Part shown: positions 1-58,433 of the stretch, piece by piece
Numbering within the stretch: the stretch's first letter is position 1
Layout of the letters: the number at the start of each line of letters is the position of its first letter
DNA from: Lachnospiraceae bacterium
GTDB taxonomy: Bacteria > Bacillota > Clostridia > Lachnospirales > Lachnospiraceae
Direction: 5' to 3'
Assembly (NCBI GenBank): GCA_017548765.1
Contig: JAFYZH010000072.1
Location: 1-58,433 of the forward strand
Length of the DNA: 58,433 bases
The notes under the pieces: generated by a model
The model's database searches: none
What the model was told of the DNA's origin: nothing
What the model saw: the letters and a program-made list of their open reading frames with translations, nothing else
Program-made: the position numbers and the translations under genes

Positions 1-110
1 AGATGAGATATCCATATCAGACCCCTTGAAGACGACGAGGAGATAGGGCAGAGGTGGAAGCACAGTAATGTGTTAAGCTGACTGTTACTAATAGGTCGAA
101 AGCTTGATCT
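1..110 (+). rRNA. 23S ribosomal RNA, 3' end (partial)
   Basis: The window opens inside the 3' end of a 23S rRNA gene. The stretch reads like helices 100-101 of domain VI, with the conserved run ACTAATAGGTCGA near 88-99 and a tail ending around 110. The rest of the gene lies before the window. No 5S gene follows; the next RNA gene is tRNA-Asn about 107 bp downstream, so the rRNA and tRNAs are probably one transcript. The exact mature end is an estimate. Confidence 0.9.
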
Positions 111-136
111 ATGGTTTAAAGCGCTGAAGGAAGTTC

Positions 137-159
137 GTCAAGGGCGTAAGCCCTTTGAC
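137..159 (+). other. Hairpin between 23S rRNA and tRNA-Asn
   Basis: GTCAAGGGC pairs with GCCCTTTGAC across a GTAA loop, with one bulged T. It sits about 27 nt past the 23S 3' end and is not followed by a T run, so an rRNA-tRNA processing stem is more likely than a terminator. A second small hairpin (GAAGGTG/CACTTTC) lies at 191-208. The processing role is inferred. Confidence 0.55.
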
Positions 160-216
160 ATAGTCTACTCAATGATCTATATGCAGTTTTGAAGGTGTAA
201 ACACTTTCATGAGTTT

Positions 217-289
217 TCCTCGATAGCTCAGTCGGTAGAGCACGCGGCTGTTAACCGCGCTGTCGTAGGTTCGAGTCCTACTCGGGGAG
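217..289 (+). tRNA. tRNA-Asn (GTT)
   Basis: Full cloverleaf. The acceptor arms TCCTCGA and TCGGGGA pair with one wobble, the anticodon loop is CTGTTAA, and the T arm contains GGTTCGAGTCC. The 3' CCA is not encoded. First tRNA of the cluster following the 23S gene. Confidence 0.97.
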
Positions 290-349
290 CACATCGGATA
301 TTATTCCGATAACATTTAACGTCGAAGGTTTCCTTCGATCTGATCATTT

Positions 350-421
350 GGCCCCATGGTCAAGCGGTTAAGACATCGCCCTTTCACGGCGGTAACAGGG
401 GTCCGAATCCCCTTGGGGTCA
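350..421 (+). tRNA. tRNA-Glu (TTC)
   Basis: Acceptor GGCCCCA pairs with TGGGGTC, the anticodon loop is CTTTCAC, and the T arm contains GGTCCGAATCC. CCA is not encoded. A perfect 11-bp hairpin follows at 424-450. Confidence 0.97.
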
Positions 422-423
422 TT

Positions 424-450
424 GTAATAGATCGCAGAGCGATCTATTAC
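424..450 (+). other. Perfect hairpin in tRNA-Glu/tRNA-Thr spacer
   Basis: GTAATAGATCG and CGATCTATTAC form an 11-bp perfect stem with a 5-nt loop, starting 3 nt after the tRNA-Glu discriminator base. No T run follows, so it is not a standard terminator. Similar hairpins follow tRNA-Asp and tRNA-His. Confidence 0.7.
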
Positions 451-469
451 GTGAGAAATTATACTGTAG

Positions 470-542
470 GCCGATGTGGCTCAATTGGCAGAGCAGCTGA
501 TTTGTAATCAGCAGGTTATCGGTTCGAGTCCGATCATCGGCT
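470..542 (+). tRNA. tRNA-Thr (TGT)
   Basis: Acceptor GCCGATG pairs with CATCGGC, the anticodon loop is TTTGTAA, and the T arm contains GGTTCGAGTCC. CCA is not encoded. Confidence 0.97.
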
Positions 543-558
543 TCATACATTACCACCT

Positions 559-632
559 GGACCTTTAGCTCAGTTGGTTAGAGCAACCGGCTCATAACCG
601 GTCGGTCCCGGGTTCGAGTCCCCGAAGGTCCA
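559..632 (+). tRNA. tRNA with CAT anticodon (Met elongator or Ile2)
   Basis: Acceptor GGACCTT pairs with AAGGTCC, and the anticodon loop is CTCATAA. It is not the initiator, which normally starts with CGCGGGG in this phylum. The 5' half, GGACCTTTAGCTCAGTTGG, resembles from memory the Bacillus Ile2 tRNA whose C34 becomes lysidine and reads AUA. Sequence alone cannot fully separate Ile2 from elongator Met. Confidence 0.9.
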
Positions 633-658
633 CGATAACCCAGGGGTTTGAAATATTT

Positions 659-732
659 GGCCCAGTGGCTCAGTTGGTTAGAGCGCCGCCCTGTCACGGC
701 GGAGGTCACGAGTTCGAATCTCGTCTGGGTCG
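659..732 (+). tRNA. tRNA-Asp (GTC)
   Basis: Acceptor GGCCCAG pairs with CTGGGTC with one wobble, the anticodon loop is CTGTCAC, and the T arm contains GAGTTCGAATC. CCA is not encoded. A 124-bp hairpin-rich spacer separates it from tRNA-Val. Confidence 0.97.
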
Positions 733-738
733 TTGCGA

Positions 739-845
739 AAGATTTGCGAAGCAAATCTTCCGCTCGAGAAAATATCCTCTAAGCGAGATGCGGTAGCATC
801 GAGATTAGGATATTTTCGAGCAACTTCGGTTTGCGTCGTAAACCG
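739..845 (+). other. Hairpin-rich spacer element between tRNA-Asp and tRNA-Val
   Basis: Three stems lie in a row. The first is AAGATTTGC/GCAAATCTT (739-759, perfect). The second is a long stem (762-821) in which GCTCGA plus AAAATATCCT pairs with AGGATATTTTCGAGC around one bulged G, with an inner GATGC-GGTA-GCATC stem. The third is CGGTTT/AAACCG (827-845). There is no terminator T run. The middle stem and its 3' tail TTTTCGAGCAA recur in the spacer after tRNA-His (12382-12470). Function unknown; a processing or stability element is possible. Confidence 0.65.
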
Positions 846-856
846 GCAGCTGATTT

Positions 857-929
857 GGGGTCTTAGCTCAGCTGGGAGAGCATCTGCCTTACAAGCAGAG
901 GGTCATAGGTTCGAGCCCTATAGGCCCCA
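857..929 (+). tRNA. tRNA-Val (TAC)
   Basis: Acceptor GGGGTCT pairs with AGGCCCC with one wobble, the anticodon loop is CTTACAA, and the T arm contains GGTTCGAGCC. CCA is not encoded. Confidence 0.97.
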
Positions 930-1002
930 TTCGTACCGATCTTGCACCCGCATAACTTCGGTACACGCGTCCCACAGATCATTCTGTGGCAGTCCTATGT
1001 AA

Positions 1003-1088
1003 GCCGGCGTGGCGGAATAGGCAGACGCACAGGACTTAAAATCCTGCGGGTAGCGATACCCGTACCGGTTCGATTCCGGTCGCCGGCA
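1003..1088 (+). tRNA. tRNA-Leu (TAA)
   Basis: A class II tRNA with a long variable arm (GCGGGTAGCGATACCCGT). Acceptor GCCGGCG pairs with CGCCGGC and the anticodon loop is CTTAAAA. CCA is not encoded. Confidence 0.97.
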
Positions 1089-1104
1089 TACCTCAATTTA
1101 ATAT

Positions 1105-1178
<74 letters not shown>

Positions 1179-1189
1179 CTACTTTGAAA

Positions 1190-1219
1190 AGTCTTCAGCC
1201 TATGCTGGAGGCTTTTTTG
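1190..1219 (+). terminator. Intrinsic terminator of the rRNA-tRNA operon
   Basis: AGTCTTCAGC pairs with GCTGGAGGCT (with wobbles) across a CTAT loop and is followed directly by six T. It lies 11 nt past tRNA-Arg. Confidence 0.85.
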
Positions 1220-1253
1220 TTGCATAAGTAAGACGAAGGAAGCTTCGTGCGGT

Positions 1254-1282
1254 TTGCATTTTCCGCTGTTTTCATGTATAAT
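1254..1282 (+). promoter_or_regulatory. SigA-type promoter for the amidase gene at 1381
   Basis: TTGCAT (1254-1259), a 17-bp spacer, and TATAAT (1277-1282). It gives a leader of roughly 90 nt before the start codon at 1381. Confidence 0.8.
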
Positions 1283-1380
1283 GTAAGTTGGTGTCTTGTG
1301 TCGAGATGTGAGTTTCGGCATGGATGCGAAAAATGTTCCGCATGGTTTTTGGTTCGGACCATGCGTAAGGAAGGAAACAT

Positions 1381-3468
1381 ATGGATCGAAAGCGTATTGC
1401 GATGTTGGCGGGGGTCGGCGTTGCAGCTGCGATGGTTTTAGCGTTGATCGTTGCAGTTATCCTACATTTTACGGGCGCGGTCTCATTGCCCTTTTTGGGA
1501 GCGGAAGAAACAAAGGTCGCTTTTGCGACCACGAGTGACCCGACGAAGGCGAGCGAGGTCGAAGCGACGAGTACAGAGGCAGAGGAGAAGTCTTCCGCTG
1601 ACGTGACGCAGGTTAAGCCCGGCGAAACGGAGGAGAAGACGACAGAAGAGGAAACCGAGACTTCGACGGAAGAAGGAACTACGGAGGAGTCGACTTCGGA
1701 AGAGACTTCGGAGCCGGAGACGGAAGAGGAAACCGAGCAGGAAACACAGCCGAAGGAGCCTCCGACGTATCGTTTTGTTGAGCCGATCCTGCACTTGGAA
1801 GCAGGCGAGGAACAGATGAGTGGTCTGGTGTGCTCAGATCCGACGGCACCGCCGGTTCCGGTATATTGGAGCTCTGCAAATCCGGAGATCGCGGATATCA
1901 TCGATGGCATGATCTACGCGAAATCCGAAGGTGTGACTACATTGACCGCGAAATTAGTGGGTCAGGAGATCACGTGTCAGGTGCAGGTGCACGAGCCTAC
2001 ACTGCTTGTATATATCAACTATTCGTATCTGAATTTGCTGCCGGGTGAGAAGAAGCAGCTGGCCGTGGGTGTGGAGCCTGCGGATACCAAGCAGAACATC
2101 GCTCTCTCATGGCAGTCGAGCAACCCGAAGGTGGCGGCGGTCGACGGAAACGGCGTGGTCACCGCGAAGAAAGCCGGCACGGCGCGCATCGTCGGCCATG
2201 TCGGAAAGAAGTATGAAGTTTACTGTGACGTTGTAGTCGAAGCGAAGCTGGAAAGCCTGATCTTCGTAGACGGAAACGTTACGATGCAGCCCGGACAGAC
2301 GCGGTTTTTACCGGTTTCCGTCGTTCCGGTCGAAGCGGCTTCCGGTAAGGCGATCGTTTGGCAGTCGTCGAAACCTGAGGTGGCGACGGTCGACCAGGGG
2401 GGCAATGTTCACGCTCTGTCCCCGGGTAACACGACGATCTCGGTTTTTGTAGGCGATGATTACACAGCTTGTGTAGTTATGGTAAAGGAACCGCCGACGC
2501 AGGCACCTACACAGCCGCCGACACAGGCACCGACCGAGCCGCCTACACAGCCGCCCACCGAGCCTCCGACCGAGGCGCCGACCGAAGAGTCGCTGCCTGC
2601 GGAAACGGGTGAGGCCGAAACGGGCAATGTTGAAGAAAGTTCGGCAGATGTTCCGACCGAGGCGCCGACGATGGAGCCGGTGACTGAGCCTCCTACCGAG
2701 GCACCGACCAGCCCGCCCGAGGAGACATTGCCCTCGGAAACACAGGGAGAAACGTCGGAAGTGATAGAGACAGAACCGGAAACAGAGCCGGAGACCGATC
2801 CGATCCCGGACGTTCCGCTACCGCCCGCACCGAAGGTGACCTTAGTATTTGACGCCGGACACGGCGGCGTATGGCCCGGTTCATCATCCGGCGCCGGAAA
2901 CTATCTGCGCCGTGCAAATGGCCAGCTGGAGAAAGATCTTACTTTGGTGGTTGCCATGATGGCGAAAACCTATATCGAGGATCATTATGAAGGTGTGACG
3001 ATCATGATGACACGTACCACCGATACGCAGTTTTCGACGGATCAGGTCGAGGATCTGAAACTTCGCTGCGCGATCGCAAGTCAGGTCGGGGCGGATGCGA
3101 TGATCAGTTTCCACTTTAACGCGGTCACATCACACACCGCATCCGGAGCCGTCGTGCTCTGTTCGCAGAAGCCGACCGTGGCAGCGACCAGCGCGGGCAT
3201 CGGCAGTTGCGTTCTCGATGAACTCGAGAAACTCGGCATCGGCCGCCGCGGTGTTGCGACGAAGCTTTTGGGCGACACGGGTCTGGATTATTACGCGATC
3301 AACCGCCACTGCGCAGCCTACGACATTCCGGGTATCATTATCGAGAACTGCTTCTACGATAATCCTGCGGAGGTGCCGTTCTTCGACAGCGAGGCAGCGC
3401 TCATGAACCTGGCCATCGCGGACGTAAAAGGCATCGCGAAGTATTACGGATTGAGAGAAAAGAAATAA
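1381..3468 (+). CDS. N-acetylmuramoyl-L-alanine amidase with Ig-like (BIG2) domains
   Basis: This enzyme should cleave the amide between MurNAc and the stem peptide of peptidoglycan outside the membrane. Residues 7-29 form an N-terminal membrane segment or uncleaved signal. A Glu/Thr-rich linker follows, then three Ig-like BIG2 repeats (about 134-372, each with a W-S-S-x-N/K-P-E/K core), a Pro/Thr 'TEPPTEAP' spacer to about 480, and a C-terminal Amidase_3 domain. In that domain DAGHGG supplies zinc-binding His494 and IIIEN supplies Glu655. The start at 1381 has AAGGAAGG 7 nt upstream. BIG2 repeats usually position such enzymes on the cell surface. It is monocistronic or co-transcribed with the S1 gene 28 bp downstream. 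Confidence 0.9.
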   Translation: MDRKRIAMLAGVGVAAAMVLALIVAVILHFTGAVSLPFLGAEETKVAFATTSDPTKASEVEATSTEAEEKSSADVTQVKPGETEEKTTEEETETSTEEGTTEESTSEETSEPETEEETEQETQPKEPPTYRFVEPILHLEAGEEQMSGLVCSDPTAPPVPVYWSSANPEIADIIDGMIYAKSEGVTTLTAKLVGQEITCQVQVHEPTLLVYINYSYLNLLPGEKKQLAVGVEPADTKQNIALSWQSSNPKVAAVDGNGVVTAKKAGTARIVGHVGKKYEVYCDVVVEAKLESLIFVDGNVTMQPGQTRFLPVSVVPVEAASGKAIVWQSSKPEVATVDQGGNVHALSPGNTTISVFVGDDYTACVVMVKEPPTQAPTQPPTQAPTEPPTQPPTEPPTEAPTEESLPAETGEAETGNVEESSADVPTEAPTMEPVTEPPTEAPTSPPEETLPSETQGETSEVIETEPETEPETDPIPDVPLPPAPKVTLVFDAGHGGVWPGSSSGAGNYLRRANGQLEKDLTLVVAMMAKTYIEDHYEGVTIMMTRTTDTQFSTDQVEDLKLRCAIASQVGADAMISFHFNAVTSHTASGAVVLCSQKPTVAATSAGIGSCVLDELEKLGIGRRGVATKLLGDTGLDYYAINRHCAAYDIPGIIIENCFYDNPAEVPFFDSEAALMNLAIADVKGIAKYYGLREKK

Positions 3469-3496
3469 ACAAGAAAGAAAAAGGAGATTATACATC

Positions 3497-4444
3497 ATGG
3501 ATGAGAAAACAGTAAATACGGAGGCAATGGAGGAGAAATTGCCCTCCATGGATGATTTCAAAGAGGAGCTGGAGGCTTCGTTTAAGCGCGTAAAGACCGG
3601 TGATATCATGAAGGCGACGATCGTTTCGGTCGACGAACTCGAGGGCGCGGTTGCGGACCTCAACTACTATGCACCGGGTAAGATCGCGGTCGATGAGTTC
3701 TCGGACGACCCGAAGTTCGCGATCATGGAGGAAGTTCATCCCGGCGATGTAGTGGACGCGATCGTTCTGCGTCCGGACGACGGCGCGGGCAATATCGTGC
3801 TGTCCGTAAAGCAGGCAGGACAGGAACTGGCCTGGGATAAATTTGCCACATATGAAAAAGAGAGGAAGACGCTCAGCGTGCAGATCAAGGAAGCGGTCAA
3901 TGGCGGCGTGATCTGCTACCCGGAGGGCATCCGTGCATTCATCCCCGCGTCGAAACTCTCATTGACCTATGTAGAAGACCTGAAGACCTTCGTAGGTAAG
4001 AAGGTGGACGCGCGCGTGATCAACGTGGACGCGGAAAATAAGAAACTCGTGCTGTCCTGCAAGGAGATCCTGGCAGAGCAGGCACATAAGGAAAAAGAAG
4101 AGTTGATCGAGCGCATCGCGGTCGGAAGCATCGTGAACGGAACTGTTGAGTCACTGCAGAACTACGGCGCATTCGTCAACATCGGCGACGGCGTATCGGG
4201 CCTGCTGCACATCTCCCAGATCAGCAACAAGCGCCTGGCGCATCCGAAGGAAGCGCTGAAGGAGGGCCAGGAAGTCCGCGTGAAGATCATCAAGGTCGAG
4301 AAGGGTAAGGTCAGCCTTTCCATGAAGGAAGCGGAGACCGTACTGGATAAGGACATGGACACGAAGGCGCCCGTGGAGTATTCCGACAACGGAAGCGCAT
4401 CGACCAGCCTGGGCTCGCTGTTTAAGAATATCAAGTTGAATTAA
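3497..4444 (+). CDS. S1 RNA-binding domain protein (short ribosomal protein S1 homologue)
   Basis: 315 aa with three S1-type OB folds, at about 33-115, 118-200 and 203-285. The last is the most canonical (G-x-V-x-S-L-x-x-Y-G-A-F-V, then G-L-L-H-I-S-Q-I). It likely binds mRNA on the ribosome like bacterial S1. It is much shorter than the six-domain proteobacterial protein, as is common in Bacillota, and is not fused to IspH as in some Clostridia. AAAGGAGA lies upstream of the ATG. The C-terminal 30 residues are acidic and probably unstructured. The rpsA label is avoided because S1-like proteins of this size have mixed roles. Confidence 0.85.
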   Translation: MDEKTVNTEAMEEKLPSMDDFKEELEASFKRVKTGDIMKATIVSVDELEGAVADLNYYAPGKIAVDEFSDDPKFAIMEEVHPGDVVDAIVLRPDDGAGNIVLSVKQAGQELAWDKFATYEKERKTLSVQIKEAVNGGVICYPEGIRAFIPASKLSLTYVEDLKTFVGKKVDARVINVDAENKKLVLSCKEILAEQAHKEKEELIERIAVGSIVNGTVESLQNYGAFVNIGDGVSGLLHISQISNKRLAHPKEALKEGQEVRVKIIKVEKGKVSLSMKEAETVLDKDMDTKAPVEYSDNGSASTSLGSLFKNIKLN

Positions 4445-4483
4445 TATAGAGTCAGGCATGTATTTGCCGAAAGAGGAAACGAG

Positions 4484-4975
4484 ATGGAAGAGAAGATCCG
4501 ACTGAAGATAACGATGACAGAGCAGAATATCAAGGATTATGTTTACGGGCAGACGCTGATGTCTGCGCGCGGCATCGCGTTTTTCGCGTTGGGCGTGATC
4601 GCGATCGTGATCCTGGTGATGTCGTGGAGCTCGCAGGGTACGCTGGCGAAAGTCTGCCTGATCGGCATCGCGGCGATCTACCTGGTCGTGCAGCCGGTGA
4701 TGACCATTCTGAAGGCGAGCACGCTGACGAAGCGGCCGGAGCTCTTCGTGCCCATCGAGTATGAGATCGACGAGGAAGAGGTCGCTGTGACCCAGGGCGA
4801 GGAGCACATCGTGTACCGCTGGGAGGACGGCTTCCGCTTCGTTGTGAAGAAGAACCTCCTGCTCATGTATGTGAGCCGGATCAATGCGTACATTCTCCCG
4901 AAGGACCAGCTCGGCGAGGATTACCAGCGGTTGCTGACCATGGCGAAAAACCATGGCTGCCCCGTTCGTGCGTAA
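4484..4975 (+). CDS. YcxB-like two-TM membrane protein
   Basis: 163 aa. A short cytosolic N-terminus is followed by two membrane helices (about 28-48 and 53-73) and a C-terminal beta-rich domain with YRWEDGFRFVVKKNLLLMYV and an ILPK motif. That is the pattern of the YcxB/PH-like family of unknown function. The start has GAAAGAGGAAACGAG upstream. It is followed at once by tsaE, whose Shine-Dalgarno sequence overlaps this gene's stop codon, so the two may be translationally coupled. Function not established. Confidence 0.75.
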   Translation: MEEKIRLKITMTEQNIKDYVYGQTLMSARGIAFFALGVIAIVILVMSWSSQGTLAKVCLIGIAAIYLVVQPVMTILKASTLTKRPELFVPIEYEIDEEEVAVTQGEEHIVYRWEDGFRFVVKKNLLLMYVSRINAYILPKDQLGEDYQRLLTMAKNHGCPVRA

Positions 4976-4991
4976 GAAGGGTGATCGGAAA

Positions 4992-5477
4992 ATGAGTGAG
5001 AAAACATTACAGGATGCCACGATGATCGGGTCCATGCAGCCCGGCGAGACGTGGACCTTTATATCGCACGGACCGGCCGAGACGGCGCAGATCGCGCAGG
5101 CCGCGGCGCAACAGGCGCAGAGCGGCGACGTATTCTGCCTGGACGGTGACCTGGGCGCGGGAAAGACATTTTTCGCGCAGGCATTCGGCGCGGCGCTCGG
5201 TATCGACGAGCCCATCGTCAGCCCGACATTTACCATCGTATCCGAATACGACGGCGGACGGCTGCCGATGTACCATTTTGATGTCTATCGCATCGACGAG
5301 ATCGAGGAGATGGACGAGATCGGATTTGATGAGTATGTTTACGGAACGGGCGTGACGCTGATCGAGTGGGCCGTACGGATCGAAGAGATCCTGCCGGAGC
5401 ACCGGTTCGCGATCAAGATCACACGTTCCAACCCGCAGAGCGATAGCGAACGGAGGATCGAGATATGCAGGTTTTAG
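4992..5477 (+). CDS. tsaE: tRNA t6A biosynthesis ATPase TsaE
   Basis: 161 aa from ATG 4992, chosen because AAGAAGG sits 11 nt upstream; an in-frame ATG at 4953 would overlap the previous gene. The P-loop GDLGAGKT, the SPTF motif after it and a downstream H-x-D-x-Y-R (YHFDVYR) define the TsaE family. TsaE hydrolyses ATP to recycle the TsaB-TsaD complex that makes N6-threonylcarbamoyl-adenosine at tRNA position 37. It overlaps tsaB by 13 bp, and tsaD follows three genes later, so most of the t6A machinery is encoded here; tsaC is not in the window. Confidence 0.95.
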   Translation: MSEKTLQDATMIGSMQPGETWTFISHGPAETAQIAQAAAQQAQSGDVFCLDGDLGAGKTFFAQAFGAALGIDEPIVSPTFTIVSEYDGGRLPMYHFDVYRIDEIEEMDEIGFDEYVYGTGVTLIEWAVRIEEILPEHRFAIKITRSNPQSDSERRIEICRF

Positions 5478-6175
5478 GAATAGAGAGTTCGTCGCTAGTA
5501 GCATCCGTCGCCCTGCTGAAGGACGACGTGATGGTTGCGGAATATACGGTGAATTATAAGAAGACGCATTCGCAGACCCTGCTGCCGATGCTGGACGAGA
5601 TCGTCCGGATGACGCAGACAGACCTGAAGGAGATCGACGTGATCGCCCTGTCGAACGGACCGGGCTCCTTTACCGGTCTTCGCATCGGCTCCGCGACCGC
5701 AAAGGGTCTGGGTCTGGCACTCGAAAAACCGATCGTAGAGGTCGGGACAGTCGAGGCGACGGCTTACCAGTGCTTCGGTTACAACGGGCTGATCTGCCCC
5801 ATCATGGACGCGCGGCGCAGCCAGGTCTACACGGGCCTGTACCGCTTCGACGCACAGGGAAATTTCACGGAAGTCTTCGGCCAATGTGCCCTCGGCGTCG
5901 AGGAATTGGTCGAAAAACTGAACGCATATCCGGACCAGGTGTTGCTTTTGGGCGACGGCGTTCCGGTGTATAAAGAGCTGATCGAGCGACTGGCGCCCGG
6001 ACGTTTCGTCTACGCGCCCGCATTTGCCGCGAGACAACGCGCGGCGGCGGTGGCGACGCTCGGTGCGGTGCGCTTCGCGCAGGGCTGCGCGATCCCCGCA
6101 GAGGCCTCCGCGCCCGACTACCTGCGTAAATCGCAGGCGGAGCGCGAGATGGAGGAAAAGGAGCAGCAGGCATGA
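5465..6175 (+). CDS. tsaB: tRNA t6A biosynthesis protein TsaB
   Basis: 236 aa. The N-terminal ASKHA fold begins MQVLGIESSS, followed by THSQTLLPMLDEI and the SNGPGSFTGLRIG motif typical of TsaB (YeaZ). TsaB dimerises with TsaD to form the catalytic core of t6A synthesis. It overlaps tsaE by 13 bp and rimI by 4 bp (ATGA), which suggests coupled translation. Confidence 0.95.
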   Translation: MQVLGIESSSLVASVALLKDDVMVAEYTVNYKKTHSQTLLPMLDEIVRMTQTDLKEIDVIALSNGPGSFTGLRIGSATAKGLGLALEKPIVEVGTVEATAYQCFGYNGLICPIMDARRSQVYTGLYRFDAQGNFTEVFGQCALGVEELVEKLNAYPDQVLLLGDGVPVYKELIERLAPGRFVYAPAFAARQRAAAVATLGAVRFAQGCAIPAEASAPDYLRKSQAEREMEEKEQQA

Positions 6176-6642
6176 AGGTGATCTATCGGCCGGCGACGGT
6201 GCGCGACGCCGAAGCGCTGGCGCTGCTGGAGCAGGAGTGCTTCGGAGCGCACGCGTGGAGCGAAGACGCGCTCACCGAGTCGCTGCTCAAGTATAATTAT
6301 CGTTTTTTTGTCGCTGCTGAGGTGGACGACGACGGCGAGGAGACCGGGAACATCCCGGGCTATGTCGGCATGTACATCGTGGCGGCGGAGGGCAATATCA
6401 CCAACGTGGCAGTGACGGGCCCGGCGCGCGGGCAGGGTATCGGCCGCGGATTGTTGCAGGCGCTGTGCGACTACAGCAAGAAGACGGACTGCATTGCCCT
6501 CACACTAGAAGTACGAGTGTCCAACACCCCGGCACTGAAGCTGTATCGCAGTTTCGGCTTCGAAAGCGCGGGCGTGCGGAAGAATTTTTACGAGGATCCG
6601 GTCGAAGACGCCGAGATCATGTGGCTGCATTTTGCAGTATGA
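6172..6642 (+). CDS. rimI: Ribosomal protein S18 alanine N-acetyltransferase RimI
   Basis: 156 aa GNAT domain. The acetyl-CoA loop is ARGQGIGRGLL (about residues 83-93) and the C-terminal half has NTPALKLYRSFGF as in RimI. It starts within the tsaB stop (ATGA overlap). Gene order tsaE-tsaB-rimI is widespread in Bacillota. The S18 substrate is by family analogy only; other GNAT substrates cannot be excluded. An insert VDDDGEETGNIPG at about 51-63 is slightly longer than usual. Confidence 0.88.
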   Translation: MKVIYRPATVRDAEALALLEQECFGAHAWSEDALTESLLKYNYRFFVAAEVDDDGEETGNIPGYVGMYIVAAEGNITNVAVTGPARGQGIGRGLLQALCDYSKKTDCIALTLEVRVSNTPALKLYRSFGFESAGVRKNFYEDPVEDAEIMWLHFAV

Positions 6643-6651
6643 GGTTAAGGA

Positions 6652-7572
6652 ATGCTTGACGTTTGTTTGCTCGGAACGGGCGGCATGATGCCGCTGCCGT
6701 ACCGCTATCTGACTTCTCTGATGCTTCGCTACAACGGAGTCCAGCTTCTGGTGGACTGCGGCGAGGCAACGCAGATCGCGATGAAAGAGGCGAAATGGAG
6801 CGCGAAGCCCATCGATGTGATGTGCATCACGCATTACCACGCCGACCACATCAGCGGTCTGCCTGGCATGCTTCTTACCATGGGCAATGCGGACCGGACG
6901 GAGCCGCTGACCATGATCGGGCCGAAGGGCTTAGAGCGCGTGGTGAATTCCCTGCGCGTGATCGCGCCGGAACTGCCGTTCCCGATCAAATTCATCGAAC
7001 TGAATGAGAATATCGAGCAACTGTCACTGGCGGGCATCGACATCACCGCGTTTCGCCTGCAGCATAAGGTGACGTGCTATGGCTATAAATTCGAGATCAA
7101 GCGTGGCGGGCGGTTCGACCCGCAGCGCGCGAAGGAGCAGGAGATCCCGCTGCCGCTGTGGCACCGGCTGCAGAAGGGCGAGACGATCGAGGATCCGGCG
7201 CAGCCCGGCAAGATCTACACGCCGGACATGGTGCTCGGGCCTGCGCGACGCGGCCTGAAGCTGGTCTATGCGACGGACACGCGCCCCGTGCCCGTGATCG
7301 CGGAGCAGGCGCAGGATGCGGACCTGTTTATCTGCGAGGGCATGTACGGTGATCCCGAGAAGGTCGCGAAGGCAAAAGAAAACAAACATATGATGCTAAC
7401 GGAGGCGGCGCAGCTGGCGAAGCAGGCGCAGCCGAGGCGGTTCTGGCTGACGCACTACAGCCCGTCCCTGAACCATCCCGAAGAATATGAGAAGGACGTC
7501 CGGAAGATATTTCCCGAGGCGGTCCTGCCGAAGGACGGAAGAAGCATAACGCTTTCGTTCGATGAGGAGTAA
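6652..7572 (+). CDS. rnz: Ribonuclease Z (tRNA 3' endonuclease)
   Basis: 306 aa metallo-beta-lactamase fold. The zinc motif is [10 protein letters not shown] (about 60-69). The ATDTRP motif and the C-terminal LTHYSPSL supply the other metal ligands. RNase Z cuts the 3' trailer from tRNA precursors lacking encoded CCA. That fits this genome, where none of the 14 tRNAs in the window encodes CCA. It starts 9 nt after rimI; TAAGG serves as a weak ribosome binding site. Confidence 0.93.
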
Positions 7573-7576
7573 CGAA

Positions 7577-8599
7577 ATGGAAGAAAGACCCTGTACGATA
7601 TTGGCCATCGAGTCGTCGTGTGACGAGACCGCGGCGGCGGTGGTGCAAAACGGACGGAAGGTCCTGTCCAATGTGATCTCGTCGCAGATCGAGCTGCACA
7701 CCCTGTATGGGGGCGTGGTGCCGGAGATCGCGTCGCGAAAGCACGTGGAGAAGATCAATCCCGTCATCATGGAGGCCCTGGCCCAGGCGAACATGCGCCT
7801 GGAGGATATGGACGCGATCGCCGTGACCTACGGTCCCGGCCTGGTCGGCGCGCTGCTGGTCGGCGTTGCCGCGGCGAAAGCCATCGCATTTGCCGCGCAG
7901 AAACCGCTCATCGGCGTGAACCACATCGAGGGGCACGTTGCGGCGAATTTTATCGCGCATCCCGAACTGGAGCCGCCGTTCATCTGCCTGATCGTTTCGG
8001 GCGGACACACACATCTGGTGGAAATGAAGGACTACGGGGAGTATGAGATCCTCGGACGCACGCGGGATGACGCCGCGGGCGAGAGTTTCGATAAGGTCGC
8101 GCGGGCCATCGGGCTGGGCTATCCCGGCGGGCCGAAGATCGACAAACTGGCGCCGGAGGGACAGGTGAACATCCCGTTCCCGCGCGCGAAAGTCGAGGGC
8201 GCGCCGTACGATTTCAGCTTCAGCGGTCTGAAGTCGGCGGTCCTGAACTACATTAACCATGAAGAGATGCTCGGGCATGAGATCCGCCGGGCGGACATCG
8301 CGGCGTCGTTCCAGGACGCTGTGGTCTCGGTGCTGGTTTCCCATGCGCTCGAGGCGGTGCACGACCGCGGCTACCACAGTCTGGTGATGGCGGGCGGCGT
8401 GGCGTCCAACAAGGGACTGCGCAGCGCCATGAGTAAAGCTTGCGAGGAGCAGGGCATCAAATTGTACTATCCCGATCCGATCCTGTGCACGGACAATGCG
8501 GCGATGATCGGTTCGGCGGCTTACTATGAATTTATGAAGGGCCGCGTGAGCGGCTATGACCTGAACGCGGTGCCGGGTCTGAAGATCGGGCAGCGCTAG
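7577..8599 (+). CDS. tsaD: tRNA t6A biosynthesis transferase TsaD
   Basis: 340 aa from ATG 7577, chosen because GAGGAG ends 7 nt upstream; an in-frame ATG at 7562 lies inside rnz. [12 protein letters not shown] at the N-terminus, the metal motif HIEGH (residues 116-120), SGGHTHL and FSGLKSAV are diagnostic. TsaD transfers the threonylcarbamoyl group to A37 of ANN-decoding tRNAs together with TsaB and TsaE. It lies 4 nt downstream of rnz. Confidence 0.96.
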
Positions 8600-8620
8600 A
8601 GTTTATTTGGAGTTGGCGGC

Positions 8621-9382
8621 ATGAGCACACGAAACGTACGGACGGCGGCGGTCATCCTGGCCGGCGGAAAAGGTTTGCGCATGGGCGGCGACACCCCGAA
8701 GCAGTATCTGCTGTTAGAGGGTCGGCCGCTTCTTTGCCATACGCTGGATGCGTTCGAGGCGGCGGCCTCTGTCGATGCGATCCTGGTGGTCGTCGGCGCG
8801 GCCGATGTCGAGCGGGTGCGGGCGGAATTAGCCGAAGTTTACGGACCATTCGCGAAACTGGTCGATGTCGTGGCCGGGGGCCGGGAGCGTTTTGACTCGT
8901 CGAAGCGTGGGCTGGATGCCCTGCTTTCGCGGCCGGAAACCTACGACATCGTGCTGATACATGATGCCGCGCGGGCGCTGGTAAGCGCCGAATGCATTGA
9001 CCGCGTCGTGCAGAAGGCGGTGGAGACGGGCGCGTGCGTGGCCGCGGTCCCGGTGACGGATACGGTGAAGCAGAGCGCGGATGGCGACCGGGTCGACCGG
9101 ACCCTGCCGCGGAAGGAGCTGTTTGCGGTGCAGACGCCGCAGGGCTTTTCAACGGAGCTGCTGACGGCGGCGTATGAGGCGATGGAAGAGCAGAGGACGC
9201 AGGCGCCGGAAGCATTTGCCGAGGAAGAAAAGAACATCACGGACGATGCGAGCGTGGTGGAGCGCTACACCGACCATCCGGTGTACCTGGCGCAGGGCGA
9301 GGCGACGAACCGCAAGGTGACGCTGGCCGACGACCTGGAATTTGTGAAGTATATCCTGCATTTGCGAAAGGACGGGATTTGA
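8621..9382 (+). CDS. ispD: 2-C-methyl-D-erythritol 4-phosphate cytidylyltransferase
   Basis: 253 aa. The nucleotide-binding loop AVILAGGKGLRMGGDTPKQY (from about residue 10), IHDAARALVS and the VQTPQGF motif are those of IspD, which makes CDP-ME in the non-mevalonate isoprenoid pathway. The length matches the family and it is not fused to IspF. TTTGGAGT precedes the ATG. It lies one base from greA, so the two are co-transcribed. Confidence 0.95.
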   Translation: MSTRNVRTAAVILAGGKGLRMGGDTPKQYLLLEGRPLLCHTLDAFEAAASVDAILVVVGAADVERVRAELAEVYGPFAKLVDVVAGGRERFDSSKRGLDALLSRPETYDIVLIHDAARALVSAECIDRVVQKAVETGACVAAVPVTDTVKQSADGDRVDRTLPRKELFAVQTPQGFSTELLTAAYEAMEEQRTQAPEAFAEEEKNITDDASVVERYTDHPVYLAQGEATNRKVTLADDLEFVKYILHLRKDGI

Positions 9383-9383
9383 T

Positions 9384-9881
9384 ATGGGCGAGAGAATGAC
9401 GGAAGGCGACATCCGTAAGATACAGGAAGAGATCGATTATCGCAAACTGGTGGTGCGCAAGGAGGCCATCGCGGCGGTGCAGGAGGCACGCGCGCACGGC
9501 GACCTGAGCGAGAATTTCGAGTACCACGCGGCGAAAAAGGATAAAAACCAGAACGAGAGCCGCATCCGTTATCTGGAGAGGCTCATCGCGAATGCGCAGA
9601 TCATAGAGGATAAGGCACCCGCGGACGTGGCGGGCATGGACCGCACGGTGACGCTGTATTTCGAGGATGACGACGAGGAGGAGACCATTACCCTCGTGAC
9701 GTCCATCCGGGGCAATTCTTCGAAGGGCCTGATCAGTATCGAGTCGCCCATCGGCAAGGCCCTGGTGGGGCACCGCGTCGGTGACCGCATCCTGGTGCAG
9801 GTCGATGAGCGCGTGTCGTACTACGTGGTCATTCGCGCGATCGGCATGGCCGACGAGGACCAGGCGATCCGAAAGTATTGA
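9384..9881 (+). CDS. greA: Transcription elongation factor GreA
   Basis: 165 aa. The N-terminal coiled coil contains HGDLSENFEYHAAKKDKNQNE-type acidic residues at the tip. The C-terminal FKBP-like domain has SPIGKALVGHRVGD. GreA enters the RNA polymerase secondary channel and stimulates cleavage of backtracked transcripts. It has an acidic insert (EDDDEEE, about 93-99) in the linker. It is the last gene of the tsaE-greA run. Confidence 0.93.
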   Translation: MGERMTEGDIRKIQEEIDYRKLVVRKEAIAAVQEARAHGDLSENFEYHAAKKDKNQNESRIRYLERLIANAQIIEDKAPADVAGMDRTVTLYFEDDDEEETITLVTSIRGNSSKGLISIESPIGKALVGHRVGDRILVQVDERVSYYVVIRAIGMADEDQAIRKY

Positions 9882-9929
9882 TTTGTACCATTTTCAGCGA
9901 CATTCCTTATAGCGATGACAATCGAAAAA

Positions 9930-9938
9930 TGCTATCAT
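9930..9938 (+). promoter_or_regulatory. Possible extended -10 promoter upstream of the gene at 10124
   Basis: TGCTATCAT forms an extended -10 element. No good -35 box is seen 16-18 bp upstream. If used, it would produce a leader of about 180 nt holding several hairpins. Confidence 0.4.
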
Positions 9939-9994
9939 ATCCTTAGCGGGAAAAGAGTAAGATACAAGGGGGCGATAATCAGGGCTTGCGATCG

Positions 9995-10078
9995 AGCATG
10001 TCTCTGACCTTGGTACTCTGTATAACTGAGAGACGGATGGCAGGCCGTGATATGCGAAGGGGGCTTAGGCCCTCTTCG
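9995..10078 (+). other. Structured leader of the gene at 10124
   Basis: Within the 240-bp gap before the gene, GTCTCT (10000-10005) pairs with AGAGAC (10029-10034). CGAAGGGGGC (10055-10064) pairs with GCCCTCTTCG (10069-10078) across a TTAG loop. No T run follows either stem. This could be a cis-regulatory RNA; I could not match it to a riboswitch class. Confidence 0.4.
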
Positions 10079-10123
10079 TGTGTGATTACCGAAGATCATA
10101 GAATCGCAGGAGGATGTCGGACT

Positions 10124-11872
10124 ATGGGATATTATAAGAATTTTGAACTGGCGACCTATTTTGTTGCGCACGGGACGGAAGAGACGGACCGCGAGCGCCT
10201 GACAAAAGAGATCGCTTTTTTTGAGAAGCATTTGCACCTGGATAAGGTGTATCTGGAGCCGTACCGGGGCGGGGATTTCGCCACGGAGGAGCAGGTGCGC
10301 ATGTGCAAGGAAGTGTTCGAGGCACATGGCATCCGCGTGGCGGGCGGCATCACGACCTGCGCGCCGCAGCCGGAGGGCACGAAGCGTAAGGCACGTATGT
10401 TTGACACCCTGTGTTACAACGATAAGGCGATGACGGATCGTCTGTCATCGGCCGCGGCACTGTGCGGACGTGTGTTCGACGAGTTCATCATCGATGACTT
10501 TTTCTTCACGAACTGTACGTGTGAGGATTGCCGCAAGGAAAAGGATGCATTCAATGCAGAGCATGGCATCACAGACGGTAGCTGGCAGGGCTACCGCGTG
10601 GCGAAACTCTACCAGGCGTCGAAGGATTTCATCATCGGCCCTGCAAAGAAGGAGAACCCGAACTGCCGCGTGATCATCAAATATCCGAACTGGATGGAGT
10701 CGTACCAGGAGACCGGCTACGATCCGGCGTCCCAGAAGGAGATCTTCGACGGCATCTACACCGGCACCGAGACACGCGACGCACTGCATACCGACCAGCA
10801 TTTGCCGCGGTATCTTTCATTCTCGCTGATGCGTTACATGGAGGCGATGCTGCCGGGCGGAAACGGCGGCGGATGGTTCGATCCGTACGACTGTCCTCTG
10901 GTGGAGCAGTACCTCGAGCAGGCGTATCTGACCGCGTTTTCGAAGCCGCGGGAGCTCATGATGTTCTGCTTCCAAAGCTTATATGACAATCTGTGCATCC
11001 CCACGCTGGGCTTCATGCTCGACAAACTAGACGCGCTTTTGACGCACCTGGGCGACAGCACGGGAACGTATTGCTACATCCCGAATGCCGCGCAGGGCGA
11101 GGATAATATCCAGGATTTCCTGGGCATGCACGGCTTCCCGATCCTGCCGGTACCGTATTTTCCGGAAAATGCGAAGCGTGTGCTGTTGACAGCATCGTCC
11201 GCGTACGATCCGGACATCGTGGAGAAGGTTGAGCGTTTCGTGGCTGCCGGCGGTAAGGCGATCGTGACGACTGGCTTCGTGAAGGCGACGCTGGACCGTG
11301 GCTTAAAGGGCATGACTTCCATCCGCGACGGCGGACGCAGGATCCGCACGGATCGTTTCTTCACCGCGGAGCGGTGGGATGGGGTGCGCGACCTGATCGC
11401 CGAGAAACCGCTTGAATTCTCCGTGCTCGAGCTTCGCAACAACGCCACCTGGGGCGCCCTGTGTAAGGCGGTAGCGGACGAGGAGAGTTACTCGCTGCTG
11501 CTGCGTGACACCTACGGAGACGGCGAGATGGTGACGCTGAACCTGCCGGATGCGTTCGGCCGGATCAAATACCTGCCGGAGCGTATCCTGATGCTGATGC
11601 GCCGCGAACTGTGCCCGGACATTTACCTGGAAGGCGGCCCCATGGTCAGCCTGTTCACGTATGATAACGACACCTTCGTCCTGTATCCGTACAACGACCG
11701 GGCGACGCACGATCAGGACATCCGCGTACACATCGTGGGCGATGTGAAACTCACGGATGTGGAGTCCGGACGCGAGATCGAGCCGCTCTATCGTGAGCGC
11801 GGGGAGTCCGTCTTTGCGATGCGTGCCCGCGTCGGAAAATGGCAGGCGTACCGCATTGCCCGCTCCGAATAA
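10124..11872 (+). CDS. Putative TIM-barrel glycosidase-like protein with glutamine-amidotransferase-like domain
   Basis: 582 aa from ATG 10124, chosen for AGGAGG 10 nt upstream; the reading frame runs 46 codons further up without a ribosome binding site. No signal peptide is seen. The N-terminal half looks like a glycoside-hydrolase TIM barrel: EPYRGGDFA, then FDEFIIDDFFFTNCTCEDCR with a metal-like C-x2-C pair, then RVIIKYPNW. The middle (about 365-430) has KVERFVAAGGKAIVTTGF, reminiscent of the glutamine-amidotransferase-like fold of beta-galactosidase trimerisation domains. No named family is recognised with confidence and the substrate is unknown. A long structured leader and its own terminator suggest an independent transcription unit. 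Confidence 0.55.
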   Translation: MGYYKNFELATYFVAHGTEETDRERLTKEIAFFEKHLHLDKVYLEPYRGGDFATEEQVRMCKEVFEAHGIRVAGGITTCAPQPEGTKRKARMFDTLCYNDKAMTDRLSSAAALCGRVFDEFIIDDFFFTNCTCEDCRKEKDAFNAEHGITDGSWQGYRVAKLYQASKDFIIGPAKKENPNCRVIIKYPNWMESYQETGYDPASQKEIFDGIYTGTETRDALHTDQHLPRYLSFSLMRYMEAMLPGGNGGGWFDPYDCPLVEQYLEQAYLTAFSKPRELMMFCFQSLYDNLCIPTLGFMLDKLDALLTHLGDSTGTYCYIPNAAQGEDNIQDFLGMHGFPILPVPYFPENAKRVLLTASSAYDPDIVEKVERFVAAGGKAIVTTGFVKATLDRGLKGMTSIRDGGRRIRTDRFFTAERWDGVRDLIAEKPLEFSVLELRNNATWGALCKAVADEESYSLLLRDTYGDGEMVTLNLPDAFGRIKYLPERILMLMRRELCPDIYLEGGPMVSLFTYDNDTFVLYPYNDRATHDQDIRVHIVGDVKLTDVESGREIEPLYRERGESVFAMRARVGKWQAYRIARSE

Positions 11873-11910
11873 GCGGAAAATGAACGAAGCGTACGAACGA
11901 TAAATACAAA

Positions 11911-11940
11911 GCGCCGGGGACGAGAAGCCCCGGCGTTTTT
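11911..11940 (+). terminator. Intrinsic terminator after the gene at 10124
   Basis: CGCCGGGG pairs perfectly with CCCCGGCG across an 8-nt loop and is followed by five T. It ends about 68 nt past the stop codon. Confidence 0.92.
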
Positions 11941-12005
11941 GCTGGATCGGAAGAGGAGTGGAGAAGACTTCCGAAAATAATACGTAAGCCAAATGAAAAA
12001 AACAG

Positions 12006-12034
12006 TTGACAACCGCCCGCAAGTAGGATATAAT
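12006..12034 (+). promoter_or_regulatory. SigA-type promoter of the second tRNA cluster
   Basis: Perfect TTGACA (12006-12011) and perfect TATAAT (12029-12034) with a 17-bp spacer, 36 bp before tRNA-Pro. Confidence 0.93.
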
Positions 12035-12070
12035 GTCACTTGCGTCAAAGATACCGCGCGAATGATCCGC

Positions 12071-12145
12071 CGGGGTGTGGCTCAGTTTGGCTAGAGCACC
12101 TGGTTTGGGACCAGGGGGTCGCAGGTTCGAATCCTGTCACCCCGA
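12071..12145 (+). tRNA. tRNA-Pro (TGG)
   Basis: Acceptor CGGGGTG pairs with CACCCCG, and the anticodon loop is TTTGGGA. CCA is not encoded. Confidence 0.97.
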
Positions 12146-12155
12146 TACAACGTTT

Positions 12156-12226
12156 GCGGGTGTAGTTCAATGGTAGAACACTAGCCTTCCAAGCTAGATA
12201 CGTGGGTTCGATTCCCATCACCCGCT
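12156..12226 (+). tRNA. tRNA-Gly (TCC)
   Basis: Acceptor GCGGGTG pairs with CACCCGC, the anticodon loop is CTTCCAA, and the D loop is short. CCA is not encoded. Confidence 0.97.
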
Positions 12227-12304
12227 TTTGCGGTATCGATCGAGTGGGAGCTGTCCTGATATTCAAAGGGTGGCTTTTTTCTTAAGAGTCGCATCAACAC
12301 GCAT

Positions 12305-12379
12305 GGTGGGTATAGCACAGCTGGTTAGCGCGTCAGATTGTGGTTCTGAAGGTCCAGGGTTCGAATCCCTGTACCCACC
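12305..12379 (+). tRNA. tRNA-His (GTG)
   Basis: Acceptor GTGGGTA pairs with TACCCAC. The genomic G at 12305 faces C at 12379, giving the G-1:C73 pair expected of tRNA-His. The anticodon loop is TTGTGGT. Confidence 0.97.
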
Positions 12380-12381
12380 CT

Positions 12382-12470
12382 ATTACAGATTTTGCACGAA
12401 ATCTGTAATTCGAGAAAAATCTTCGAATAAGGCACGCCGATGCCGAAATGAGAAGATATTTCGAGCAAGT
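12382..12470 (+). other. Hairpin-rich spacer element after tRNA-His
   Basis: ATTACAGATTT pairs perfectly with AAATCTGTAAT (12382-12409). A second stem, TTCGAGAAAAATCTTC with GAAGATATTTCGAGC, follows (12409-12466) with an inner GGCA/TGCC. It then runs into CAAGTTTCGG. The order, the CGAGAAA left arm and the TTTCGAGCAA tail match the spacer after tRNA-Asp at 739-845. Confidence 0.65.
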
Positions 12471-12502
12471 TTCGGATCGGAAATATTTCGAGACTTTACG
12501 AC

Positions 12503-12527
12503 GGTGAGGCGATTTCGCCGTTTTTTT
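12503..12527 (+). terminator. Intrinsic terminator between tRNA-His and tRNA-Gln
   Basis: GGCG and CGCC with an ATTT loop are followed by G and seven T. It should end or attenuate the Pro-Gly-His transcript. No obvious separate promoter precedes tRNA-Gln, so partial readthrough is likely. Confidence 0.7.
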
Positions 12528-12549
12528 ACTGTCTGCGGACGGTGCATAA

Positions 12550-12621
12550 AGGGCTATCGCCAAGGGGTAAGGCACAAGATTTTGATTCTTGTATTCGCTG
12601 GTTCAAATCCAGCTAGCCCTG
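12550..12621 (+). tRNA. tRNA-Gln (TTG)
   Basis: Acceptor AGGGCTA pairs with TAGCCCT, and the anticodon loop is TTTTGAT. CCA is not encoded. A second Gln isoacceptor (CTG) lies at 30926. Confidence 0.96.
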
Positions 12622-12661
12622 CTCGGGGTGCTTACTTTGCACACCGTTCAGAAAAACATAT

Positions 12662-12734
12662 GGGGCACTAGCTCAGTCGGTAGAGCACTTGACTTTTAAT
12701 CAAGTTGTCGCGGGTTCGATTCCCGCGTGCCTCA
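12662..12734 (+). tRNA. tRNA-Lys (TTT)
   Basis: Acceptor GGGGCAC pairs with GTGCCTC with one wobble, and the anticodon loop is CTTTTAA. CCA is not encoded. Last tRNA of the cluster. Confidence 0.97.
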
Positions 12735-12742
12735 TGAAAGAT

Positions 12743-12779
12743 AAAAGCTTTCAGATCCCCGGGACCTGAAAGCTTTTTT
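12743..12779 (+). terminator. Bidirectional intrinsic terminator (tRNA cluster and MYG1 gene)
   Basis: AAAAGCTTTCAG pairs with CTGAAAGCTTTT across an 11-nt loop. T runs on both strands let it serve the tRNA cluster on + and the convergent gene ending at 12793 on -. Confidence 0.9.
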
Positions 12780-12792
12780 GTATGTTTTTTAT

Positions 12793-13635
12793 TTATTCTT
12801 GCGTTCCGTATTTAGCAGTGATCGCTTCCTTGCAGACCGCCAGGATGGTTTCGAGATCGTCGCCGGCGAGCAGGAAGCCGCTCTTGTGGCAGAAGCGGAG
12901 GCCGGGGCGGCCGGAGATGGCCACGAGCTCGGCGTCGGAGTGGCCGTACCACTCGCTCGGGAATTCGCAGCGATGTGTGCCTGCCTCGATGTCCAGGTCG
13001 ATCGCCTGCGCGTTGTAACCGCCGCGCGTGGAAGGGTAGACGACAAAATCGATGTCCGGCGTCACGAAACTCTTCCAGGGCATGGTGGTCGGGAGGATGA
13101 GGATGTGGTCCTGCGCCTGACGCAGCGCCTCCTCAACGTGTTCCTTCGCGCGCGCCATGCTTTCGTAGCGCTCGATCGCCTTCGTCAGGACCTGCTTCGC
13201 CAGCGCAACAGCCTCCGGGAAGCCGGTATTGACCGGGGCGGAAGTGTCCCACGCAGGGTTGAAGTAGTCGATGGCATCGGCCAATGCATTCGGCACGCCG
13301 GTATTGTCCGAAAGGTCCAGCGGCTGGATGAAATCTTCGTCGAACTTCTCCCACATGGAGGGCAGAAGCTTCGGGCCGAAAGCCTCCCAAAGCAGGCCGA
13401 AGGCCGCGTAGGGGATACCATTTTCGCGCACCCGGCGGTCCGCCTGATGGTGGTCGAAAATGCCGAGACCGATATCGTAGACGATGATGTCGGGGTCGGA
13501 CGGCGGCGTCAGACCGCGCTCATACGTATAGTCCGGATTTAAGATCTGCAAGAGGGCGGTCGAAAAAACATCGTCCGCGTGGAATTTGCCGCCGTGGGTG
13601 TAGCCCTTCGACGGGATATGGTCCGAGTCAAACAT
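12793..13635 (-). CDS. MYG1 family protein (DHH-like putative nuclease)
   Basis: 280 aa. The N-terminal THGGKFHADDVFSTALL and the later DIGLGIFDHHQ motif match the MYG1/UPF0160 family, which is related to DHH phosphoesterases; eukaryotic MYG1 is an RNA exonuclease. AP-like C-terminal features include CHKSGFLL. GAGGTGAT sits 6 nt before the ATG. It has its own promoter at 13712-13684. The substrate in bacteria is not established. Divergent from the membrane protein gene at 13872. Confidence 0.8.
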   Translation of the reverse strand: MFDSDHIPSKGYTHGGKFHADDVFSTALLQILNPDYTYERGLTPPSDPDIIVYDIGLGIFDHHQADRRVRENGIPYAAFGLLWEAFGPKLLPSMWEKFDEDFIQPLDLSDNTGVPNALADAIDYFNPAWDTSAPVNTGFPEAVALAKQVLTKAIERYESMARAKEHVEEALRQAQDHILILPTTMPWKSFVTPDIDFVVYPSTRGGYNAQAIDLDIEAGTHRCEFPSEWYGHSDAELVAISGRPGLRFCHKSGFLLAGDDLETILAVCKEAITAKYGTQE

Positions 13636-13683
13636 AAGATCACCTCGTGTGTAAAAATCATTAAAGAAAATAAGGATGTTTTG

Positions 13684-13712
13684 ATTGTACCACAGTTACT
13701 AACTGAAATCAA
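13684..13712 (-). promoter_or_regulatory. Promoter of the MYG1-like gene
   Basis: Read on the minus strand: TTGATT (13712-13707), 17 bp, TACAAT (13689-13684), with TGG immediately before it giving an extended -10. Confidence 0.7.
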
Positions 13713-13715
13713 TGC

Positions 13716-13788
13716 GTGACAGGTGACAAAAAGAACCGTCCCCATTGTCACGGTGACAGGTGACAAAAAGAACCGTCCCCGGTGTCAC
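13716..13788. repeat. Two 36-bp tandem repeats with inverted ends between divergent promoters
   Basis: Unit 1 (13716-13751) and unit 2 (13753-13788) are identical but for two bases near the 3' end. Each starts GTGACAGGTGACAAAAAG, contains AACCGTCCCC and ends TGTCAC, so GTGACA/TGTCAC are inverted ends. From memory, the complement GGGGACGGTTCTTTTTGTCA is a REP-like repeat widespread in Clostridia and their relatives and mobilised by Y1 (REP-associated) transposases. No such transposase is in this window. Confidence 0.85.
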
Positions 13789-13794
13789 ATGCGG

Positions 13795-13823
13795 TTGCTA
13801 TTTTCCGGCTAAAATGCTATGAT
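13795..13823 (+). promoter_or_regulatory. Promoter of the membrane protein gene at 13872
   Basis: TTGCTA (13795-13800), 17 bp, TATGAT (13818-13823), with TGC before it as an extended -10. It begins 6 bp after the 36-bp repeats. Confidence 0.7.
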
Positions 13824-13871
13824 AAAATATTGAGGGAGTATATACCTGTAAAAAATGATCCAGGGGGAATT

Positions 13872-16013
13872 ATGAAGGAGAAGAAAGAGAGAAACATATG
13901 GCTGACCATCGGTTTGATCCTGTTTACCTGTCTGATGGTCGAGTTCTTTGTTTCGTTTATGAAATATCACTATGTGATCTTCGGAACGCGGACGGAGTAT
14001 TCGCTCCGGGAAGCGATGACGACGAATGAAAACCATTTCGTGATGCATGTCCGGGATGGCCTGGAGTGGAAGAATGACGCGCTGTACGTATCAAAGGACG
14101 GCGGCACGCTGATCTTCCAGGGCGACATCGCGGGCTTGCATTCGCTGACATTTTCCACGCTCGACCAGAAGAAGGAGGCGAATGTCTACGCCAACGCGAC
14201 GATCTCGATCGTCGAGAAATCGACGCCGCGAACCCTGCACGCGATCTCGACGCAGACCTTCCCGGTCATGGACACCCAGCAGGAAGTGCAGATGCTTCTG
14301 GGCGGCCACAGCGACCTGATGGTAGTCCAGATCACATTTGCGAAGTCGACCGACGACTACGTGGTCGGCAACATGGTACTGAACGGCGCGAAACTGCACC
14401 TGTTCCATTTCGGGCGTTTCCTGGTCCTGTTTATCCTCGTTTTGGGCATCTACATCATCTGGAAAATGCGTCTCTGGGAGATCGTGTTCGACCCGGACGA
14501 CCGCTCGCACCGCATCGCCTTTTTGGCGACGATGGGCCTGTGTCTGATGATGGTCCTGTGGGTCTATTTCGCCCTGCTGGGACCGAAGGTAAAAGAGAAG
14601 ATCGAATATCCGCTGACGAATGTTGCTTCCCAGCAACCGTACGTACAGCAGTTTGATGCGCTGAAGAAGGGGCGGCTGTCTCTGGACGTTGAGCCTGCGC
14701 CTGAGCTTCTGGCGCTCGATAACCCGTACGACCGCGGCCAGCGCGACGGCGTTTCCGCCCTGTGGGACCGCGCGCTCTATAACGGAAAATACTACTCCTA
14801 CTTCGGCATAGCGCCGGTCATCTTCGTGTATTATCCGTATTACACGGTATTCCGAAGCGTGCCGTCCGCGGGCGTCGTCATGACCATCTATGCGTTCTTC
14901 GGCGTGGCCGCGCTCTTCGGCGTGATCTACGAACTGATCCGCGTGTTTAAGATTCGCGTGAACCTGATCCTGCTGCTTTTGGGAAGTGTGGCGGCGACCT
15001 TTACCTCCGGCCTTCTGCTCATGCAGCGCGGCTGGTCCTCGGTCTACTACATCGCGACATTGTCCGGCGTGACGAGTCTGCTGATCTTCTTATATGTGGC
15101 CTTGCGCGCGTGCCGTGCGGAGTCGAAGAAGGCGGCGTCGATCCTGTTTGCATTGTCCGGCTTCTGCCTGCTGATCGCGGTCGCATCCCGCGTGAGCTCG
15201 TCGGTGATGGGCATCGCCATGTGTATCCCGATCTTCATCCACTACTTGCGGACAGAGACGGATTCGGATCGTAAGCTGAATGCCTTTTTGTGCTTCATCA
15301 TCCCGACGCTGATCGGAGCGGGCCTGGTGTGCGTATTTAACTTCGCGCGCTTCGGCAGCCCGTTCGAGTTTGGTACTTCCTACCAGCTCACCGTCAGCGA
15401 TATCAGCCAGAACCATTTCTCGTTCAACCGCATCCTGCCGGCGTTGTATCACTATTTCCTGCATCCGCTACGGCTGACGCTGGACTTCCCGTTCGTGCAG
15501 ATCATGAGTTCGAAACTGAGTGACTACGGTTATTATGTTTACGTCGACAGTAACTTCGGCCTGTTCAACTATCCGCTGATCGTCATGGCCTTCTTCGCGT
15601 TCGTCTTGCACCGCGTTCGCCGCGTGCAGATCCGTGACGGGGCAGATGTCAGCACGGCAGGCGGCGAGGATGTCAACATCCGCATGCGCCACATTCTGTA
15701 CCTGACCGGCATCGGAACCTCCGTGTTCCTGGCCATCTTTGACTACAGCATGGGCGGCGTCATCTGGCGTTATACCTACGATTTCGCAGTAGTTCTGGGC
15801 ATCATCGGCCTCTTCGTTCTGCTGGAGGCACACGAAGGCTTCTCCGTGTTCGGCGACGCGATGCGTAAGGCAGTCATGGCAGTCGCGGTGTGCGTCTTCC
15901 TGGTCACGATCTTCGTAGGCCTGATGCTCCTGGTGAACCAGTATAACGGCAATTTCGTCGCATACCCGGCATCCTACTGGATGAAACTGAAAGAATTCTT
16001 TGTATTCTGGTGA
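13872..16013 (+). CDS. Polytopic membrane protein, possibly GT-C-type glycosyltransferase
   Basis: 713 aa from ATG 13872 with AGGGGG upstream. A GTG 30 codons earlier lies inside the repeat and is unlikely. One N-terminal TM (about 10-30) is followed by an extracytoplasmic beta-rich domain of about 150 residues, then roughly ten more TM helices. After the third TM comes an outside loop, YDRGQRDGVSALWDRALYNG, then KYYSYFGIAPV. Acidic and aromatic residues in such loops are typical of GT-C enzymes that use lipid-linked sugars. No named family is recognised and the donor is unknown. It is followed 15 bp later by the rRNA methyltransferase. Confidence 0.6.
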   Translation: MKEKKERNIWLTIGLILFTCLMVEFFVSFMKYHYVIFGTRTEYSLREAMTTNENHFVMHVRDGLEWKNDALYVSKDGGTLIFQGDIAGLHSLTFSTLDQKKEANVYANATISIVEKSTPRTLHAISTQTFPVMDTQQEVQMLLGGHSDLMVVQITFAKSTDDYVVGNMVLNGAKLHLFHFGRFLVLFILVLGIYIIWKMRLWEIVFDPDDRSHRIAFLATMGLCLMMVLWVYFALLGPKVKEKIEYPLTNVASQQPYVQQFDALKKGRLSLDVEPAPELLALDNPYDRGQRDGVSALWDRALYNGKYYSYFGIAPVIFVYYPYYTVFRSVPSAGVVMTIYAFFGVAALFGVIYELIRVFKIRVNLILLLLGSVAATFTSGLLLMQRGWSSVYYIATLSGVTSLLIFLYVALRACRAESKKAASILFALSGFCLLIAVASRVSSSVMGIAMCIPIFIHYLRTETDSDRKLNAFLCFIIPTLIGAGLVCVFNFARFGSPFEFGTSYQLTVSDISQNHFSFNRILPALYHYFLHPLRLTLDFPFVQIMSSKLSDYGYYVYVDSNFGLFNYPLIVMAFFAFVLHRVRRVQIRDGADVSTAGGEDVNIRMRHILYLTGIGTSVFLAIFDYSMGGVIWRYTYDFAVVLGIIGLFVLLEAHEGFSVFGDAMRKAVMAVAVCVFLVTIFVGLMLLVNQYNGNFVAYPASYWMKLKEFFVFW

Positions 16014-16028
16014 TAGTTTGAGGTTTTT

Positions 16029-17189
16029 ATGTTCGATATGATAGAGTTGATCGCCCCGTGCCACTTCGGGCTGGAGGCGGTCCTGAAAAAAGAAGTGACG
16101 GATCTGGGCTACGAGATCACGCAGGTCGAGGACGGCCGCGTTACGTTTCGTTGCCCCGTGTCGGGCGTGGCCCGGGCCAATGTTTTCCTGCGCACGGCAG
16201 AGCGTGTGCTGTGGAAGGTCGGTTCGTTTGCGGCCGACACATTCGACATGCTGTTCGAGTGCACGAAGGCCCTGCCCTGGGAGGATTACATCCCGGCAGA
16301 CGGCAGGTTCTGGGTGACGAAGGCATCGTCCGTGAAGAGTAAATTGACCGCGACTGTAACGATACAGTCCGTGATGAAGAAAGCGATGGTCGAGCGCCTA
16401 AGAGAGAAGTTGCAGGTTTCGGAACTCCCGGAGACGGGGGTGGAGTACCCGGTGCGCGTCTTCCTGATGAAGGACGTCGTGACCGTGGCCCTCGATACGA
16501 GCGGCGAACCCTTGCATAAGCGCGGCTACCGGCAACTGACGGCGCGCGCGCCGATCTCGGAGACCCTGGCGGCGGCGCTCCTGATGCTGACGCCGTGGAC
16601 GCCCGGCCGCATCCTGATGGACCCGTTCTGCGGTAGCGGCACCTTCCTGATCGAGGCTGCTATGATGGCCGCCGACATGGCGCCTGGCATGAACCGCGAG
16701 TTCACCGCAGAGCAGTGGAAGAACATCGTGACCCGTCGCGCCTGGTACGACGCGGGCAATGAAGCGTCGGACCGCGTGAAGGAGAACGTGCCGGAAGGCC
16801 TGCTGATTGGTTCCGATATCGACCGCGATGTGCTGAAGCTCGCACTTTCCAATGCACGCGCAGCCGGGGTGGAGAAGCAGATCAAACTGATCCGCCGCGA
16901 CGTTGCGGACATGAAGCATCCGGCGTCGTACGGTTTCGTCGTGACGAACCCGCCTTACGGTGTCCGCCTCGAGGAGCAGGCAGCATTGCCCGCTTTGTAT
17001 AAGAGTTTTGCGGACGCGTTTAAGAGGCTGGACTGCTGGTCGGCCTACGTGATCACGCCGTTTGAGGGCGTCGAGGAGGCCTTCGGCCGTCCCGCCGCGA
17101 AAAAACGCAAGATCTACAATGGCATGTTGCGCACCGACTTCTATTCATTTCCCGGTCCGAGACCGGTGGTTCGAAAGGAATTTGCATGA
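16029..17189 (+). CDS. THUMP-domain class I rRNA (guanine-N2-) methyltransferase, RlmL/YpsC type
   Basis: 386 aa. The N-terminal THUMP/ferredoxin-like RNA-binding region spans about 1-165 and the SAM-dependent domain follows. LMDPFCGSGTFLIEAA (about 197-212) binds SAM, GSDID is motif II, and TNPPYG (about 301-306) is the N2-guanine catalytic motif. It likely makes m2G in 23S rRNA by analogy with RlmL and its single-domain Bacillota homologues. It overlaps the next gene by 4 bp (ATGA). Confidence 0.9.
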   Translation: MFDMIELIAPCHFGLEAVLKKEVTDLGYEITQVEDGRVTFRCPVSGVARANVFLRTAERVLWKVGSFAADTFDMLFECTKALPWEDYIPADGRFWVTKASSVKSKLTATVTIQSVMKKAMVERLREKLQVSELPETGVEYPVRVFLMKDVVTVALDTSGEPLHKRGYRQLTARAPISETLAAALLMLTPWTPGRILMDPFCGSGTFLIEAAMMAADMAPGMNREFTAEQWKNIVTRRAWYDAGNEASDRVKENVPEGLLIGSDIDRDVLKLALSNARAAGVEKQIKLIRRDVADMKHPASYGFVVTNPPYGVRLEEQAALPALYKSFADAFKRLDCWSAYVITPFEGVEEAFGRPAAKKRKIYNGMLRTDFYSFPGPRPVVRKEFA

Positions 17190-17827
17190 GAACGATTTTA
17201 TTTGCCACCTCGAATGAGGGAAAACTGCGGGAGATCCGCATGATCTTACAGGGCCTGGATGTGCAGGTCGTTTCGCTGCGTGAGGCGGGCCTGTCGGGCG
17301 TGCCCATCGAGGAGGACGGCTCGACCTTCGAGGAGAATGCGCAGATAAAGGTGGACACCCTGCGCGCCTACATCGAGGAGCAGGACATAGAGGAACTTAA
17401 GGACGCGATCATCCTGGCGGATGACTCGGGACTGGTCGTCGATTATATCAACGGCGAGCCGGGCATTTATTCTGCGCGGTATTTGGGCGAGGACACTTCG
17501 TACGATGTGAAGAATTCGGTCATCATCGAGCGCCTGGCTTCTGCGAAAGACGACGCGCGGAGTGCGCGTTTCGTCTGCGCGATCGCTGCATATCTGCCGG
17601 CTACGGACGGCAAGCAGGCGCGCCGCGTGACGACGTTCGGCATCATGGAGGGACGCATCGCCCAGAAGCCTGCGGGTTCGGGCGGTTTCGGCTATGACCC
17701 GATCCTGTATCTGCCTGCGTATGAGAAGACCAGCGCGGAGTTGACGGCGGAGGAGAAGAACGCGATCAGTCACCGCGGTAAGGCGCTGCGCGCGATGAAG
17801 AAGATTATCGAGGAAAGATGGTTTTAA
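17186..17827 (+). CDS. rdgB: XTP/dITP pyrophosphatase (RdgB/HAM1 family)
   Basis: 213 aa. The N-terminal FATSNEGKLREI, ADDSGLVVDYINGEPGIYSARY and the C-terminal SHRGKALRAM are family signatures. It hydrolyses XTP, dITP and ITP to monophosphates, cleaning the nucleotide pool. It overlaps the methyltransferase by 4 bp and is followed 3 bp later by a phosphodiesterase, a common Bacillota pair. Confidence 0.94.
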   Translation: MRTILFATSNEGKLREIRMILQGLDVQVVSLREAGLSGVPIEEDGSTFEENAQIKVDTLRAYIEEQDIEELKDAIILADDSGLVVDYINGEPGIYSARYLGEDTSYDVKNSVIIERLASAKDDARSARFVCAIAAYLPATDGKQARRVTTFGIMEGRIAQKPAGSGGFGYDPILYLPAYEKTSAELTAEEKNAISHRGKALRAMKKIIEERWF

Positions 17828-17830
17828 GCG

Positions 17831-18337
17831 ATGGAAGTAACGGAAAATACACGGATCATGATCGTGTCTGACACGCACCGGGCGCATGGGAACCTGAAGC
17901 GCGCGCTCGAGGCGGAGGGACACATTGACCTCCTGATCCACCTGGGCGACTCCGAGGGTAAGGCGGGGGAGATCCTGGACATGATCGACTGTCCGCTCGA
18001 GATCGTCGCCGGCAACTGCGACTCGGCGTTTTCGGACCTGTCCCGCGAGAAGGAGATCCGCATCGGCAACTACAACGTTCTGCTGACGCACGGGCACATG
18101 TACCGCGTGTCGCTGAGCCTGGAGTACATCCTGCAGGATGCGCGCGGCATGGGCATGGACATCGTGATGTTCGGGCACACGCACCGGCCGGTCGTGGAGA
18201 ATAAAAACGGGGTCATCGCGGTGAACCCGGGTAGCATCTCGTACCCGCGCCAGCAGGACCGTCGGCCATCCTACATGATGATGGAGTTCGACCGCCTCGG
18301 CGATCCGTTTTTCACGATCAAATATATCGACGTATGA
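17831..18337 (+). CDS. YfcE/MJ0936-type metallophosphoesterase
   Basis: 168 aa calcineurin-like phosphoesterase. The metal ligands are visible in order: VSDTHRAHGN, HLGDSEG, AGNCD, LTHGHM and FGHTHRP. The C-terminus ends in the NPGSIS motif region. This family hydrolyses phosphodiesters in vitro; the physiological substrate is unknown. Directly after rdgB, as in many Bacillota. Confidence 0.9.
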   Translation: MEVTENTRIMIVSDTHRAHGNLKRALEAEGHIDLLIHLGDSEGKAGEILDMIDCPLEIVAGNCDSAFSDLSREKEIRIGNYNVLLTHGHMYRVSLSLEYILQDARGMGMDIVMFGHTHRPVVENKNGVIAVNPGSISYPRQQDRRPSYMMMEFDRLGDPFFTIKYIDV

Positions 18338-18355
18338 ATGAAAGGATAGAATGAA

Positions 18356-19543
18356 ATGATCAATCAGACCTATAAGGCGATGCTGCAGAATAAGTCGGTC
18401 ATTCGCCAGATGAGTGAGTATGCAACGAAGCGGAAGCAGGAGATCGGAGCGGAAAATGTCTTCGATTTCAGCCTGGGTAATCCCAGCGTTCCCTGCCCCG
18501 AGGACTATACAAAGAAGACGATCGAGCTGCTGCAGACGCAGGACCCGATGACACTGCACGGCTACAGCCCGTCGCTGACATTGCCCCAGGTGCGCGCCGC
18601 AGTTGCGAAGAGCCTGAACGAGCGTTTCGGCATGGACTACAAGATGGAGCACATCTTCATGACGAGCGGCGCTGCCGGCGCGATCGCGCATGCGGTCCGT
18701 GCGGTAACGAAGCCCGGCGACGAGGTGCTGACATTCGCCCCGTTCTTCCCGGAGTACCATCCGTACGTCGACCAGACGGGTGCGGTCCTGAAGGTCGTTC
18801 CGGCCAATACTGCGGATTTCCAGATCAATGTGGATGCCTTCGTTTCGATGCTGAACCCGAAGGTGGCGGCTGTCCTCATCAATACGCCGAACAATCCTTC
18901 CGGCATCGTGTATTCGGAGGAGACCATCTGCAAGCTCGCTGACATCCTGCGCGCGAAGCAGGAGGAGTACGGCCACGAGATCTTCATCATCAGTGATGAG
19001 CCGTACCGCGAGATCCAGTTCGACGGACGCAAGCCGCTCTATGTGAGCAAATACTATGACAATACGATCAGCTGCTATTCGTTCTCGAAGAGCCTGAGCC
19101 TGCCGGGCGAGCGTATCGGTTACGTGGCGGTGAATCCGCGCGCGGTCGATGCGGAGTACATCGTGCCCATGTGCGGCCAGATCAGCCGTGGTATCGGACA
19201 TAACTGCCCGTCGTCCCTCATTCAGCTGGGCGTGGCAGAGGTGCTCGATGAAACGAGCGACCTGTCGGTTTACGAGAAGAATATGAACATCCTGTACGAC
19301 AAACTTGTGGAGCTCGGCTTCACCGTAGTGCGCCCCGGCGGAACCTTCTACATCTTCCCGAAGGCCCTTGAGGAAGACTCCGTAGCCTTCTGTCAGAAGG
19401 CCCTCGAACTCGACCTCGTGATCGTACCCGGCGACAGCTTCGGTTGCCCCGGCTACTTCCGCATCGCCTACTGCGTCGACACTGACATGGTGATCCGCAG
19501 CCTGCCCAAATTCGAGCAGCTGGCAGCCCTCTACAAGAAATAA
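18356..19543 (+). CDS. PLP-dependent class I/II aminotransferase
   Basis: 395 aa fold-type I. FSLGNPSVP near the N-terminus, NTPNNPSGIVY, SDEPYREIQF and SFSKSLSLPGERIGY with Lys245 as the expected Schiff-base lysine. The arginine that binds the substrate carboxylate lies in YFRIAYC near the C-terminus. It resembles aspartate/aromatic aminotransferases (AspB subfamily). The amino donor cannot be fixed from sequence. It is the last gene of the 13872-19543 run. Confidence 0.88.
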   Translation: MINQTYKAMLQNKSVIRQMSEYATKRKQEIGAENVFDFSLGNPSVPCPEDYTKKTIELLQTQDPMTLHGYSPSLTLPQVRAAVAKSLNERFGMDYKMEHIFMTSGAAGAIAHAVRAVTKPGDEVLTFAPFFPEYHPYVDQTGAVLKVVPANTADFQINVDAFVSMLNPKVAAVLINTPNNPSGIVYSEETICKLADILRAKQEEYGHEIFIISDEPYREIQFDGRKPLYVSKYYDNTISCYSFSKSLSLPGERIGYVAVNPRAVDAEYIVPMCGQISRGIGHNCPSSLIQLGVAEVLDETSDLSVYEKNMNILYDKLVELGFTVVRPGGTFYIFPKALEEDSVAFCQKALELDLVIVPGDSFGCPGYFRIAYCVDTDMVIRSLPKFEQLAALYKK

Positions 19544-19562
19544 ACCGCATCGCGGCTTTTTT
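19544..19562 (+). terminator. Intrinsic terminator after the aminotransferase
   Basis: CCGC and GCGG with a three-base loop are followed by C and six T. The stem is short but the T run is good. It abuts the inverted-repeat element at 19563. Confidence 0.65.
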
Positions 19563-19991
19563 CGGAGCCTGCAGATACCGGCGGTCAGTTCACTGCGCTG
19601 TGATCATCTAGACGCTCGAACCAGATCCGGATTTCAGGGGGCCCGCTACGACTTCGGCCGTTTTCCTGATAGCGCCAGGCTCCCGCCTGACGCGAAAACG
19701 ACCTCAGCGTGCGCGAAAATCGATCTCGGAGATTCGATTTTCTCCCCTGATCCGGCTCCTCTCTCGCGAAGATGATCATCAGCTCGATCTCATGTCCGCC
19801 TTGCATCTGCAGGCTCCGTTATGCCTCGATGCGCCGTAACACTATGGCAGCCCGAAATCGCTGCCGTAGACAAATTCGATATATGGGGAGACGTAGACCG
19901 GTTCTGCGTCTCCTTCAAGATGTCCGGTGGCTTTGAAACGCCCGGCACCGTGTTCGCTTCCGGGGCGTGAACTGACCGCCGGTATCTGCAG
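19563..19991. repeat. Non-coding element with nested inverted repeats and serial hairpins
   Basis: No gene explains this 429-bp stretch. A perfect 24-bp inverted repeat bounds it (19569-19592 and 19968-19991). A second inverted repeat of 14 bp joins CGGAGCCTGCAGAT at 19563-19576 to its complement at 19805-19818. Between them lie stable hairpins: 19659-19700 (CGTTTTC/GAAAACG enclosing CAGGC/GCCTG), 19715-19742 (GAAAATCG/CGATTTTC), 19846-19865 (GGCAGC/GCTGCC), 19887-19913 (GGAGACG/CGTCTCC) and 19925-19950. No transposase, recombinase or clear target duplication is seen. It could be a MITE, an invertible segment or a structured RNA. Confidence 0.8.
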
Positions 19992-20004
19992 ACTATGGGA
20001 AAAG

Positions 20005-20055
20005 GCCCCGATGCGGGGCGAAGAAAAAATATAGCTGAGGGGCAGTCGTCTGCCC
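20005..20055 (+). other. Two hairpins in the leader of the MATE gene
   Basis: GCCCC/GGGGC (20005-20019) is followed on the minus strand by CCTTTT, so it may act as a weak terminator of antisense transcription. GGGCAG/CTGCCC with a TCGT loop (20040-20055) lies 15 nt before the MATE start codon and could mask its weak ribosome binding site. Confidence 0.45.
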
Positions 20056-20069
20056 TTCGTGAGTGTGTT

Positions 20070-21488
20070 ATGAATAAGAGTAAGTTTAAGAGTAAGTTTA
20101 TCGGCGACAGGCAGTTTTACCGTAGTGTGCTGACGATCGCGCTTCCGATCATGATCCAGAATGGTGTCTCGAACTTCGTGAGCCTTCTGGATAATCTTAT
20201 GATCGGACAGCTGAACGAAAATGCATTGTCCGGTGTCTCGATCGCCAATCAGTTGATATTTGTGTTTTACCTGGTCATCTTCGGAGCCAGCGCCGGCGCG
20301 GGCATTTTCACCGCGCAGTACCACGGAAAGGGAGACCACGAGGGCGTCCGCGCGACGTTCCGCTTCAAACTGGTCATGAACTTCATCCTTTCCTCCATTT
20401 GCATCGTGATCTTCATGCTGTTTTCCGAAAGCCTCATCAGCCTCTTCCTGAAGGGCGAGGGTAAACCGGAAAATGCGGCGGCCATCCTCGAGTATGGCAT
20501 GGAATACATGGGCATCATGCTGTTCGGCCTGATTCCGGTCGGCATCACGCAGGCCTACGCGGGCACGCTCCGCGACACGGGCTGCACGAAGGTTCCTATG
20601 GCCGCGTCGATCACCGCCATCTTCGTGAACCTGGTGGGCAATGCGGTCCTGATCTACGGTCTGATCGGCTTCCCTGCGCTCGGCGCCGCCGGCGCCGCGA
20701 TCGCGACGGTCATTTCCCGATTCGTCGAGATGGGCGTCCTCATCGTCTACACGCAGAAGAAGAGAGCCAAACATCCGTTCATTCAGGGCGCGTTCCGGAA
20801 TTTTTCATTGCCCTGGAGCCAGATCCGAAAGTTTCTGGTGAAGTCCCTACCGCTGATGGCGAATGAGACCCTGTGGTCACTAAGCGTGACCACCCTGAAC
20901 CAGTGCTATTCCTACCGAAGCCTCGACTCCGTCGCGGCGCTGAACATCGAGAATACGCTGTGGGGACTGTTCGGCGTGGCCTTTCTGGCCATGGGCGAGG
21001 CGGTCGGCATCATCACCGGCCAGATCCTCGGAAAGGGTGACATCGAGCGCGCGAAGGATACTTCGCGGAAAATGCGCGCCTTCACGGTGTTTTTGGGCGC
21101 GTCGTTCGGCCTGCTCATGCTATGCGCGGCGCCGTTCTACCCGCTGCTTTATAATGCTTCCGACGAGATCCGGAATATGGCGACCAGTTTCATCATCGTG
21201 TATGCCCTGGTCATGCCGTTTGGCGCTTACGCGCATTCGTCGTATTTCACCATCCGTTCCGGCGGCAACACGCTGATCACCTTTTTGTTCGACAGTTGCT
21301 TCGCCTGGAGCCTTGAGGTTCCGGTGGCCTTCTATTTGAGCCGCTACACCAACATGGGCGTGATCGGGATGGTATGCATCGTCCAGTCTTTAGAGGCGCT
21401 CAAAGCCGGCATCGGGGCCTGCATGGTCCTGAGCGGCATCTGGGCTCGTAACATCGTAAGTGATAAAGAAAAAACGCTGCAGGCCTAG
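20070..21488 (+). CDS. MATE family efflux transporter
   Basis: 472 aa from ATG 20070; an upstream in-frame ATG at 19995 would translate through the leader hairpins. Twelve membrane helices are arranged as two pseudo-repeats. Helix 1 region has ALPIMIQNGVSNFVSLLDNLMIG and the second half starts KSLPLMANETLWSLSVTTLNQ, typical of MATE (NorM/DinF) antiporters. It probably exports cationic compounds using a Na+ or H+ gradient. The ribosome binding site is weak. It is convergent with the GH9 gene; the terminator's loop includes this gene's stop codon. Confidence 0.9.
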   Translation: MNKSKFKSKFIGDRQFYRSVLTIALPIMIQNGVSNFVSLLDNLMIGQLNENALSGVSIANQLIFVFYLVIFGASAGAGIFTAQYHGKGDHEGVRATFRFKLVMNFILSSICIVIFMLFSESLISLFLKGEGKPENAAAILEYGMEYMGIMLFGLIPVGITQAYAGTLRDTGCTKVPMAASITAIFVNLVGNAVLIYGLIGFPALGAAGAAIATVISRFVEMGVLIVYTQKKRAKHPFIQGAFRNFSLPWSQIRKFLVKSLPLMANETLWSLSVTTLNQCYSYRSLDSVAALNIENTLWGLFGVAFLAMGEAVGIITGQILGKGDIERAKDTSRKMRAFTVFLGASFGLLMLCAAPFYPLLYNASDEIRNMATSFIIVYALVMPFGAYAHSSYFTIRSGGNTLITFLFDSCFAWSLEVPVAFYLSRYTNMGVIGMVCIVQSLEALKAGIGACMVLSGIWARNIVSDKEKTLQA

Positions 21489-21501
21489 CCTGCAGCGTTT
21501 T
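21471..21501. terminator. Bidirectional terminator between MATE and GH9 genes
   Basis: AAAACGCTGCAGG pairs perfectly over 13 bp with CCTGCAGCGTTTT around the 5-nt loop CCTAG, which holds the MATE stop codon. T runs occur on both strands, serving the two convergent genes. Confidence 0.92.
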
Positions 21502-21536
21502 GCATATTCGCGATGCCGGATCAGCATCTGGCAGAT

Positions 21537-23240
21537 TTACATCAGATAAGCCGCCACGAAGAACGCGGTGGAGTTCCAGTAGATCGCGATCTCATTGAGC
21601 GAGAAGCACTCGCAGTCGTCGATGTAGCAATCCATCGGAGCGACCTTACCCATTTCGGACAGAAGCTCCTTCGCGGTCGGATCGTGGAACAGGCAGTTCG
21701 CGCCGCCGGCGACGAAACCGGGGATCATCTCCTCGATGCCGTCCGCCACGGTGGGACGGTTGTGCGGATCCTTCAGGCAGTTGGAGCCGTGGCCGGACAC
21801 ATAGGAAAACTGCAAGGTGTTGCGGCCCAGAAGGTAGTCCAGACAGTCGTATGCGCAGGTGCGATAGGGTTCATCACCCGTCAGAAGATGGGCGGCCACG
21901 CAGAACATCGCCTTATTCATCAGACTCAGGCTGCTGCCCCAGGTGTATTCCTCGCGCGCGAGCGGGATATGGAACGAAGACTCTTTACGCTCCTCAAGAT
22001 ACTTATCCGCGTAATGCTTCAAATAGAACTTTGCGACCTCGACGCAAGGAGCGCTGAATACCGTTTCGGCGTCAGGACAGAACAGTACACAGAGCAGTGC
22101 CAGACCGCCGGTCTGCACCCAGCCGAACGAGTCTTTGCGGACGGTCCGGTCGATCATATTGCCGCGGAAGCGGGCGAAGACTTTCTCACGGATCGTGGCG
22201 ATATCGTCGGGCAGAAGCGCGTCGAAAGCGCCGGTAGCGAGGGTGCGCAGGAACTCCGCGCCGGCCCAGAGCCTCTGGTCGCGGTCGCTCGGGTGTCCAT
22301 ACTCACCGGTGCGGCAATCCTTCGGGTTGCGGAACGGGATGAACTCCGGATGCTCCAACAGGAAACGCAGGCTGAGAAGTCCTGCCTCAAACAGACGGTT
22401 GGCGTAAGCCTCGTCGAAGGCGCGGAAAATGCGCGCGGCCTGCAGCGTTACCGCCGCGAACATGGCGGTCGCCATGGAAGAAGGCGGGTAGACGAAGAGC
22501 TGCGAAACATCCTCTTCCGGCATGATGAAGGGAGCGTGGTTCGCCGTGGTGACCTTATGGTATACGCTGCCGTCACTCAATTGCATGCGCATAAGCCAGT
22601 CCAGTTCATAGCGAGCCTCGTTCAGGACGTCCGGCGTACCATTGCCCGTTTCCGGGATATTAACGGTAAATGCGAACTTCTCCGGAAAGAGCTCGTAAGC
22701 ATAGAGCAGGTGTGAGACGGTGAGGGCTCCGGGCGTGACGTAACGACCGTAGTCGCCCGCGTCGTGCCAGCCACCATGGACATCGAGAGGAGTCGCAGTC
22801 GCCGGATCGGCGCCATACGGCAGCGCAGGCTGCGTGTGGCAGGCAGGGTGAACGAACTTCCCGGCATGTTCGGGCTTCAGTTCACAACCGCACCGCTGGA
22901 AATAAAACATTTTCAACATATCACGCGTGAGCGCGTCATAGGAGTGCTCCGCGATCGAAAAAACGGGCGAAAGATCGGTGCCGACCGACAGCCGGTAGGA
23001 GCCGGGCGTGGTGAAATCCGAAAAATCGGCCTTAGTGGAAGCGATGCCGGTGATCGGGTCCAGAGGGGAGGCTTCGAGCACACCCGTGTAGCAGACCGCT
23101 CCGGTCTCGGCATCCAGAAGAGAGAAGGGGGACGCGTCGGTGTAGGAAGTAACGACCATCTTCGGCCCTTGGGGGAGGAAACCGAGGAGATTGAAGAAAT
23201 AGCGCGCAGTGTTTTGCGGCTGATCAGAAGTAACTTGCAT
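21537..23240 (-). CDS. Glycoside hydrolase family 9 glucanase, cytoplasmic type
   Basis: 567 aa from ATG 23240, chosen for AAGGAG 10 nt upstream. An N-terminal Ig-like CelD_N module (about 5-95) precedes the (alpha/alpha)6 barrel. The catalytic features are visible: GGWHDAGDYGRY with the nucleophile-activating Asp pair, SDRDQRLWAGAEF, and SLNEIAIYWN with the acid Glu near the end. GH9 enzymes cut beta-1,4-glucans by inversion. No signal peptide or carbohydrate-binding module is present, so it probably acts inside the cell on imported cellodextrins. It has its own promoter and is convergent with the MATE gene. Confidence 0.9.
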   Translation of the reverse strand: MQVTSDQPQNTARYFFNLLGFLPQGPKMVVTSYTDASPFSLLDAETGAVCYTGVLEASPLDPITGIASTKADFSDFTTPGSYRLSVGTDLSPVFSIAEHSYDALTRDMLKMFYFQRCGCELKPEHAGKFVHPACHTQPALPYGADPATATPLDVHGGWHDAGDYGRYVTPGALTVSHLLYAYELFPEKFAFTVNIPETGNGTPDVLNEARYELDWLMRMQLSDGSVYHKVTTANHAPFIMPEEDVSQLFVYPPSSMATAMFAAVTLQAARIFRAFDEAYANRLFEAGLLSLRFLLEHPEFIPFRNPKDCRTGEYGHPSDRDQRLWAGAEFLRTLATGAFDALLPDDIATIREKVFARFRGNMIDRTVRKDSFGWVQTGGLALLCVLFCPDAETVFSAPCVEVAKFYLKHYADKYLEERKESSFHIPLAREEYTWGSSLSLMNKAMFCVAAHLLTGDEPYRTCAYDCLDYLLGRNTLQFSYVSGHGSNCLKDPHNRPTVADGIEEMIPGFVAGGANCLFHDPTAKELLSEMGKVAPMDCYIDDCECFSLNEIAIYWNSTAFFVAAYLM

Positions 23241-23273
23241 AGCGTCTTTCTCCTTAAAATGATTGTTGTTTTC

Positions 23274-23301
23274 ATCATAACACACACTGTGAAGGAAGCA
23301 A
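23274..23301 (-). promoter_or_regulatory. Promoter of the GH9 gene
   Basis: On the minus strand: TTGCTT (23301-23296), 16 bp, TATGAT (23279-23274), preceded by TGT as an extended -10. It lies 33 bp before the start codon. Confidence 0.65.
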
Positions 23302-23366
23302 TGGCAAAATGCATAAAAAAAATGTCGGATATTCTTTCATTTCCCCTCCTTTTTATCGGTGTATAC

Positions 23367-23396
23367 TTGACAAATTCCGAGTGCAGTGACTATAAT
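23367..23396 (+). promoter_or_regulatory. SigA-type promoter of the zinc-ribbon gene at 23534
   Basis: Perfect TTGACA (23367-23372), 18 bp, perfect TATAAT (23391-23396). The leader of about 130 nt holds two stems: GAGGCCG/CGGCCTC (23427-23443) and GTTTGTTTT/AAAACAAAC (23471-23494). Neither has a terminator T run. Confidence 0.85.
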
Positions 23397-23533
23397 AAGA
23401 TTGAGTGTGTATACGCTCATGCAGGCGAGGCCGCTTCGGCCTCAAATGGATTTTGTAAAGGAAAATCGGGGTTTGTTTTTCGGGTAAAACAAACGAAACA
23501 AAAAGTGTAAATACAAAAAGGAGAAGGAACACT

Positions 23534-24733
23534 ATGACATGTAAATTTTGCGGAAGTCCGCTTCCGGACGGAGCCATGATCTGTGACCTGTGCGGAAACA
23601 ATCAAAAGGCATCGAAACCCGTCGAGGCGTTCTCATTCGGATCGACGCCTGCACAACCGAAAAAAGGTAAACCTGCTGACCGTTGGAATACCGGGCCCAG
23701 CGCATCCATGGAAGGTGCATCGATGGATGATATCAATCCGGCACCGGTGAAGCGTAAAAAGAGCCGCGGTTCATTTCCCGTGAAGAAGATCCTGGTCGTT
23801 TTGTGCGTTCTGCTCGTCCTGGGCGGCATCGGCTTCGGCGCTTGGTGGTTCATCAACAACCGCAGCGTAGACGAGAACCAGGAGATCACGGAGAGTGTCA
23901 AGAAACTGGTCCGCGCGAATAACGCGGGATTTTCGATCCGCGTTGAAGTAGCCGGAATGGGTCAGAAGCAGGTCGAAAGCATAGAAGGCGGTTATTCCTT
24001 CAACAAATCCGATAAGAGATTTGTTTTATGGATGGACCAGGGCGGTGAAAATCAAGTAATGATCGCTACTCCAGAAGCGAATTATAAGGTTTTGGAGACC
24101 AGTGAGCGTTATTACAACCTGTTCCTGAGTAATCCTGAGGATTTCCCGAACAGAAGGATCGTATTGATCGCCAATAAGTGTTACGACATCGAAACGCTCC
24201 CTGCTGAGCAGAACAACTACCAGCAGCTGGAAGACTTGTTCTCCGGAAAGTATTTCGATGAAATGGAGAAGGAACAGGAAGATCCGCAAGTACTGGCTCA
24301 GCTGACACCGGAAGAGAGAAAATACTACGATGCAGCTAAGAAACTGCAGCAGGAATTCACTGATCCGAATTTCCTTAAGGATGTTTTGAACTCGAAGCGT
24401 ACGAAGGTCAGCAATTCGGTGATCTACGATTTCGACGCAGATATCGCAGAGTTGCTGAAGAGATTCTACTCGTCGGTCGATGGTCTGCTTCCCGCTGAAC
24501 AGGCTCAGGTCGCTCAGCAGCTGCAGAACCTGAAGAAGGAAGATATCGAAAAGAGCGGTATCAAAATGACAGGACGCTTGACGATCACAGACGGTTATTT
24601 CGCAGTCGGCACCATGAACATGACGTATCTCAGTCTCATGAATATCGAGATGGATGTACGTGCTATGAACCCCGGTAAGACAGAGATTCCGGAGGATGTA
24701 AGATCGATGATCGATGCTGTTGGCTCGAAATGA
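23534..24733 (+). CDS. Zinc-ribbon single-pass membrane protein, unknown function
   Basis: 399 aa. Begins with a zinc ribbon, CKFCGSPLP...CDLCGNNQ (residues 3-23). A Ser/Pro/Lys linker follows, then one TM helix (about 79-101), then a soluble domain of about 290 residues outside the membrane. That domain mixes beta strands (SIEGGYSFN, RFVLWMDQG) with charged helices and ends in a hydrophobic strand region. Architecture and order match the next gene, so the two are probably diverged paralogues. Such ribbon-TM-sensor proteins are common in Clostridia but have no assigned role. Confidence 0.75.
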   Translation: MTCKFCGSPLPDGAMICDLCGNNQKASKPVEAFSFGSTPAQPKKGKPADRWNTGPSASMEGASMDDINPAPVKRKKSRGSFPVKKILVVLCVLLVLGGIGFGAWWFINNRSVDENQEITESVKKLVRANNAGFSIRVEVAGMGQKQVESIEGGYSFNKSDKRFVLWMDQGGENQVMIATPEANYKVLETSERYYNLFLSNPEDFPNRRIVLIANKCYDIETLPAEQNNYQQLEDLFSGKYFDEMEKEQEDPQVLAQLTPEERKYYDAAKKLQQEFTDPNFLKDVLNSKRTKVSNSVIYDFDADIAELLKRFYSSVDGLLPAEQAQVAQQLQNLKKEDIEKSGIKMTGRLTITDGYFAVGTMNMTYLSLMNIEMDVRAMNPGKTEIPEDVRSMIDAVGSK

Positions 24734-24797
24734 TCGAACGGGCGTAGGCAGTGAGCGTTAGCGCTTACCCTGCCGATGCATTTTCAGGAGGGAATAT

Positions 24798-25931
24798 ATG
24801 CAGTGTAAGTTTTGTGGTGCCGAGTTACCCGCTGGCGCATACAAATGCGACATGTGCGGACAGAATATCCATTCCAAGAAAACGCCCATGGAAGGAGGCA
24901 TGTTCGGTGACGTCCTGATGACGGCTCCGACCGAATACAAATCGGTCCCGATAAAAGAACCTTCCAAATTACCGAAGATCATTGCTATCTCCGCTGCAGC
25001 CCTGGTCGTTGTGGTGGGCATTATCATCGCACTCGTGATCTTCCTGAAACCGAAGAAACCGGTCGACCAGCTCATCGATGGCTTTTTCAAGACCGGCGCG
25101 TTGGACTCCATGGAGATCATCCTGAAGACGACCGAGGAAGGCGTTGAAGAGAAGATAACCGGCTACTACGAGTTCGACGAAAAAGAGAAGGAAGGCCGGC
25201 TTTTCATGATGAATGAAAAGAAGAAAGAGAACCGGATGTACGTCTTCACACCGAGCGCTTCCTACATCGTGAAGGAGGTAACTCCCGAAGAATACGGCAG
25301 GAAAAACGGCAAAACGAATTTCGAGGGCCATGAATACACGACGTATGCAAGCGACCTCTATTACTACGTATTAGAGCGCGACGAGGAAAAAGGTAAGTAT
25401 ATCTACGATATTCTTGCAGCAATGCGGAAAGACAGTTGGGATGACTTCTATGAAGCACTCGCGAAGTACATGGGACTGTACAGCAACAGTAACAAAACGG
25501 AGCAGAACCAAGCGGCTGTCGACGAGGTCCGCAACGCGATCGAGACCGTGAAGAAAGACCTGAAGGATAGCGATAAACAGAAGAATGTTTTCCACTTCTC
25601 GACTACAAAAGAAAACGGGCTTACGGTTTGCAAACTGAACCCTTCGTTCACCGATATCATTTCGTATCTGATCGGTGTTGCAGGTAACACACTGGATGAA
25701 GAGACGAAGCAGGGGCTTATGATGTACGCCGCCCTGAGCGCATTGACCGGACAGAGTAATACGATCTCCGTCGATATTGCGATCTCGGAAGGCCATATCT
25801 CGAACGGAATGATAAATTCCGAAGACTCTGATATGCTGGGCATGACGACCTTCACCATCCAGAATGCAAATAAGACCCAGACACCCGGTCGGGCGGATGA
25901 ATTTTACAGAGCATACACAAGGTGCAAATAA
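24798..25931 (+). CDS. Zinc-ribbon single-pass membrane protein, paralogue of the gene at 23534
   Basis: 377 aa. Zinc ribbon CKFCGAELPAGAYKCDMCGQN (residues 3-23), linker, one TM (about 60-82), then a soluble domain of about 290 residues beginning KITGYYEFDEKEK. CAGGAGGG precedes the ATG. The 64-bp gap from its paralogue holds GGCAG/CTGCC stems without a T run, so both genes can share the promoter at 23367. Function unknown. The similar order of strand-rich segments suggests duplication. Confidence 0.75.
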   Translation: MQCKFCGAELPAGAYKCDMCGQNIHSKKTPMEGGMFGDVLMTAPTEYKSVPIKEPSKLPKIIAISAAALVVVVGIIIALVIFLKPKKPVDQLIDGFFKTGALDSMEIILKTTEEGVEEKITGYYEFDEKEKEGRLFMMNEKKKENRMYVFTPSASYIVKEVTPEEYGRKNGKTNFEGHEYTTYASDLYYYVLERDEEKGKYIYDILAAMRKDSWDDFYEALAKYMGLYSNSNKTEQNQAAVDEVRNAIETVKKDLKDSDKQKNVFHFSTTKENGLTVCKLNPSFTDIISYLIGVAGNTLDEETKQGLMMYAALSALTGQSNTISVDIAISEGHISNGMINSEDSDMLGMTTFTIQNANKTQTPGRADEFYRAYTRCK

Positions 25932-25939
25932 TAGTTCCT

Positions 25940-25948
25940 TGGTATAAT
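25940..25948 (+). promoter_or_regulatory. Extended -10 promoter of the pyruvate:ferredoxin oxidoreductase operon
   Basis: TGGTATAAT, a perfect TATAAT with TG one base upstream. The -35 region is poor. It lies 108 bp before the operon's first start codon. Confidence 0.6.
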
Positions 25949-25964
25949 AAATCAGTTTTACTGC

Positions 25965-26010
25965 GGCGTGGCCGTCGACCGAACGCTTGTGTTTCGATCC
26001 CGGCCGCGCC
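25965..26010 (+). other. Long hairpin in the leader of the por operon
   Basis: GGCGTGGCCG pairs with CGGCCGCGCC over 10 bp with one wobble; an inner TCGA/TCGA pairing extends it. No T run follows. It would sit at the 5' end of the mRNA and could stabilise it or regulate it. Confidence 0.55.
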
Positions 26011-26055
26011 AATTCGCCGAAAAGGCAAATGAAACAGAATGAGGATAAATGAGTT

Positions 26056-26625
26056 ATGATTGAGATCAGATGGCATGGCCGCGGAGGACAAGGAGCCAAA
26101 ACGGCGGCACTTTTACTGGCAGAGGTAGCGTTTAAGATCGGTAAGAACGCGCAAGGTTTTCCGGAGTACGGCCCGGAACGTATGGGTGCGCCGATCACCG
26201 CGTATGACCGCATCAGCGATACGCCGATCCGCGTCCATTCGAATATTTATGATCCCGACTACGTAGTCGTTGTGGATGAGAGCCTGATCGACTCCATCGA
26301 CGTTACGGCGGGTCTGAAAGAAGACGGTGCGATCATCGTGAATTCGCCGCGTGATAAGGCGGAAGTAGAAGCGCAGATCCGTGCGAAGGGTTACAACGGA
26401 CGGGTCTATACCATCGATGCACGGCACATTTCCATCCACACGTTGGGACGGTATTTTCCGAATTCACCGATGCTGGCTGCAGTTGTAAAGGTCAGCGGTT
26501 TCATCGATGAGAATGTCTTCCTGGAGAACATGGAAGCGTCGTATAAGCATAAATTTGCTAAGAAGCCGGAAGTTATCGCCGGAAACATGGAGGCGCTTCG
26601 TATGGCGCTTCGCGAACTGAAATAA
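26056..26625 (+). CDS. porG: Pyruvate:ferredoxin oxidoreductase gamma subunit
   Basis: 189 aa. IEIRWHGRGGQGAKTAALLLAE is the N-terminal signature of the gamma domain of 2-oxoacid oxidoreductases. PEYGPERMGAPITAYDRIS follows. It is the first gene of a four-subunit operon (gamma, delta, alpha, beta) that converts pyruvate and CoA to acetyl-CoA and CO2 while reducing ferredoxin. Substrate choice as pyruvate rests on the gene order and on the beta-subunit motif; a related 2-oxoacid is possible. Confidence 0.92.
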   Translation: MIEIRWHGRGGQGAKTAALLLAEVAFKIGKNAQGFPEYGPERMGAPITAYDRISDTPIRVHSNIYDPDYVVVVDESLIDSIDVTAGLKEDGAIIVNSPRDKAEVEAQIRAKGYNGRVYTIDARHISIHTLGRYFPNSPMLAAVVKVSGFIDENVFLENMEASYKHKFAKKPEVIAGNMEALRMALRELK

Positions 26626-26644
26626 CGAAATTACGGAGAGTATC

Positions 26645-26956
26645 ATGGATAAGAAAACGACAGAAGCACAGAAGTTACATGTGAAATGTGCGTGGCAGGA
26701 TCTGACGGAAGGCCTCACCATCACCGATGCGGCAAATTCCGTAGAATTTGAGACCGGACTTTGGACGACCGTTAAGCCGACCTTCCATCCGGAAAAATGT
26801 AAGCAATGTTTGCTTTGCGCGCCGGCGTGCCCGGACAGCTGCATCCCTGTAAAGGATTGCAAGCGCGGCGAGTTTGACCTGGCGCACTGCAAGGGCTGCG
26901 GTATCTGCGTGGCTTCTTGCCCGTTCGGAGCGATCACGATGGAGGTGGATGCGTAA
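26645..26956 (+). CDS. porD: Pyruvate:ferredoxin oxidoreductase delta subunit (2x 4Fe-4S)
   Basis: 103 aa. Two ferredoxin-type cluster motifs are visible: CKQCLLCAPACPDSC and CKGCGICVASCP, each C-x2-C-x2-C-x3-C. The subunit carries electrons from the TPP site to external ferredoxin. TACGGAGAG precedes the ATG. The stop overlaps the alpha start (TAATG), and GGAGGTGG for alpha lies inside this gene. Confidence 0.95.
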   Translation: MDKKTTEAQKLHVKCAWQDLTEGLTITDAANSVEFETGLWTTVKPTFHPEKCKQCLLCAPACPDSCIPVKDCKRGEFDLAHCKGCGICVASCPFGAITMEVDA

Positions 26957-28215
26957 TGGAAGAGAATAAGAGACGCGTACAGCTTTCCGGTAACGAGGCA
27001 GTCGCTACGGCGCTTCGTCAGATCAACCCGGATGTATTTCCTGCATTTCCCATCACTCCTTCAACGGAGATCCCGCAGTATTTTTCAAACTACGTGGCAA
27101 ATGGCCTCGTAGACACGGAGTTCATTCCCGTAGAGAGCGAGCACAGCTCGATGTCCGCGGCGATCGGCGCATCTGCTGCCGGCGCGCGTAGCCTGACGGC
27201 GACATCGTCCTGCGGTCTGGCGCTGATGTGGGAGGAACTGCACGTAGCAGCATCGAACCGTCTGCCGTTAGCACTGGCGCTGGTGTGCCGTGCATTGTCC
27301 GGTCCTATCAACATCAACTGCGACCACTCCGACAGCATGGGCGCACGTGACTGCGGATGGATCCAGATCTACGCAGAGGATAACCAGGAAGCCTACGATA
27401 ACATGGTACAGGCATTCCGTATTTCGGAGCACGCGGATGTCCGCCTCCCGATCATGATCTGCCAGGATGGTTTCATCACGAGCCACGCGGTCATGGATAT
27501 GGAGTTGCTTCCGGATAAGGCAGTGAAAGATTTCGTCGGCGAGTACGAGCCGGAGCGTTACCTTCTGAATGAGAATGGTACGATGGCCCTCGGTCCGTAC
27601 GCGATCACGGATTATTATATGGAGGCGCGCCGCGCCCAGGCGCAGGGTATCCTGAATGCAAAGAAGGTCATCCTGGATGTGGCACGGGATTTCGAGAAGA
27701 TCTCCGGACGTAAGTACGGCCTCTTTGAAGAGTATCGCATGGAGGATGCGGAGTTCGCGATGGTACTCATCGGTTCTGCAGCCGGCACCGCAAAAGACGC
27801 GGTCGATAAGATGCGCGAGAGCGGTAAGAAGGTCGGACTCATTAAGATCCGCGTGTTCCGTCCGTTCCCGGCAGAGGAACTGGCAGCAGCGCTTTCTAAG
27901 GTGCGCGGCATCGCGATCATGGACCGCAGCGAGAGCTTTTCGGGCAATGGCGGCCCGATCGGCGGCGAACTGACACAGGCGCTGTATCACGCGCGCTGCA
28001 AGGCATTTACCGTAAACTATATGTACGGCTTGGGCGGCCGCGACCTGCAGGTCATCCACGTAGAAGAGATCTTCGAGGAGCTGATGGCGCTGGCTGCAAC
28101 AGACGATCCGAAGAACAGTGTATCCTACCGCTATGTAGGACTCAGGGACGTAGCAGACCCGGATCACAAGCAGATTTCATATTTGTGCAAGCCTGAGAAT
28201 TCAGAGCAGGCTTGA
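26956..28215 (+). CDS. porA: Pyruvate:ferredoxin oxidoreductase alpha subunit
   Basis: 419 aa from ATG 26956; an upstream in-frame ATG at 26917 lies within porD and has no ribosome binding site. FPITPSTEIPQYF and PVESEHSSMSAAIGASAAGARSLTATSS are typical of domain I. SCGLALMWEELHVAA and later SESFSGNGGPIGGEL follow. It binds 2-oxoacid and TPP together with the beta subunit. Codon use is biased to common codons, consistent with high expression. Confidence 0.95.
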   Translation: MEENKRRVQLSGNEAVATALRQINPDVFPAFPITPSTEIPQYFSNYVANGLVDTEFIPVESEHSSMSAAIGASAAGARSLTATSSCGLALMWEELHVAASNRLPLALALVCRALSGPININCDHSDSMGARDCGWIQIYAEDNQEAYDNMVQAFRISEHADVRLPIMICQDGFITSHAVMDMELLPDKAVKDFVGEYEPERYLLNENGTMALGPYAITDYYMEARRAQAQGILNAKKVILDVARDFEKISGRKYGLFEEYRMEDAEFAMVLIGSAAGTAKDAVDKMRESGKKVGLIKIRVFRPFPAEELAAALSKVRGIAIMDRSESFSGNGGPIGGELTQALYHARCKAFTVNYMYGLGGRDLQVIHVEEIFEELMALAATDDPKNSVSYRYVGLRDVADPDHKQISYLCKPENSEQA

Positions 28216-28234
28216 GCACACGGAGGATCGTTCG

Positions 28235-29164
28235 ATGGGATATAATTTTAAGGAAACCATGAATAAAAAGGAGCGTTTTGCTCCCGGACACCGCATGTGC
28301 GCCGGTTGCGGCGGAGCGGTGTGCGTACGTAACGTGCTACGCGGACTGCATGAGGAGGATCACGCAGTCATCGGTAACGCGACAGGCTGCCTGGAGGTAT
28401 CCAGCTTCATGTACCCGTTCACCGCATGGGCAGACAGTTACGTTCACAATGCATTTGAGAACGCCGGCGCTACCTTAAGTGGCGTAGAAGGCGCATATAA
28501 AGCACTGAAGCGCAAAGGCAAGATCGACGAGACGTTCAAGTTCATCACCTTCGGCGGCGACGGCGGTACCTACGATATCGGTCTGCAGTCATTGTCCGGA
28601 GCCATGGAGCGCGGACACGACCTGGTCTATGTCTGCTACGACAATGGCGCATATATGAACACAGGTACACAGCGAAGCAGTGCGACGCCGCAGTTCGCGG
28701 ATACGACCACGACACCGGTCGGCTCTGCCAGCCACGGTAAGCCGCAGATCCGTAAGGACCTCGCTGCAGTCATCGCGGCGCACAACATCCCGTATGTTGC
28801 GCAGACCACGTTCGTGCGGAATTTCAAGGATCTGCACGTGAAGTCGGAGAAGGCGATCTACACGCCCGGCTCGGCTTTCCTGAACGTTCTGGCTCCCTGC
28901 CCGCGCGGTTGGGGCTATCCGTCACAGGATCTTCTGAAGATCTGCCAGCTCGCCGTTGAGACGAACTACTGGCCGCTCTTCGAAGTTGTGGACGGTACCT
29001 GGATCTTGAATTACGAGCCGAAGAAGAAGCTCCCGATCGAGGACTTCTTACGGCCGCAGGCCCGCTTTAAGCACCTGTTTAAGCCGGGCAATGAATATCT
29101 CATCGAGGCGTTCCAGAACGAAGTGGATCGTCGCTTTGAGGAATTGGTTAAACGTTGTTCTTAA
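28235..29164 (+). CDS. porB: Pyruvate:ferredoxin oxidoreductase beta subunit (TPP-binding)
   Basis: 309 aa. GHRMCAGCGGAVCVRN holds two cysteines of a 4Fe-4S cluster. The TPP/Mg motif is GDGGTYDIGLQSLSGAMERG, and YVCYDNGAYMNTGTQRSS is close to pyruvate-specific enzymes. A further Cys lies in APCPRGWGYP. CGGAGGATCG precedes the ATG. Last gene of the operon; a short GTGCC/GGCAC hairpin (29169-29182) follows before the TM2 gene. Confidence 0.95.
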   Translation: MGYNFKETMNKKERFAPGHRMCAGCGGAVCVRNVLRGLHEEDHAVIGNATGCLEVSSFMYPFTAWADSYVHNAFENAGATLSGVEGAYKALKRKGKIDETFKFITFGGDGGTYDIGLQSLSGAMERGHDLVYVCYDNGAYMNTGTQRSSATPQFADTTTTPVGSASHGKPQIRKDLAAVIAAHNIPYVAQTTFVRNFKDLHVKSEKAIYTPGSAFLNVLAPCPRGWGYPSQDLLKICQLAVETNYWPLFEVVDGTWILNYEPKKKLPIEDFLRPQARFKHLFKPGNEYLIEAFQNEVDRRFEELVKRCS

Positions 29165-29215
29165 GTTAGTGCCGGGGGGCACGGACTTTACGGGCGGAAG
29201 ACTGGAGGATAGCAT

Positions 29216-30787
29216 ATGAAGATGAAATATTGCTCATATTGTGGAAGTCTGTTGGACGAGACTACCGGTGTGTGCCCGAAGTGTTACGGCGGCATGGATG
29301 CGCCGAAGCAGGAGGAGCAGGCGTCGGAACTCACGGCCGTTCCTAAGGTCGACTTAGGTAACAGCCCGTTTGCGAACGCGCCATCGACCGTGATCCCGAC
29401 ATTGACCCTGGATCCGTTTGGAAATTCCGAGGCGCAGGGGTCGGCTTCACAGTTCCAACTCGAATTCGGCAGCCCCTCGCAAGCTCCCACGGAGAGTGCT
29501 TCCGGTCCGCAATTGGTGATGCCCGGAACGCAGAGCGCTCCGCAGGCAGGTCCGGTGATCTCGCTGGAATTAAAGCCCGGAACATCCGCACAGCCGGAGC
29601 CGGTAAAAGAGGAGCAGGCGCAGCCGGAAGCTCCCGTGCAGGCAGATGCGGAAACTCCTGCACAGCCGGAAACTTCCGCTCAGTCGGACGTATTCACACA
29701 GACGCCTCCGGCGTATTCACCGAAGGCGCAGACGAAATTCGAGGAAATGGTCGCGAAGATCCAGGCGGATCAGGAGCGCATGAAGAATGAGCAGATCGTC
29801 GAGCAGCAGTCGGGGGCGCAGCAGGCATTTCCCGTGTCGAACGTAGCACAGGAAGTGCAGCAGGCACAACAGGCTCAGCAGCCGACGACGTTGCAGGCAC
29901 AGTATTTCCAGGCGAAACAGCAATCGCAGATGCCGCAACAGCCGCAGCAACAGCAACCATTTGTTCCGGTGCCGATGCAGGCTCCGCAGACGTCTGTAAA
30001 GGGAAATGTTCCGCAGCCGATGCAGGCGCCGTCTTACGGACAGCCTCGCCCGCAGTATACGACGCCGCAGGCGACACAATATACGCAGGCCCAGACCGCG
30101 CAGAACGCGCAGTACGGCCAGCAGGCTCCGAGCTATGGACAGCAATACGCCCAGCCTCAGGCGGGACAGTACACGCAGCCTCAGGCAGGGCAGTATGGTC
30201 AGCAGTACGGTCATCCGTATGCGCAGCCGACGGCAGGTCAGTACATACAGCCGAATTCGTACGGAATGCAGGGAAACCCGAATGCTCCTTACGGAATGCA
30301 GGGGGATGGCTCCGCGTCCACGGAAGCGGTAAATGCCTACATGAAGTCGCAGAAGCCGGCGAATTACGCGAACCCGGCCTACGTGGACCAGGAAGTAGTG
30401 GTCGACACGCAGTATGGACAGAATGTCGATCCGCGTTTTTCACAGACGGTCAATATGAACATGCAGTATAATCCGGCGCAGGCGCCCGTTTTATACCAGC
30501 AGCAGAATATGATGTATCCGGTCGGAACACCGATCCCGAGTATTGAGAGCCGGAGCCGGACGACAGCGGCGATCCTGGCGATCCTTCTGGGACATTTCGG
30601 CGCCCATAAGTTCTACTTAAACAGCCCGGCAGCGATCTGGTATCTGCTGATCGCGTTTTTATCTTGCGGTTTCGGCGGTTTGGTCATGTGGATCATAAGC
30701 CTGGTCGAGGGCATCGGATACCTCGGTATGTCTGACGAAGAGTTTAAACAGAAACTCTACGATGAGTTCTACAAAAACAACAAATAA
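29216..30787 (+). CDS. Zinc-ribbon, Gln/Pro-rich TM2 domain protein
   Basis: 523 aa. A short zinc ribbon, CSYCGSLLDETTGVCPKC (residues 5-22), is followed by about 400 residues of low-complexity Gln, Pro, Ala and Tyr-rich sequence (repeats such as QAGQYTQPQ). The C-terminal TM2 domain has RTTAAILAILLGHFGAHKFYL, two membrane helices and a final charged helix. TM2 proteins are membrane proteins of largely unknown role. ACTGGAGGAT precedes the ATG. The disordered stretch may be a binding or crowding region. Confidence 0.82.
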   Translation: MKMKYCSYCGSLLDETTGVCPKCYGGMDAPKQEEQASELTAVPKVDLGNSPFANAPSTVIPTLTLDPFGNSEAQGSASQFQLEFGSPSQAPTESASGPQLVMPGTQSAPQAGPVISLELKPGTSAQPEPVKEEQAQPEAPVQADAETPAQPETSAQSDVFTQTPPAYSPKAQTKFEEMVAKIQADQERMKNEQIVEQQSGAQQAFPVSNVAQEVQQAQQAQQPTTLQAQYFQAKQQSQMPQQPQQQQPFVPVPMQAPQTSVKGNVPQPMQAPSYGQPRPQYTTPQATQYTQAQTAQNAQYGQQAPSYGQQYAQPQAGQYTQPQAGQYGQQYGHPYAQPTAGQYIQPNSYGMQGNPNAPYGMQGDGSASTEAVNAYMKSQKPANYANPAYVDQEVVVDTQYGQNVDPRFSQTVNMNMQYNPAQAPVLYQQQNMMYPVGTPIPSIESRSRTTAAILAILLGHFGAHKFYLNSPAAIWYLLIAFLSCGFGGLVMWIISLVEGIGYLGMSDEEFKQKLYDEFYKNNK

Positions 30788-30855
30788 ATGGATGCAAGCA
30801 CAGCCGGGTTCGGTCACGTGATTTCGCTTGGCTGTGAAAAAAATAAAAAAAGGTC

Positions 30856-30884
30856 TTGCATTTCATTTGGAAGTGTTGTATAAT
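30856..30884 (+). promoter_or_regulatory. SigA-type promoter of tRNA-Gln (CTG)
   Basis: TTGCAT (30856-30861), 17 bp, TATAAT (30879-30884), 41 bp before the tRNA. Confidence 0.88.
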
Positions 30885-30925
30885 TACCTTCGTTGCAGCG
30901 CTGAGGGTGCGCAACGAAGATATAT

Positions 30926-30998
30926 AGGGCTATAGCCAAGCGGTAAGGCATCGGATTCTGATTCCGACATTTCCAAGGTTCGAATCCTTGTAGCCCTG
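30926..30998 (+). tRNA. tRNA-Gln (CTG)
   Basis: Acceptor AGGGCTA pairs with TAGCCCT and the anticodon loop is TTCTGAT. It closely resembles the TTG isoacceptor at 12550. CCA is not encoded. It stands alone with its own promoter and terminator. Confidence 0.97.
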
Positions 30999-31006
30999 CA
31001 CTTTTG

Positions 31007-31040
31007 AAGGCTGTCGCGGTATGTGACAGCCTTCTTTTTT
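31007..31040 (+). terminator. Intrinsic terminator of tRNA-Gln (CTG)
   Basis: AAGGCTGTC pairs perfectly with GACAGCCTT across a 9-nt loop, then C and six T. Confidence 0.92.
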
Positions 31041-31077
31041 GACACATTCAACATGGGAGTTTTGACAGGAGGCAGAT

Positions 31078-31947
31078 ATGACAAGATCCGTCGGTACATT
31101 TTGTGAATTGACCATATTGTATGAGAAGGACTTCGGCGTTTTTCTGGGGGATCCGGGAGATGAGAAGGGCGTCCTGCTTCCGAAGAAGCAGGTGCCTGCG
31201 GGCGCGAAGGCCGGCGACAGCGTGCGTGTTTTCCTGTATAAGGACTCGGAGGACCGCGTGATCGCAACGACCCGGACGCCGCTCGTGACGTTGGAGCATC
31301 CTGCGGTGCTGAACGTGCGCGAATGCACGCACATCGGCGCGTTTCTGGACTGGGGCCTGGATAAGGACCTCTTCATGCCGTTCCGCGAGCAGGAGGGACA
31401 GGTGCGCCGCGGCGACCGCGTTCTGGTAAAACTCTACATCGATAAGAGCGAGCGCCTGTGCGCGTCCATGAAAGTCTCCGGTGCATTGACTGCTGCCGGC
31501 GACCTTTATAAAGTCGGTGATCCGGCGACGGGAACGGTCTACAGTGTGAACCCGAAGGTCGGAGCTTTCATCGCGGTCAATGACCGGTATTTCGGTTTGC
31601 TGCCCGCACAAAATATGAACGCGGCGTACCGGCCCGGGGATACATTTACCGGCAGAGTGGTGCGTGTGCGTCCCGACGGGAAACTGGACCTGGGAGCGGA
31701 GCGCCCCGCATATTTACAAATGGAAGAAGACGCGAAGAAGGTTTGCGCGGTGATCGAGGATTTCGGCGGCGAACTGCCCTTCGGAGAGAAGGCCTCACCC
31801 GAAGTGATAAAGAAGGAATTTCAGCTGAGTAAAGCCGCGTTTAAGCGCGCGATCGGCCATTTGCTGAAGAACGGAAAGATCGAGCTGTCGGAGGACAGCA
31901 TCCGGCTTCTGCACGATGACGACGCGGGATCCGGTCCGAAAGCGTAA
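31078..31947 (+). CDS. cvfB: CvfB family S1-like RNA-binding protein
   Basis: 289 aa. Several S1-like OB folds (YEKDFGVFLGD..., HIGAFLDWGLDKDLFMPFREQ, VGAFIAVNDRYFGLLP) are followed by a C-terminal winged-helix domain ending LSKAAFKRAIGHLLKNGKIEL. This matches CvfB/YitL, an RNA-binding regulator of virulence in Staphylococcus and of unknown role elsewhere. GACAGGAGGC precedes the ATG. It is convergent with the XRE gene, 13 bp away. Confidence 0.9.
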   Translation: MTRSVGTFCELTILYEKDFGVFLGDPGDEKGVLLPKKQVPAGAKAGDSVRVFLYKDSEDRVIATTRTPLVTLEHPAVLNVRECTHIGAFLDWGLDKDLFMPFREQEGQVRRGDRVLVKLYIDKSERLCASMKVSGALTAAGDLYKVGDPATGTVYSVNPKVGAFIAVNDRYFGLLPAQNMNAAYRPGDTFTGRVVRVRPDGKLDLGAERPAYLQMEEDAKKVCAVIEDFGGELPFGEKASPEVIKKEFQLSKAAFKRAIGHLLKNGKIELSEDSIRLLHDDDAGSGPKA

Positions 31948-31960
31948 GGGCTTCCGGGGA

Positions 31961-32416
31961 TCATTTTTCTTTCGACAGCAGGTACGTCCGACACAGACGA
32001 TAGCATACGTCGAGGTCTTGCTTCGAGCAGGTGGCGAAAAGGGAATTCAGTTTGATATCGCCGTAAGGCGCGGGCTCTTCGCGTAAGGCAGAAGCCTTTG
32101 CAGGATAGGCGCCGACGGCCGATCCCATCATATAATCATAGGAAAACTTAAACGTGTCGTGCATCTTTTTCAGGATGGCACCGGAAGCGCCGCGCTTCCC
32201 GCGTTCGATGCTGCTGACGTAGCTGGTAGAGATACCCAGCAGCTTTCCGAGCTCGGTCTGGGTCAATCCCATGGCCATCCGTTCCTGACGCATCATATAA
32301 CCGAAACGTTTGTCGCGGATACTCGCGTCGAGCGCGGAGAGTTTTTCACTATCATTTTGCGCCGAAACTGACATATTATGTTCTGAGTAGCTGGTAGTAA
32401 AAAATGGATTCATCAT
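31961..32416 (-). CDS. XRE family HTH transcriptional regulator
   Basis: 151 aa (150 if the second of two adjacent ATGs, at 32413, is used; AAGGAGG is 4 nt before the first and 7 nt before the second). The helix-turn-helix is MGLTQTELGKLLGISTSYVSSIERGKRG (about 51-78). The N-terminal 40 residues look disordered. The C-terminal tail includes two cysteines (ATCSKQDLDVCYRLC) that might sense redox or metal, though this is speculative. Target genes are unknown; palindromes in the upstream region are candidates. Confidence 0.85.
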   Translation of the reverse strand: MMNPFFTTSYSEHNMSVSAQNDSEKLSALDASIRDKRFGYMMRQERMAMGLTQTELGKLLGISTSYVSSIERGKRGASGAILKKMHDTFKFSYDYMMGSAVGAYPAKASALREEPAPYGDIKLNSLFATCSKQDLDVCYRLCRTYLLSKEK

Positions 32417-32442
32417 GGATCCTCCTTCGTAAATAATGTGAT

Positions 32443-32480
32443 CACCCGCCGATGCGACCGCGTCCGGCGGGTGTGTTTTT
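32443..32480 (+). terminator. Plus-strand terminator upstream of the XRE gene
   Basis: CACCCGCC pairs with GGCGGGTG, followed by TGTTTTT on the plus strand. It would stop transcription running through from cvfB antisense to the XRE gene. On the minus strand the same stem lies in the XRE mRNA leader without a T run. Confidence 0.65.
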
Positions 32481-32485
32481 ATCAT

Positions 32486-32904
32486 AACGGAGGACCGAAA
32501 AGACGGAAAGCCGCACTTTGAACAAAATATGCAGGGCGGATTTGACAGATTTGATAAAAATCGAATGCATTGCCCGCAAAAAACAGGGGAAAAGGCGCCT
32601 TTTCGGCCCGTTTCGACCGCGATTTTCCCGGGACGGGACAGGAAATTATGAAATGCTTGGTAACAATCTGTTCATATTTAGGACATATTTCACAAGAAAA
32701 ACGCTCGGAAAATTCGAAAAGTTTAGGCAACCTGCACAAAACGAAAAAAACATGGTCAAAGTGACGAAATTTGAGCCCATTTTTTGTGAAAACGGGATAT
32801 AGAAAGATAACGGATTGTGTTGTAAAATGAAGTTCGTGAGGGTGCGTAAAAAGCCCCTATAGACAGCTTGAGTAAACTATTGAAAGTTTAGGAGGATAAT
32901 TTTA
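32486..32904 (+). other. A-rich intergenic region before the ABC ATPase gene
   Basis: About 420 bp without a supported gene. It contains a perfect 16-bp palindrome, GAAAAGGCGCCTTTTC (32589-32604), a TTGACA at 32542-32547 without a matching -10, and a TAAACT/AGTTTA stem (32874-32891) just before the AGGAGG of the next gene. No confident promoter is seen although the downstream gene looks highly expressed. Confidence 0.5.
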
Positions 32905-34017
32905 ATGGCTGGTTTGGTATTGAAGAACGTATGTAAGGTTTACCCTAACGGCTTCGTAGCAGTTAAGGATTTCAATCTTGACATCGCTGATAAGGAATTT
33001 ATCATCTTCGTAGGTCCGTCCGGTTGCGGTAAGTCCACAACCCTTCGTATGATCGCAGGTCTGGAAGAGATCTCTTCCGGTGAACTGTGGATCGACGGCA
33101 AGCTCGTTAACGACGAGGAGCCGAAGGACAGAGATATCGCGATGGTATTCCAGAACTACGCTTTGTATCCGCATATGTCCGTTTATGATAACATGGCATT
33201 CGGTTTGAAGCTTCGTAAGGTTCCGAAGAACGAGATCGAGAAGTCCGTTCAGGAAGCTGCTCGTATCCTTGGTATCGATAACCTGCTTGATCGTAAGCCG
33301 AAGGCTCTGTCCGGTGGTCAGCGTCAGCGTGTTGCGATGGGTCGTGCTATCGTTCGTAATCCTAAGGTATTCCTCATGGATGAGCCGCTCTCCAACTTGG
33401 ATGCAAAACTCCGTGTACAGATGCGTGTTGAGATCTCCAAGCTTCACCAGAGACTCGAAACAACCATCATCTACGTAACACATGACCAGACAGAGGCTAT
33501 GACACTCGGTACCCGTATCGTCGTACTGAAGGATGGTCTCATTCAGCAGGTTGATACACCTCAGAACCTCTACGATAAGCCCGCTAACAAGTTCGTTGCT
33601 GGTTTCATCGGTTCTCCTCAGATGAACATCATCGACGCTCTGATCGAGAGAGAAGACGGCAAGGTCGTTGCTAAGTTCGGCGAGCATCAGGTTACTATCC
33701 CGGATGTTAAGGCGAAGGTTCTGGAAGAGGCAGGCGTTGTTGGTAAGGAAGTTATCTTCGGTATCCGTCCTGAGGATATCCATGATGAGCAGATGTTCCT
33801 TGAGACTTCTAAGGACAGCATCATCAAGGCTACCATCCGTGTATACGAGCTTCTTGGTTCTGAAGTACTTCTGTACTTCGATGTTGAGGATCTTTCCTTC
33901 ACCGCGAAGGTTAACCCTCGTACAACCGCTCGTCCCGGCGACGTTGTTCAGTTCGCACTCGATATGAGCCGTATCCACATCTTCGATAAGGATACTGAGA
34001 TGGCGATCCTGAACTAA
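32905..34017 (+). CDS. Sugar ABC transporter ATPase, UgpC/MsmX type
   Basis: 370 aa. Walker [10 protein letters not shown] (about 38-46), [15 protein letters not shown] signature, MDEPLSNLD Walker B, the H-loop YVTHDQ, and a C-terminal TOBE/regulatory domain beginning near 235 (FIGSPQMN) as in MalK/MsmX. Such lone ATPases energise several sugar importers encoded elsewhere; no permease or binding protein adjoins it here. AGGAGGATAA is a strong ribosome binding site. Codon choice (CGT, GGT, GTT, CTT) differs clearly from most neighbours and fits high expression. Confidence 0.93.
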
Positions 34018-34056
34018 TCAGAGATACATCTTACGCCACCTGGCGTAACCAAATAT

Positions 34057-34094
34057 AAAGGGCTGTCATGCGATCTGTATGACAGCCCTTTTAT
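34057..34094 (+). terminator. Intrinsic terminator after the ABC ATPase gene
   Basis: AAAGGGCTGTCAT pairs with ATGACAGCCCTTT across about 9 nt and ends in TTTT. A separate perfect palindrome, TTACGCCACCTGGCGTAA, lies just before it at 34031-34048. Confidence 0.9.
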
Positions 34095-34116
34095 TATCCT
34101 GAAGGAAAAATACCGC

Positions 34117-34145
34117 TTTATTTTTCGTGGTTTCTTTGGTATAAT
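34117..34145 (+). promoter_or_regulatory. Promoter of the PucR-type regulator gene
   Basis: TTTATT (weak -35), 17 bp, TATAAT (34140-34145) preceded by TGG as an extended -10. It gives a leader of about 85 nt. Confidence 0.6.
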
Positions 34146-34234
34146 AATCATATGTATGATTCCGCCCTGAGGGGCCGGGTTAACAGATAGGTCGTATCAT
34201 AAAACAGGAGTGAATGAGCGACAGGGAGTAGAAG

Positions 34235-35326
34235 ATGATCTCAAACCAAGTATTACAGTCTATAGTGGAAGGATTAAAAGGGATATCCCGGATCGATCTG
34301 TGTGTCAGTGATGTCGAGGGTAAGATATTGGCCTCGACGTTTGATGATGCAGAGACGAGGGAGTTCGCGATCATCGCGTTTGCGGATTCGCCGGCAGATA
34401 GCCAGGTGGTGAACGGCTACCAGTTCTTTAAGGTCTTCGATGAGCAGCAGTTGGAACTGATCCTTTTGGTGAAGGGTAATAACGACGATGCTTACATGGT
34501 CGGCCGCATGGCAGCCTTCCAGTTGCAGAATCTTCTCGTCGCATATAAAGAGCGCTACGATAAGGATAACTTCATTAAAAACCTCTTGCTCGACAACCTG
34601 CTTCTGGTCGATATCTATAATCGCGCGAAGAAACTGCATATCGAAACGGCGGTACGCAGAGTCGTATTTATCATCGAAACGAAGAACGAGCGGGACAGCA
34701 ATGCACTCGAGACCATCCGCGGTCTCTTTGCGAGCAATAAATCCCGTGATTTCGTGACAGCGGTAGATGAAAAGAACATCATCATGGTGAAGGAACTTAA
34801 GATGTCCGACGGCTATGAGGAGATGGAACAGGTGGCGCGCACCATCCTGGACATGCTCAACACCGAAGCCATGATCAGTGCACGCGTGGCGTATGGCACC
34901 ATCATCAACGAGATAAAGGAAGTATCCCGCTCGTATAAGGAAGCGAAGATGGCGCTGGATGTAGGAAAGATCTTCTACAGCGGTAAGAATATCATCGCAT
35001 ATGCGAACCTGGGTATCGGCCGCCTGATCTACCAGCTTCCGATGCCGCTGTGCCGGATGTTTATCAAGGAGATCTTCGACAATCGTTCGCCGGATGATTT
35101 CGACGAGGAAACATTGTCCACGATCTACAAGTTTTTCGAAAACAACCTGAATGTGTCGGAGACGGCGCGTCAGTTATATATACACCGCAATACGCTGGTC
35201 TACCGTCTGGATAAGATTCAGAAGGCGACCGGACTGGATCTGCGTGTGTTTGAGGATGCGATCACCTTTAAGATCGCCTTGATGGTTGTGCGCTACATGA
35301 AATACATGGAGTCCATCGAGTACTAA
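34235..35326 (+). CDS. PucR/CdaR-type transcriptional regulator
   Basis: 363 aa. An N-terminal sensor region (about 1-110) of the putative sugar-diacid-binding type leads into a central GGDEF-like fold (about 130-260) and a C-terminal HTH_30 domain with NVSETARQLYIHRNTLVYRLDKI (about 310-332). CdaR relatives respond to sugar diacids or purine products. Its place between a sugar ATPase gene and a protease gene hints at carbohydrate control, but this is inference. Ends 21 bp before the S41 protease. Confidence 0.85.
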   Translation: MISNQVLQSIVEGLKGISRIDLCVSDVEGKILASTFDDAETREFAIIAFADSPADSQVVNGYQFFKVFDEQQLELILLVKGNNDDAYMVGRMAAFQLQNLLVAYKERYDKDNFIKNLLLDNLLLVDIYNRAKKLHIETAVRRVVFIIETKNERDSNALETIRGLFASNKSRDFVTAVDEKNIIMVKELKMSDGYEEMEQVARTILDMLNTEAMISARVAYGTIINEIKEVSRSYKEAKMALDVGKIFYSGKNIIAYANLGIGRLIYQLPMPLCRMFIKEIFDNRSPDDFDEETLSTIYKFFENNLNVSETARQLYIHRNTLVYRLDKIQKATGLDLRVFEDAITFKIALMVVRYMKYMESIEY

Positions 35327-35347
35327 ATAAAAGGATGAAAACAGTCT

Positions 35348-36562
35348 ATGGATAACAAACTGTTTCTCAAGGGATTGATCTGCGGTGTTCTGCTAGCGGT
35401 CTTGCTGGGAGGCGGAGTCTTCTTTGCGAAGACTTTGATCTTCGACCGGGATCCGGACGGCGTCGTAGAAGGGGATGACCCTAAGACCTTTGATGAGAAA
35501 GCATTAAAACAGATTCAGTTGCTCCGGGATAGTATCCGGTCATCGTATCTGTACGAAGTGGATGAGCAGGCGATGCTCGACGAGATAAGCCGCGGTGTTA
35601 TGAAATCGTTGGGCGATCCGTACTCCGTGTACTACACGGCATCGGAGTATGAAGACATGCTGAACAGCACCGATGGTACCTATTACGGAATCGGAGTTTC
35701 AGTCGTCCCTGTGAATAGCGAGAAACTCACCGGCGCTAAGGTCAATAAAGCATTCTCCGGCTCGCCGGCGGAAGAGGTCGGACTGGAGTCGGGCGATATC
35801 TTCCTGAAGATCGCAGGCACCGACGTGAGTAAGATGAGCCTGAGCGATGCGGCAGCGCTGATCCGCGGTGAATTGAATTCCTACGTGGATATCGTGATCC
35901 TTCGCGGCAGCGAGGAACTCAACTTCCACGTGCAGCGCCGTAAGATCGAGATCGACACCGTTATCGGAAAGATGGTCACGGATGATATCGGATATATTTA
36001 CGTGGCGGAATTCGACACGATCACGTACGATCAGTTCAACAAGATATTTGCCGACTTGAAAAAGCAGGGCATGAAGAAGCTGGTCCTGGATCTTCGCGGA
36101 AATCCCGGCGGTCTCATCCGTTCGGCCAGCGATATCTGCGATAAGTTCCTCGACGAGGGCATGATCGTTTATACGAAGGATAAAAAGGGACGCTCGAACG
36201 AGTACCGTTCCAAGACCGGCGGAGATGAAAAACTTCCGATGGTAGTTCTGGTCGACGGAAACAGTGCCAGCGCTTCGGAGATCGTTGCGGGCGCATTGCA
36301 GGCTCGAAACCGTGCGAAGATCATCGGAACGACGACCTATGGTAAGGGCATCGTTCAGCAAGTCTTTAATCTTCCGGGACAGAAGGACGGCATCAAAGTC
36401 ACCGTATCTTCATACTTCACACCCGCGGATGTCTGCATCCACGGCATCGGTATCAAACCCGATATCGAAGTAGAACTGTCGGAAGACTATAAAAACAAGA
36501 AGGATCCGACCGATGAAGACGACAACCAGCTTCAGGCGGCGATCCAGGAGCTCATGAAGTGA
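35348..36562 (+). CDS. S41 family C-terminal processing protease
   Basis: 404 aa. One N-terminal TM (about 7-28) anchors it outside the membrane. A PDZ domain (about 110-190, with YYGIGVSV and SPAEEVGLESGD) precedes the protease core. NSASASEIVAGAL supplies Ser306 and TYGKGIVQ supplies Lys333, the usual Ser-Lys pair spaced 27 residues apart. Such proteases trim secreted or membrane proteins from the C-terminus. The C-terminal tail is charged. AAAAGGATG precedes the ATG. Confidence 0.93.
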   Translation: MDNKLFLKGLICGVLLAVLLGGGVFFAKTLIFDRDPDGVVEGDDPKTFDEKALKQIQLLRDSIRSSYLYEVDEQAMLDEISRGVMKSLGDPYSVYYTASEYEDMLNSTDGTYYGIGVSVVPVNSEKLTGAKVNKAFSGSPAEEVGLESGDIFLKIAGTDVSKMSLSDAAALIRGELNSYVDIVILRGSEELNFHVQRRKIEIDTVIGKMVTDDIGYIYVAEFDTITYDQFNKIFADLKKQGMKKLVLDLRGNPGGLIRSASDICDKFLDEGMIVYTKDKKGRSNEYRSKTGGDEKLPMVVLVDGNSASASEIVAGALQARNRAKIIGTTTYGKGIVQQVFNLPGQKDGIKVTVSSYFTPADVCIHGIGIKPDIEVELSEDYKNKKDPTDEDDNQLQAAIQELMK

Positions 36563-36584
36563 TCGTGGGCAGATCCTTAACATG

Positions 36585-36607
36585 AAAGTGTTAAAACACT
36601 TTGTTTT
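36585..36607 (+). terminator. Intrinsic terminator after the S41 protease gene
   Basis: AAAGTG and CACTTT with a TTAAAA loop are followed by GTTTT. The stem is weak, so readthrough into the next gene is possible. Confidence 0.55.
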
Positions 36608-36637
36608 ATGAAGATAGAATTTTACGGAGGGCAAGCT

Positions 36638-37963
36638 ATGAAGTATTGTTCAAAATGTGGAACACCGGCAGAGGATAATCAGAATTTCTGCTTGAACTGC
36701 GGTTCTAAGTTAACAGCTCCGGTCGCGCAGGCGGCAGCAGCGGTAGATACCGCACAGGGTCAGCTCGCGGCTCAGCAGCAGCAGACAGCGGCTACGGCAC
36801 AGACCATGCAAGATCAGCTTGCGGCACAGCAGGCGGCTGCGGCACAGGCAGCAGCGACCGTGCAGGCTCAGCAGCAGGCGGCAGCAGAGGCAGCGGCTCA
36901 GGTAGCAGCTACCGCGGAAGCACAGCAGGCAGCGGCAGAGGCAGCAGCGCAGGCGAAGTCTGCGGCAGAAGCAGCGGCGAAAGCAGAAGCGATGCGCCAG
37001 GCGGCAAATACAGCGGGCGGCGCAGAGGCAGTTATCGCGCAGAGCCAGGCTACGGCTGAGGCAGCGGTAGCACAAGCGCAGGCAGCGGCACAGCAGGCAG
37101 TACAGCCCGCAGTTCCGGTAGCGCAGGCAGTTCCGGCAGCGGCACCTGTAGTACAGCAGGCAGCACCCGCAGCGCCCGGTGAAAAGAAGAAATCCGGCGC
37201 AGGTAAGTGGTTTGCGATCATCGGCTTCGCTCTCGTTGCAGTAGTTTTAGTCATCATCCTTTTGGTCAATGTACTCGGCAGCAGCTACCAGACCCCGATC
37301 AAGAAGATGATCAGCGCCATGAACTCGAAGTCGACGGATACCGACGATTATATGTCCGTTTACCCGAAGGTGTTCAGCAACTTATATAAGGATTCCATGA
37401 GCACAGCAAAGGATGGTTTCAAACTGATCGGTAAGGATAACATTGCCGCGATGCTGGATGAGATGGAGTTCGGAGCGTCCATGAACGAACTGTTCGATTC
37501 CTACGAGGAGATCGTCGGAAAGAATATCAAGTTCTCTTATGCGATCCAGGAGAAGAAGGAACTGGAGCCGACAACGCTTGCCGCTACAGCGAACAGATAT
37601 AAGTCCCTTGCAGCAGAACTGAAGAGCCAGGCTGAAAAGGTTGAAGCTAAGACCAAGTCGGTCATCACAAACGCCGGCGCTAAGAATAAGGATGCCATCG
37701 ATTATTGCGATAAAGTAAAGGAAGTCATCGAGAAGGCTGCAGCAGAGATCGAGAAGATCGATGCATCTGCCATCACCGCAGGTTACGATGTCAAGGTTCG
37801 TATGACTATCAAGGGCGATAAGGATGAAGATCGTAGCGAAGCTACATATCGTGTTCTGAAGATCAACGGAAAGTGGGTATTTGACGCAACGGCTTCGTCC
37901 TCTATGTTTGACACCGATCTTCTTAATTCGTTGGTAAACATGATGATGCTGAGATCCTACTAA
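36638..37963 (+). CDS. Zinc-ribbon single-pass membrane protein with Ala/Gln-rich helix
   Basis: 441 aa from ATG 36638, chosen for GGAGG 8 nt upstream. The zinc ribbon CSKCGTPAEDNQNFCLNCGS (residues 4-23) leads into about 150 residues almost entirely Ala, Gln and Glu (AAAEAAAQVAATAEAQ), probably a long helix. One TM follows (about 195-218) and then an external domain of about 220 residues (KKMISAMNSKSTDTDDY..., ending in the MTIKGDKDEDRSEATYRVLK strand region). It shares the ribbon-TM-external layout of the genes at 23534 and 24798. Function unknown. Confidence 0.75.
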   Translation: MKYCSKCGTPAEDNQNFCLNCGSKLTAPVAQAAAAVDTAQGQLAAQQQQTAATAQTMQDQLAAQQAAAAQAAATVQAQQQAAAEAAAQVAATAEAQQAAAEAAAQAKSAAEAAAKAEAMRQAANTAGGAEAVIAQSQATAEAAVAQAQAAAQQAVQPAVPVAQAVPAAAPVVQQAAPAAPGEKKKSGAGKWFAIIGFALVAVVLVIILLVNVLGSSYQTPIKKMISAMNSKSTDTDDYMSVYPKVFSNLYKDSMSTAKDGFKLIGKDNIAAMLDEMEFGASMNELFDSYEEIVGKNIKFSYAIQEKKELEPTTLAATANRYKSLAAELKSQAEKVEAKTKSVITNAGAKNKDAIDYCDKVKEVIEKAAAEIEKIDASAITAGYDVKVRMTIKGDKDEDRSEATYRVLKINGKWVFDATASSSMFDTDLLNSLVNMMMLRSY

Positions 37964-38016
37964 TATTCACGAACCATATAAGTTTCTGATCGAAACAGGG
38001 TTTGGATCAGGTTTGT

Positions 38017-38046
38017 ATAGTGCCCTCACCTTGGTGAGGGCACTAT
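38017..38046. repeat. Perfect 14-bp hairpin upstream of uvrB
   Basis: ATAGTGCCCTCACC pairs perfectly with GGTGAGGGCACTAT across TT. There is no T run on either side, so it is not a standard terminator. It lies 55 bp before the uvrB start codon. Confidence 0.7.
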
Positions 38047-38101
38047 GGATATATAAAAACAAGTTTTTTTCAGGGATGCGAAGAGAAAGGAGGAGGTTTT
38101 C

Positions 38102-40102
38102 ATGGAACCGTTTGAGAAAGCACAGTTTCATCTGGTGTCGGAGTACCGGCCGACGGGCGACCAGCCGCAGGCGATCGACGACCTGGTGAAGGGATTTGAA
38201 GACGGAAATCAGTTCCAGACGCTGCTGGGCGTGACGGGTTCCGGTAAGACCTTCACCATGGCAAACGTGATCCAGGCACTCGGCAAGCCGACCCTCGTGA
38301 TCGCGCATAATAAGACATTGGCCGGACAGTTATACAGTGAGTTCAAAGAATTCTTCCCGGACAATGCAGTCGAATACTTTGTAAGTTACTATGACTACTA
38401 CCAGCCGGAGGCCTACGTGCCTTCGACGGATACCTATATAGAGAAAGACTCGTCGGTCAATAATGAGATCGACAAACTGCGCCACTCCGCGACCGCCTCG
38501 CTGGCAGAGCGGAGGGATGTGATCATCGTGGCGTCTGTTTCCTGCATCTACGGTCTGGGCAGCCCCATCGACTACAAAAACATGGTGCTCACCCTGCGGC
38601 CGGGCATGGAGAAAAGCCGCGAGGAGGTCATCGACCGCCTGATCGACATTCAATATACGCGTGGTGACATGGACTTCAAGCGCGGTACCTTCCGCGTGCG
38701 CGGCGACGTGCTGGAGATCTTCCCGGTGGAGAGCTCTGATACGGCGCTGAGGATCGAGTTTTTCGGCGACGAGATCGAGCGGGTCAGCGAGGTCGACGCC
38801 CTCACCGGTAAGGTGAAGGCTGTGATCACATTTGCCGCGATCTTTCCTGCGTCGCACTATGTTGTGCCGAAGGAGCAGCTCGAGCGCGCGGCGCGCGAGA
38901 TCCTGCAGGAGATGGAGCAGCGCGTGCAGGAGTTTAAGTCGCAGGGGCGGCTGTTGGAGGCACAGCGCATCAGCGAGCGCACCCGTTATGACGTGGAGAT
39001 GCTGCGGGAGACCGGTTTCTGCTCGGGCATCGAAAACTATTCCCGATATTTGACGAACCAGCCCGCGGGCGCGCCGCCGTTCACGTTGATGGATTATTTC
39101 CCGAAGGATTTCCTGATCATCATCGATGAGTCGCACATGACGCTGCCGCAGATCCGGGCCATGTACGCGGGCGACCGTTCGCGTAAGACGACGCTGGTGG
39201 ATTATGGCTTCCGCCTGCCCAGCGCCCTGGATAACCGTCCGCTGTATTTCGGCGAGTTTGAGGAGAAGATCAACCAGATGATGTTCGTGTCGGCGACGCC
39301 CGGCGAATACGAGCAGCAGCATGAACTGCTGCGGACCGAGCAGGTGATCCGCCCGACCGGTCTGCTGGATCCGGAGATCTTCGTGCGTCCCGTGGAGGGG
39401 CAGGTCGATGATCTGCTCGGTGAGATCCGCAGGACCGTACAGCAGAAGAATAAAGTGCTCGTCACGACGTTGACGAAGAAGATGGCAGAGGACCTGACGG
39501 AGTATTACCGGGGCCTCGGCGTGCGTGTGAAATACCTGCACTCGGACATCGATACCCTCGAGCGTTCGGAGATCATCCGCGACATGCGTATGGATCAGTT
39601 CGACGTGCTCGTCGGCATCAACCTCCTGCGAGAGGGCCTGGACATCCCGGAGATCGCCCTGGTCGCGATCCTGGATGCGGATAAGGAGGGCTTCCTGCGT
39701 TCGGAGACCTCGCTGATCCAGACCATCGGCCGTGCCGCGCGTAATGCGCAGGGCCGCGTCGTGATGTATGCGGATACAGAGACCGATTCGATGAAGAACG
39801 CGATCTCGGAGACCGCGCGCCGTCGCGCCATCCAGCAGGCCTATAATGAGGCCAATGGCATCACGCCGCAGACGGTCCAGAAGGCGGTCCGCGACCTGAT
39901 CTCCATCTCGAAGAAGGCGGAGCAGGCGTCGGCGCAGCTGGAGAAGGATCCCGAGTCCATGAGCGAGAAGGAGCTCGCAAAGCTGATCGCCGACGTGGAG
40001 AAGCAGATGCGCAAGGCGGCGGCCCAGCTCGATTTCGAAAGCGCGGTGGAGCTGCGCGATCGCATGATCGAACTGAAGAAATTACAGGAGCAAATGAAAT
40101 AA
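38102..40102 (+). CDS. uvrB: Excinuclease ABC subunit B
   Basis: 666 aa helicase-fold damage verifier of nucleotide excision repair. Walker [14 protein letters not shown] begins near residue 42. The beta-hairpin region is [27 protein letters not shown] is the DEAD-type box, and TIGRAARN is motif VI. The C-terminal UVR motif for UvrC binding is [31 protein letters not shown] precedes the ATG. It is 3 bp from uvrA. No convincing LexA-type box was found upstream. Confidence 0.97.
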
Positions 40103-40105
40103 CCA

Positions 40106-42955
40106 ATGGGAAGCTTTATAAAGATCCGCGGGGCCGCGGAACACAATTTGAAGAATATCAACGTCGATATCCCGCGCGATAAGCTGGTCGTGCTGACCGG
40201 CCTGTCCGGCTCGGGTAAATCGTCGCTCGCGTTCGACACCATCTACGCGGAGGGACAGCGGCGCTACATGGAGTCGCTTTCCTCCTATGCCCGCCAGTTC
40301 CTGGGCCAGATGGAGAAACCGAACGTGGAGAGGATCGAAGGCCTGTCGCCGGCGATCTCGATCGACCAGAAATCGACGAACCGCAACCCCCGTTCCACCG
40401 TGGGCACGGTGACGGAGATCTACGACTACCTGCGTCTTTTGTACGCGCGCGTGGGAACCGTACATTGCCCGAACTGTAAGCGGGAGATCCGTCGCCAGAC
40501 GGTGGACCAGATGGTCGACCAGATCCTCTCGATGCCGGAGAAGACGCGCATCCAGGTGCTCTCGCCGGTCGTTCGCGGCCGCAAGGGTGAGCACGCGAAG
40601 GTGCTCGAGCAGGCACGCAAGAGCGGCTACGTACGTGTGCGTATCGACGGCAACCAGTACGAACTGTCTGAGGAGATCAAACTCGACAAAAACATCAAAC
40701 ACTCCATCGAGATCATCATTGACCGACTGTCGGTGCGCCCGGGTCTGGAGACCCGCCTCACGGACTCACTGGAAAATGCGATGAAGCTCGCGGAGGGCCT
40801 GGTCTATGTGGACGTGATCGATGGGGAAATGCTGACATTTTCCCAGAATTTTGCGTGTCCGGACTGCGGCATCAGCATCGATGAAGTCGAGCCCAGAAGC
40901 TTTTCGTTCAACAATCCCTTCGGCGCGTGCCCGGACTGTACGGGCCTCGGTTTCACCATGGAGTTTTCGCCGGAACTGATGATACCGAACCCTTCGATTT
41001 CGATCAACCAGGGCGCCATCACGGTATTAGGCTGGCTGTCGGCCTCCTCTGAGGGCAGTTTTACCAGGGCGGTCCTGGACGCATTGTGCAAAAGATTTCA
41101 TTTCTCACTGGATACTCCGTTCGAGGACTATCCGGAGGAGATCAAAAATATACTGTTATACGGAACCGACGTCTCCGTGCCGGTGCACTACCGCGGGCAA
41201 CGCGGCGTAGGCACGTACGACATCACGTTCGAGGGGCTCGTGAAAAACGTCGAGCGGCGTTACCGCGAGACCGGTTCGGAGGCCTCGAAGGCAGAATATG
41301 AGACCTTCATGGACATCCGCCCGTGTAAGACTTGTCAGGGCATGCGCCTAAAGCCGACGTCGTTGGCGGTCACCATCGGCGGCCTGAACATCTATGAGCT
41401 TACGACATTGCCCATTCGGAAAGAGTTGGAAGTCATCCGCGGCCTGGAACTGACGCCGACGCAGAAGCAGATCGGCGCGCGGATCCTGAAGGAGATCGGC
41501 AACCGCCTGCAGTTCCTGATCGATGTCGGTCTGGAGTACCTGAACCTGGCGCGCAACACCGGGACCCTGTCGGGCGGCGAGGCGCAGCGCATCCGTCTGG
41601 CGACGCAGATCGGCTCGGGCCTGGTCGGCGTGTGCTACATCCTGGATGAGCCGAGCATCGGCCTGCACCAGAGGGATAACGACAAACTGTTGAAGACGCT
41701 GATGCATCTGCGCGACCTGGGAAATACGGTCATCGTCGTGGAGCATGACGAGGATACGATGCGTGCGGCGGACCATATCGTGGATATCGGTCCGGGGGCC
41801 GGCGATCACGGCGGCGAGGTCGTGGCGACCGGTACGGCACAGGAGATCATGCAGGTGCCGGAGTCCGTTACGGGCGCTTACCTGGCCGGACGGCGCTTCA
41901 TCCCCGTGCCGAAATCGCGCCGAAAACCGAACGGTTTCCTGACCGTGGTCGGCGCGAAAGAACACAATCTGAAGAATATCGACGTGGATTTCCCGCTGGG
42001 TGTATTCACCTGCGTGACCGGCGTGTCCGGTTCGGGTAAGAGTTCCCTGGTCAATGAGATCCTGTATAAATCACTGGCGCGCAAACTGAACCGCGCGCGC
42101 ATCATAGCCGGAAAGCATGACGAGATCCGCGGCGTTGAGCAGCTGGATAAGATCATCGCCATCGACCAGAGTCCCATTGGGCGCACCCCGCGTTCGAACC
42201 CGGCGACCTACACCGGCGTGTTCGACATGATCCGCGACCTCTTCGCGGCGACGAAGGATGCGAAGGCGCGCGGCTACACAAAGGGACGCTTCAGTTTTAA
42301 CGTAAAGGGCGGCCGATGCGAGGCCTGCAGCGGCGACGGTATCCTGAAGATCGAGATGCATTTCCTGCCGGACGTTTACGTTCCGTGTGAGGTCTGCCAT
42401 GGGAAGCGGTACAACCGCGAGACCCTGGAAGTCCACTATAAGGGAAAATCGATCTTCGACGTGCTGGATATGACCGTGGAGGAGGCGCTCCCGTTCTTCG
42501 AGAACATTCCCAGCATTGCCCGCAAGATCCAGACGCTGTATGATGTCGGCCTGGGCTACCTGAAACTGGGCCAGCCTTCGACGACGCTGTCGGGCGGCGA
42601 GGCGCAGCGTATCAAGCTGGCGACCGAACTGTCGCGCCGCAGCACCGGTAAGACGATCTACGTGCTCGACGAACCGACGACGGGCCTGCATTTCGCGGAC
42701 GTACATAAGCTGGTGGAGATCCTCCACAGACTCGCGGACGGCGGAAATACGGTCGTTGTGATCGAACATAATCTTGACGTGATCAAGACGGCGGATTATA
42801 TTATAGATATGGGACCGGAAGGCGGCGACGCCGGCGGCACGGTGGTGGCGCAGGGCATGCCCGAGGAGATCGTGGAAAATGAGGCATCCTATACCGGTTA
42901 TTATGTGAAACGGGAATTGGAAAAGGCGAAGCAGCGTGAAGCGGAGAGAAAATGA
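40106..42955 (+). CDS. uvrA: Excinuclease ABC subunit A
   Basis: 949 aa, normal length. It has two ABC ATPase halves: the first Walker A is GLSGSGKSS (about 32-40) and the second GVSGSGKSS (about 639-647). Each half has its LSGGEAQRI signature. Zinc modules include [17 protein letters not shown]...CPDCTG and CEACSGDG...CEVCHGKR. It binds damaged DNA and loads UvrB. Translationally linked to uvrB; its stop overlaps a possible early start of the next gene. Confidence 0.97.
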
Positions 42956-42975
42956 AGCTTTATCAGGAGAATGCA

Positions 42976-44697
42976 ATGAAAAAATGGAAAAAGACTTTGA
43001 CAGCGGCCTTTCTGGCCCTGACATTGACCGGAGTCAGCGGTTGTTCGTTGTTCGGTTCTAAGGAACCGACTCCGGCGGAGACAGAATTTGCCATCCGGAC
43101 CTACCCGCCGGAAACGACGGAGCAGGCGCCGACGACCCCGAAGGTGACGGAGGGGACGACACCGGACAGTAAGCCGGTCGAGCCGACCGTCGAGATAACA
43201 TCGGAGCCGACAGAAACTTCACAGGTCGAGCCGACGCAGGTCGAGCCGACACTTCCGCCCGAGGAGACCACAGCGGAACCCGGCGAGCCGAAGAAACCGA
43301 AGTACATCTTCCTCTTCATCGGCGACGGCATGGGCGTGGGCCACGTTCAGGCGGCCTCCTACTACAAGGCAGCCGAGGGCGGCGGTAAGAAGTACGACCC
43401 CGGTAAGACTTCCTATGCAGGGACATATCTGAATTTCGAGCAGTTCCCTGTGGTCGGAAGCGTGACGAATTATAACTCCGACTCGTTCATTACGGACTCT
43501 GCGGCGGCGATCACGGCCATCACGACGGGCTTTAAGACGTCGACAGATGCGATCGGCGTGGATCCGAGCGGGACGGAGCGCCTGGAGACGATCACCGAGA
43601 AGGTGAAGAAGCTCCTGGGCTATAAGGTCGGTGTGGTTTCCAATGCAAACATCAACCACGCGACCCCTGCAGGCTATTACGGTCATCAGACCGACCGGAC
43701 CATGTATTATGAGCTCGGAAAAGACATGCTTGCGAGCGGTTTTGACTATTTCGGAGGCGGTTCGATCCGCCAGCCCACCGGCGCCGACGGGACATTGCCC
43801 GATCTGTATGATCTGGCGGCAGCGCAGGGCTACCGTGTATTTCGCGATAACGATGCGGCGTTGGCGGCGCTCACCGGCGACATGGGTAAGGTCATCATCA
43901 CCAGCCAGCAGCGCGCCGAGGGCGATGCGATGAAACTGCGTGTGGATGCCCAAAAGGGGGATGCAGACCTTGCGGCTTACGTGGAGGGCGGCCTGAAAGT
44001 CATGGGAGACCAGGAGGGCTTTTTCTACGCGATCGAAGGCGGCCTGATCGACTGGGCTTCACACGAGAATGATCTGGGCGCGGTAGTGCGTGAAGTCCTG
44101 GATCTGGAGAAGGCAGTCGGCGTAGCGATGGATTTCTACAACGCGCACCCGGACGAGACATTGATCCTGGTGACTGCGGACCATGAGACCGGCGGCCTGG
44201 GCCTGGGCTACTCCAACATGGGCTATGAATTGTATCTGAACGGTCTGAAGAAACAGGACCTTTCGTACTGGAAATATATGCGCATGGTAGCGCTTGAGTA
44301 TCGGCCGAATAAGACCAGCTGGGACACCGTCCTCTGGGAAATGCGTGCGCATTTCGGCCTGACGGTGAGCGGGACCTACCAGGCGGGCGACGACCCGAAA
44401 CTGGTCCTGAACGAAGAGGAAGTCATGCAGCTGAACGCCGCTTACCTGGCCAGCATGCAGGATGCCCGCGCTACGCTCGGCACGGCGGCCTACGAGTCCT
44501 ACGGGGCTTATGAACCGCTCGCATTTACCGTAACAACGCTTCTCGGAAAGAAGTGCGGCGTCAAATTCTCGACCATCTACCATACGGCACAGCCGATCCC
44601 GATCTACGCGATCGGAGCCGGCGCGGAAGAGTTTTCCGGCGTATATGACAATACGCAGATCGCAGTGAAACTGGAGAAACTTTTGGGTATCGATTAA
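42976..44697 (+). CDS. Alkaline phosphatase, lipoprotein
   Basis: 573 aa from ATG 42976, chosen for CAGGAGA upstream and because it gives a clean signal peptide; an ATG at 42952 would add eight residues. The signal ends in a lipobox TGVSGC, so Cys is probably lipidated. A Thr/Pro/Glu linker of about 85 residues follows, then the catalytic domain. FIGDGMGVGH gives the metal-binding Asp117, and TDSAAAITAITTG gives the nucleophile Ser175; VTADHETGG carries further metal ligands. It would release phosphate from extracellular esters. It follows uvrA within 20 bp. Confidence 0.93.
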   Translation: MKKWKKTLTAAFLALTLTGVSGCSLFGSKEPTPAETEFAIRTYPPETTEQAPTTPKVTEGTTPDSKPVEPTVEITSEPTETSQVEPTQVEPTLPPEETTAEPGEPKKPKYIFLFIGDGMGVGHVQAASYYKAAEGGGKKYDPGKTSYAGTYLNFEQFPVVGSVTNYNSDSFITDSAAAITAITTGFKTSTDAIGVDPSGTERLETITEKVKKLLGYKVGVVSNANINHATPAGYYGHQTDRTMYYELGKDMLASGFDYFGGGSIRQPTGADGTLPDLYDLAAAQGYRVFRDNDAALAALTGDMGKVIITSQQRAEGDAMKLRVDAQKGDADLAAYVEGGLKVMGDQEGFFYAIEGGLIDWASHENDLGAVVREVLDLEKAVGVAMDFYNAHPDETLILVTADHETGGLGLGYSNMGYELYLNGLKKQDLSYWKYMRMVALEYRPNKTSWDTVLWEMRAHFGLTVSGTYQAGDDPKLVLNEEEVMQLNAAYLASMQDARATLGTAAYESYGAYEPLAFTVTTLLGKKCGVKFSTIYHTAQPIPIYAIGAGAEEFSGVYDNTQIAVKLEKLLGID

Positions 44698-44717
44698 GGT
44701 ACCGGAAGGGGGATAAT

Positions 44718-47057
44718 ATGAAGTTCAGCAACGGATGTTGGCTTTTCAAAAAAGGGTGCGAGTGCTTCGCGCCCGCGCAGGTCTACTATGTGAAGAAGAC
44801 GGATACCGAGGTCGTTCTGACATGTCCGACGCATCGGATCAACCACCGCGGCGACACGCTCGGCGGCGTAAATCTCACCATCAGCATCACATCCCCCATG
44901 CCGGAGGTATTCCGCATCCGCGTGTGGCATTATGCGGGTGTGCAGGAGAAATTCCCGAAATTCGAACTGGAGCCGATGACGGACCAGCCGCTCGATGTCG
45001 AGGAAACGGACGAAATGATCCGCATCACTTCCGGCAACACTACCGTTGAGTTTTTGTATAATTTCTGGCGAATGACGTTCTATCGCGGTGGCGAGGTGGT
45101 CGCGCGCAGTGAGGGACGTGATCTCGGCTATATGAAGACCGACTGGCGCGGCCTGGCATACGACGACGGAGGCGAGCACGACACGTATCTGCGTCAGCAG
45201 CACACGATCGCGGTCGGCGAGACGTTTTATGGCCTGGGCGAGCGTTTTACGCCCTTCGTTAAGAACGGTCAGACGGTCAATATCTGGAACGAGGACGGAG
45301 GTACGTCCACGGAACTGGCATATAAGAACATTCCGTTCATGATCTCCAACCGCGGCTATGGTATCTTCGTCAACCATCCCGATCCGGTCTCCTTTGAGGT
45401 CGGAAGCGAGGTCGTGAAGAAGGCAGCATTTTCCGTGGCAGGCGAGTCCCTGGAGTATTTCTTCATCAATGGACCGTCGATGAAGGAAGTGCTCATGCGC
45501 TACACCGCGATGACGGGGCGGCCTTCATTGCCCCCTGCCTGGTCGTTCGGCCTGTGGCTGTCGACCTCATTTACCACGAACTACGATGAGGCCACGGTGA
45601 ATTCCTTCGTGGATGGCTGCTTTGAGCGAGGCATCCCGCTGAAGGTCTTCCATTTCGACTGCTTCTGGATGAAGGAGTTCCACTGGTCGGATTTCCTGTG
45701 GGACCGCGACGTATTCCCGGATCCCGAGGGCATGTTGGCGCGCCTGAAGGCGAAAGGCCTGAAGATCTGCGTCTGGATCAACAGCTACATCGGCCAGGAG
45801 TCGGAACTGTTCCGCGAGGGCGTTGAGAACGGCTATTTCATCAAACGTAAAAACGGCGATGTCTGGCAGTGGGATATGTGGCAGCCGGGCATGGCGATCG
45901 TGGACTTTACGAACCCCGCCGCATGGAAGTGGTTCCAGGATAAACTGGAAGTGCTTCTGGATATGGGCGTGGATTGCTTCAAAACGGATTTCGGCGAGCG
46001 TATCCCGACGGACTGCGTCTACTACGACGGCTCCGATCCGATGCGCATGCATAATTACTATACTTACCTGTACAATAAGTGCGTGTACGAGCTGCTGGCG
46101 CGTAAGCGCGGCGTGGACGACGCGGTCGTATTCGCACGTTCCGCGACGGTCGGCGGGCAGAAGTTCCCGGTACATTGGGGCGGCGATTGTTGGTCGGACT
46201 ATGAGTCGATGAGCGAGAGCCTGCGCGGCGGCCTGTCGCTGACATTGTCCGGTTTCGGCTACTGGAGCCACGATATCGGCGGCTTCGAGGCGACTTCCAC
46301 GGCCGATGTCTACAAGCGCTGGACGCAGTTCGGCCTCCTGTCCTCGCATTCCCGCTACCATGGCAGCACGTCCTACCGCGTGCCGTGGGCCTTCGACGAG
46401 GAGGCGGTCGAGGTTTCCCGCACATTCTGTGAACTCAAGGCGTCCCTGATGCCGTACTTGTACGCGCAGGCAGTCCGCACGAGCCGTTCCGGCATCCCGA
46501 TGATGCGTGCGATGGTGCTCGAATTCCCGGACGATCCGACCTGCCAGTACCTGGATCGCCAGTACATGCTGGGCCCGGCGCTGTTAGTCGCGCCGATCTT
46601 CAACCCGCAGGGTGAAGGTCAGTTCTACCTGCCGAAGGGCAACTGGACCGACTTTATGACCGGCGAGGAAGTACGCGGCGGAAGATGGATCACGAAGACT
46701 TATGACTATTTCCACCTGCCGCTGTTCGTCCGCGCGAACACCATCCTGCCGATCGGTGATTGCAAGACGGATGCGGAGTATGATTACGCGGAAAATGTTA
46801 CCCTGAAGGTGTACGCATTGTCCGACGGGGCATCCCCGAAGGTCAATATCTTCAACGCGGATGGTGAATGCGTTCACGAAACGGTCGTACGCCGTGAGAA
46901 GAACGTGGTCCGCATCATGACGCATACGGATGCGACTTACCGTGTGGTACTCGTGAACTTCCCGGAACCGGACTCGGTAGACGGAGCAGACGCGCACTAC
47001 GACGGCGCCGACCTCATCCTCCTGCCGCAGGACGACGAGATCGTAGTAAGATTTTGA
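44718..47057 (+). CDS. Glycoside hydrolase family 31 alpha-xylosidase (YicI type)
   Basis: 779 aa, no signal peptide. An N-terminal beta domain (to about 250) precedes the TIM barrel. DCFKTDFGERIP gives the nucleophile Asp424, and HWGGDCWSDYESM gives the acid/base Asp490. FHFDCFWMKEFHWSDFLWD is the substrate-binding region typical of YicI. The C-terminal beta domains follow. YicI enzymes remove alpha-xylose from xyloglucan oligosaccharides inside the cell. GGAAGGGGG precedes the ATG. Together with the cytoplasmic GH9 it suggests intracellular processing of plant xyloglucan and glucan fragments. Confidence 0.92.
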   Translation: MKFSNGCWLFKKGCECFAPAQVYYVKKTDTEVVLTCPTHRINHRGDTLGGVNLTISITSPMPEVFRIRVWHYAGVQEKFPKFELEPMTDQPLDVEETDEMIRITSGNTTVEFLYNFWRMTFYRGGEVVARSEGRDLGYMKTDWRGLAYDDGGEHDTYLRQQHTIAVGETFYGLGERFTPFVKNGQTVNIWNEDGGTSTELAYKNIPFMISNRGYGIFVNHPDPVSFEVGSEVVKKAAFSVAGESLEYFFINGPSMKEVLMRYTAMTGRPSLPPAWSFGLWLSTSFTTNYDEATVNSFVDGCFERGIPLKVFHFDCFWMKEFHWSDFLWDRDVFPDPEGMLARLKAKGLKICVWINSYIGQESELFREGVENGYFIKRKNGDVWQWDMWQPGMAIVDFTNPAAWKWFQDKLEVLLDMGVDCFKTDFGERIPTDCVYYDGSDPMRMHNYYTYLYNKCVYELLARKRGVDDAVVFARSATVGGQKFPVHWGGDCWSDYESMSESLRGGLSLTLSGFGYWSHDIGGFEATSTADVYKRWTQFGLLSSHSRYHGSTSYRVPWAFDEEAVEVSRTFCELKASLMPYLYAQAVRTSRSGIPMMRAMVLEFPDDPTCQYLDRQYMLGPALLVAPIFNPQGEGQFYLPKGNWTDFMTGEEVRGGRWITKTYDYFHLPLFVRANTILPIGDCKTDAEYDYAENVTLKVYALSDGASPKVNIFNADGECVHETVVRREKNVVRIMTHTDATYRVVLVNFPEPDSVDGADAHYDGADLILLPQDDEIVVRF

Positions 47058-47060
47058 TCT

Positions 47061-47864
47061 ATGGAACAGTTGTCACTATTCCCTGAGGAGAACCGGGATC
47101 CCCGGCCTCCCATAACGGCCAATTGGAACCTGTGGCACGGGTGTACCCGCGCCAGCACAGGCTGTCTGCACTGCTATATGTACCGCAAGGACGAGGCAGT
47201 GGGGCGGGATCCGTCCGTGGTGCAAAAGACCGACAGCTTCGACCTGCCGGTCCGCGTGTTGCGCTCCGGAAAGAATAAGGGGAGATATAAGATCCCACAT
47301 GGATCGCACATCTTCACCTGCTTTTCTTCGGACTTCTTTCACCGTGACGCAGATGCGTGGCGGGAGGATGCCTGGGACATGATGCGTGAGCGCAGGGACT
47401 GCACCTTCTTCATGATCACGAAGCGGCCCGAGCGGATCGCCGGGCACCTGCCTGCGGACTGGGGAGCCGGTTGGGAGCACGTCACCATCGCCGTCACCTG
47501 TGAGAACCAGGAGATGGCCGACCGACGCCTGCCCATCTACCTGGCGCTTCCGCTGCATCGCCATTCGGTGATGGTGGAGCCCATGCTGTCCCGCGTGGAC
47601 CTTCGGAAATACATCGCCGACTATCGGGCGGCCGATGGCAGCCCCGTCCTGAAATATGTTTCCGTCGGGGGAGAATCAGGCGCCGACGCGCGCATCTGCG
47701 ACTACGCCTGGGTGGAAGACCTGCATGCACAGTGTAAAGAAAACGGCATCGCCTTCTACTACCACCAGACCGGCGCGAAGCTTTTGAAGGACGGAAAGAT
47801 CTACAAGATCCCGCGTCCGCTGCAACATTCGCAGGCACACAAAGCAGGCCTGGACATGGAGTGA
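47061..47864 (+). CDS. DUF5131 (phage Gp37/Gp68-like) family protein
   Basis: 267 aa. TANWNLWHGCTRASTGCLHCYMYR near the N-terminus has a C-x5-C-x2-C cluster suited to an Fe-S centre, as expected of this radical-SAM-like family. MITKRPERI, the VEPMLSRVDLR motif and SVGGESGADAR match DUF5131/Gp37Gp68 proteins, which occur in phages and chromosomes. The reaction is unknown. It starts 3 bp after the GH31 stop and lacks a strong ribosome binding site of its own. No other phage gene is nearby. Confidence 0.82.
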   Translation: MEQLSLFPEENRDPRPPITANWNLWHGCTRASTGCLHCYMYRKDEAVGRDPSVVQKTDSFDLPVRVLRSGKNKGRYKIPHGSHIFTCFSSDFFHRDADAWREDAWDMMRERRDCTFFMITKRPERIAGHLPADWGAGWEHVTIAVTCENQEMADRRLPIYLALPLHRHSVMVEPMLSRVDLRKYIADYRAADGSPVLKYVSVGGESGADARICDYAWVEDLHAQCKENGIAFYYHQTGAKLLKDGKIYKIPRPLQHSQAHKAGLDME

Positions 47865-47877
47865 AAATATGAAAAAC

Positions 47878-47916
47878 AAAAGCCCGGCGGGAGAGCAGCT
47901 CTCCGCCGGGCTTGTA
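47878..47916. terminator. Terminator between DUF5131 and LRR genes
   Basis: AAGCCCGGCGG pairs with CCGCCGGGCTT, extended by an inner GAGAG/CTCTC. The minus strand reads GGGCTTTTGTTTTT, so it is strong for the LRR gene; the plus strand has only a short T run. Confidence 0.88.
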
Positions 47917-47938
47917 ATATGATATAGGTAAATGTCGA

Positions 47939-48886
47939 TTATACGATGATCTCACAGTTCGGCATCTGCACGCGCAGATAGAACGCCTGCTTTGCAACAT
48001 CTTCCGGATTACCGGAGAGGTTCAGACGCTTCAGATGCGGCAGCTTACACAACATGCTGATGCTTTTGATCTCATTGTCCGAGAGGTCCAGATCCTCGAG
48101 GGTCTCGAGTTCGACCAGGGAGTCGATATTGCTGATGCGGTTGCCGGACAGATCCAGGCGCTTAATGCGCTTTAAGTGAACGACGGCGTCCGTCGTGGTC
48201 AGGTTGTTACTCGACAGGTTCAGCGTCTCCAGAACGTTCATCCAACGCAGGTCGCCGTTGAAACGGATGGAGTTGTTCGACAGGTCCAGATAACGCAGCG
48301 TCGTCGGGATGTACTGCACGTTCACGTCGCGGATCCGGTTGTAGGACAGGTCCAGGTGCCGCATGGTGGGCATGGAAGAAACATCCGGGAACGCGTGAAG
48401 ATCATTAAAGGAAGCCTCCAGATATTCCAGGGAATCCAGGTCAATGATCGGCTTGAGGTCCGAGATGTGGTTGGAGCTGACATTCAGGCGGGTCAGCTGG
48501 TTCAGGAAACCGAGCGACGCGATCTCCTTACACTGGTTATACGAGATGTCGAGCTGGGTGAGCTGGGTCAGCGCGCCGAGTTCGGAAAAATCTTCGATAT
48601 CGTTGGATGAAACGTTCAGTTTCTTCAGCGAGCGAAGCTTCGCGACCTGGGAGATGTCGGTCAGTTCGCAGACCGAGAGATCCAGTTCTTCCAGCTTCGT
48701 CAGGTTCGTCAGCGGTTCCAGGTTCTCGATCGGGTTATCCGAGAGGTTCAGGACACGCAGATTCTCGCATCCCTGCAGGATGCTTAAGTTAGTGATATTG
48801 TTATTCCAAAGATTTAAAGATGTGGCATTGCTCGGGAAAGTCGCAGTTCCCGCGGCCAATGTCTCAAAGTAATCGTTATTTCCCAT
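47939..48886 (-). CDS. Leucine-rich repeat protein, SDS22/internalin-like, cytoplasmic
   Basis: 315 aa made almost wholly of 13 leucine-rich repeats of 22 residues (consensus L-x-x-L-x-L-S-x-N-x-I-x-D-I-x-x-L). The N-terminus MGNNDYFETLAAG carries no signal peptide or TM, so it is probably cytoplasmic, unlike secreted internalins. GGAGGT lies 7 nt before the ATG. It is a monocistronic unit with its own promoter and terminator. A protein-binding role is likely; the partner is unknown. Confidence 0.88.
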   Translation of the reverse strand: MGNNDYFETLAAGTATFPSNATSLNLWNNNITNLSILQGCENLRVLNLSDNPIENLEPLTNLTKLEELDLSVCELTDISQVAKLRSLKKLNVSSNDIEDFSELGALTQLTQLDISYNQCKEIASLGFLNQLTRLNVSSNHISDLKPIIDLDSLEYLEASFNDLHAFPDVSSMPTMRHLDLSYNRIRDVNVQYIPTTLRYLDLSNNSIRFNGDLRWMNVLETLNLSSNNLTTTDAVVHLKRIKRLDLSGNRISNIDSLVELETLEDLDLSDNEIKSISMLCKLPHLKRLNLSGNPEDVAKQAFYLRVQMPNCEIIV

Positions 48887-48958
48887 AGAGGTACCTCCAG
48901 GTGTTCGAAAAACCGCTCACGAAATCGGCTCTTCGTATCAAAAAAACATGCTACCGTC

Positions 48959-48987
48959 ATTATACCACAAGCGGGATAAGAAAGCAA
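48959..48987 (-). promoter_or_regulatory. Promoter of the LRR gene
   Basis: On the minus strand: TTGCTT (48987-48982), 17 bp, TATAAT (48964-48959), preceded by TGG as an extended -10. Confidence 0.85.
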
Positions 48988-49065
48988 GAACACTTCTGTT
49001 TTTCCGCCGAGAGGGGGACACCCGGGGCGAAACCGCCAAAAAATGTATTTTATTCGGGAAAGCAC

Positions 49066-49094
49066 TTGCAATTATGCGCCGATTCAAGTATAAT
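49066..49094 (+). promoter_or_regulatory. SigA-type promoter of the two-TM protein gene at 49181
   Basis: TTGCAA (49066-49071), 17 bp, TATAAT (49089-49094). Divergent from the LRR promoter, with about 80 bp between them. Confidence 0.88.
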
Positions 49095-49180
49095 ACTCTT
49101 TAGGAAAAAGGAAGATTTTAACGAATGGAGTCGAGTTGGGGATCGACAGACATCGAATTTTTCGAAAGGCGGATGTGTAT

Positions 49181-49735
49181 ATGAGCCGGGAAGATGAATT
49201 GGAAAAGGGATTATCAGACGAGTTGAAAGACCGTCTCGTAAGGATGCGTGAGGAGCGTTTGCAGCTGCTGGATCAGCTCGGAAAAGAAGAACGCTTCGCG
49301 CAAAAAGTGGTAAATACGCAAGGCAACCGCAGACAGATGTTTATGATCCTCTGTCTTGTGGCAATCTTCTTTTTGATGTTTAGCGTACTCATTTCGCAGG
49401 TTCCTTCGGATAGCCTGAATGAGACGTGGAGCCTGGTATTCCAGATCGTTTTGGATGTAGTAGCGATGGGATGCTTCGGTTTCGCGATGATACGCTTCCT
49501 GCCGGCGGTGCTTCGTTATAATGCATCGTGGGCATCATTCTCCAAGTCTAGATCGTATCGTTCATTGATCTCCGAATCCTTGGTGAAACTGGACGACCTC
49601 CGCAACAAGCTTGCGCAGTCGAAGAAGGATTTCTCCGAGCTGGAAGAGGAATTGGTTAAGCGTTACGATCTGAGTGAAGTGACGGAGGGGTCCGAAGCTC
49701 AGGAGTCACAGACCGAAGAGGCAAAAGCAGAATAA
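49181..49735 (+). CDS. Two-TM membrane protein with flanking coiled coils, unknown function
   Basis: 184 aa from ATG 49181, where AAAGGCGG lies upstream; an ATG 15 codons earlier is less well placed. A charged N-terminal helix (about 1-48, ELEKGLSDELKDRLVRMREERL) precedes two membrane helices (about 52-72 and 82-106). A second coiled coil (KLDDLRNKLAQSKKDFSELEEEL) and an acidic tail rich in Glu and Ser follow. Both ends are predicted cytoplasmic. No family is recognised. It lies 23 bp upstream of the SH3-amidase lipoprotein gene, so the two are likely co-transcribed. Confidence 0.75.
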   Translation: MSREDELEKGLSDELKDRLVRMREERLQLLDQLGKEERFAQKVVNTQGNRRQMFMILCLVAIFFLMFSVLISQVPSDSLNETWSLVFQIVLDVVAMGCFGFAMIRFLPAVLRYNASWASFSKSRSYRSLISESLVKLDDLRNKLAQSKKDFSELEEELVKRYDLSEVTEGSEAQESQTEEAKAE

Positions 49736-49758
49736 AAATCAAATCATAGGAGACTAAC

Positions 49759-51609
49759 ATGAGAGAATTTAATTCCATGGGACGTCGCGTGAAAAAAGCA
49801 GGTAAGAACGGGTTGCATGGTCTTCTTCCGATTCTTCTGCTTTTTTTCGTATTAACGCTGACAGCATGCGGATCGAAAGCGACCGACACACCTACAACCG
49901 AGGCAAATGCATCTGCCGCAGACCAGACGAAGAGTTCTGAAGACGGAACGGCCGCTGACACGACGTCGGCACCGGTCGTTGATGTTCAGATCAAAACCGA
50001 CCCGACCGGCGAGGTTTCTCCTTACCTGGAAACGGAGGGAGATAAGACCGAAGCTTCGACCGAGGGCGGCACGAATACCACGACAGCGCCCGACGAGACG
50101 CAGCCTGCAGAGACGAAGCCCGAGGAGACTACGCCTGCGGAAACGCAGCCCGTGAAGCCCATCGTATTCGAGAACTGCAGCGAGCTCGTTTTTGCGACCC
50201 CTCGCATCCAGTTCCTGAACTTCCGTGAGAAGCCGTCGAAGGATGGTAAGATCCTGGCACAGATCCCGGCCGGAACCGCTCTGCAGCGTACCGGACGCAG
50301 TGAGGAATGGTCCCGTGTCATCTACGGCGCGACCGAAGGCTTTGTAGCGGCGGAATTCCTGTCGCTGACCGCTCCGGTCATCGACCTGTACGGAGAGAAG
50401 GTCCAGGTTACGGACGAAGAGTACTATACGACGGATAAATTGAACTTCCGCGAGAGACCGTCGACGGACGGAACCATCATTCAGGTTCTGGAACGTGCCG
50501 AGAAGGTGCGCTGCACCGGCTATGGCGAGAACTGGTCCCGCATCATCTATAACGAGAAGGAAGGCTTCGTTTCCACGAAGTTCCTCTCGAAGGAGAAGCC
50601 CGCTCCGATCGAGCCGGTCGTACAGCCCGGCGGAAATGAGCCGGAGAACCCTCCGATCGAGATCCCTTCCGAGCCCGGCTTCACCGAGTGCAACGAGCAG
50701 GTACGCGTTACGACGAACCTTCGTATGCGTGAGGGCCCGAGCACCGTGGCAAATGTCATCACGGTCCTGAATAACGGAACCGAAGTGCTCTGCACCGGTA
50801 AGAACGATAAGTGGGCGCGCATTTCCTACGGCGGCCGCACAGGTTATGTATCTCTGGATTACATCACGGCTGTAGGCGCAGTCGATCCGGGAACCCCGGA
50901 GCAGAAGCCTGCTACATGGTCGGTCGGAAAGATCACACGTAAAGAAACGGCAAATGGTATCTTATATACAGGTAACGGCGGCCCGCTGATCGCTATCGAT
51001 GCGGGACACCAGGCACACGGCAACAACGAGATGGAGCCGAATGGTCCCAACAGCACGACCATGAAGAAGAAGGTCAGCACCGGTACGAGTGGCCGTGCGA
51101 CCGGCATCAACGAGTCGCTGCTCGACCTGATCGTCAGCATTCAGCTTAAGGATGCCCTCCTGGCGCGCGGATATAACGTTCTTATGATCCGTGAGTCCCA
51201 GGATGTGGATATCAGTAATATGCAGCGTGCGGTACGCGCCAGCGCTTCCGGCGCGGCAGTTATGATCCGCGTACACGCGAACGGTTCTTCCGATCCGAAT
51301 AAGACCGGTGCGGAGACACTGTCCCCGTCGAAGAGGAACCCGTATCTTCCCGCTGATCTCATCGCGGCGTCCGAGCGCCTTTCACGTTGCGTGATCGACG
51401 CGTTCTGCGCATCGACCGGCTCGAAGAATAATAACATCTACTACACGGATACCATGACGGGCATCAATTTTGCGACATTGCCCACGACGACCATCGAAAT
51501 GGGTTACATGACGAACCTGGAGGAGGATGCGCTTATGGCTACTCCCGAGTTCCAGGTGAAGGCTGTCGTAGGTATCATGAACGGTCTGGACGCATATTTC
51601 GGCCGTTAG
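49759..51609 (+). CDS. SH3-domain N-acetylmuramoyl-L-alanine amidase, lipoprotein
   Basis: 616 aa. The N-terminal hydrophobic stretch LLPILLLFFVLTLTAC ends in a lipobox, so it is probably a lipoprotein. A Thr/Glu/Ala linker is followed by three bacterial SH3 domains (about 145-195, 215-275, 312-372; cores LNFREKPSKDGKIL, LNFRERPSTDGTII and LRMREGPSTVANVI). The C-terminal Amidase_3 domain has IAIDAGHQ, RVHANGS and TTIEMGYM as zinc and catalytic residues. It should cut peptidoglycan at the cell surface. AGGAGA precedes the ATG. It is followed 9 bp later by an ABC ATPase gene. Confidence 0.92.
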   Translation: MREFNSMGRRVKKAGKNGLHGLLPILLLFFVLTLTACGSKATDTPTTEANASAADQTKSSEDGTAADTTSAPVVDVQIKTDPTGEVSPYLETEGDKTEASTEGGTNTTTAPDETQPAETKPEETTPAETQPVKPIVFENCSELVFATPRIQFLNFREKPSKDGKILAQIPAGTALQRTGRSEEWSRVIYGATEGFVAAEFLSLTAPVIDLYGEKVQVTDEEYYTTDKLNFRERPSTDGTIIQVLERAEKVRCTGYGENWSRIIYNEKEGFVSTKFLSKEKPAPIEPVVQPGGNEPENPPIEIPSEPGFTECNEQVRVTTNLRMREGPSTVANVITVLNNGTEVLCTGKNDKWARISYGGRTGYVSLDYITAVGAVDPGTPEQKPATWSVGKITRKETANGILYTGNGGPLIAIDAGHQAHGNNEMEPNGPNSTTMKKKVSTGTSGRATGINESLLDLIVSIQLKDALLARGYNVLMIRESQDVDISNMQRAVRASASGAAVMIRVHANGSSDPNKTGAETLSPSKRNPYLPADLIAASERLSRCVIDAFCASTGSKNNNIYYTDTMTGINFATLPTTTIEMGYMTNLEEDALMATPEFQVKAVVGIMNGLDAYFGR

Positions 51610-51618
51610 GAGGTCGCT

Positions 51619-52323
51619 TTGGCGGAGTATATCACTTTTAACGATGTCCATAAGATCTATAAGATGGGCGAGGTCGAGATCCACGCGCTAAACGGGGCCG
51701 GCTTCGAGATAAAGAAGGGTGAACTGGCCGTGATCGTGGGCGCCTCCGGCGCCGGAAAGACGACGACGCTCAACATTCTGGGCGGTATCGATCGTTGCGA
51801 TCAGGGCGAGATCATCGTGGACGAGCGCGACATCAGCCAGCTGTCCCGCAGGGAGCTGATCGCCTATCGTCGTTATGACATCGGTTTTGTATTTCAGTTT
51901 TATAATCTGGTCGCGAACCTGACCGCGAAGGAAAATGTCGAACTGGCCACGCAGATCTGCAAGGATCCCATGGATCCGATGGAGGCTCTGGAGGCGGTCG
52001 GTCTCGCGGACCGCGCGGATAATTTTCCCGCGCAGCTTTCGGGCGGCGAGCAGCAGCGTGTGTCGATCGCCAGAGCATTGGCGAAGAAGCCGAAACTCCT
52101 GCTTTGCGACGAACCGACGGGTGCGCTGGACTACGTGACCGGAAAGATGATCCTGCAGTTGTTGCAGGATATGTGCCGCAAGGAGGGGATGACGGTGGTG
52201 CTGATCACACACAACACCGCGCTTACACCTATGGCGGACCGCGTTATCTACATGAAGAATAACCGTGTTGAGAGGACCGTTCTGAACCCGTACCCGATAC
52301 CGATCGAGGAGATCGAGTGGTAG
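51619..52323 (+). CDS. ABC transporter ATPase of the MacB/LolD/FtsE type, without permease
   Basis: 234 aa, starting with TTG at 51619; AGGAGGT overlaps the stop codon of the amidase gene and sits 4 nt upstream. Walker [25 protein letters not shown] signature, CDEPTGALD Walker B and ITHNTAL H-loop. Sequence is closest to the family that drives MacB-like or FtsX-like permeases. No permease is encoded next to it. It overlaps the reading frame upstream of trxB. Its place directly behind a secreted amidase recalls FtsEX-hydrolase systems. Confidence 0.88.
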
Positions 52324-52361
52324 GCCGTAGCGGCGTGAAACACGGAGTGGAGAGTTTACAT

Positions 52362-53285
52362 ATGTTGGATATGATCATTATCGGTTCCGGGCCTGCGGGC
52401 CTGTCGGCCGCGGTCTACGCGAAGCGGGCAGGACTCGACAGCATCGTGATCGAAAAAGAGTTCGTGAGCGGGGGCCAGGTGCTCCTGACTTATGAAGTGG
52501 ATAATTATTTAGGCCTTCCGGGTATGAACGGTTTCGACCTCGGCACGAAGTTCCGCGAGCATGCGGACGGCGCCGGGGCTTCGTTCGTGATGGATGAGGT
52601 GAGCGCGATCGAAGCGTGTAAGGATGAAAACGGAAAGCCCTTCTACCGGGTACAGGGCGGCGCGGATACTTATGAGGCCCGCACGATCGTTGCGGCGACC
52701 GGAACGGTGCATCGCAACCTCGGTATCCCCGGAGAGGATACATTTGCCGGAAAGGGCGTATCGTATTGCGCGACCTGCGACGGCGCTTTCTTTAAGGGTA
52801 AAGAAGTCGCTGTTGTCGGCGGCGGTGACGTTGCCGTAGAAGATGCGATCTATCTGGCGCGTCTGTGCAGCAAAGTTACGCTGATCCACCGCAGAGACCG
52901 TCTGCGTGCGGCGAAGTCCCTGCAGGACCGCCTGTTCGCCATGGAAAATGTCGAAGTGGTCTGGAACGCAAATGTGACGGAAGTCCAGGGCGATAAAAAA
53001 GTGGAAAATATCATCATCCAGTCGAATTCGGGCGCAAGCATCGCGTATCCGGTGGACGGTCTGTTCATCGCAGTCGGGATCACACCGGTCTCCAAGTGTT
53101 TTGAGGGCTTGGTCGAGATGGACGATGCCGGTTATATCATCGCAGGTGAGGATTGCGCGACATCCGCACCCGGTGTATACGTTGCCGGCGACCTGCGTAC
53201 GAAAAAATTGCGCCAGATCGTGACGGCGGTTTCCGACGGAGCTGTAGCAGTTTCAATGGCCGGAAATTATATTGAGAGCTTATAA
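52362..53285 (+). CDS. trxB: Thioredoxin reductase (NADPH)
   Basis: 307 aa from ATG 52362, chosen for GGAGTGGAGAG upstream. FAD motif GSGPAGLSAA (about 8-17), the redox pair CATC (Cys136 and Cys139), NADPH motif GGGDVAVEDA, and the C-terminal GVYVAGDLRTKKLRQIVTA. It reduces thioredoxin in the cytoplasm. No thioredoxin gene is adjacent. A GCGG/CCGC stem with inner T/A runs (53287-53310) directly follows the stop and may weakly terminate. Confidence 0.93.
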   Translation: MLDMIIIGSGPAGLSAAVYAKRAGLDSIVIEKEFVSGGQVLLTYEVDNYLGLPGMNGFDLGTKFREHADGAGASFVMDEVSAIEACKDENGKPFYRVQGGADTYEARTIVAATGTVHRNLGIPGEDTFAGKGVSYCATCDGAFFKGKEVAVVGGGDVAVEDAIYLARLCSKVTLIHRRDRLRAAKSLQDRLFAMENVEVVWNANVTEVQGDKKVENIIIQSNSGASIAYPVDGLFIAVGITPVSKCFEGLVEMDDAGYIIAGEDCATSAPGVYVAGDLRTKKLRQIVTAVSDGAVAVSMAGNYIESL

Positions 53286-53361
53286 AGCGGCATTTTTTCC
53301 GAAAAACCGCGGAAATTCAAGCGTTTTTAGGACGATTTTGTGCATTTTCCGACGGAAAGTG

Positions 53362-53390
53362 TTGACTTTTCCGCCCGGGTTTGCTATAAT
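53362..53390 (+). promoter_or_regulatory. Promoter of the first SH3-NlpC/P60 gene
   Basis: TTGACT (53362-53367), 17 bp, TATAAT (53385-53390), with TGC before it as an extended -10. Almost the same as the promoter at 55523. Confidence 0.9.
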
Positions 53391-53395
53391 CCAAT

Positions 53396-53421
53396 TGTAA
53401 CAGTTTTGTAACATTTGTAAT
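53396..53421 (+). promoter_or_regulatory. WalR (YycF)-like boxes at the first P60 promoter
   Basis: TGTAAC-N5-TGTAAC fits the WalR consensus TGTWAH-N5-TGTWAH exactly. A third TGTAAT follows 3 nt later. The boxes start 5 bp after the -10, so they cover the expected transcription start, which would favour repression rather than activation. Confidence 0.7.
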
Positions 53422-53469
53422 ACTTGCTTAAAAATTCGCGGCAGCGACGCTGCGAGTTCGTTGATCGAC

Positions 53470-53537
53470 ACTCCCTTTTGGGAGTTTTTGTCGACTGTGG
53501 ATATATGGTTTTTGTTTTACAAGTTCCCTTTTGGGAA
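53470..53537 (+). promoter_or_regulatory. Leader hairpins, possible attenuator, of the first P60 gene
   Basis: ACTCCC-TTTT-GGGAGT (53470-53485) is followed by a T run to 53489, a good intrinsic terminator inside the 5' leader. The arms GATCGACA and TGTCGA flank it and could extend or compete. A second stem TTCCC-TTTT-GGGAA lies at 53524-53537, followed by GGTTTT. A GCAGC/GCTGC stem precedes both (about 53443-53456). No known riboswitch motif was recognised. Confidence 0.5.
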
Positions 53538-53563
53538 GGTTTTAAGAGTCAGGTGATTATCGG

Positions 53564-55426
53564 ATGATTAGACGAAACAAACACAGCTTGATCAGCCTCA
53601 GCCTGGCGGGAGTGCTCGCATTGTCCGCCTCGACTTCGTTTGGGGGCTGCCGGGTATACGCCGATCCCGTATCGGATGATCCGGACACGATTCAGGTGAC
53701 CCTGGATACGGATGTGACTTTTGCTGATCCGGTTGATGATCGAAAAGAGAATAATAGTGAAGTGGTCGATGCCAGCGATCTCGAGATCGTTATGGCCGGG
53801 GCCGCTGTGGATCTAAATCGATATTTGGAGTCGGATTTCGTCTACGATTCGGCAGAATTGTTGGCACGGATCCATATCAATCCCTCGCTTCCCACTCCGA
53901 CGGAAACCGAGCCGGAACTGAACCGGGAAGAGACGATGGCTCCTCCGGTGGAGACACCGCCGGCCGTGGAGACCTCGCCTGAGGTCGTTGTACCGCCGAC
54001 AGAGGCTCCGACGGAACCGCCTACGGAAGCACCCACCATTCCGCCGAGTGCAGGATATAAAGGAATGGCGATCAGCCAGCCGCCCGAAGCCTACGTAAAT
54101 GTTCGTACGGCACCGAGCGCATCGGCGAAGAAAGTCGGTAAGATCTATGCGAACGCTGTAGCAGACGTTTTGGAGGAAGTTCCCGGTGAGGGAGGCTCCT
54201 GGTTCCTGATCACATCCGGAACCGTTACCGGTTATGTAAAAGCAGAATTCTTCGTGATCGGAGAAGCGGCGCTGGCCATGAAGGATGCCATCGCAACGCG
54301 CATCGGTACGATCAATACATACAACCTGCGGTTGCGCAGTACGCCGGATCTTTCTAAGAAGGATAATATCATCACGATGCTCTCCCATGGAACCCAGACG
54401 ATCATCGTTGATGAGGTCGGCGAGTTCTATAAGATCGAGTTGGATGAAGGCTACTATGGTTACCTGCATCGTGACTATGTAGACATCGAATATAAGTTTG
54501 GTCATGCGATCAGCCTCGACGAGGAACGTCTTGCGGCTGAGAAAGCATATCAGGAGCAGCTCGAGCGTGAAGCCGAGGAGGCTCGTCTCGCGGAAGAAGC
54601 CCGTCTGGCTGAAGAAGCGAGAAAGGCGGAGGAAGCCCGTCTGGCAGCGGAAGCGGCATCCAGAGCGGCGGCAGAGGCTGCACGTTTGGCAGAAGAGTCC
54701 CGCCTGGCAGCGGAAGCGGCATCCAGGGCAGCTGCAGAGGCAGCGGCTGAGGTCGCAAGAACGACGATCGTTCAGATCTCCGCCCGTTACATCGGCGGTC
54801 AGAAATATGTCGGTGATGCGGTAGATGTCAGTGAAGTTGAGATCATCGTATATTATCAGGATGGTCACACAGAGAAGAATCTTCCCGGTTGGGCATGTCC
54901 GTTGATCGGCATACCTATGGTAGCAGGAGAGGTCATTTACCCGGTTCAGCTCGGCGATCATATGACACAGTTCTCGGTTACCGCGATCGAGCGTCCGGTC
55001 GAGACGCAGCCCGTTGAGACGGCGCCGCCGGCAACTCAGCCGGTGATCTCCGAAGCCGACCAGCTTCGTCTGGCGATCTGTGAATATGCGAAACAGTTTG
55101 TCGGTAATCCGTACAGACTCGGCGGAACCGATCTCCTCCACGGAACGGATTGCTCCGGTTTCGTAATGCGTGTATTCCAGCAGTTCGGTATTTCGACAAC
55201 ACGTACTTCCAGAAGTCAGGCCTTAAACGGTACACCGGTTCCGGTAGACTTGAATACGTTGCGTCCCGGCGACCTGCTGTTCTACGATACCAATGGTTCC
55301 ATATCGCATGTAGCGATCTACATCGGCAACGGTCAGATCGTTCACGCGGCAAATGATAACTTCGGCATTTGTATCTGGGATGCGTTCTATCGTACTCCTT
55401 GTAAGGCCGTAACGTTCCTTCCGTAA
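53564..55426 (+). CDS. Secreted SH3-NlpC/P60 peptidoglycan endopeptidase
   Basis: 620 aa. Signal peptide (about 1-33, cleavage near VYA-DP). A Pro/Thr/Glu linker leads to two SH3b domains (about 165-225 and 235-310; cores YVNVRTAPSASAKKVG and YNLRLRSTPDLSKKDN). A long Ala/Glu/Arg helical region of heptad-like repeats (EEARLAEEARKAEEAR) follows, then a small beta domain (about 405-470) and the C-terminal NlpC/P60 domain. GTDCSGFV gives Cys530, with His582 and His594 completing the triad. It should cut stem-peptide cross-links. A tandem paralogue follows at 55655. Confidence 0.93.
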   Translation: MIRRNKHSLISLSLAGVLALSASTSFGGCRVYADPVSDDPDTIQVTLDTDVTFADPVDDRKENNSEVVDASDLEIVMAGAAVDLNRYLESDFVYDSAELLARIHINPSLPTPTETEPELNREETMAPPVETPPAVETSPEVVVPPTEAPTEPPTEAPTIPPSAGYKGMAISQPPEAYVNVRTAPSASAKKVGKIYANAVADVLEEVPGEGGSWFLITSGTVTGYVKAEFFVIGEAALAMKDAIATRIGTINTYNLRLRSTPDLSKKDNIITMLSHGTQTIIVDEVGEFYKIELDEGYYGYLHRDYVDIEYKFGHAISLDEERLAAEKAYQEQLEREAEEARLAEEARLAEEARKAEEARLAAEAASRAAAEAARLAEESRLAAEAASRAAAEAAAEVARTTIVQISARYIGGQKYVGDAVDVSEVEIIVYYQDGHTEKNLPGWACPLIGIPMVAGEVIYPVQLGDHMTQFSVTAIERPVETQPVETAPPATQPVISEADQLRLAICEYAKQFVGNPYRLGGTDLLHGTDCSGFVMRVFQQFGISTTRTSRSQALNGTPVPVDLNTLRPGDLLFYDTNGSISHVAIYIGNGQIVHAANDNFGICIWDAFYRTPCKAVTFLP

Positions 55427-55449
55427 GGAAAGACGAAACATAAAACTGC

Positions 55450-55489
55450 AAAGCGGACAGGGGGTCTTGACTTCCTGTCCGCTTTTTTT
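55450..55489 (+). terminator. Intrinsic terminator between the two P60 genes
   Basis: AAAGCGGACAGG pairs with CCTGTCCGCTTT across 12 nt, followed by a run of T. It separates the two genes into independent transcription units. Confidence 0.92.
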
Positions 55490-55522
55490 CGAAACCTTTT
55501 TCGTTCTTTTTCCGGGAAGGTA

Positions 55523-55551
55523 TTGACATTTGTTTTGGGATTTGCTATAAT
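55523..55551 (+). promoter_or_regulatory. Promoter of the second SH3-NlpC/P60 gene
   Basis: TTGACA (55523-55528), 17 bp, TATAAT (55546-55551), with TGC before it as an extended -10. Confidence 0.9.
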
Positions 55552-55556
55552 CCCAT

Positions 55557-55582
55557 CGTAACACTTTTGTAACAATTGTAAT
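55557..55582 (+). promoter_or_regulatory. WalR (YycF)-like boxes at the second P60 promoter
   Basis: CGTAAC-N5-TGTAAC (one mismatch to the consensus) and a third TGTAAT 3 nt later. Position relative to the -10 is identical to that at 53396. The leader also carries CGTAAA/TTTACG and GGGG/CCCC stems before the start codon. Confidence 0.65.
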
Positions 55583-55654
55583 ATTTGCGTAAATTGTTTA
55601 CGACATAAATGGGGGTCCCCCCTCCCGATTTTTATAGATTTAGGTGTTTTGCGA

Positions 55655-57082
55655 ATGAGAAGACATAACAGATTCAGCCTGATCGGCTTCGGACTGGCGG
55701 GTATGCTTGCAGTAGCAGCAGTGGCGCCGGCCGGAGGTTCCAGGATCCTGGCAGAGCAGACGAAGGGCTCGGAAGATGTCACATCTGCTTACGATCCGGC
55801 AGAAACCGAAGAAAACAAACAAAACATTGAAATAGCGAGCAGAAGTGACGGCGGTTCAAAACAAACGGCCGGTGTTTCTGTGTCTTTTGATCGGTCTGCA
55901 TTGGCCGGATTTACTTATGATTCCTCTGAGTTGTTTGAGCGTATCAACATCCAGCCTACGGCATCGTCGTCCGCTTCGAAGGCGACGCAGCCTGCGAGCA
56001 CGAACGAGGCAGATCTGCCCGCGATCCCGGTAACGGAAACATTGCCCGATGTGCTTCCCGAGCCTACGCTGGCAGTGGAGACCGGCTATAAGGGAATGGC
56101 GGTCAGCCTTCCCAGAGAGACCTATGTAAATATCCGTACGGCGCCGAACGCTTCGGCTGAGAAGGTCGGTAAGATCTACGCGAAGGCAGTAGCGGACGTA
56201 CTGGAAGAGGTGCCCGGCACAGACGGCGCGTGGTTTAAGATCCATTCCGGTTCGGTAGACGGTTACGTTAAGGCCGAATTCTTCGCGATCGGCGAGGATG
56301 CGCTTTCCATGACGGATGCGATCTCGACACGTATCGGCACGGTCAATGCTACAAACCTGCGTCTGCGCAGCACGCCGGATCTTTCGAATAATGACAACAT
56401 CATCACGACACTGGGCTCCGGAACGAAGGCGACCATCGTCGATGAAGAAGGCGATTTCTATAAGATCGAGCTGGATAAGGACTATTTCGGTTATATCCAT
56501 CGCGATTATGTGAAGTTGGAATATCTGTATTCGCAGGCGATCAGCCTCGATGAGGAGCGTATCGCGGCCGAACTGGCTTATCAGGAGCAGCTCGCGCGTG
56601 AGGCAGAGGAAGCGAGACTGGCAGAAGAGGCGAGACTTGCGGAGGAAGCGCGTAAAGAAGCAGAACGTAAGGCAGAGGCAGCCCGGAAGGCTGCGGAGAA
56701 GCGCAGACAGGCGGATGCGTTCCGTCAGCAGCTTTGCGCGTACGCCCTTCAGTTCGTCGGCAACCCGTACCGTTTCGGCGGTTCGGACCTCATCAACGGA
56801 ACGGATTGCTCCGGTTTCGTAATGCGTGTCTACCAGAAGTTCGGCTATAAGATCGAGCGTACATCCCGTAAGCAGGCGGCTACCGGAACTCCGGTCGCAG
56901 TAAACCTGAAGACCCTGCGTCCCGGCGATCTGTTGTTCTACGAAACGAACGGCAGGATCAACCACGTGGCCCTCTACATCGGCAACGGTAAGATCGTCCA
57001 CGCGGCAAATGAAAACTTCGGCATCTGCGTCTGGGATGCGTTCTACCGCACACCGTGCAGCGCCGTATCCTTCTTGCCGTAA
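55655..57082 (+). CDS. Secreted SH3-NlpC/P60 peptidoglycan endopeptidase, paralogue
   Basis: 475 aa from ATG 55655 with AGGTG upstream; an in-frame TTG two codons earlier is not preferred. Signal peptide (about 1-30), a short linker, two SH3b domains (about 150-205 and 215-290; cores YVNIRTAPNASAEKVG and TNLRLRSTPDLSNNDN), an EEARLAEEARK helical linker, and NlpC/P60 with Cys385 in GTDCSGFV. It lacks the small beta domain and long Pro/Thr linker of its neighbour at 53564. It is clearly a duplicate with a parallel promoter. Expected to cleave peptidoglycan stem peptides. Confidence 0.93.
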   Translation: MRRHNRFSLIGFGLAGMLAVAAVAPAGGSRILAEQTKGSEDVTSAYDPAETEENKQNIEIASRSDGGSKQTAGVSVSFDRSALAGFTYDSSELFERINIQPTASSSASKATQPASTNEADLPAIPVTETLPDVLPEPTLAVETGYKGMAVSLPRETYVNIRTAPNASAEKVGKIYAKAVADVLEEVPGTDGAWFKIHSGSVDGYVKAEFFAIGEDALSMTDAISTRIGTVNATNLRLRSTPDLSNNDNIITTLGSGTKATIVDEEGDFYKIELDKDYFGYIHRDYVKLEYLYSQAISLDEERIAAELAYQEQLAREAEEARLAEEARLAEEARKEAERKAEAARKAAEKRRQADAFRQQLCAYALQFVGNPYRFGGSDLINGTDCSGFVMRVYQKFGYKIERTSRKQAATGTPVAVNLKTLRPGDLLFYETNGRINHVALYIGNGKIVHAANENFGICVWDAFYRTPCSAVSFLP

Positions 57083-57097
57083 AGCGGAAGGCTAAAC

Positions 57098-57126
57098 TTG
57101 AGATTTAACAGAATATAAAGTATAAT
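57098..57126 (+). promoter_or_regulatory. Promoter of the TetM-like gene
   Basis: TTGAGA (57098-57103), 17 bp, TATAAT (57121-57126). The following terminator stem begins one base later, so the transcription start falls inside its left arm. Confidence 0.82.
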
Positions 57127-57160
57127 AAACGAGTAGGAGGAGCGTTCTTCCTACTCGTTT
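57127..57160 (+). terminator. Terminator hairpin overlapping the start of TetM-like transcription
   Basis: AAACGAGTAGGA pairs perfectly with TCCTACTCGTTT across a 10-nt loop; the T run is only three. It probably ends the P60 transcript. RNA starting from the promoter at 57098 would begin within the left arm and so could form only part of the stem. Confidence 0.7.
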
Positions 57161-57218
57161 GCTATGTTTAATGACCGTCGCCCGAAGCGCGGGTGACGTT
57201 ATATATGGGGGACTTACA

Positions 57219-58433
57219 TTGAGCAGATCCGAGACGATCACGATCGGAATATTGGCGCACGTGGACGCGGGAAAGACCACACTGGCGGAGAGCATGCTCT
57301 ACACCGCCGGCGTGATCCGCACGCCGGGCCGCGTGGATCATAAGAACGCCTACTTGGACAATGATGCGATGGAGCGTGCGCGCGGCATCACGATCTTCTC
57401 CAAGCAGGCGCGCTTTGCGTATAAAGATCTGAATTTCGTCCTGGTGGACACGCCGGGACATGTCGATTTTTCGGCGGAGACGGAGCGGACGCTGGCGGTC
57501 CTGGATTACGCGATCCTGGTCATCAGCGCGGCGGACGGGGTGTCCGGTCACGTGCTGACGCTGTGGCGGCTGCTGGCGCGTCATCACGTCCCGGTCTTCC
57601 TGTTTGTGAATAAGATGGACCAGCCGGGCGCGGACCGCGCATCGTCGCTGGAGGAACTGAACCGTTCGTTGTCGGACCACATCGTGGACTTCACCGACGC
57701 GCCGGACGATGCTGCATTAGCCGAAAGCATTGCCCTCTGCGACGAGGCGATGCTGGAGGACTTTCTGGCGGGACACGCGCCCTCGGAAGAGGAGATCGCG
57801 GCGGCCATCGCCGCGCGGAAGGTCTTCCCCTGTTATTTCGGTTCTGCGCTGCGTATAACGGGCGTAGAGGAGTTTATGGACGGCTTTGCGACATTTATGC
57901 GTGCGAAGGATTATCCGGCCGAATTCGGCGCGAGAGTGTATAAGATCTCGCATGATGATAAAGGGAACCGCCTGACGTTTATGAAGGTCACGGGCGGCGT
58001 GCTTCGCGTGCGCGAAAAGCTCGCATTTTCCGAGGAGAAGGTGAACCGCCTGCGGTTGTACTCAGGCGTGGGCTTCCAGGAAGTGCAGGAGGTCGCGGCG
58101 GGCGACATCTGCGCGGCGATCGGCCTGAGTAAGACGCAGTGCGGTGACTTGCTGGGCTATGAGAGCACGGACGGCGGGCACGCGCCCGTTTTGCGCCCGG
58201 TGCTGACCTATGGCCTCATCCTGCCGGACGGCGTCGACCCGCACGTGTTCTGGGGACGCATCCGCCTGCTGGAGGAAGAGGATCCGATGTTGCGCCTGAA
58301 CTGGGATGAGCGCGGCGGCCGCATCGAGGTGCAGGTCATGGGCGACGTCCAGATGGAGATTTTGAAGACCATGATCGCGGATCGTTTCGGCGTCGACGTG
58401 TCGTTCGACGCGGGCGCGATCGTATATAAAGAG
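57219..58433 (+). CDS. TetM-like translation factor GTPase (partial, C-terminus beyond window)
   Basis: 405 codons are visible, running off the window. The start is TTG at 57219, preceded by GGGGG; no in-frame ATG is better placed. G1 is GILAHVDAGKTT, the switch region is NDAMERARGITIFSKQARF, G3 is DTPGHVDF and G4 is NKMD. It continues into domain II (KVTGGVLRVREKL) and domain III. It matches EF-G-like GTPases of the Tet(M)/Tet(O) ribosomal protection group, though chromosomal copies in Clostridia often have no proven role in resistance. Whether the C-terminal loop needed to displace tetracycline is present cannot be seen. Confidence 0.88.
   Translation, partial: MSRSETITIGILAHVDAGKTTLAESMLYTAGVIRTPGRVDHKNAYLDNDAMERARGITIFSKQARFAYKDLNFVLVDTPGHVDFSAETERTLAVLDYAILVISAADGVSGHVLTLWRLLARHHVPVFLFVNKMDQPGADRASSLEELNRSLSDHIVDFTDAPDDAALAESIALCDEAMLEDFLAGHAPSEEEIAAAIAARKVFPCYFGSALRITGVEEFMDGFATFMRAKDYPAEFGARVYKISHDDKGNRLTFMKVTGGVLRVREKLAFSEEKVNRLRLYSGVGFQEVQEVAAGDICAAIGLSKTQCGDLLGYESTDGGHAPVLRPVLTYGLILPDGVDPHVFWGRIRLLEEEDPMLRLNWDERGGRIEVQVMGDVQMEILKTMIADRFGVDVSFDAGAIVYKE

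What the first reader, a model, noticed from the sequence alone, without database searches (positions are those of the whole stretch)
19563..19991. Non-coding element with nested inverted repeats and a chain of hairpins
A perfect 24-bp inverted repeat (19569-19592 / 19968-19991) encloses 375 bp. A second, 14-bp inverted repeat joins the outer left end (19563-19576) to the middle (19805-19818), so the same end sequence occurs three times in two orientations. At least five stable stems fill the interior. No gene, recombinase or target-site duplication accounts for it. Three readings fit: an invertible switch in front of the MATE exporter, a non-autonomous transposon (MITE), or a large structured RNA. 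On the minus strand a GGAG lies 7 nt before an ATG made by the inner repeat copy, opening a 73-codon frame (19806-19585).
Basis: partly seen in the sequence, partly recalled or inferred. Interest (0 to 1): 0.75.

Follow-up and report, generated by a model that had tools for sequence, protein, structure and literature searches.

The report
Mobile hairpin with mirrored host flanks
The marked stretch is one copy of a family of about 200-bp DNA hairpins, repeated some 20-30 times in each examined genome of one genus of rumen bacteria, that sit just after the ends of genes and are mostly flanked by a mirror-image copy of the neighbouring gene end, a signature that ordinary transposons do not leave.

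Summary
Window 19577-19804 is one copy ("core") of a non-coding repeat family found in all 6 examined genomes of one genus of rumen Lachnospiraceae (22-34 matches each, 159 in all) and in none of 55 other genomes of its family and order. The core folds into one branched hairpin kept by paired changes (156 double, 24 one-sided); three hand-chosen helices show no excess of G-U over A-C (48:59), which points to DNA-level maintenance. The gene on its 5' side points at the core in 102 of 122 cases. In most copies an inverted repeat private to the locus flanks the core: one arm is the gene's own 3' end, the other an inverted, decaying copy. Of 14 core-free sites at four loci, 6 align up to the core edge, and 5 of these leave no room for an inverted copy. 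Best reading: a mobile hairpin spread and maintained by fold-back, template-switching DNA synthesis; the enzyme is unknown. The finding's 24-bp repeat is the scar of a local inversion relative to two sister species; its 14-bp repeat is this copy's stem. The 73-codon frame is not conserved.

The parts
19577..19804 (+). Core: one copy of the genus-specific hairpin element
   Evidence: other copies in own genome, 64-91% identity; 43 copies aligned and folded; 159 matches in 6 genomes; fold
19563..19576 (+). Left half of this copy's locus-specific stem (14 bp)
   Evidence: in the listing of 127 copies the neighbouring 30 nt differ from locus to locus
19805..19818 (-). Right half of the locus-specific stem, perfect inverted repeat of 19563-19576
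19545..19562 (+). Terminator-like hairpin plus T run directly after the aminotransferase (read by eye); part of an inverted copy of 19967-20016
   Evidence: sequence; 19967-20016 matches 19545-19593 in reverse at 86%
19569..19592 (+). Left arm of the perfect 24-bp inverted repeat: end of core plus arm, present twice because of the inversion
   Evidence: window 19545-19970 = G003 955-531 reversed, 19967-20026 = G003 906-965 direct
19968..19991 (-). Right arm of the perfect 24-bp inverted repeat
19819..19967 (-). Relic of arm sequence; in G003 and G005 the homologous stretch joins this element to a second, opposite-facing one whose core is missing here
   Evidence: 83% to G003 and G005 in reverse orientation over 19545-19970
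18356..19543 (+). Host gene whose 3' end faces the element: class I/II aminotransferase
   Evidence: PF00155, 171 bits
20070..21488 (+). Next gene downstream: MATE-family exporter (likely start 20070)
   Evidence: PF01554, 147 bits

Best explanation
Window 19577-19804 is a copy of a non-coding, apparently non-autonomous mobile DNA hairpin of one genus of rumen Lachnospiraceae. SHOWN: many copies per genome at different gene ends; core-free sites in relatives; one conserved branched fold; a strong orientation bias after a gene's 3' end; in most copies a private inverted repeat whose one arm is the host gene's own 3' end (terminator, in some copies the last codons) and whose other arm is an inverted copy; different core types at one locus in different species beside the same gene-side arm; inversion of the segment in this window relative to two sister species. 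INFERRED: a new copy is made by DNA synthesis that starts from a target 3' end beyond a terminator, copies a core, folds back through the complementary core ends (CGGnCA...TGCCCG) onto the strand just made, copies back about 100-150 nt of target, and rejoins the far side. The same template switching later keeps stems matched and flips spacers, which produced the 24-bp repeat of the finding. The polymerase or nuclease responsible is not identified.
For: Copies: 159 matches (partial ones included) in 6 of 6 genus genomes; 0 of 55 others by DNA search with the window core; 127 full-length copies retrieved. Mobility: the most similar core lies at a different locus for 69 of 127; at four loci the core is present in 10 and absent in 14 of 24 genome sites. 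At 6 of these 14 the gene-side flank aligns to within 46 bp of the core or past its edge; at 5 of the 6 at most 31 bp (or an overlap) stand where the occupied site holds core plus inverted copy. In G004 at locus 1 the sequence is contiguous where G003 carries 353 extra bp. Arms: own arms exceed the 95% point of a cross-locus null in 93 of 114 copies with long flanks; 94 of 105 palindromic regions in 633 kb overlap a core, in regions chosen around cores. Arm homology exceeds its null in the 60 nt before the stop codon in 47 of 70, in the last 60 coding nt in 22 of 70, and in the next three 60-nt blocks in 3, 4 and 6 of 70. Orientation 102 of 122; inside genes 0 of 127 (own gene caller). Fold: 25 of 34 pairs with double changes, 0 of 500 shuffles as high. 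DNA level: G-U 48, A-C 59 of 4165 cells in three hand-chosen helices; 16 tRNAs gave G-U 16, A-C 0 of 344. Core exchange: at locus 1 G000 and G003 share the left arm at 94% and the core at 79%; G000 and G005 share the core at 96%. Inversion. Template switching is known to homogenise inverted repeats, make hairpins and invert spacers (abstracts of PMC8604942 and PMC8794818).
Against: No insertion was observed and no enzyme is tied to the family. 21 of 114 copies, the window copy among them (score 23.0, null 95% 26.5), do not exceed the cross-locus null. At 8 of 14 core-free sites, both core-free sites of locus 2 included, the gene-side arm is not alignable near the core, so they do not show which arm is native. 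At locus 1 the core-free G002 carries TGCGATCGACGGCGG, a motif seen beside cores elsewhere, so it may be a relic; at locus 4 G003 keeps the far part of the inverted copy and looks like a deletion relic. Overlaps of 14 bp (locus 3, G001) and 11 bp (locus 4, G003) could be direct duplications. The automatic 59-pair fold of 127 cores gave G-U 292 against A-C 161, and the distal arms gave 343:249; both lean towards RNA. The tRNA control is small, and ARAGORN itself favours paired stems. Twenty of 122 copies have a left neighbour pointing away.
Confidence: 0.58

Rival explanations
1. REPIN/BIME-like element moved by a REP-associated tyrosine transposase (RAYT): inverted REPs plus a long loop, mobilised as a single-stranded hairpin.
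For: RAYT genes in 3 of 6 genus genomes, flanked by inverted GTGACA..GGGGACGGTTCT..TGTCAC REPs. A REP motif lies within 220 bp on both sides of 21 of 114 cores and on at least one side of 42; GGGGACGGTWC occurs 87 times in the fetched 633 kb. Hairpin DNA without wobble preference suits a single-strand DNA mechanism.
Against: PF01797 was not found in 3 of 6 draft genomes, the window's own among them, which still hold 23-25 core matches each. 72 of 114 cores have no REP motif within 220 bp. At locus 3 a REP-like hairpin is already present in the core-free relative, so there it looks like target. The ends here are locus-specific; that REPINs share their ends is recalled.
Confidence: 0.12
2. Structured RNA retroelement (a bacterial SINE analogue) copied by the genus's UG26 reverse transcriptase, with snap-back synthesis giving the inverted arm.
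For: A UG26-type RT (PADLOC 562 bits for the G000 protein) has one match in each of the 6 genus genomes and in only 3 of 55 others, one of these weak (G032, 28-29%). Snap-back DNA synthesis is described for G2L4 RT, a distant relative by sequence (passages of PMC12337344). Core orientation follows transcription. Distal arms show some G-U excess.
Against: No core was found within the fetched 6.5-9.5 kb around the RT of the six genomes; the RT has its own conserved leader (by eye). Two genomes with clear UG26 relatives, G009 and G014, gave no significant core match by covariance model. The chosen helices show no G-U excess. The association is one genus, hence one phylogenetic point.
Confidence: 0.15
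3. Selected 3'-end structure (insulator or bidirectional terminator) at gene ends, with arms kept paired by selection rather than made by insertion.
For: 0 of 127 copies inside genes, strong orientation bias; in inner arms of 32 orthologous pairs 25 double-compensated changes, against 22 G-U, 25 A-C and 31 other one-sided and 12 other two-sided changes.
Against: In most of the 17 arm alignments that I read by eye the right-arm terminator is broken, though L024 and L046 keep a hairpin; cores are present or absent between close species; arm homology runs past the stop codon in 22 of 70, which selection on termination does not need.
Confidence: 0.08
4. Invertible phase switch controlling the MATE exporter.
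For: Orientation differs between species: G000 and the G002 relic one way, G003 and G005 the other.
Against: One orientation per assembly, the same family at many other loci, and G001 has the gene pair with no element at all. No recombinase search was made.
Confidence: 0.03

Closest known systems
REPINs / REP-BIME elements with RAYT transposases (PMC3116915, abstract and outline seen)
   Same: Short non-coding extragenic hairpins in many copies, inverted arrangement, dispersed within the genome; a RAYT/REP system exists in 3 of 6 genus genomes
   Different: Longer conserved branched core, ends differ at each locus, arms are host gene ends, copies also in genomes where no RAYT gene was found
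Prokaryotic MITEs (review PMC10969869, search listing only)
   Same: Short, non-coding, multicopy, intergenic, inverted repeats at both sides
   Different: No terminal repeat shared between copies, no consistent direct target duplication, no parent transposon identified; an inverted copy of the target instead
Double-hairpin elements of organelle genomes (search listing only; mobility and paired change recalled)
   Same: Mobile-looking DNA hairpins conserved in structure while the sequence changes in pairs
   Different: Those are small and organellar; here a 200-bp branched core in bacterial genomes with arms drawn from the host gene
Quasipalindrome / template-switch mutation (PMC8604942 abstract and outline, PMC8794818 abstract, opening text and outline)
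   Same: Makes and repairs inverted repeats, changes both sides of a stem at once, inverts spacers
   Different: Known as a local mutation process, not as a way for a sequence family to spread (to my knowledge)
Group II intron-like G2L4 RT with snap-back synthesis (PMC12337344, passages seen)
   Same: Biochemical precedent for the fold-back step by an RT; the genus carries an RT of the UG26 group
   Different: UG26 is another group, listed among defence RTs in PADLOC; no link to this element shown

Membership tests
MITE | Terminal inverted repeats shared between copies | tested here: not met
   Flanks next to 127 cores differ from locus to locus; only the core ends and a loose ATRCGATC-like preference recur, by eye; flanks of different loci rarely match (cross-locus null)
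MITE | Direct target-site duplication | tested here: inconclusive
   No overlap at locus 1 (G002, G004) or locus 4 (G005); overlaps of 14 bp at locus 3 (G001) and 11 bp at locus 4 (G003); locus 2 uninformative because 100 bp of the core-free site do not align
MITE | Short, non-coding, multicopy, core-free sites in relatives | tested here: met
MITE | Related autonomous transposon in the genome | not tested
REPIN (RAYT-dependent) | Matching RAYT gene in the genome | tested here: not met
   PF01797 in 3 of 6 draft genomes, not found in the window's own
REPIN (RAYT-dependent) | Two inverted copies of one REP forming the stem | tested here: not met
   REP motif on both sides within 220 bp in 21 of 114 copies
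Known structured RNA (Rfam 15) | Match to a covariance model | tested here: not met
   No match at gathering score; one match at E 3.3, taken as chance
Structured RNA in general | Covarying helices | tested here: met
   25 of 34 pairs with double changes; 0 of 500 shuffles as high
Structured RNA in general | Tolerance of G-U over A-C mismatches | tested here: inconclusive
   48:59 in three hand-chosen helices; 292:161 in the automatic 59-pair fold; tRNA control 16:0
Phase-variable invertible segment | Both orientations in one population | not testable with these tools
   Assemblies only; orientation differs between species
Phase-variable invertible segment | Dedicated recombinase | not tested
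   No search for recombinases was made
UG26 RT-dependent retroelement | Element present wherever the RT is, and RT activity required | tested here: inconclusive
   RT in 6 of 6 genus genomes, but no significant core match in G009 or G014, which carry UG26 relatives; activity not testable

The most novel reading that the evidence does not exclude
A new kind of bacterial mobile DNA whose hallmark is an INVERTED target duplication: the hairpin core is copied onto a 3' end downstream of a terminator, snaps back through its own complementary ends, and copies the host gene end in reverse before rejoining, so that each copy sits at the tip of a private palindrome made from its host. Template switching then maintains stems, exchanges cores between sites and flips them. 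It may need no dedicated transposase, only host polymerases, or it may use the genus's UG26 reverse transcriptase.
Probability: 0.35. Interest if true: 0.88.

Novelty: new variant of a known kind. Interest (0 to 1): 0.64.

Why it matters
Direct target duplications are the usual fingerprint of transposition (general knowledge); a repeat family that mirrors 100-150 bp of its host gene end would be a different fingerprint and would imply a fold-back route of spread. It also warns that very clean covariation can be kept at the DNA level, so covariation alone need not prove a functional RNA. Because copies, core-free sites, relics and an inversion all exist in six related genomes, the steps can be tested directly.

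Tried and rejected
Rfam at gathering and permissive thresholds: nothing relevant. The 73-codon frame: interrupted in 6 of 7 chosen near copies and no Pfam match. Phages and plasmids (distant DNA search with the window core) and viral contigs (one exact pattern): no match. Covariance-model search of six other genomes of the family: best E 0.215, taken as chance. RAYT as the mover: found in 3 of 6 genomes. General flipping of cores between orthologous loci: 21 apparent flips; several loci hold two opposite elements and the arms match at only 59-83% in either sense, so I did not resolve them one by one and count only the window locus as an inversion. A first survey for palindromes missed those that run through their own centre and was replaced. 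First arm statistics on 48 copies were superseded. Literature: a search for inverted target-site duplication and similar phrases listed 15 of 145 papers, all for the phrase 'inverted duplication of target', nearly all on plant microRNAs; other searches. That I know of nothing like this in print rests on these searches of one open-access library.

After a check of this report against the calls I mended: core-free sites (14 of 24, with only 6 alignable to the core edge), the overlap at locus 4 against G003, the absence of any recombinase search, and the counts of REPs; confidence in the best explanation was lowered from 0.60 to 0.58 for the first of these.

Rows dropped: of 153 core hits in the fetched pieces, 26 partial ones were left out of the 127; 13 of 127 lacked 310-bp flanks; 70 of 127 met the geometry; 82 copies with arm score 30 or more were used for the arm mismatch counts; 32 hand-picked orthologous pairs were used, drawn from the 54 and the clusters, two of them with no aligned right arm. 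In one search the first look left 690-765 candidates per genome, of which 150 were scored.

Full report
WHAT WAS CHECKED. Both inverted repeats of the finding are at the stated coordinates, and the stretch 19563-19818 folds into one branched hairpin more stable than all 200 shuffles, as DNA (z -7.8) or RNA (z -9.0). The stretch lies between a class I/II aminotransferase (18356-19543) and a MATE exporter (PF00155 and PF01554).

A MULTICOPY FAMILY. A search of the window's own genome (G000, 2.6 Mb, 106 contigs) with 19540-20010 found many further places matching about 19577-19804, at 64-91% identity. I call this the core. In a DNA search of 61 genomes, all 6 of the genus have it and 0 of 55 others do. 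A covariance model from 43 aligned copies finds 23, 25, 31, 22, 24 and 34 matches, partial ones included, in G000-G005, 159 in all. In six genomes of other genera it gave nothing better than E 0.215; phages, plasmids and viral contigs gave none.

FOLD. Over 43 copies, 34 consensus pairs form a standard pair in 95.1% of cells; 25 pairs have a change on both sides; cells with both sides changed number 156 against 37.9 on average in shuffles (0 of 500 as high), and sliding the partners destroys the signal. One-sided changes are rare: 24 cells, 16 of them in two weak helices. Such paired change normally argues for an RNA, but in three helices that I chose for good alignment, over 127 copies, G-U (48) is no commoner than A-C (59) among 4165 cells, whereas 16 tRNAs from the same sequences give 16 G-U and no A-C in 344 pairs (a small control, from a program that favours paired stems). 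Against this, the automatic 59-pair fold gives 292 G-U and 161 A-C (one pair alone is T-G in 114 of 127 copies), and the distal parts of the arms give 343:249, the proximal parts 83:94. I read the balance as maintenance at the DNA level, moderately supported.

POSITION AND ARMS. By my own codon-usage gene caller, none of 127 full-length copies lies in a gene; where a gene is present on the 5' side within the fetched stretch it points towards the core in 102 of 122, and the median distance to that neighbour is 109 bp. The sequence next to the core differs from locus to locus but is, in most copies, matched on the other side (by eye, by score). Against a null that pairs the left flank of one copy with the right flank of another, 93 of 114 copies exceed the 95% point, and 99 of 114 exceed the best of 342 shuffles. 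The window copy is one of those that do not exceed the first (score 23.0). In 633 kb fetched around cores, 94 of 105 palindromic regions overlap a core, and 94 of 131 full-size cores have a palindrome reaching at least 30 bp beyond both ends. Seventeen arm alignments read by eye show what the arms are: the 5' arm is the host gene's 3' end with a terminator-like hairpin; the 3' arm is its inverted copy, in which the hairpin is broken in most but not all (L024 and L046 keep one). Homology exceeds its null in the 60 nt before the stop codon in 47 of 70 copies, in the last 60 coding nt in 22 of 70, and in the next three 60-nt blocks in 3, 4 and 6 of 70.

CORE-FREE SITES. Four loci were followed through all six genomes: the core is present at 10 and absent at 14 of 24 sites. 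At 6 of the 14 the gene-side flank aligns to within 46 bp of the core or past its edge. Locus 1: G004 is contiguous (0 bp) where G003 carries 353 extra bp (core plus a 148-bp inverted copy); G002 has 31 bp there but keeps a motif seen beside cores elsewhere, so it may be a relic. Locus 3: G001 has gene, REP-like hairpin and the next gene's leader without core or inverted copy; the two alignments overlap by 14 bp. Locus 4: G005 has 21 bp and G004 11 bp in place of core and inverted copy; G003 lacks the core but keeps the far part of the inverted copy (alignments overlap by 11 bp) and looks like a deletion relic. At the other 8 sites, both core-free sites of locus 2 included, the region near the core is too diverged to align. 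So at three loci the gene-side arm is present in core-free relatives and the inverted arm goes with the core; at the fourth this could not be tested.

EXCHANGE AND MOVEMENT. For 69 of 127 cores the most similar core lies at another locus. At locus 1, G000 and G003 share a left arm at 94% but their cores at only 79%, while G000 and G005 share the core at 96%: cores are replaced inside standing arms.

THE WINDOW LOCUS. G001 has about 41 bp between the two genes and no element. G003 and G005 have two elements facing each other. In the window, 19545-19970 matches G003 positions 955-531 in reverse (83%), and 19967-20026 matches G003 906-965 directly (85%). So the segment is inverted relative to G003 and G005, the end of the core plus its arm is present twice in opposite orientation (this is the 24-bp repeat), and the core of the other element is gone. 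A relic in G002 lies in the window's orientation (80% over 19779-19883), so at least two changes seem to be needed (inference from sequence identities; no tree was built). The 14-bp repeat is the stem of this copy.

MECHANISM. Shown: the anatomy above. Inferred: DNA synthesis from a target 3' end beyond a terminator copies the core, folds back through the core's complementary ends, copies 100-150 nt of the target in reverse and rejoins. Template switching is known to homogenise inverted repeats and invert spacers (PMC8604942, abstract) and to make and maintain hairpins (PMC8794818, abstract and opening text). An alternative order, palindrome first and core later, is not excluded.

POSSIBLE HELPERS. 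RAYT genes were found in 3 of 6 genomes, and a REP motif flanks 21 of 114 cores on both sides. A reverse transcriptase of group UG26 (PADLOC, 562 bits for the G000 protein) has one match in each of the 6; PF00078 finds one further, different RT in G001. Other genomes with a match to it are G009 (41%), G014 (36%) and, weakly, G032. It has its own leader, conserved by eye, and no core nearby. A role for either is speculation.

VERDICT. A genus-specific mobile DNA hairpin family, new in its inverted copying of host gene ends, with the mechanism inferred and the enzyme unknown.

Noticed in passing
L283:3981-5392 and L284, L286-L289, L299, L300: A UG26-type reverse transcriptase, one match in each genus genome, is preceded by a leader that looks conserved by eye (GCGCCYGCGGTGGG...GCGGGCAATCCATCC...CCGGTA) and appears in diverged form before the related genes of two other genera: perhaps its own non-coding RNA.
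   Followed up: partly
L147, L148, L149: RAYT genes flanked by inverted GTGACA..GGGGACGGTTCT..TGTCAC repeats; GGGGACGGTWC occurs 87 times in the fetched genus sequence and the motif lies beside 42 of 114 cores.
   Followed up: partly
L271, L272 (some hundreds of bp after the core) and L280: A second hairpin type with a locus-specific stem (TATCAC...GTGATA) and a shared inner part (TGTCAAGGC...GCCTTGAC), again conserved tip and private stem.
   Followed up: no
right flanks of G003:C29:84125 and G005:C82:16750 (L224, L245): Tandem arrays of a short unit with AGCAGTA/TACTGCTGG inverted motifs beside the core.
   Followed up: no
L280: Tandem array with GTACCCTA/TAGGGTAC inverted motifs at the locus-4 position of G001.
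   Followed up: no
L143, L145: In G002 and G004 an open frame that looks like an XRE-type regulator sits directly after the aminotransferase (read by eye, not searched against families).
   Followed up: no
G003:C43:66470 and G005:C31:35606: 1184 bp of flank is 100% identical between two otherwise diverged species and stops being identical just after the terminator beside the core: perhaps a recent transfer with its edge at the element.
   Followed up: partly
window 1-1179 and 12071-12735: End of a 23S rRNA gene followed by a run of eight tRNAs, and a second run of five tRNAs.
   Followed up: no
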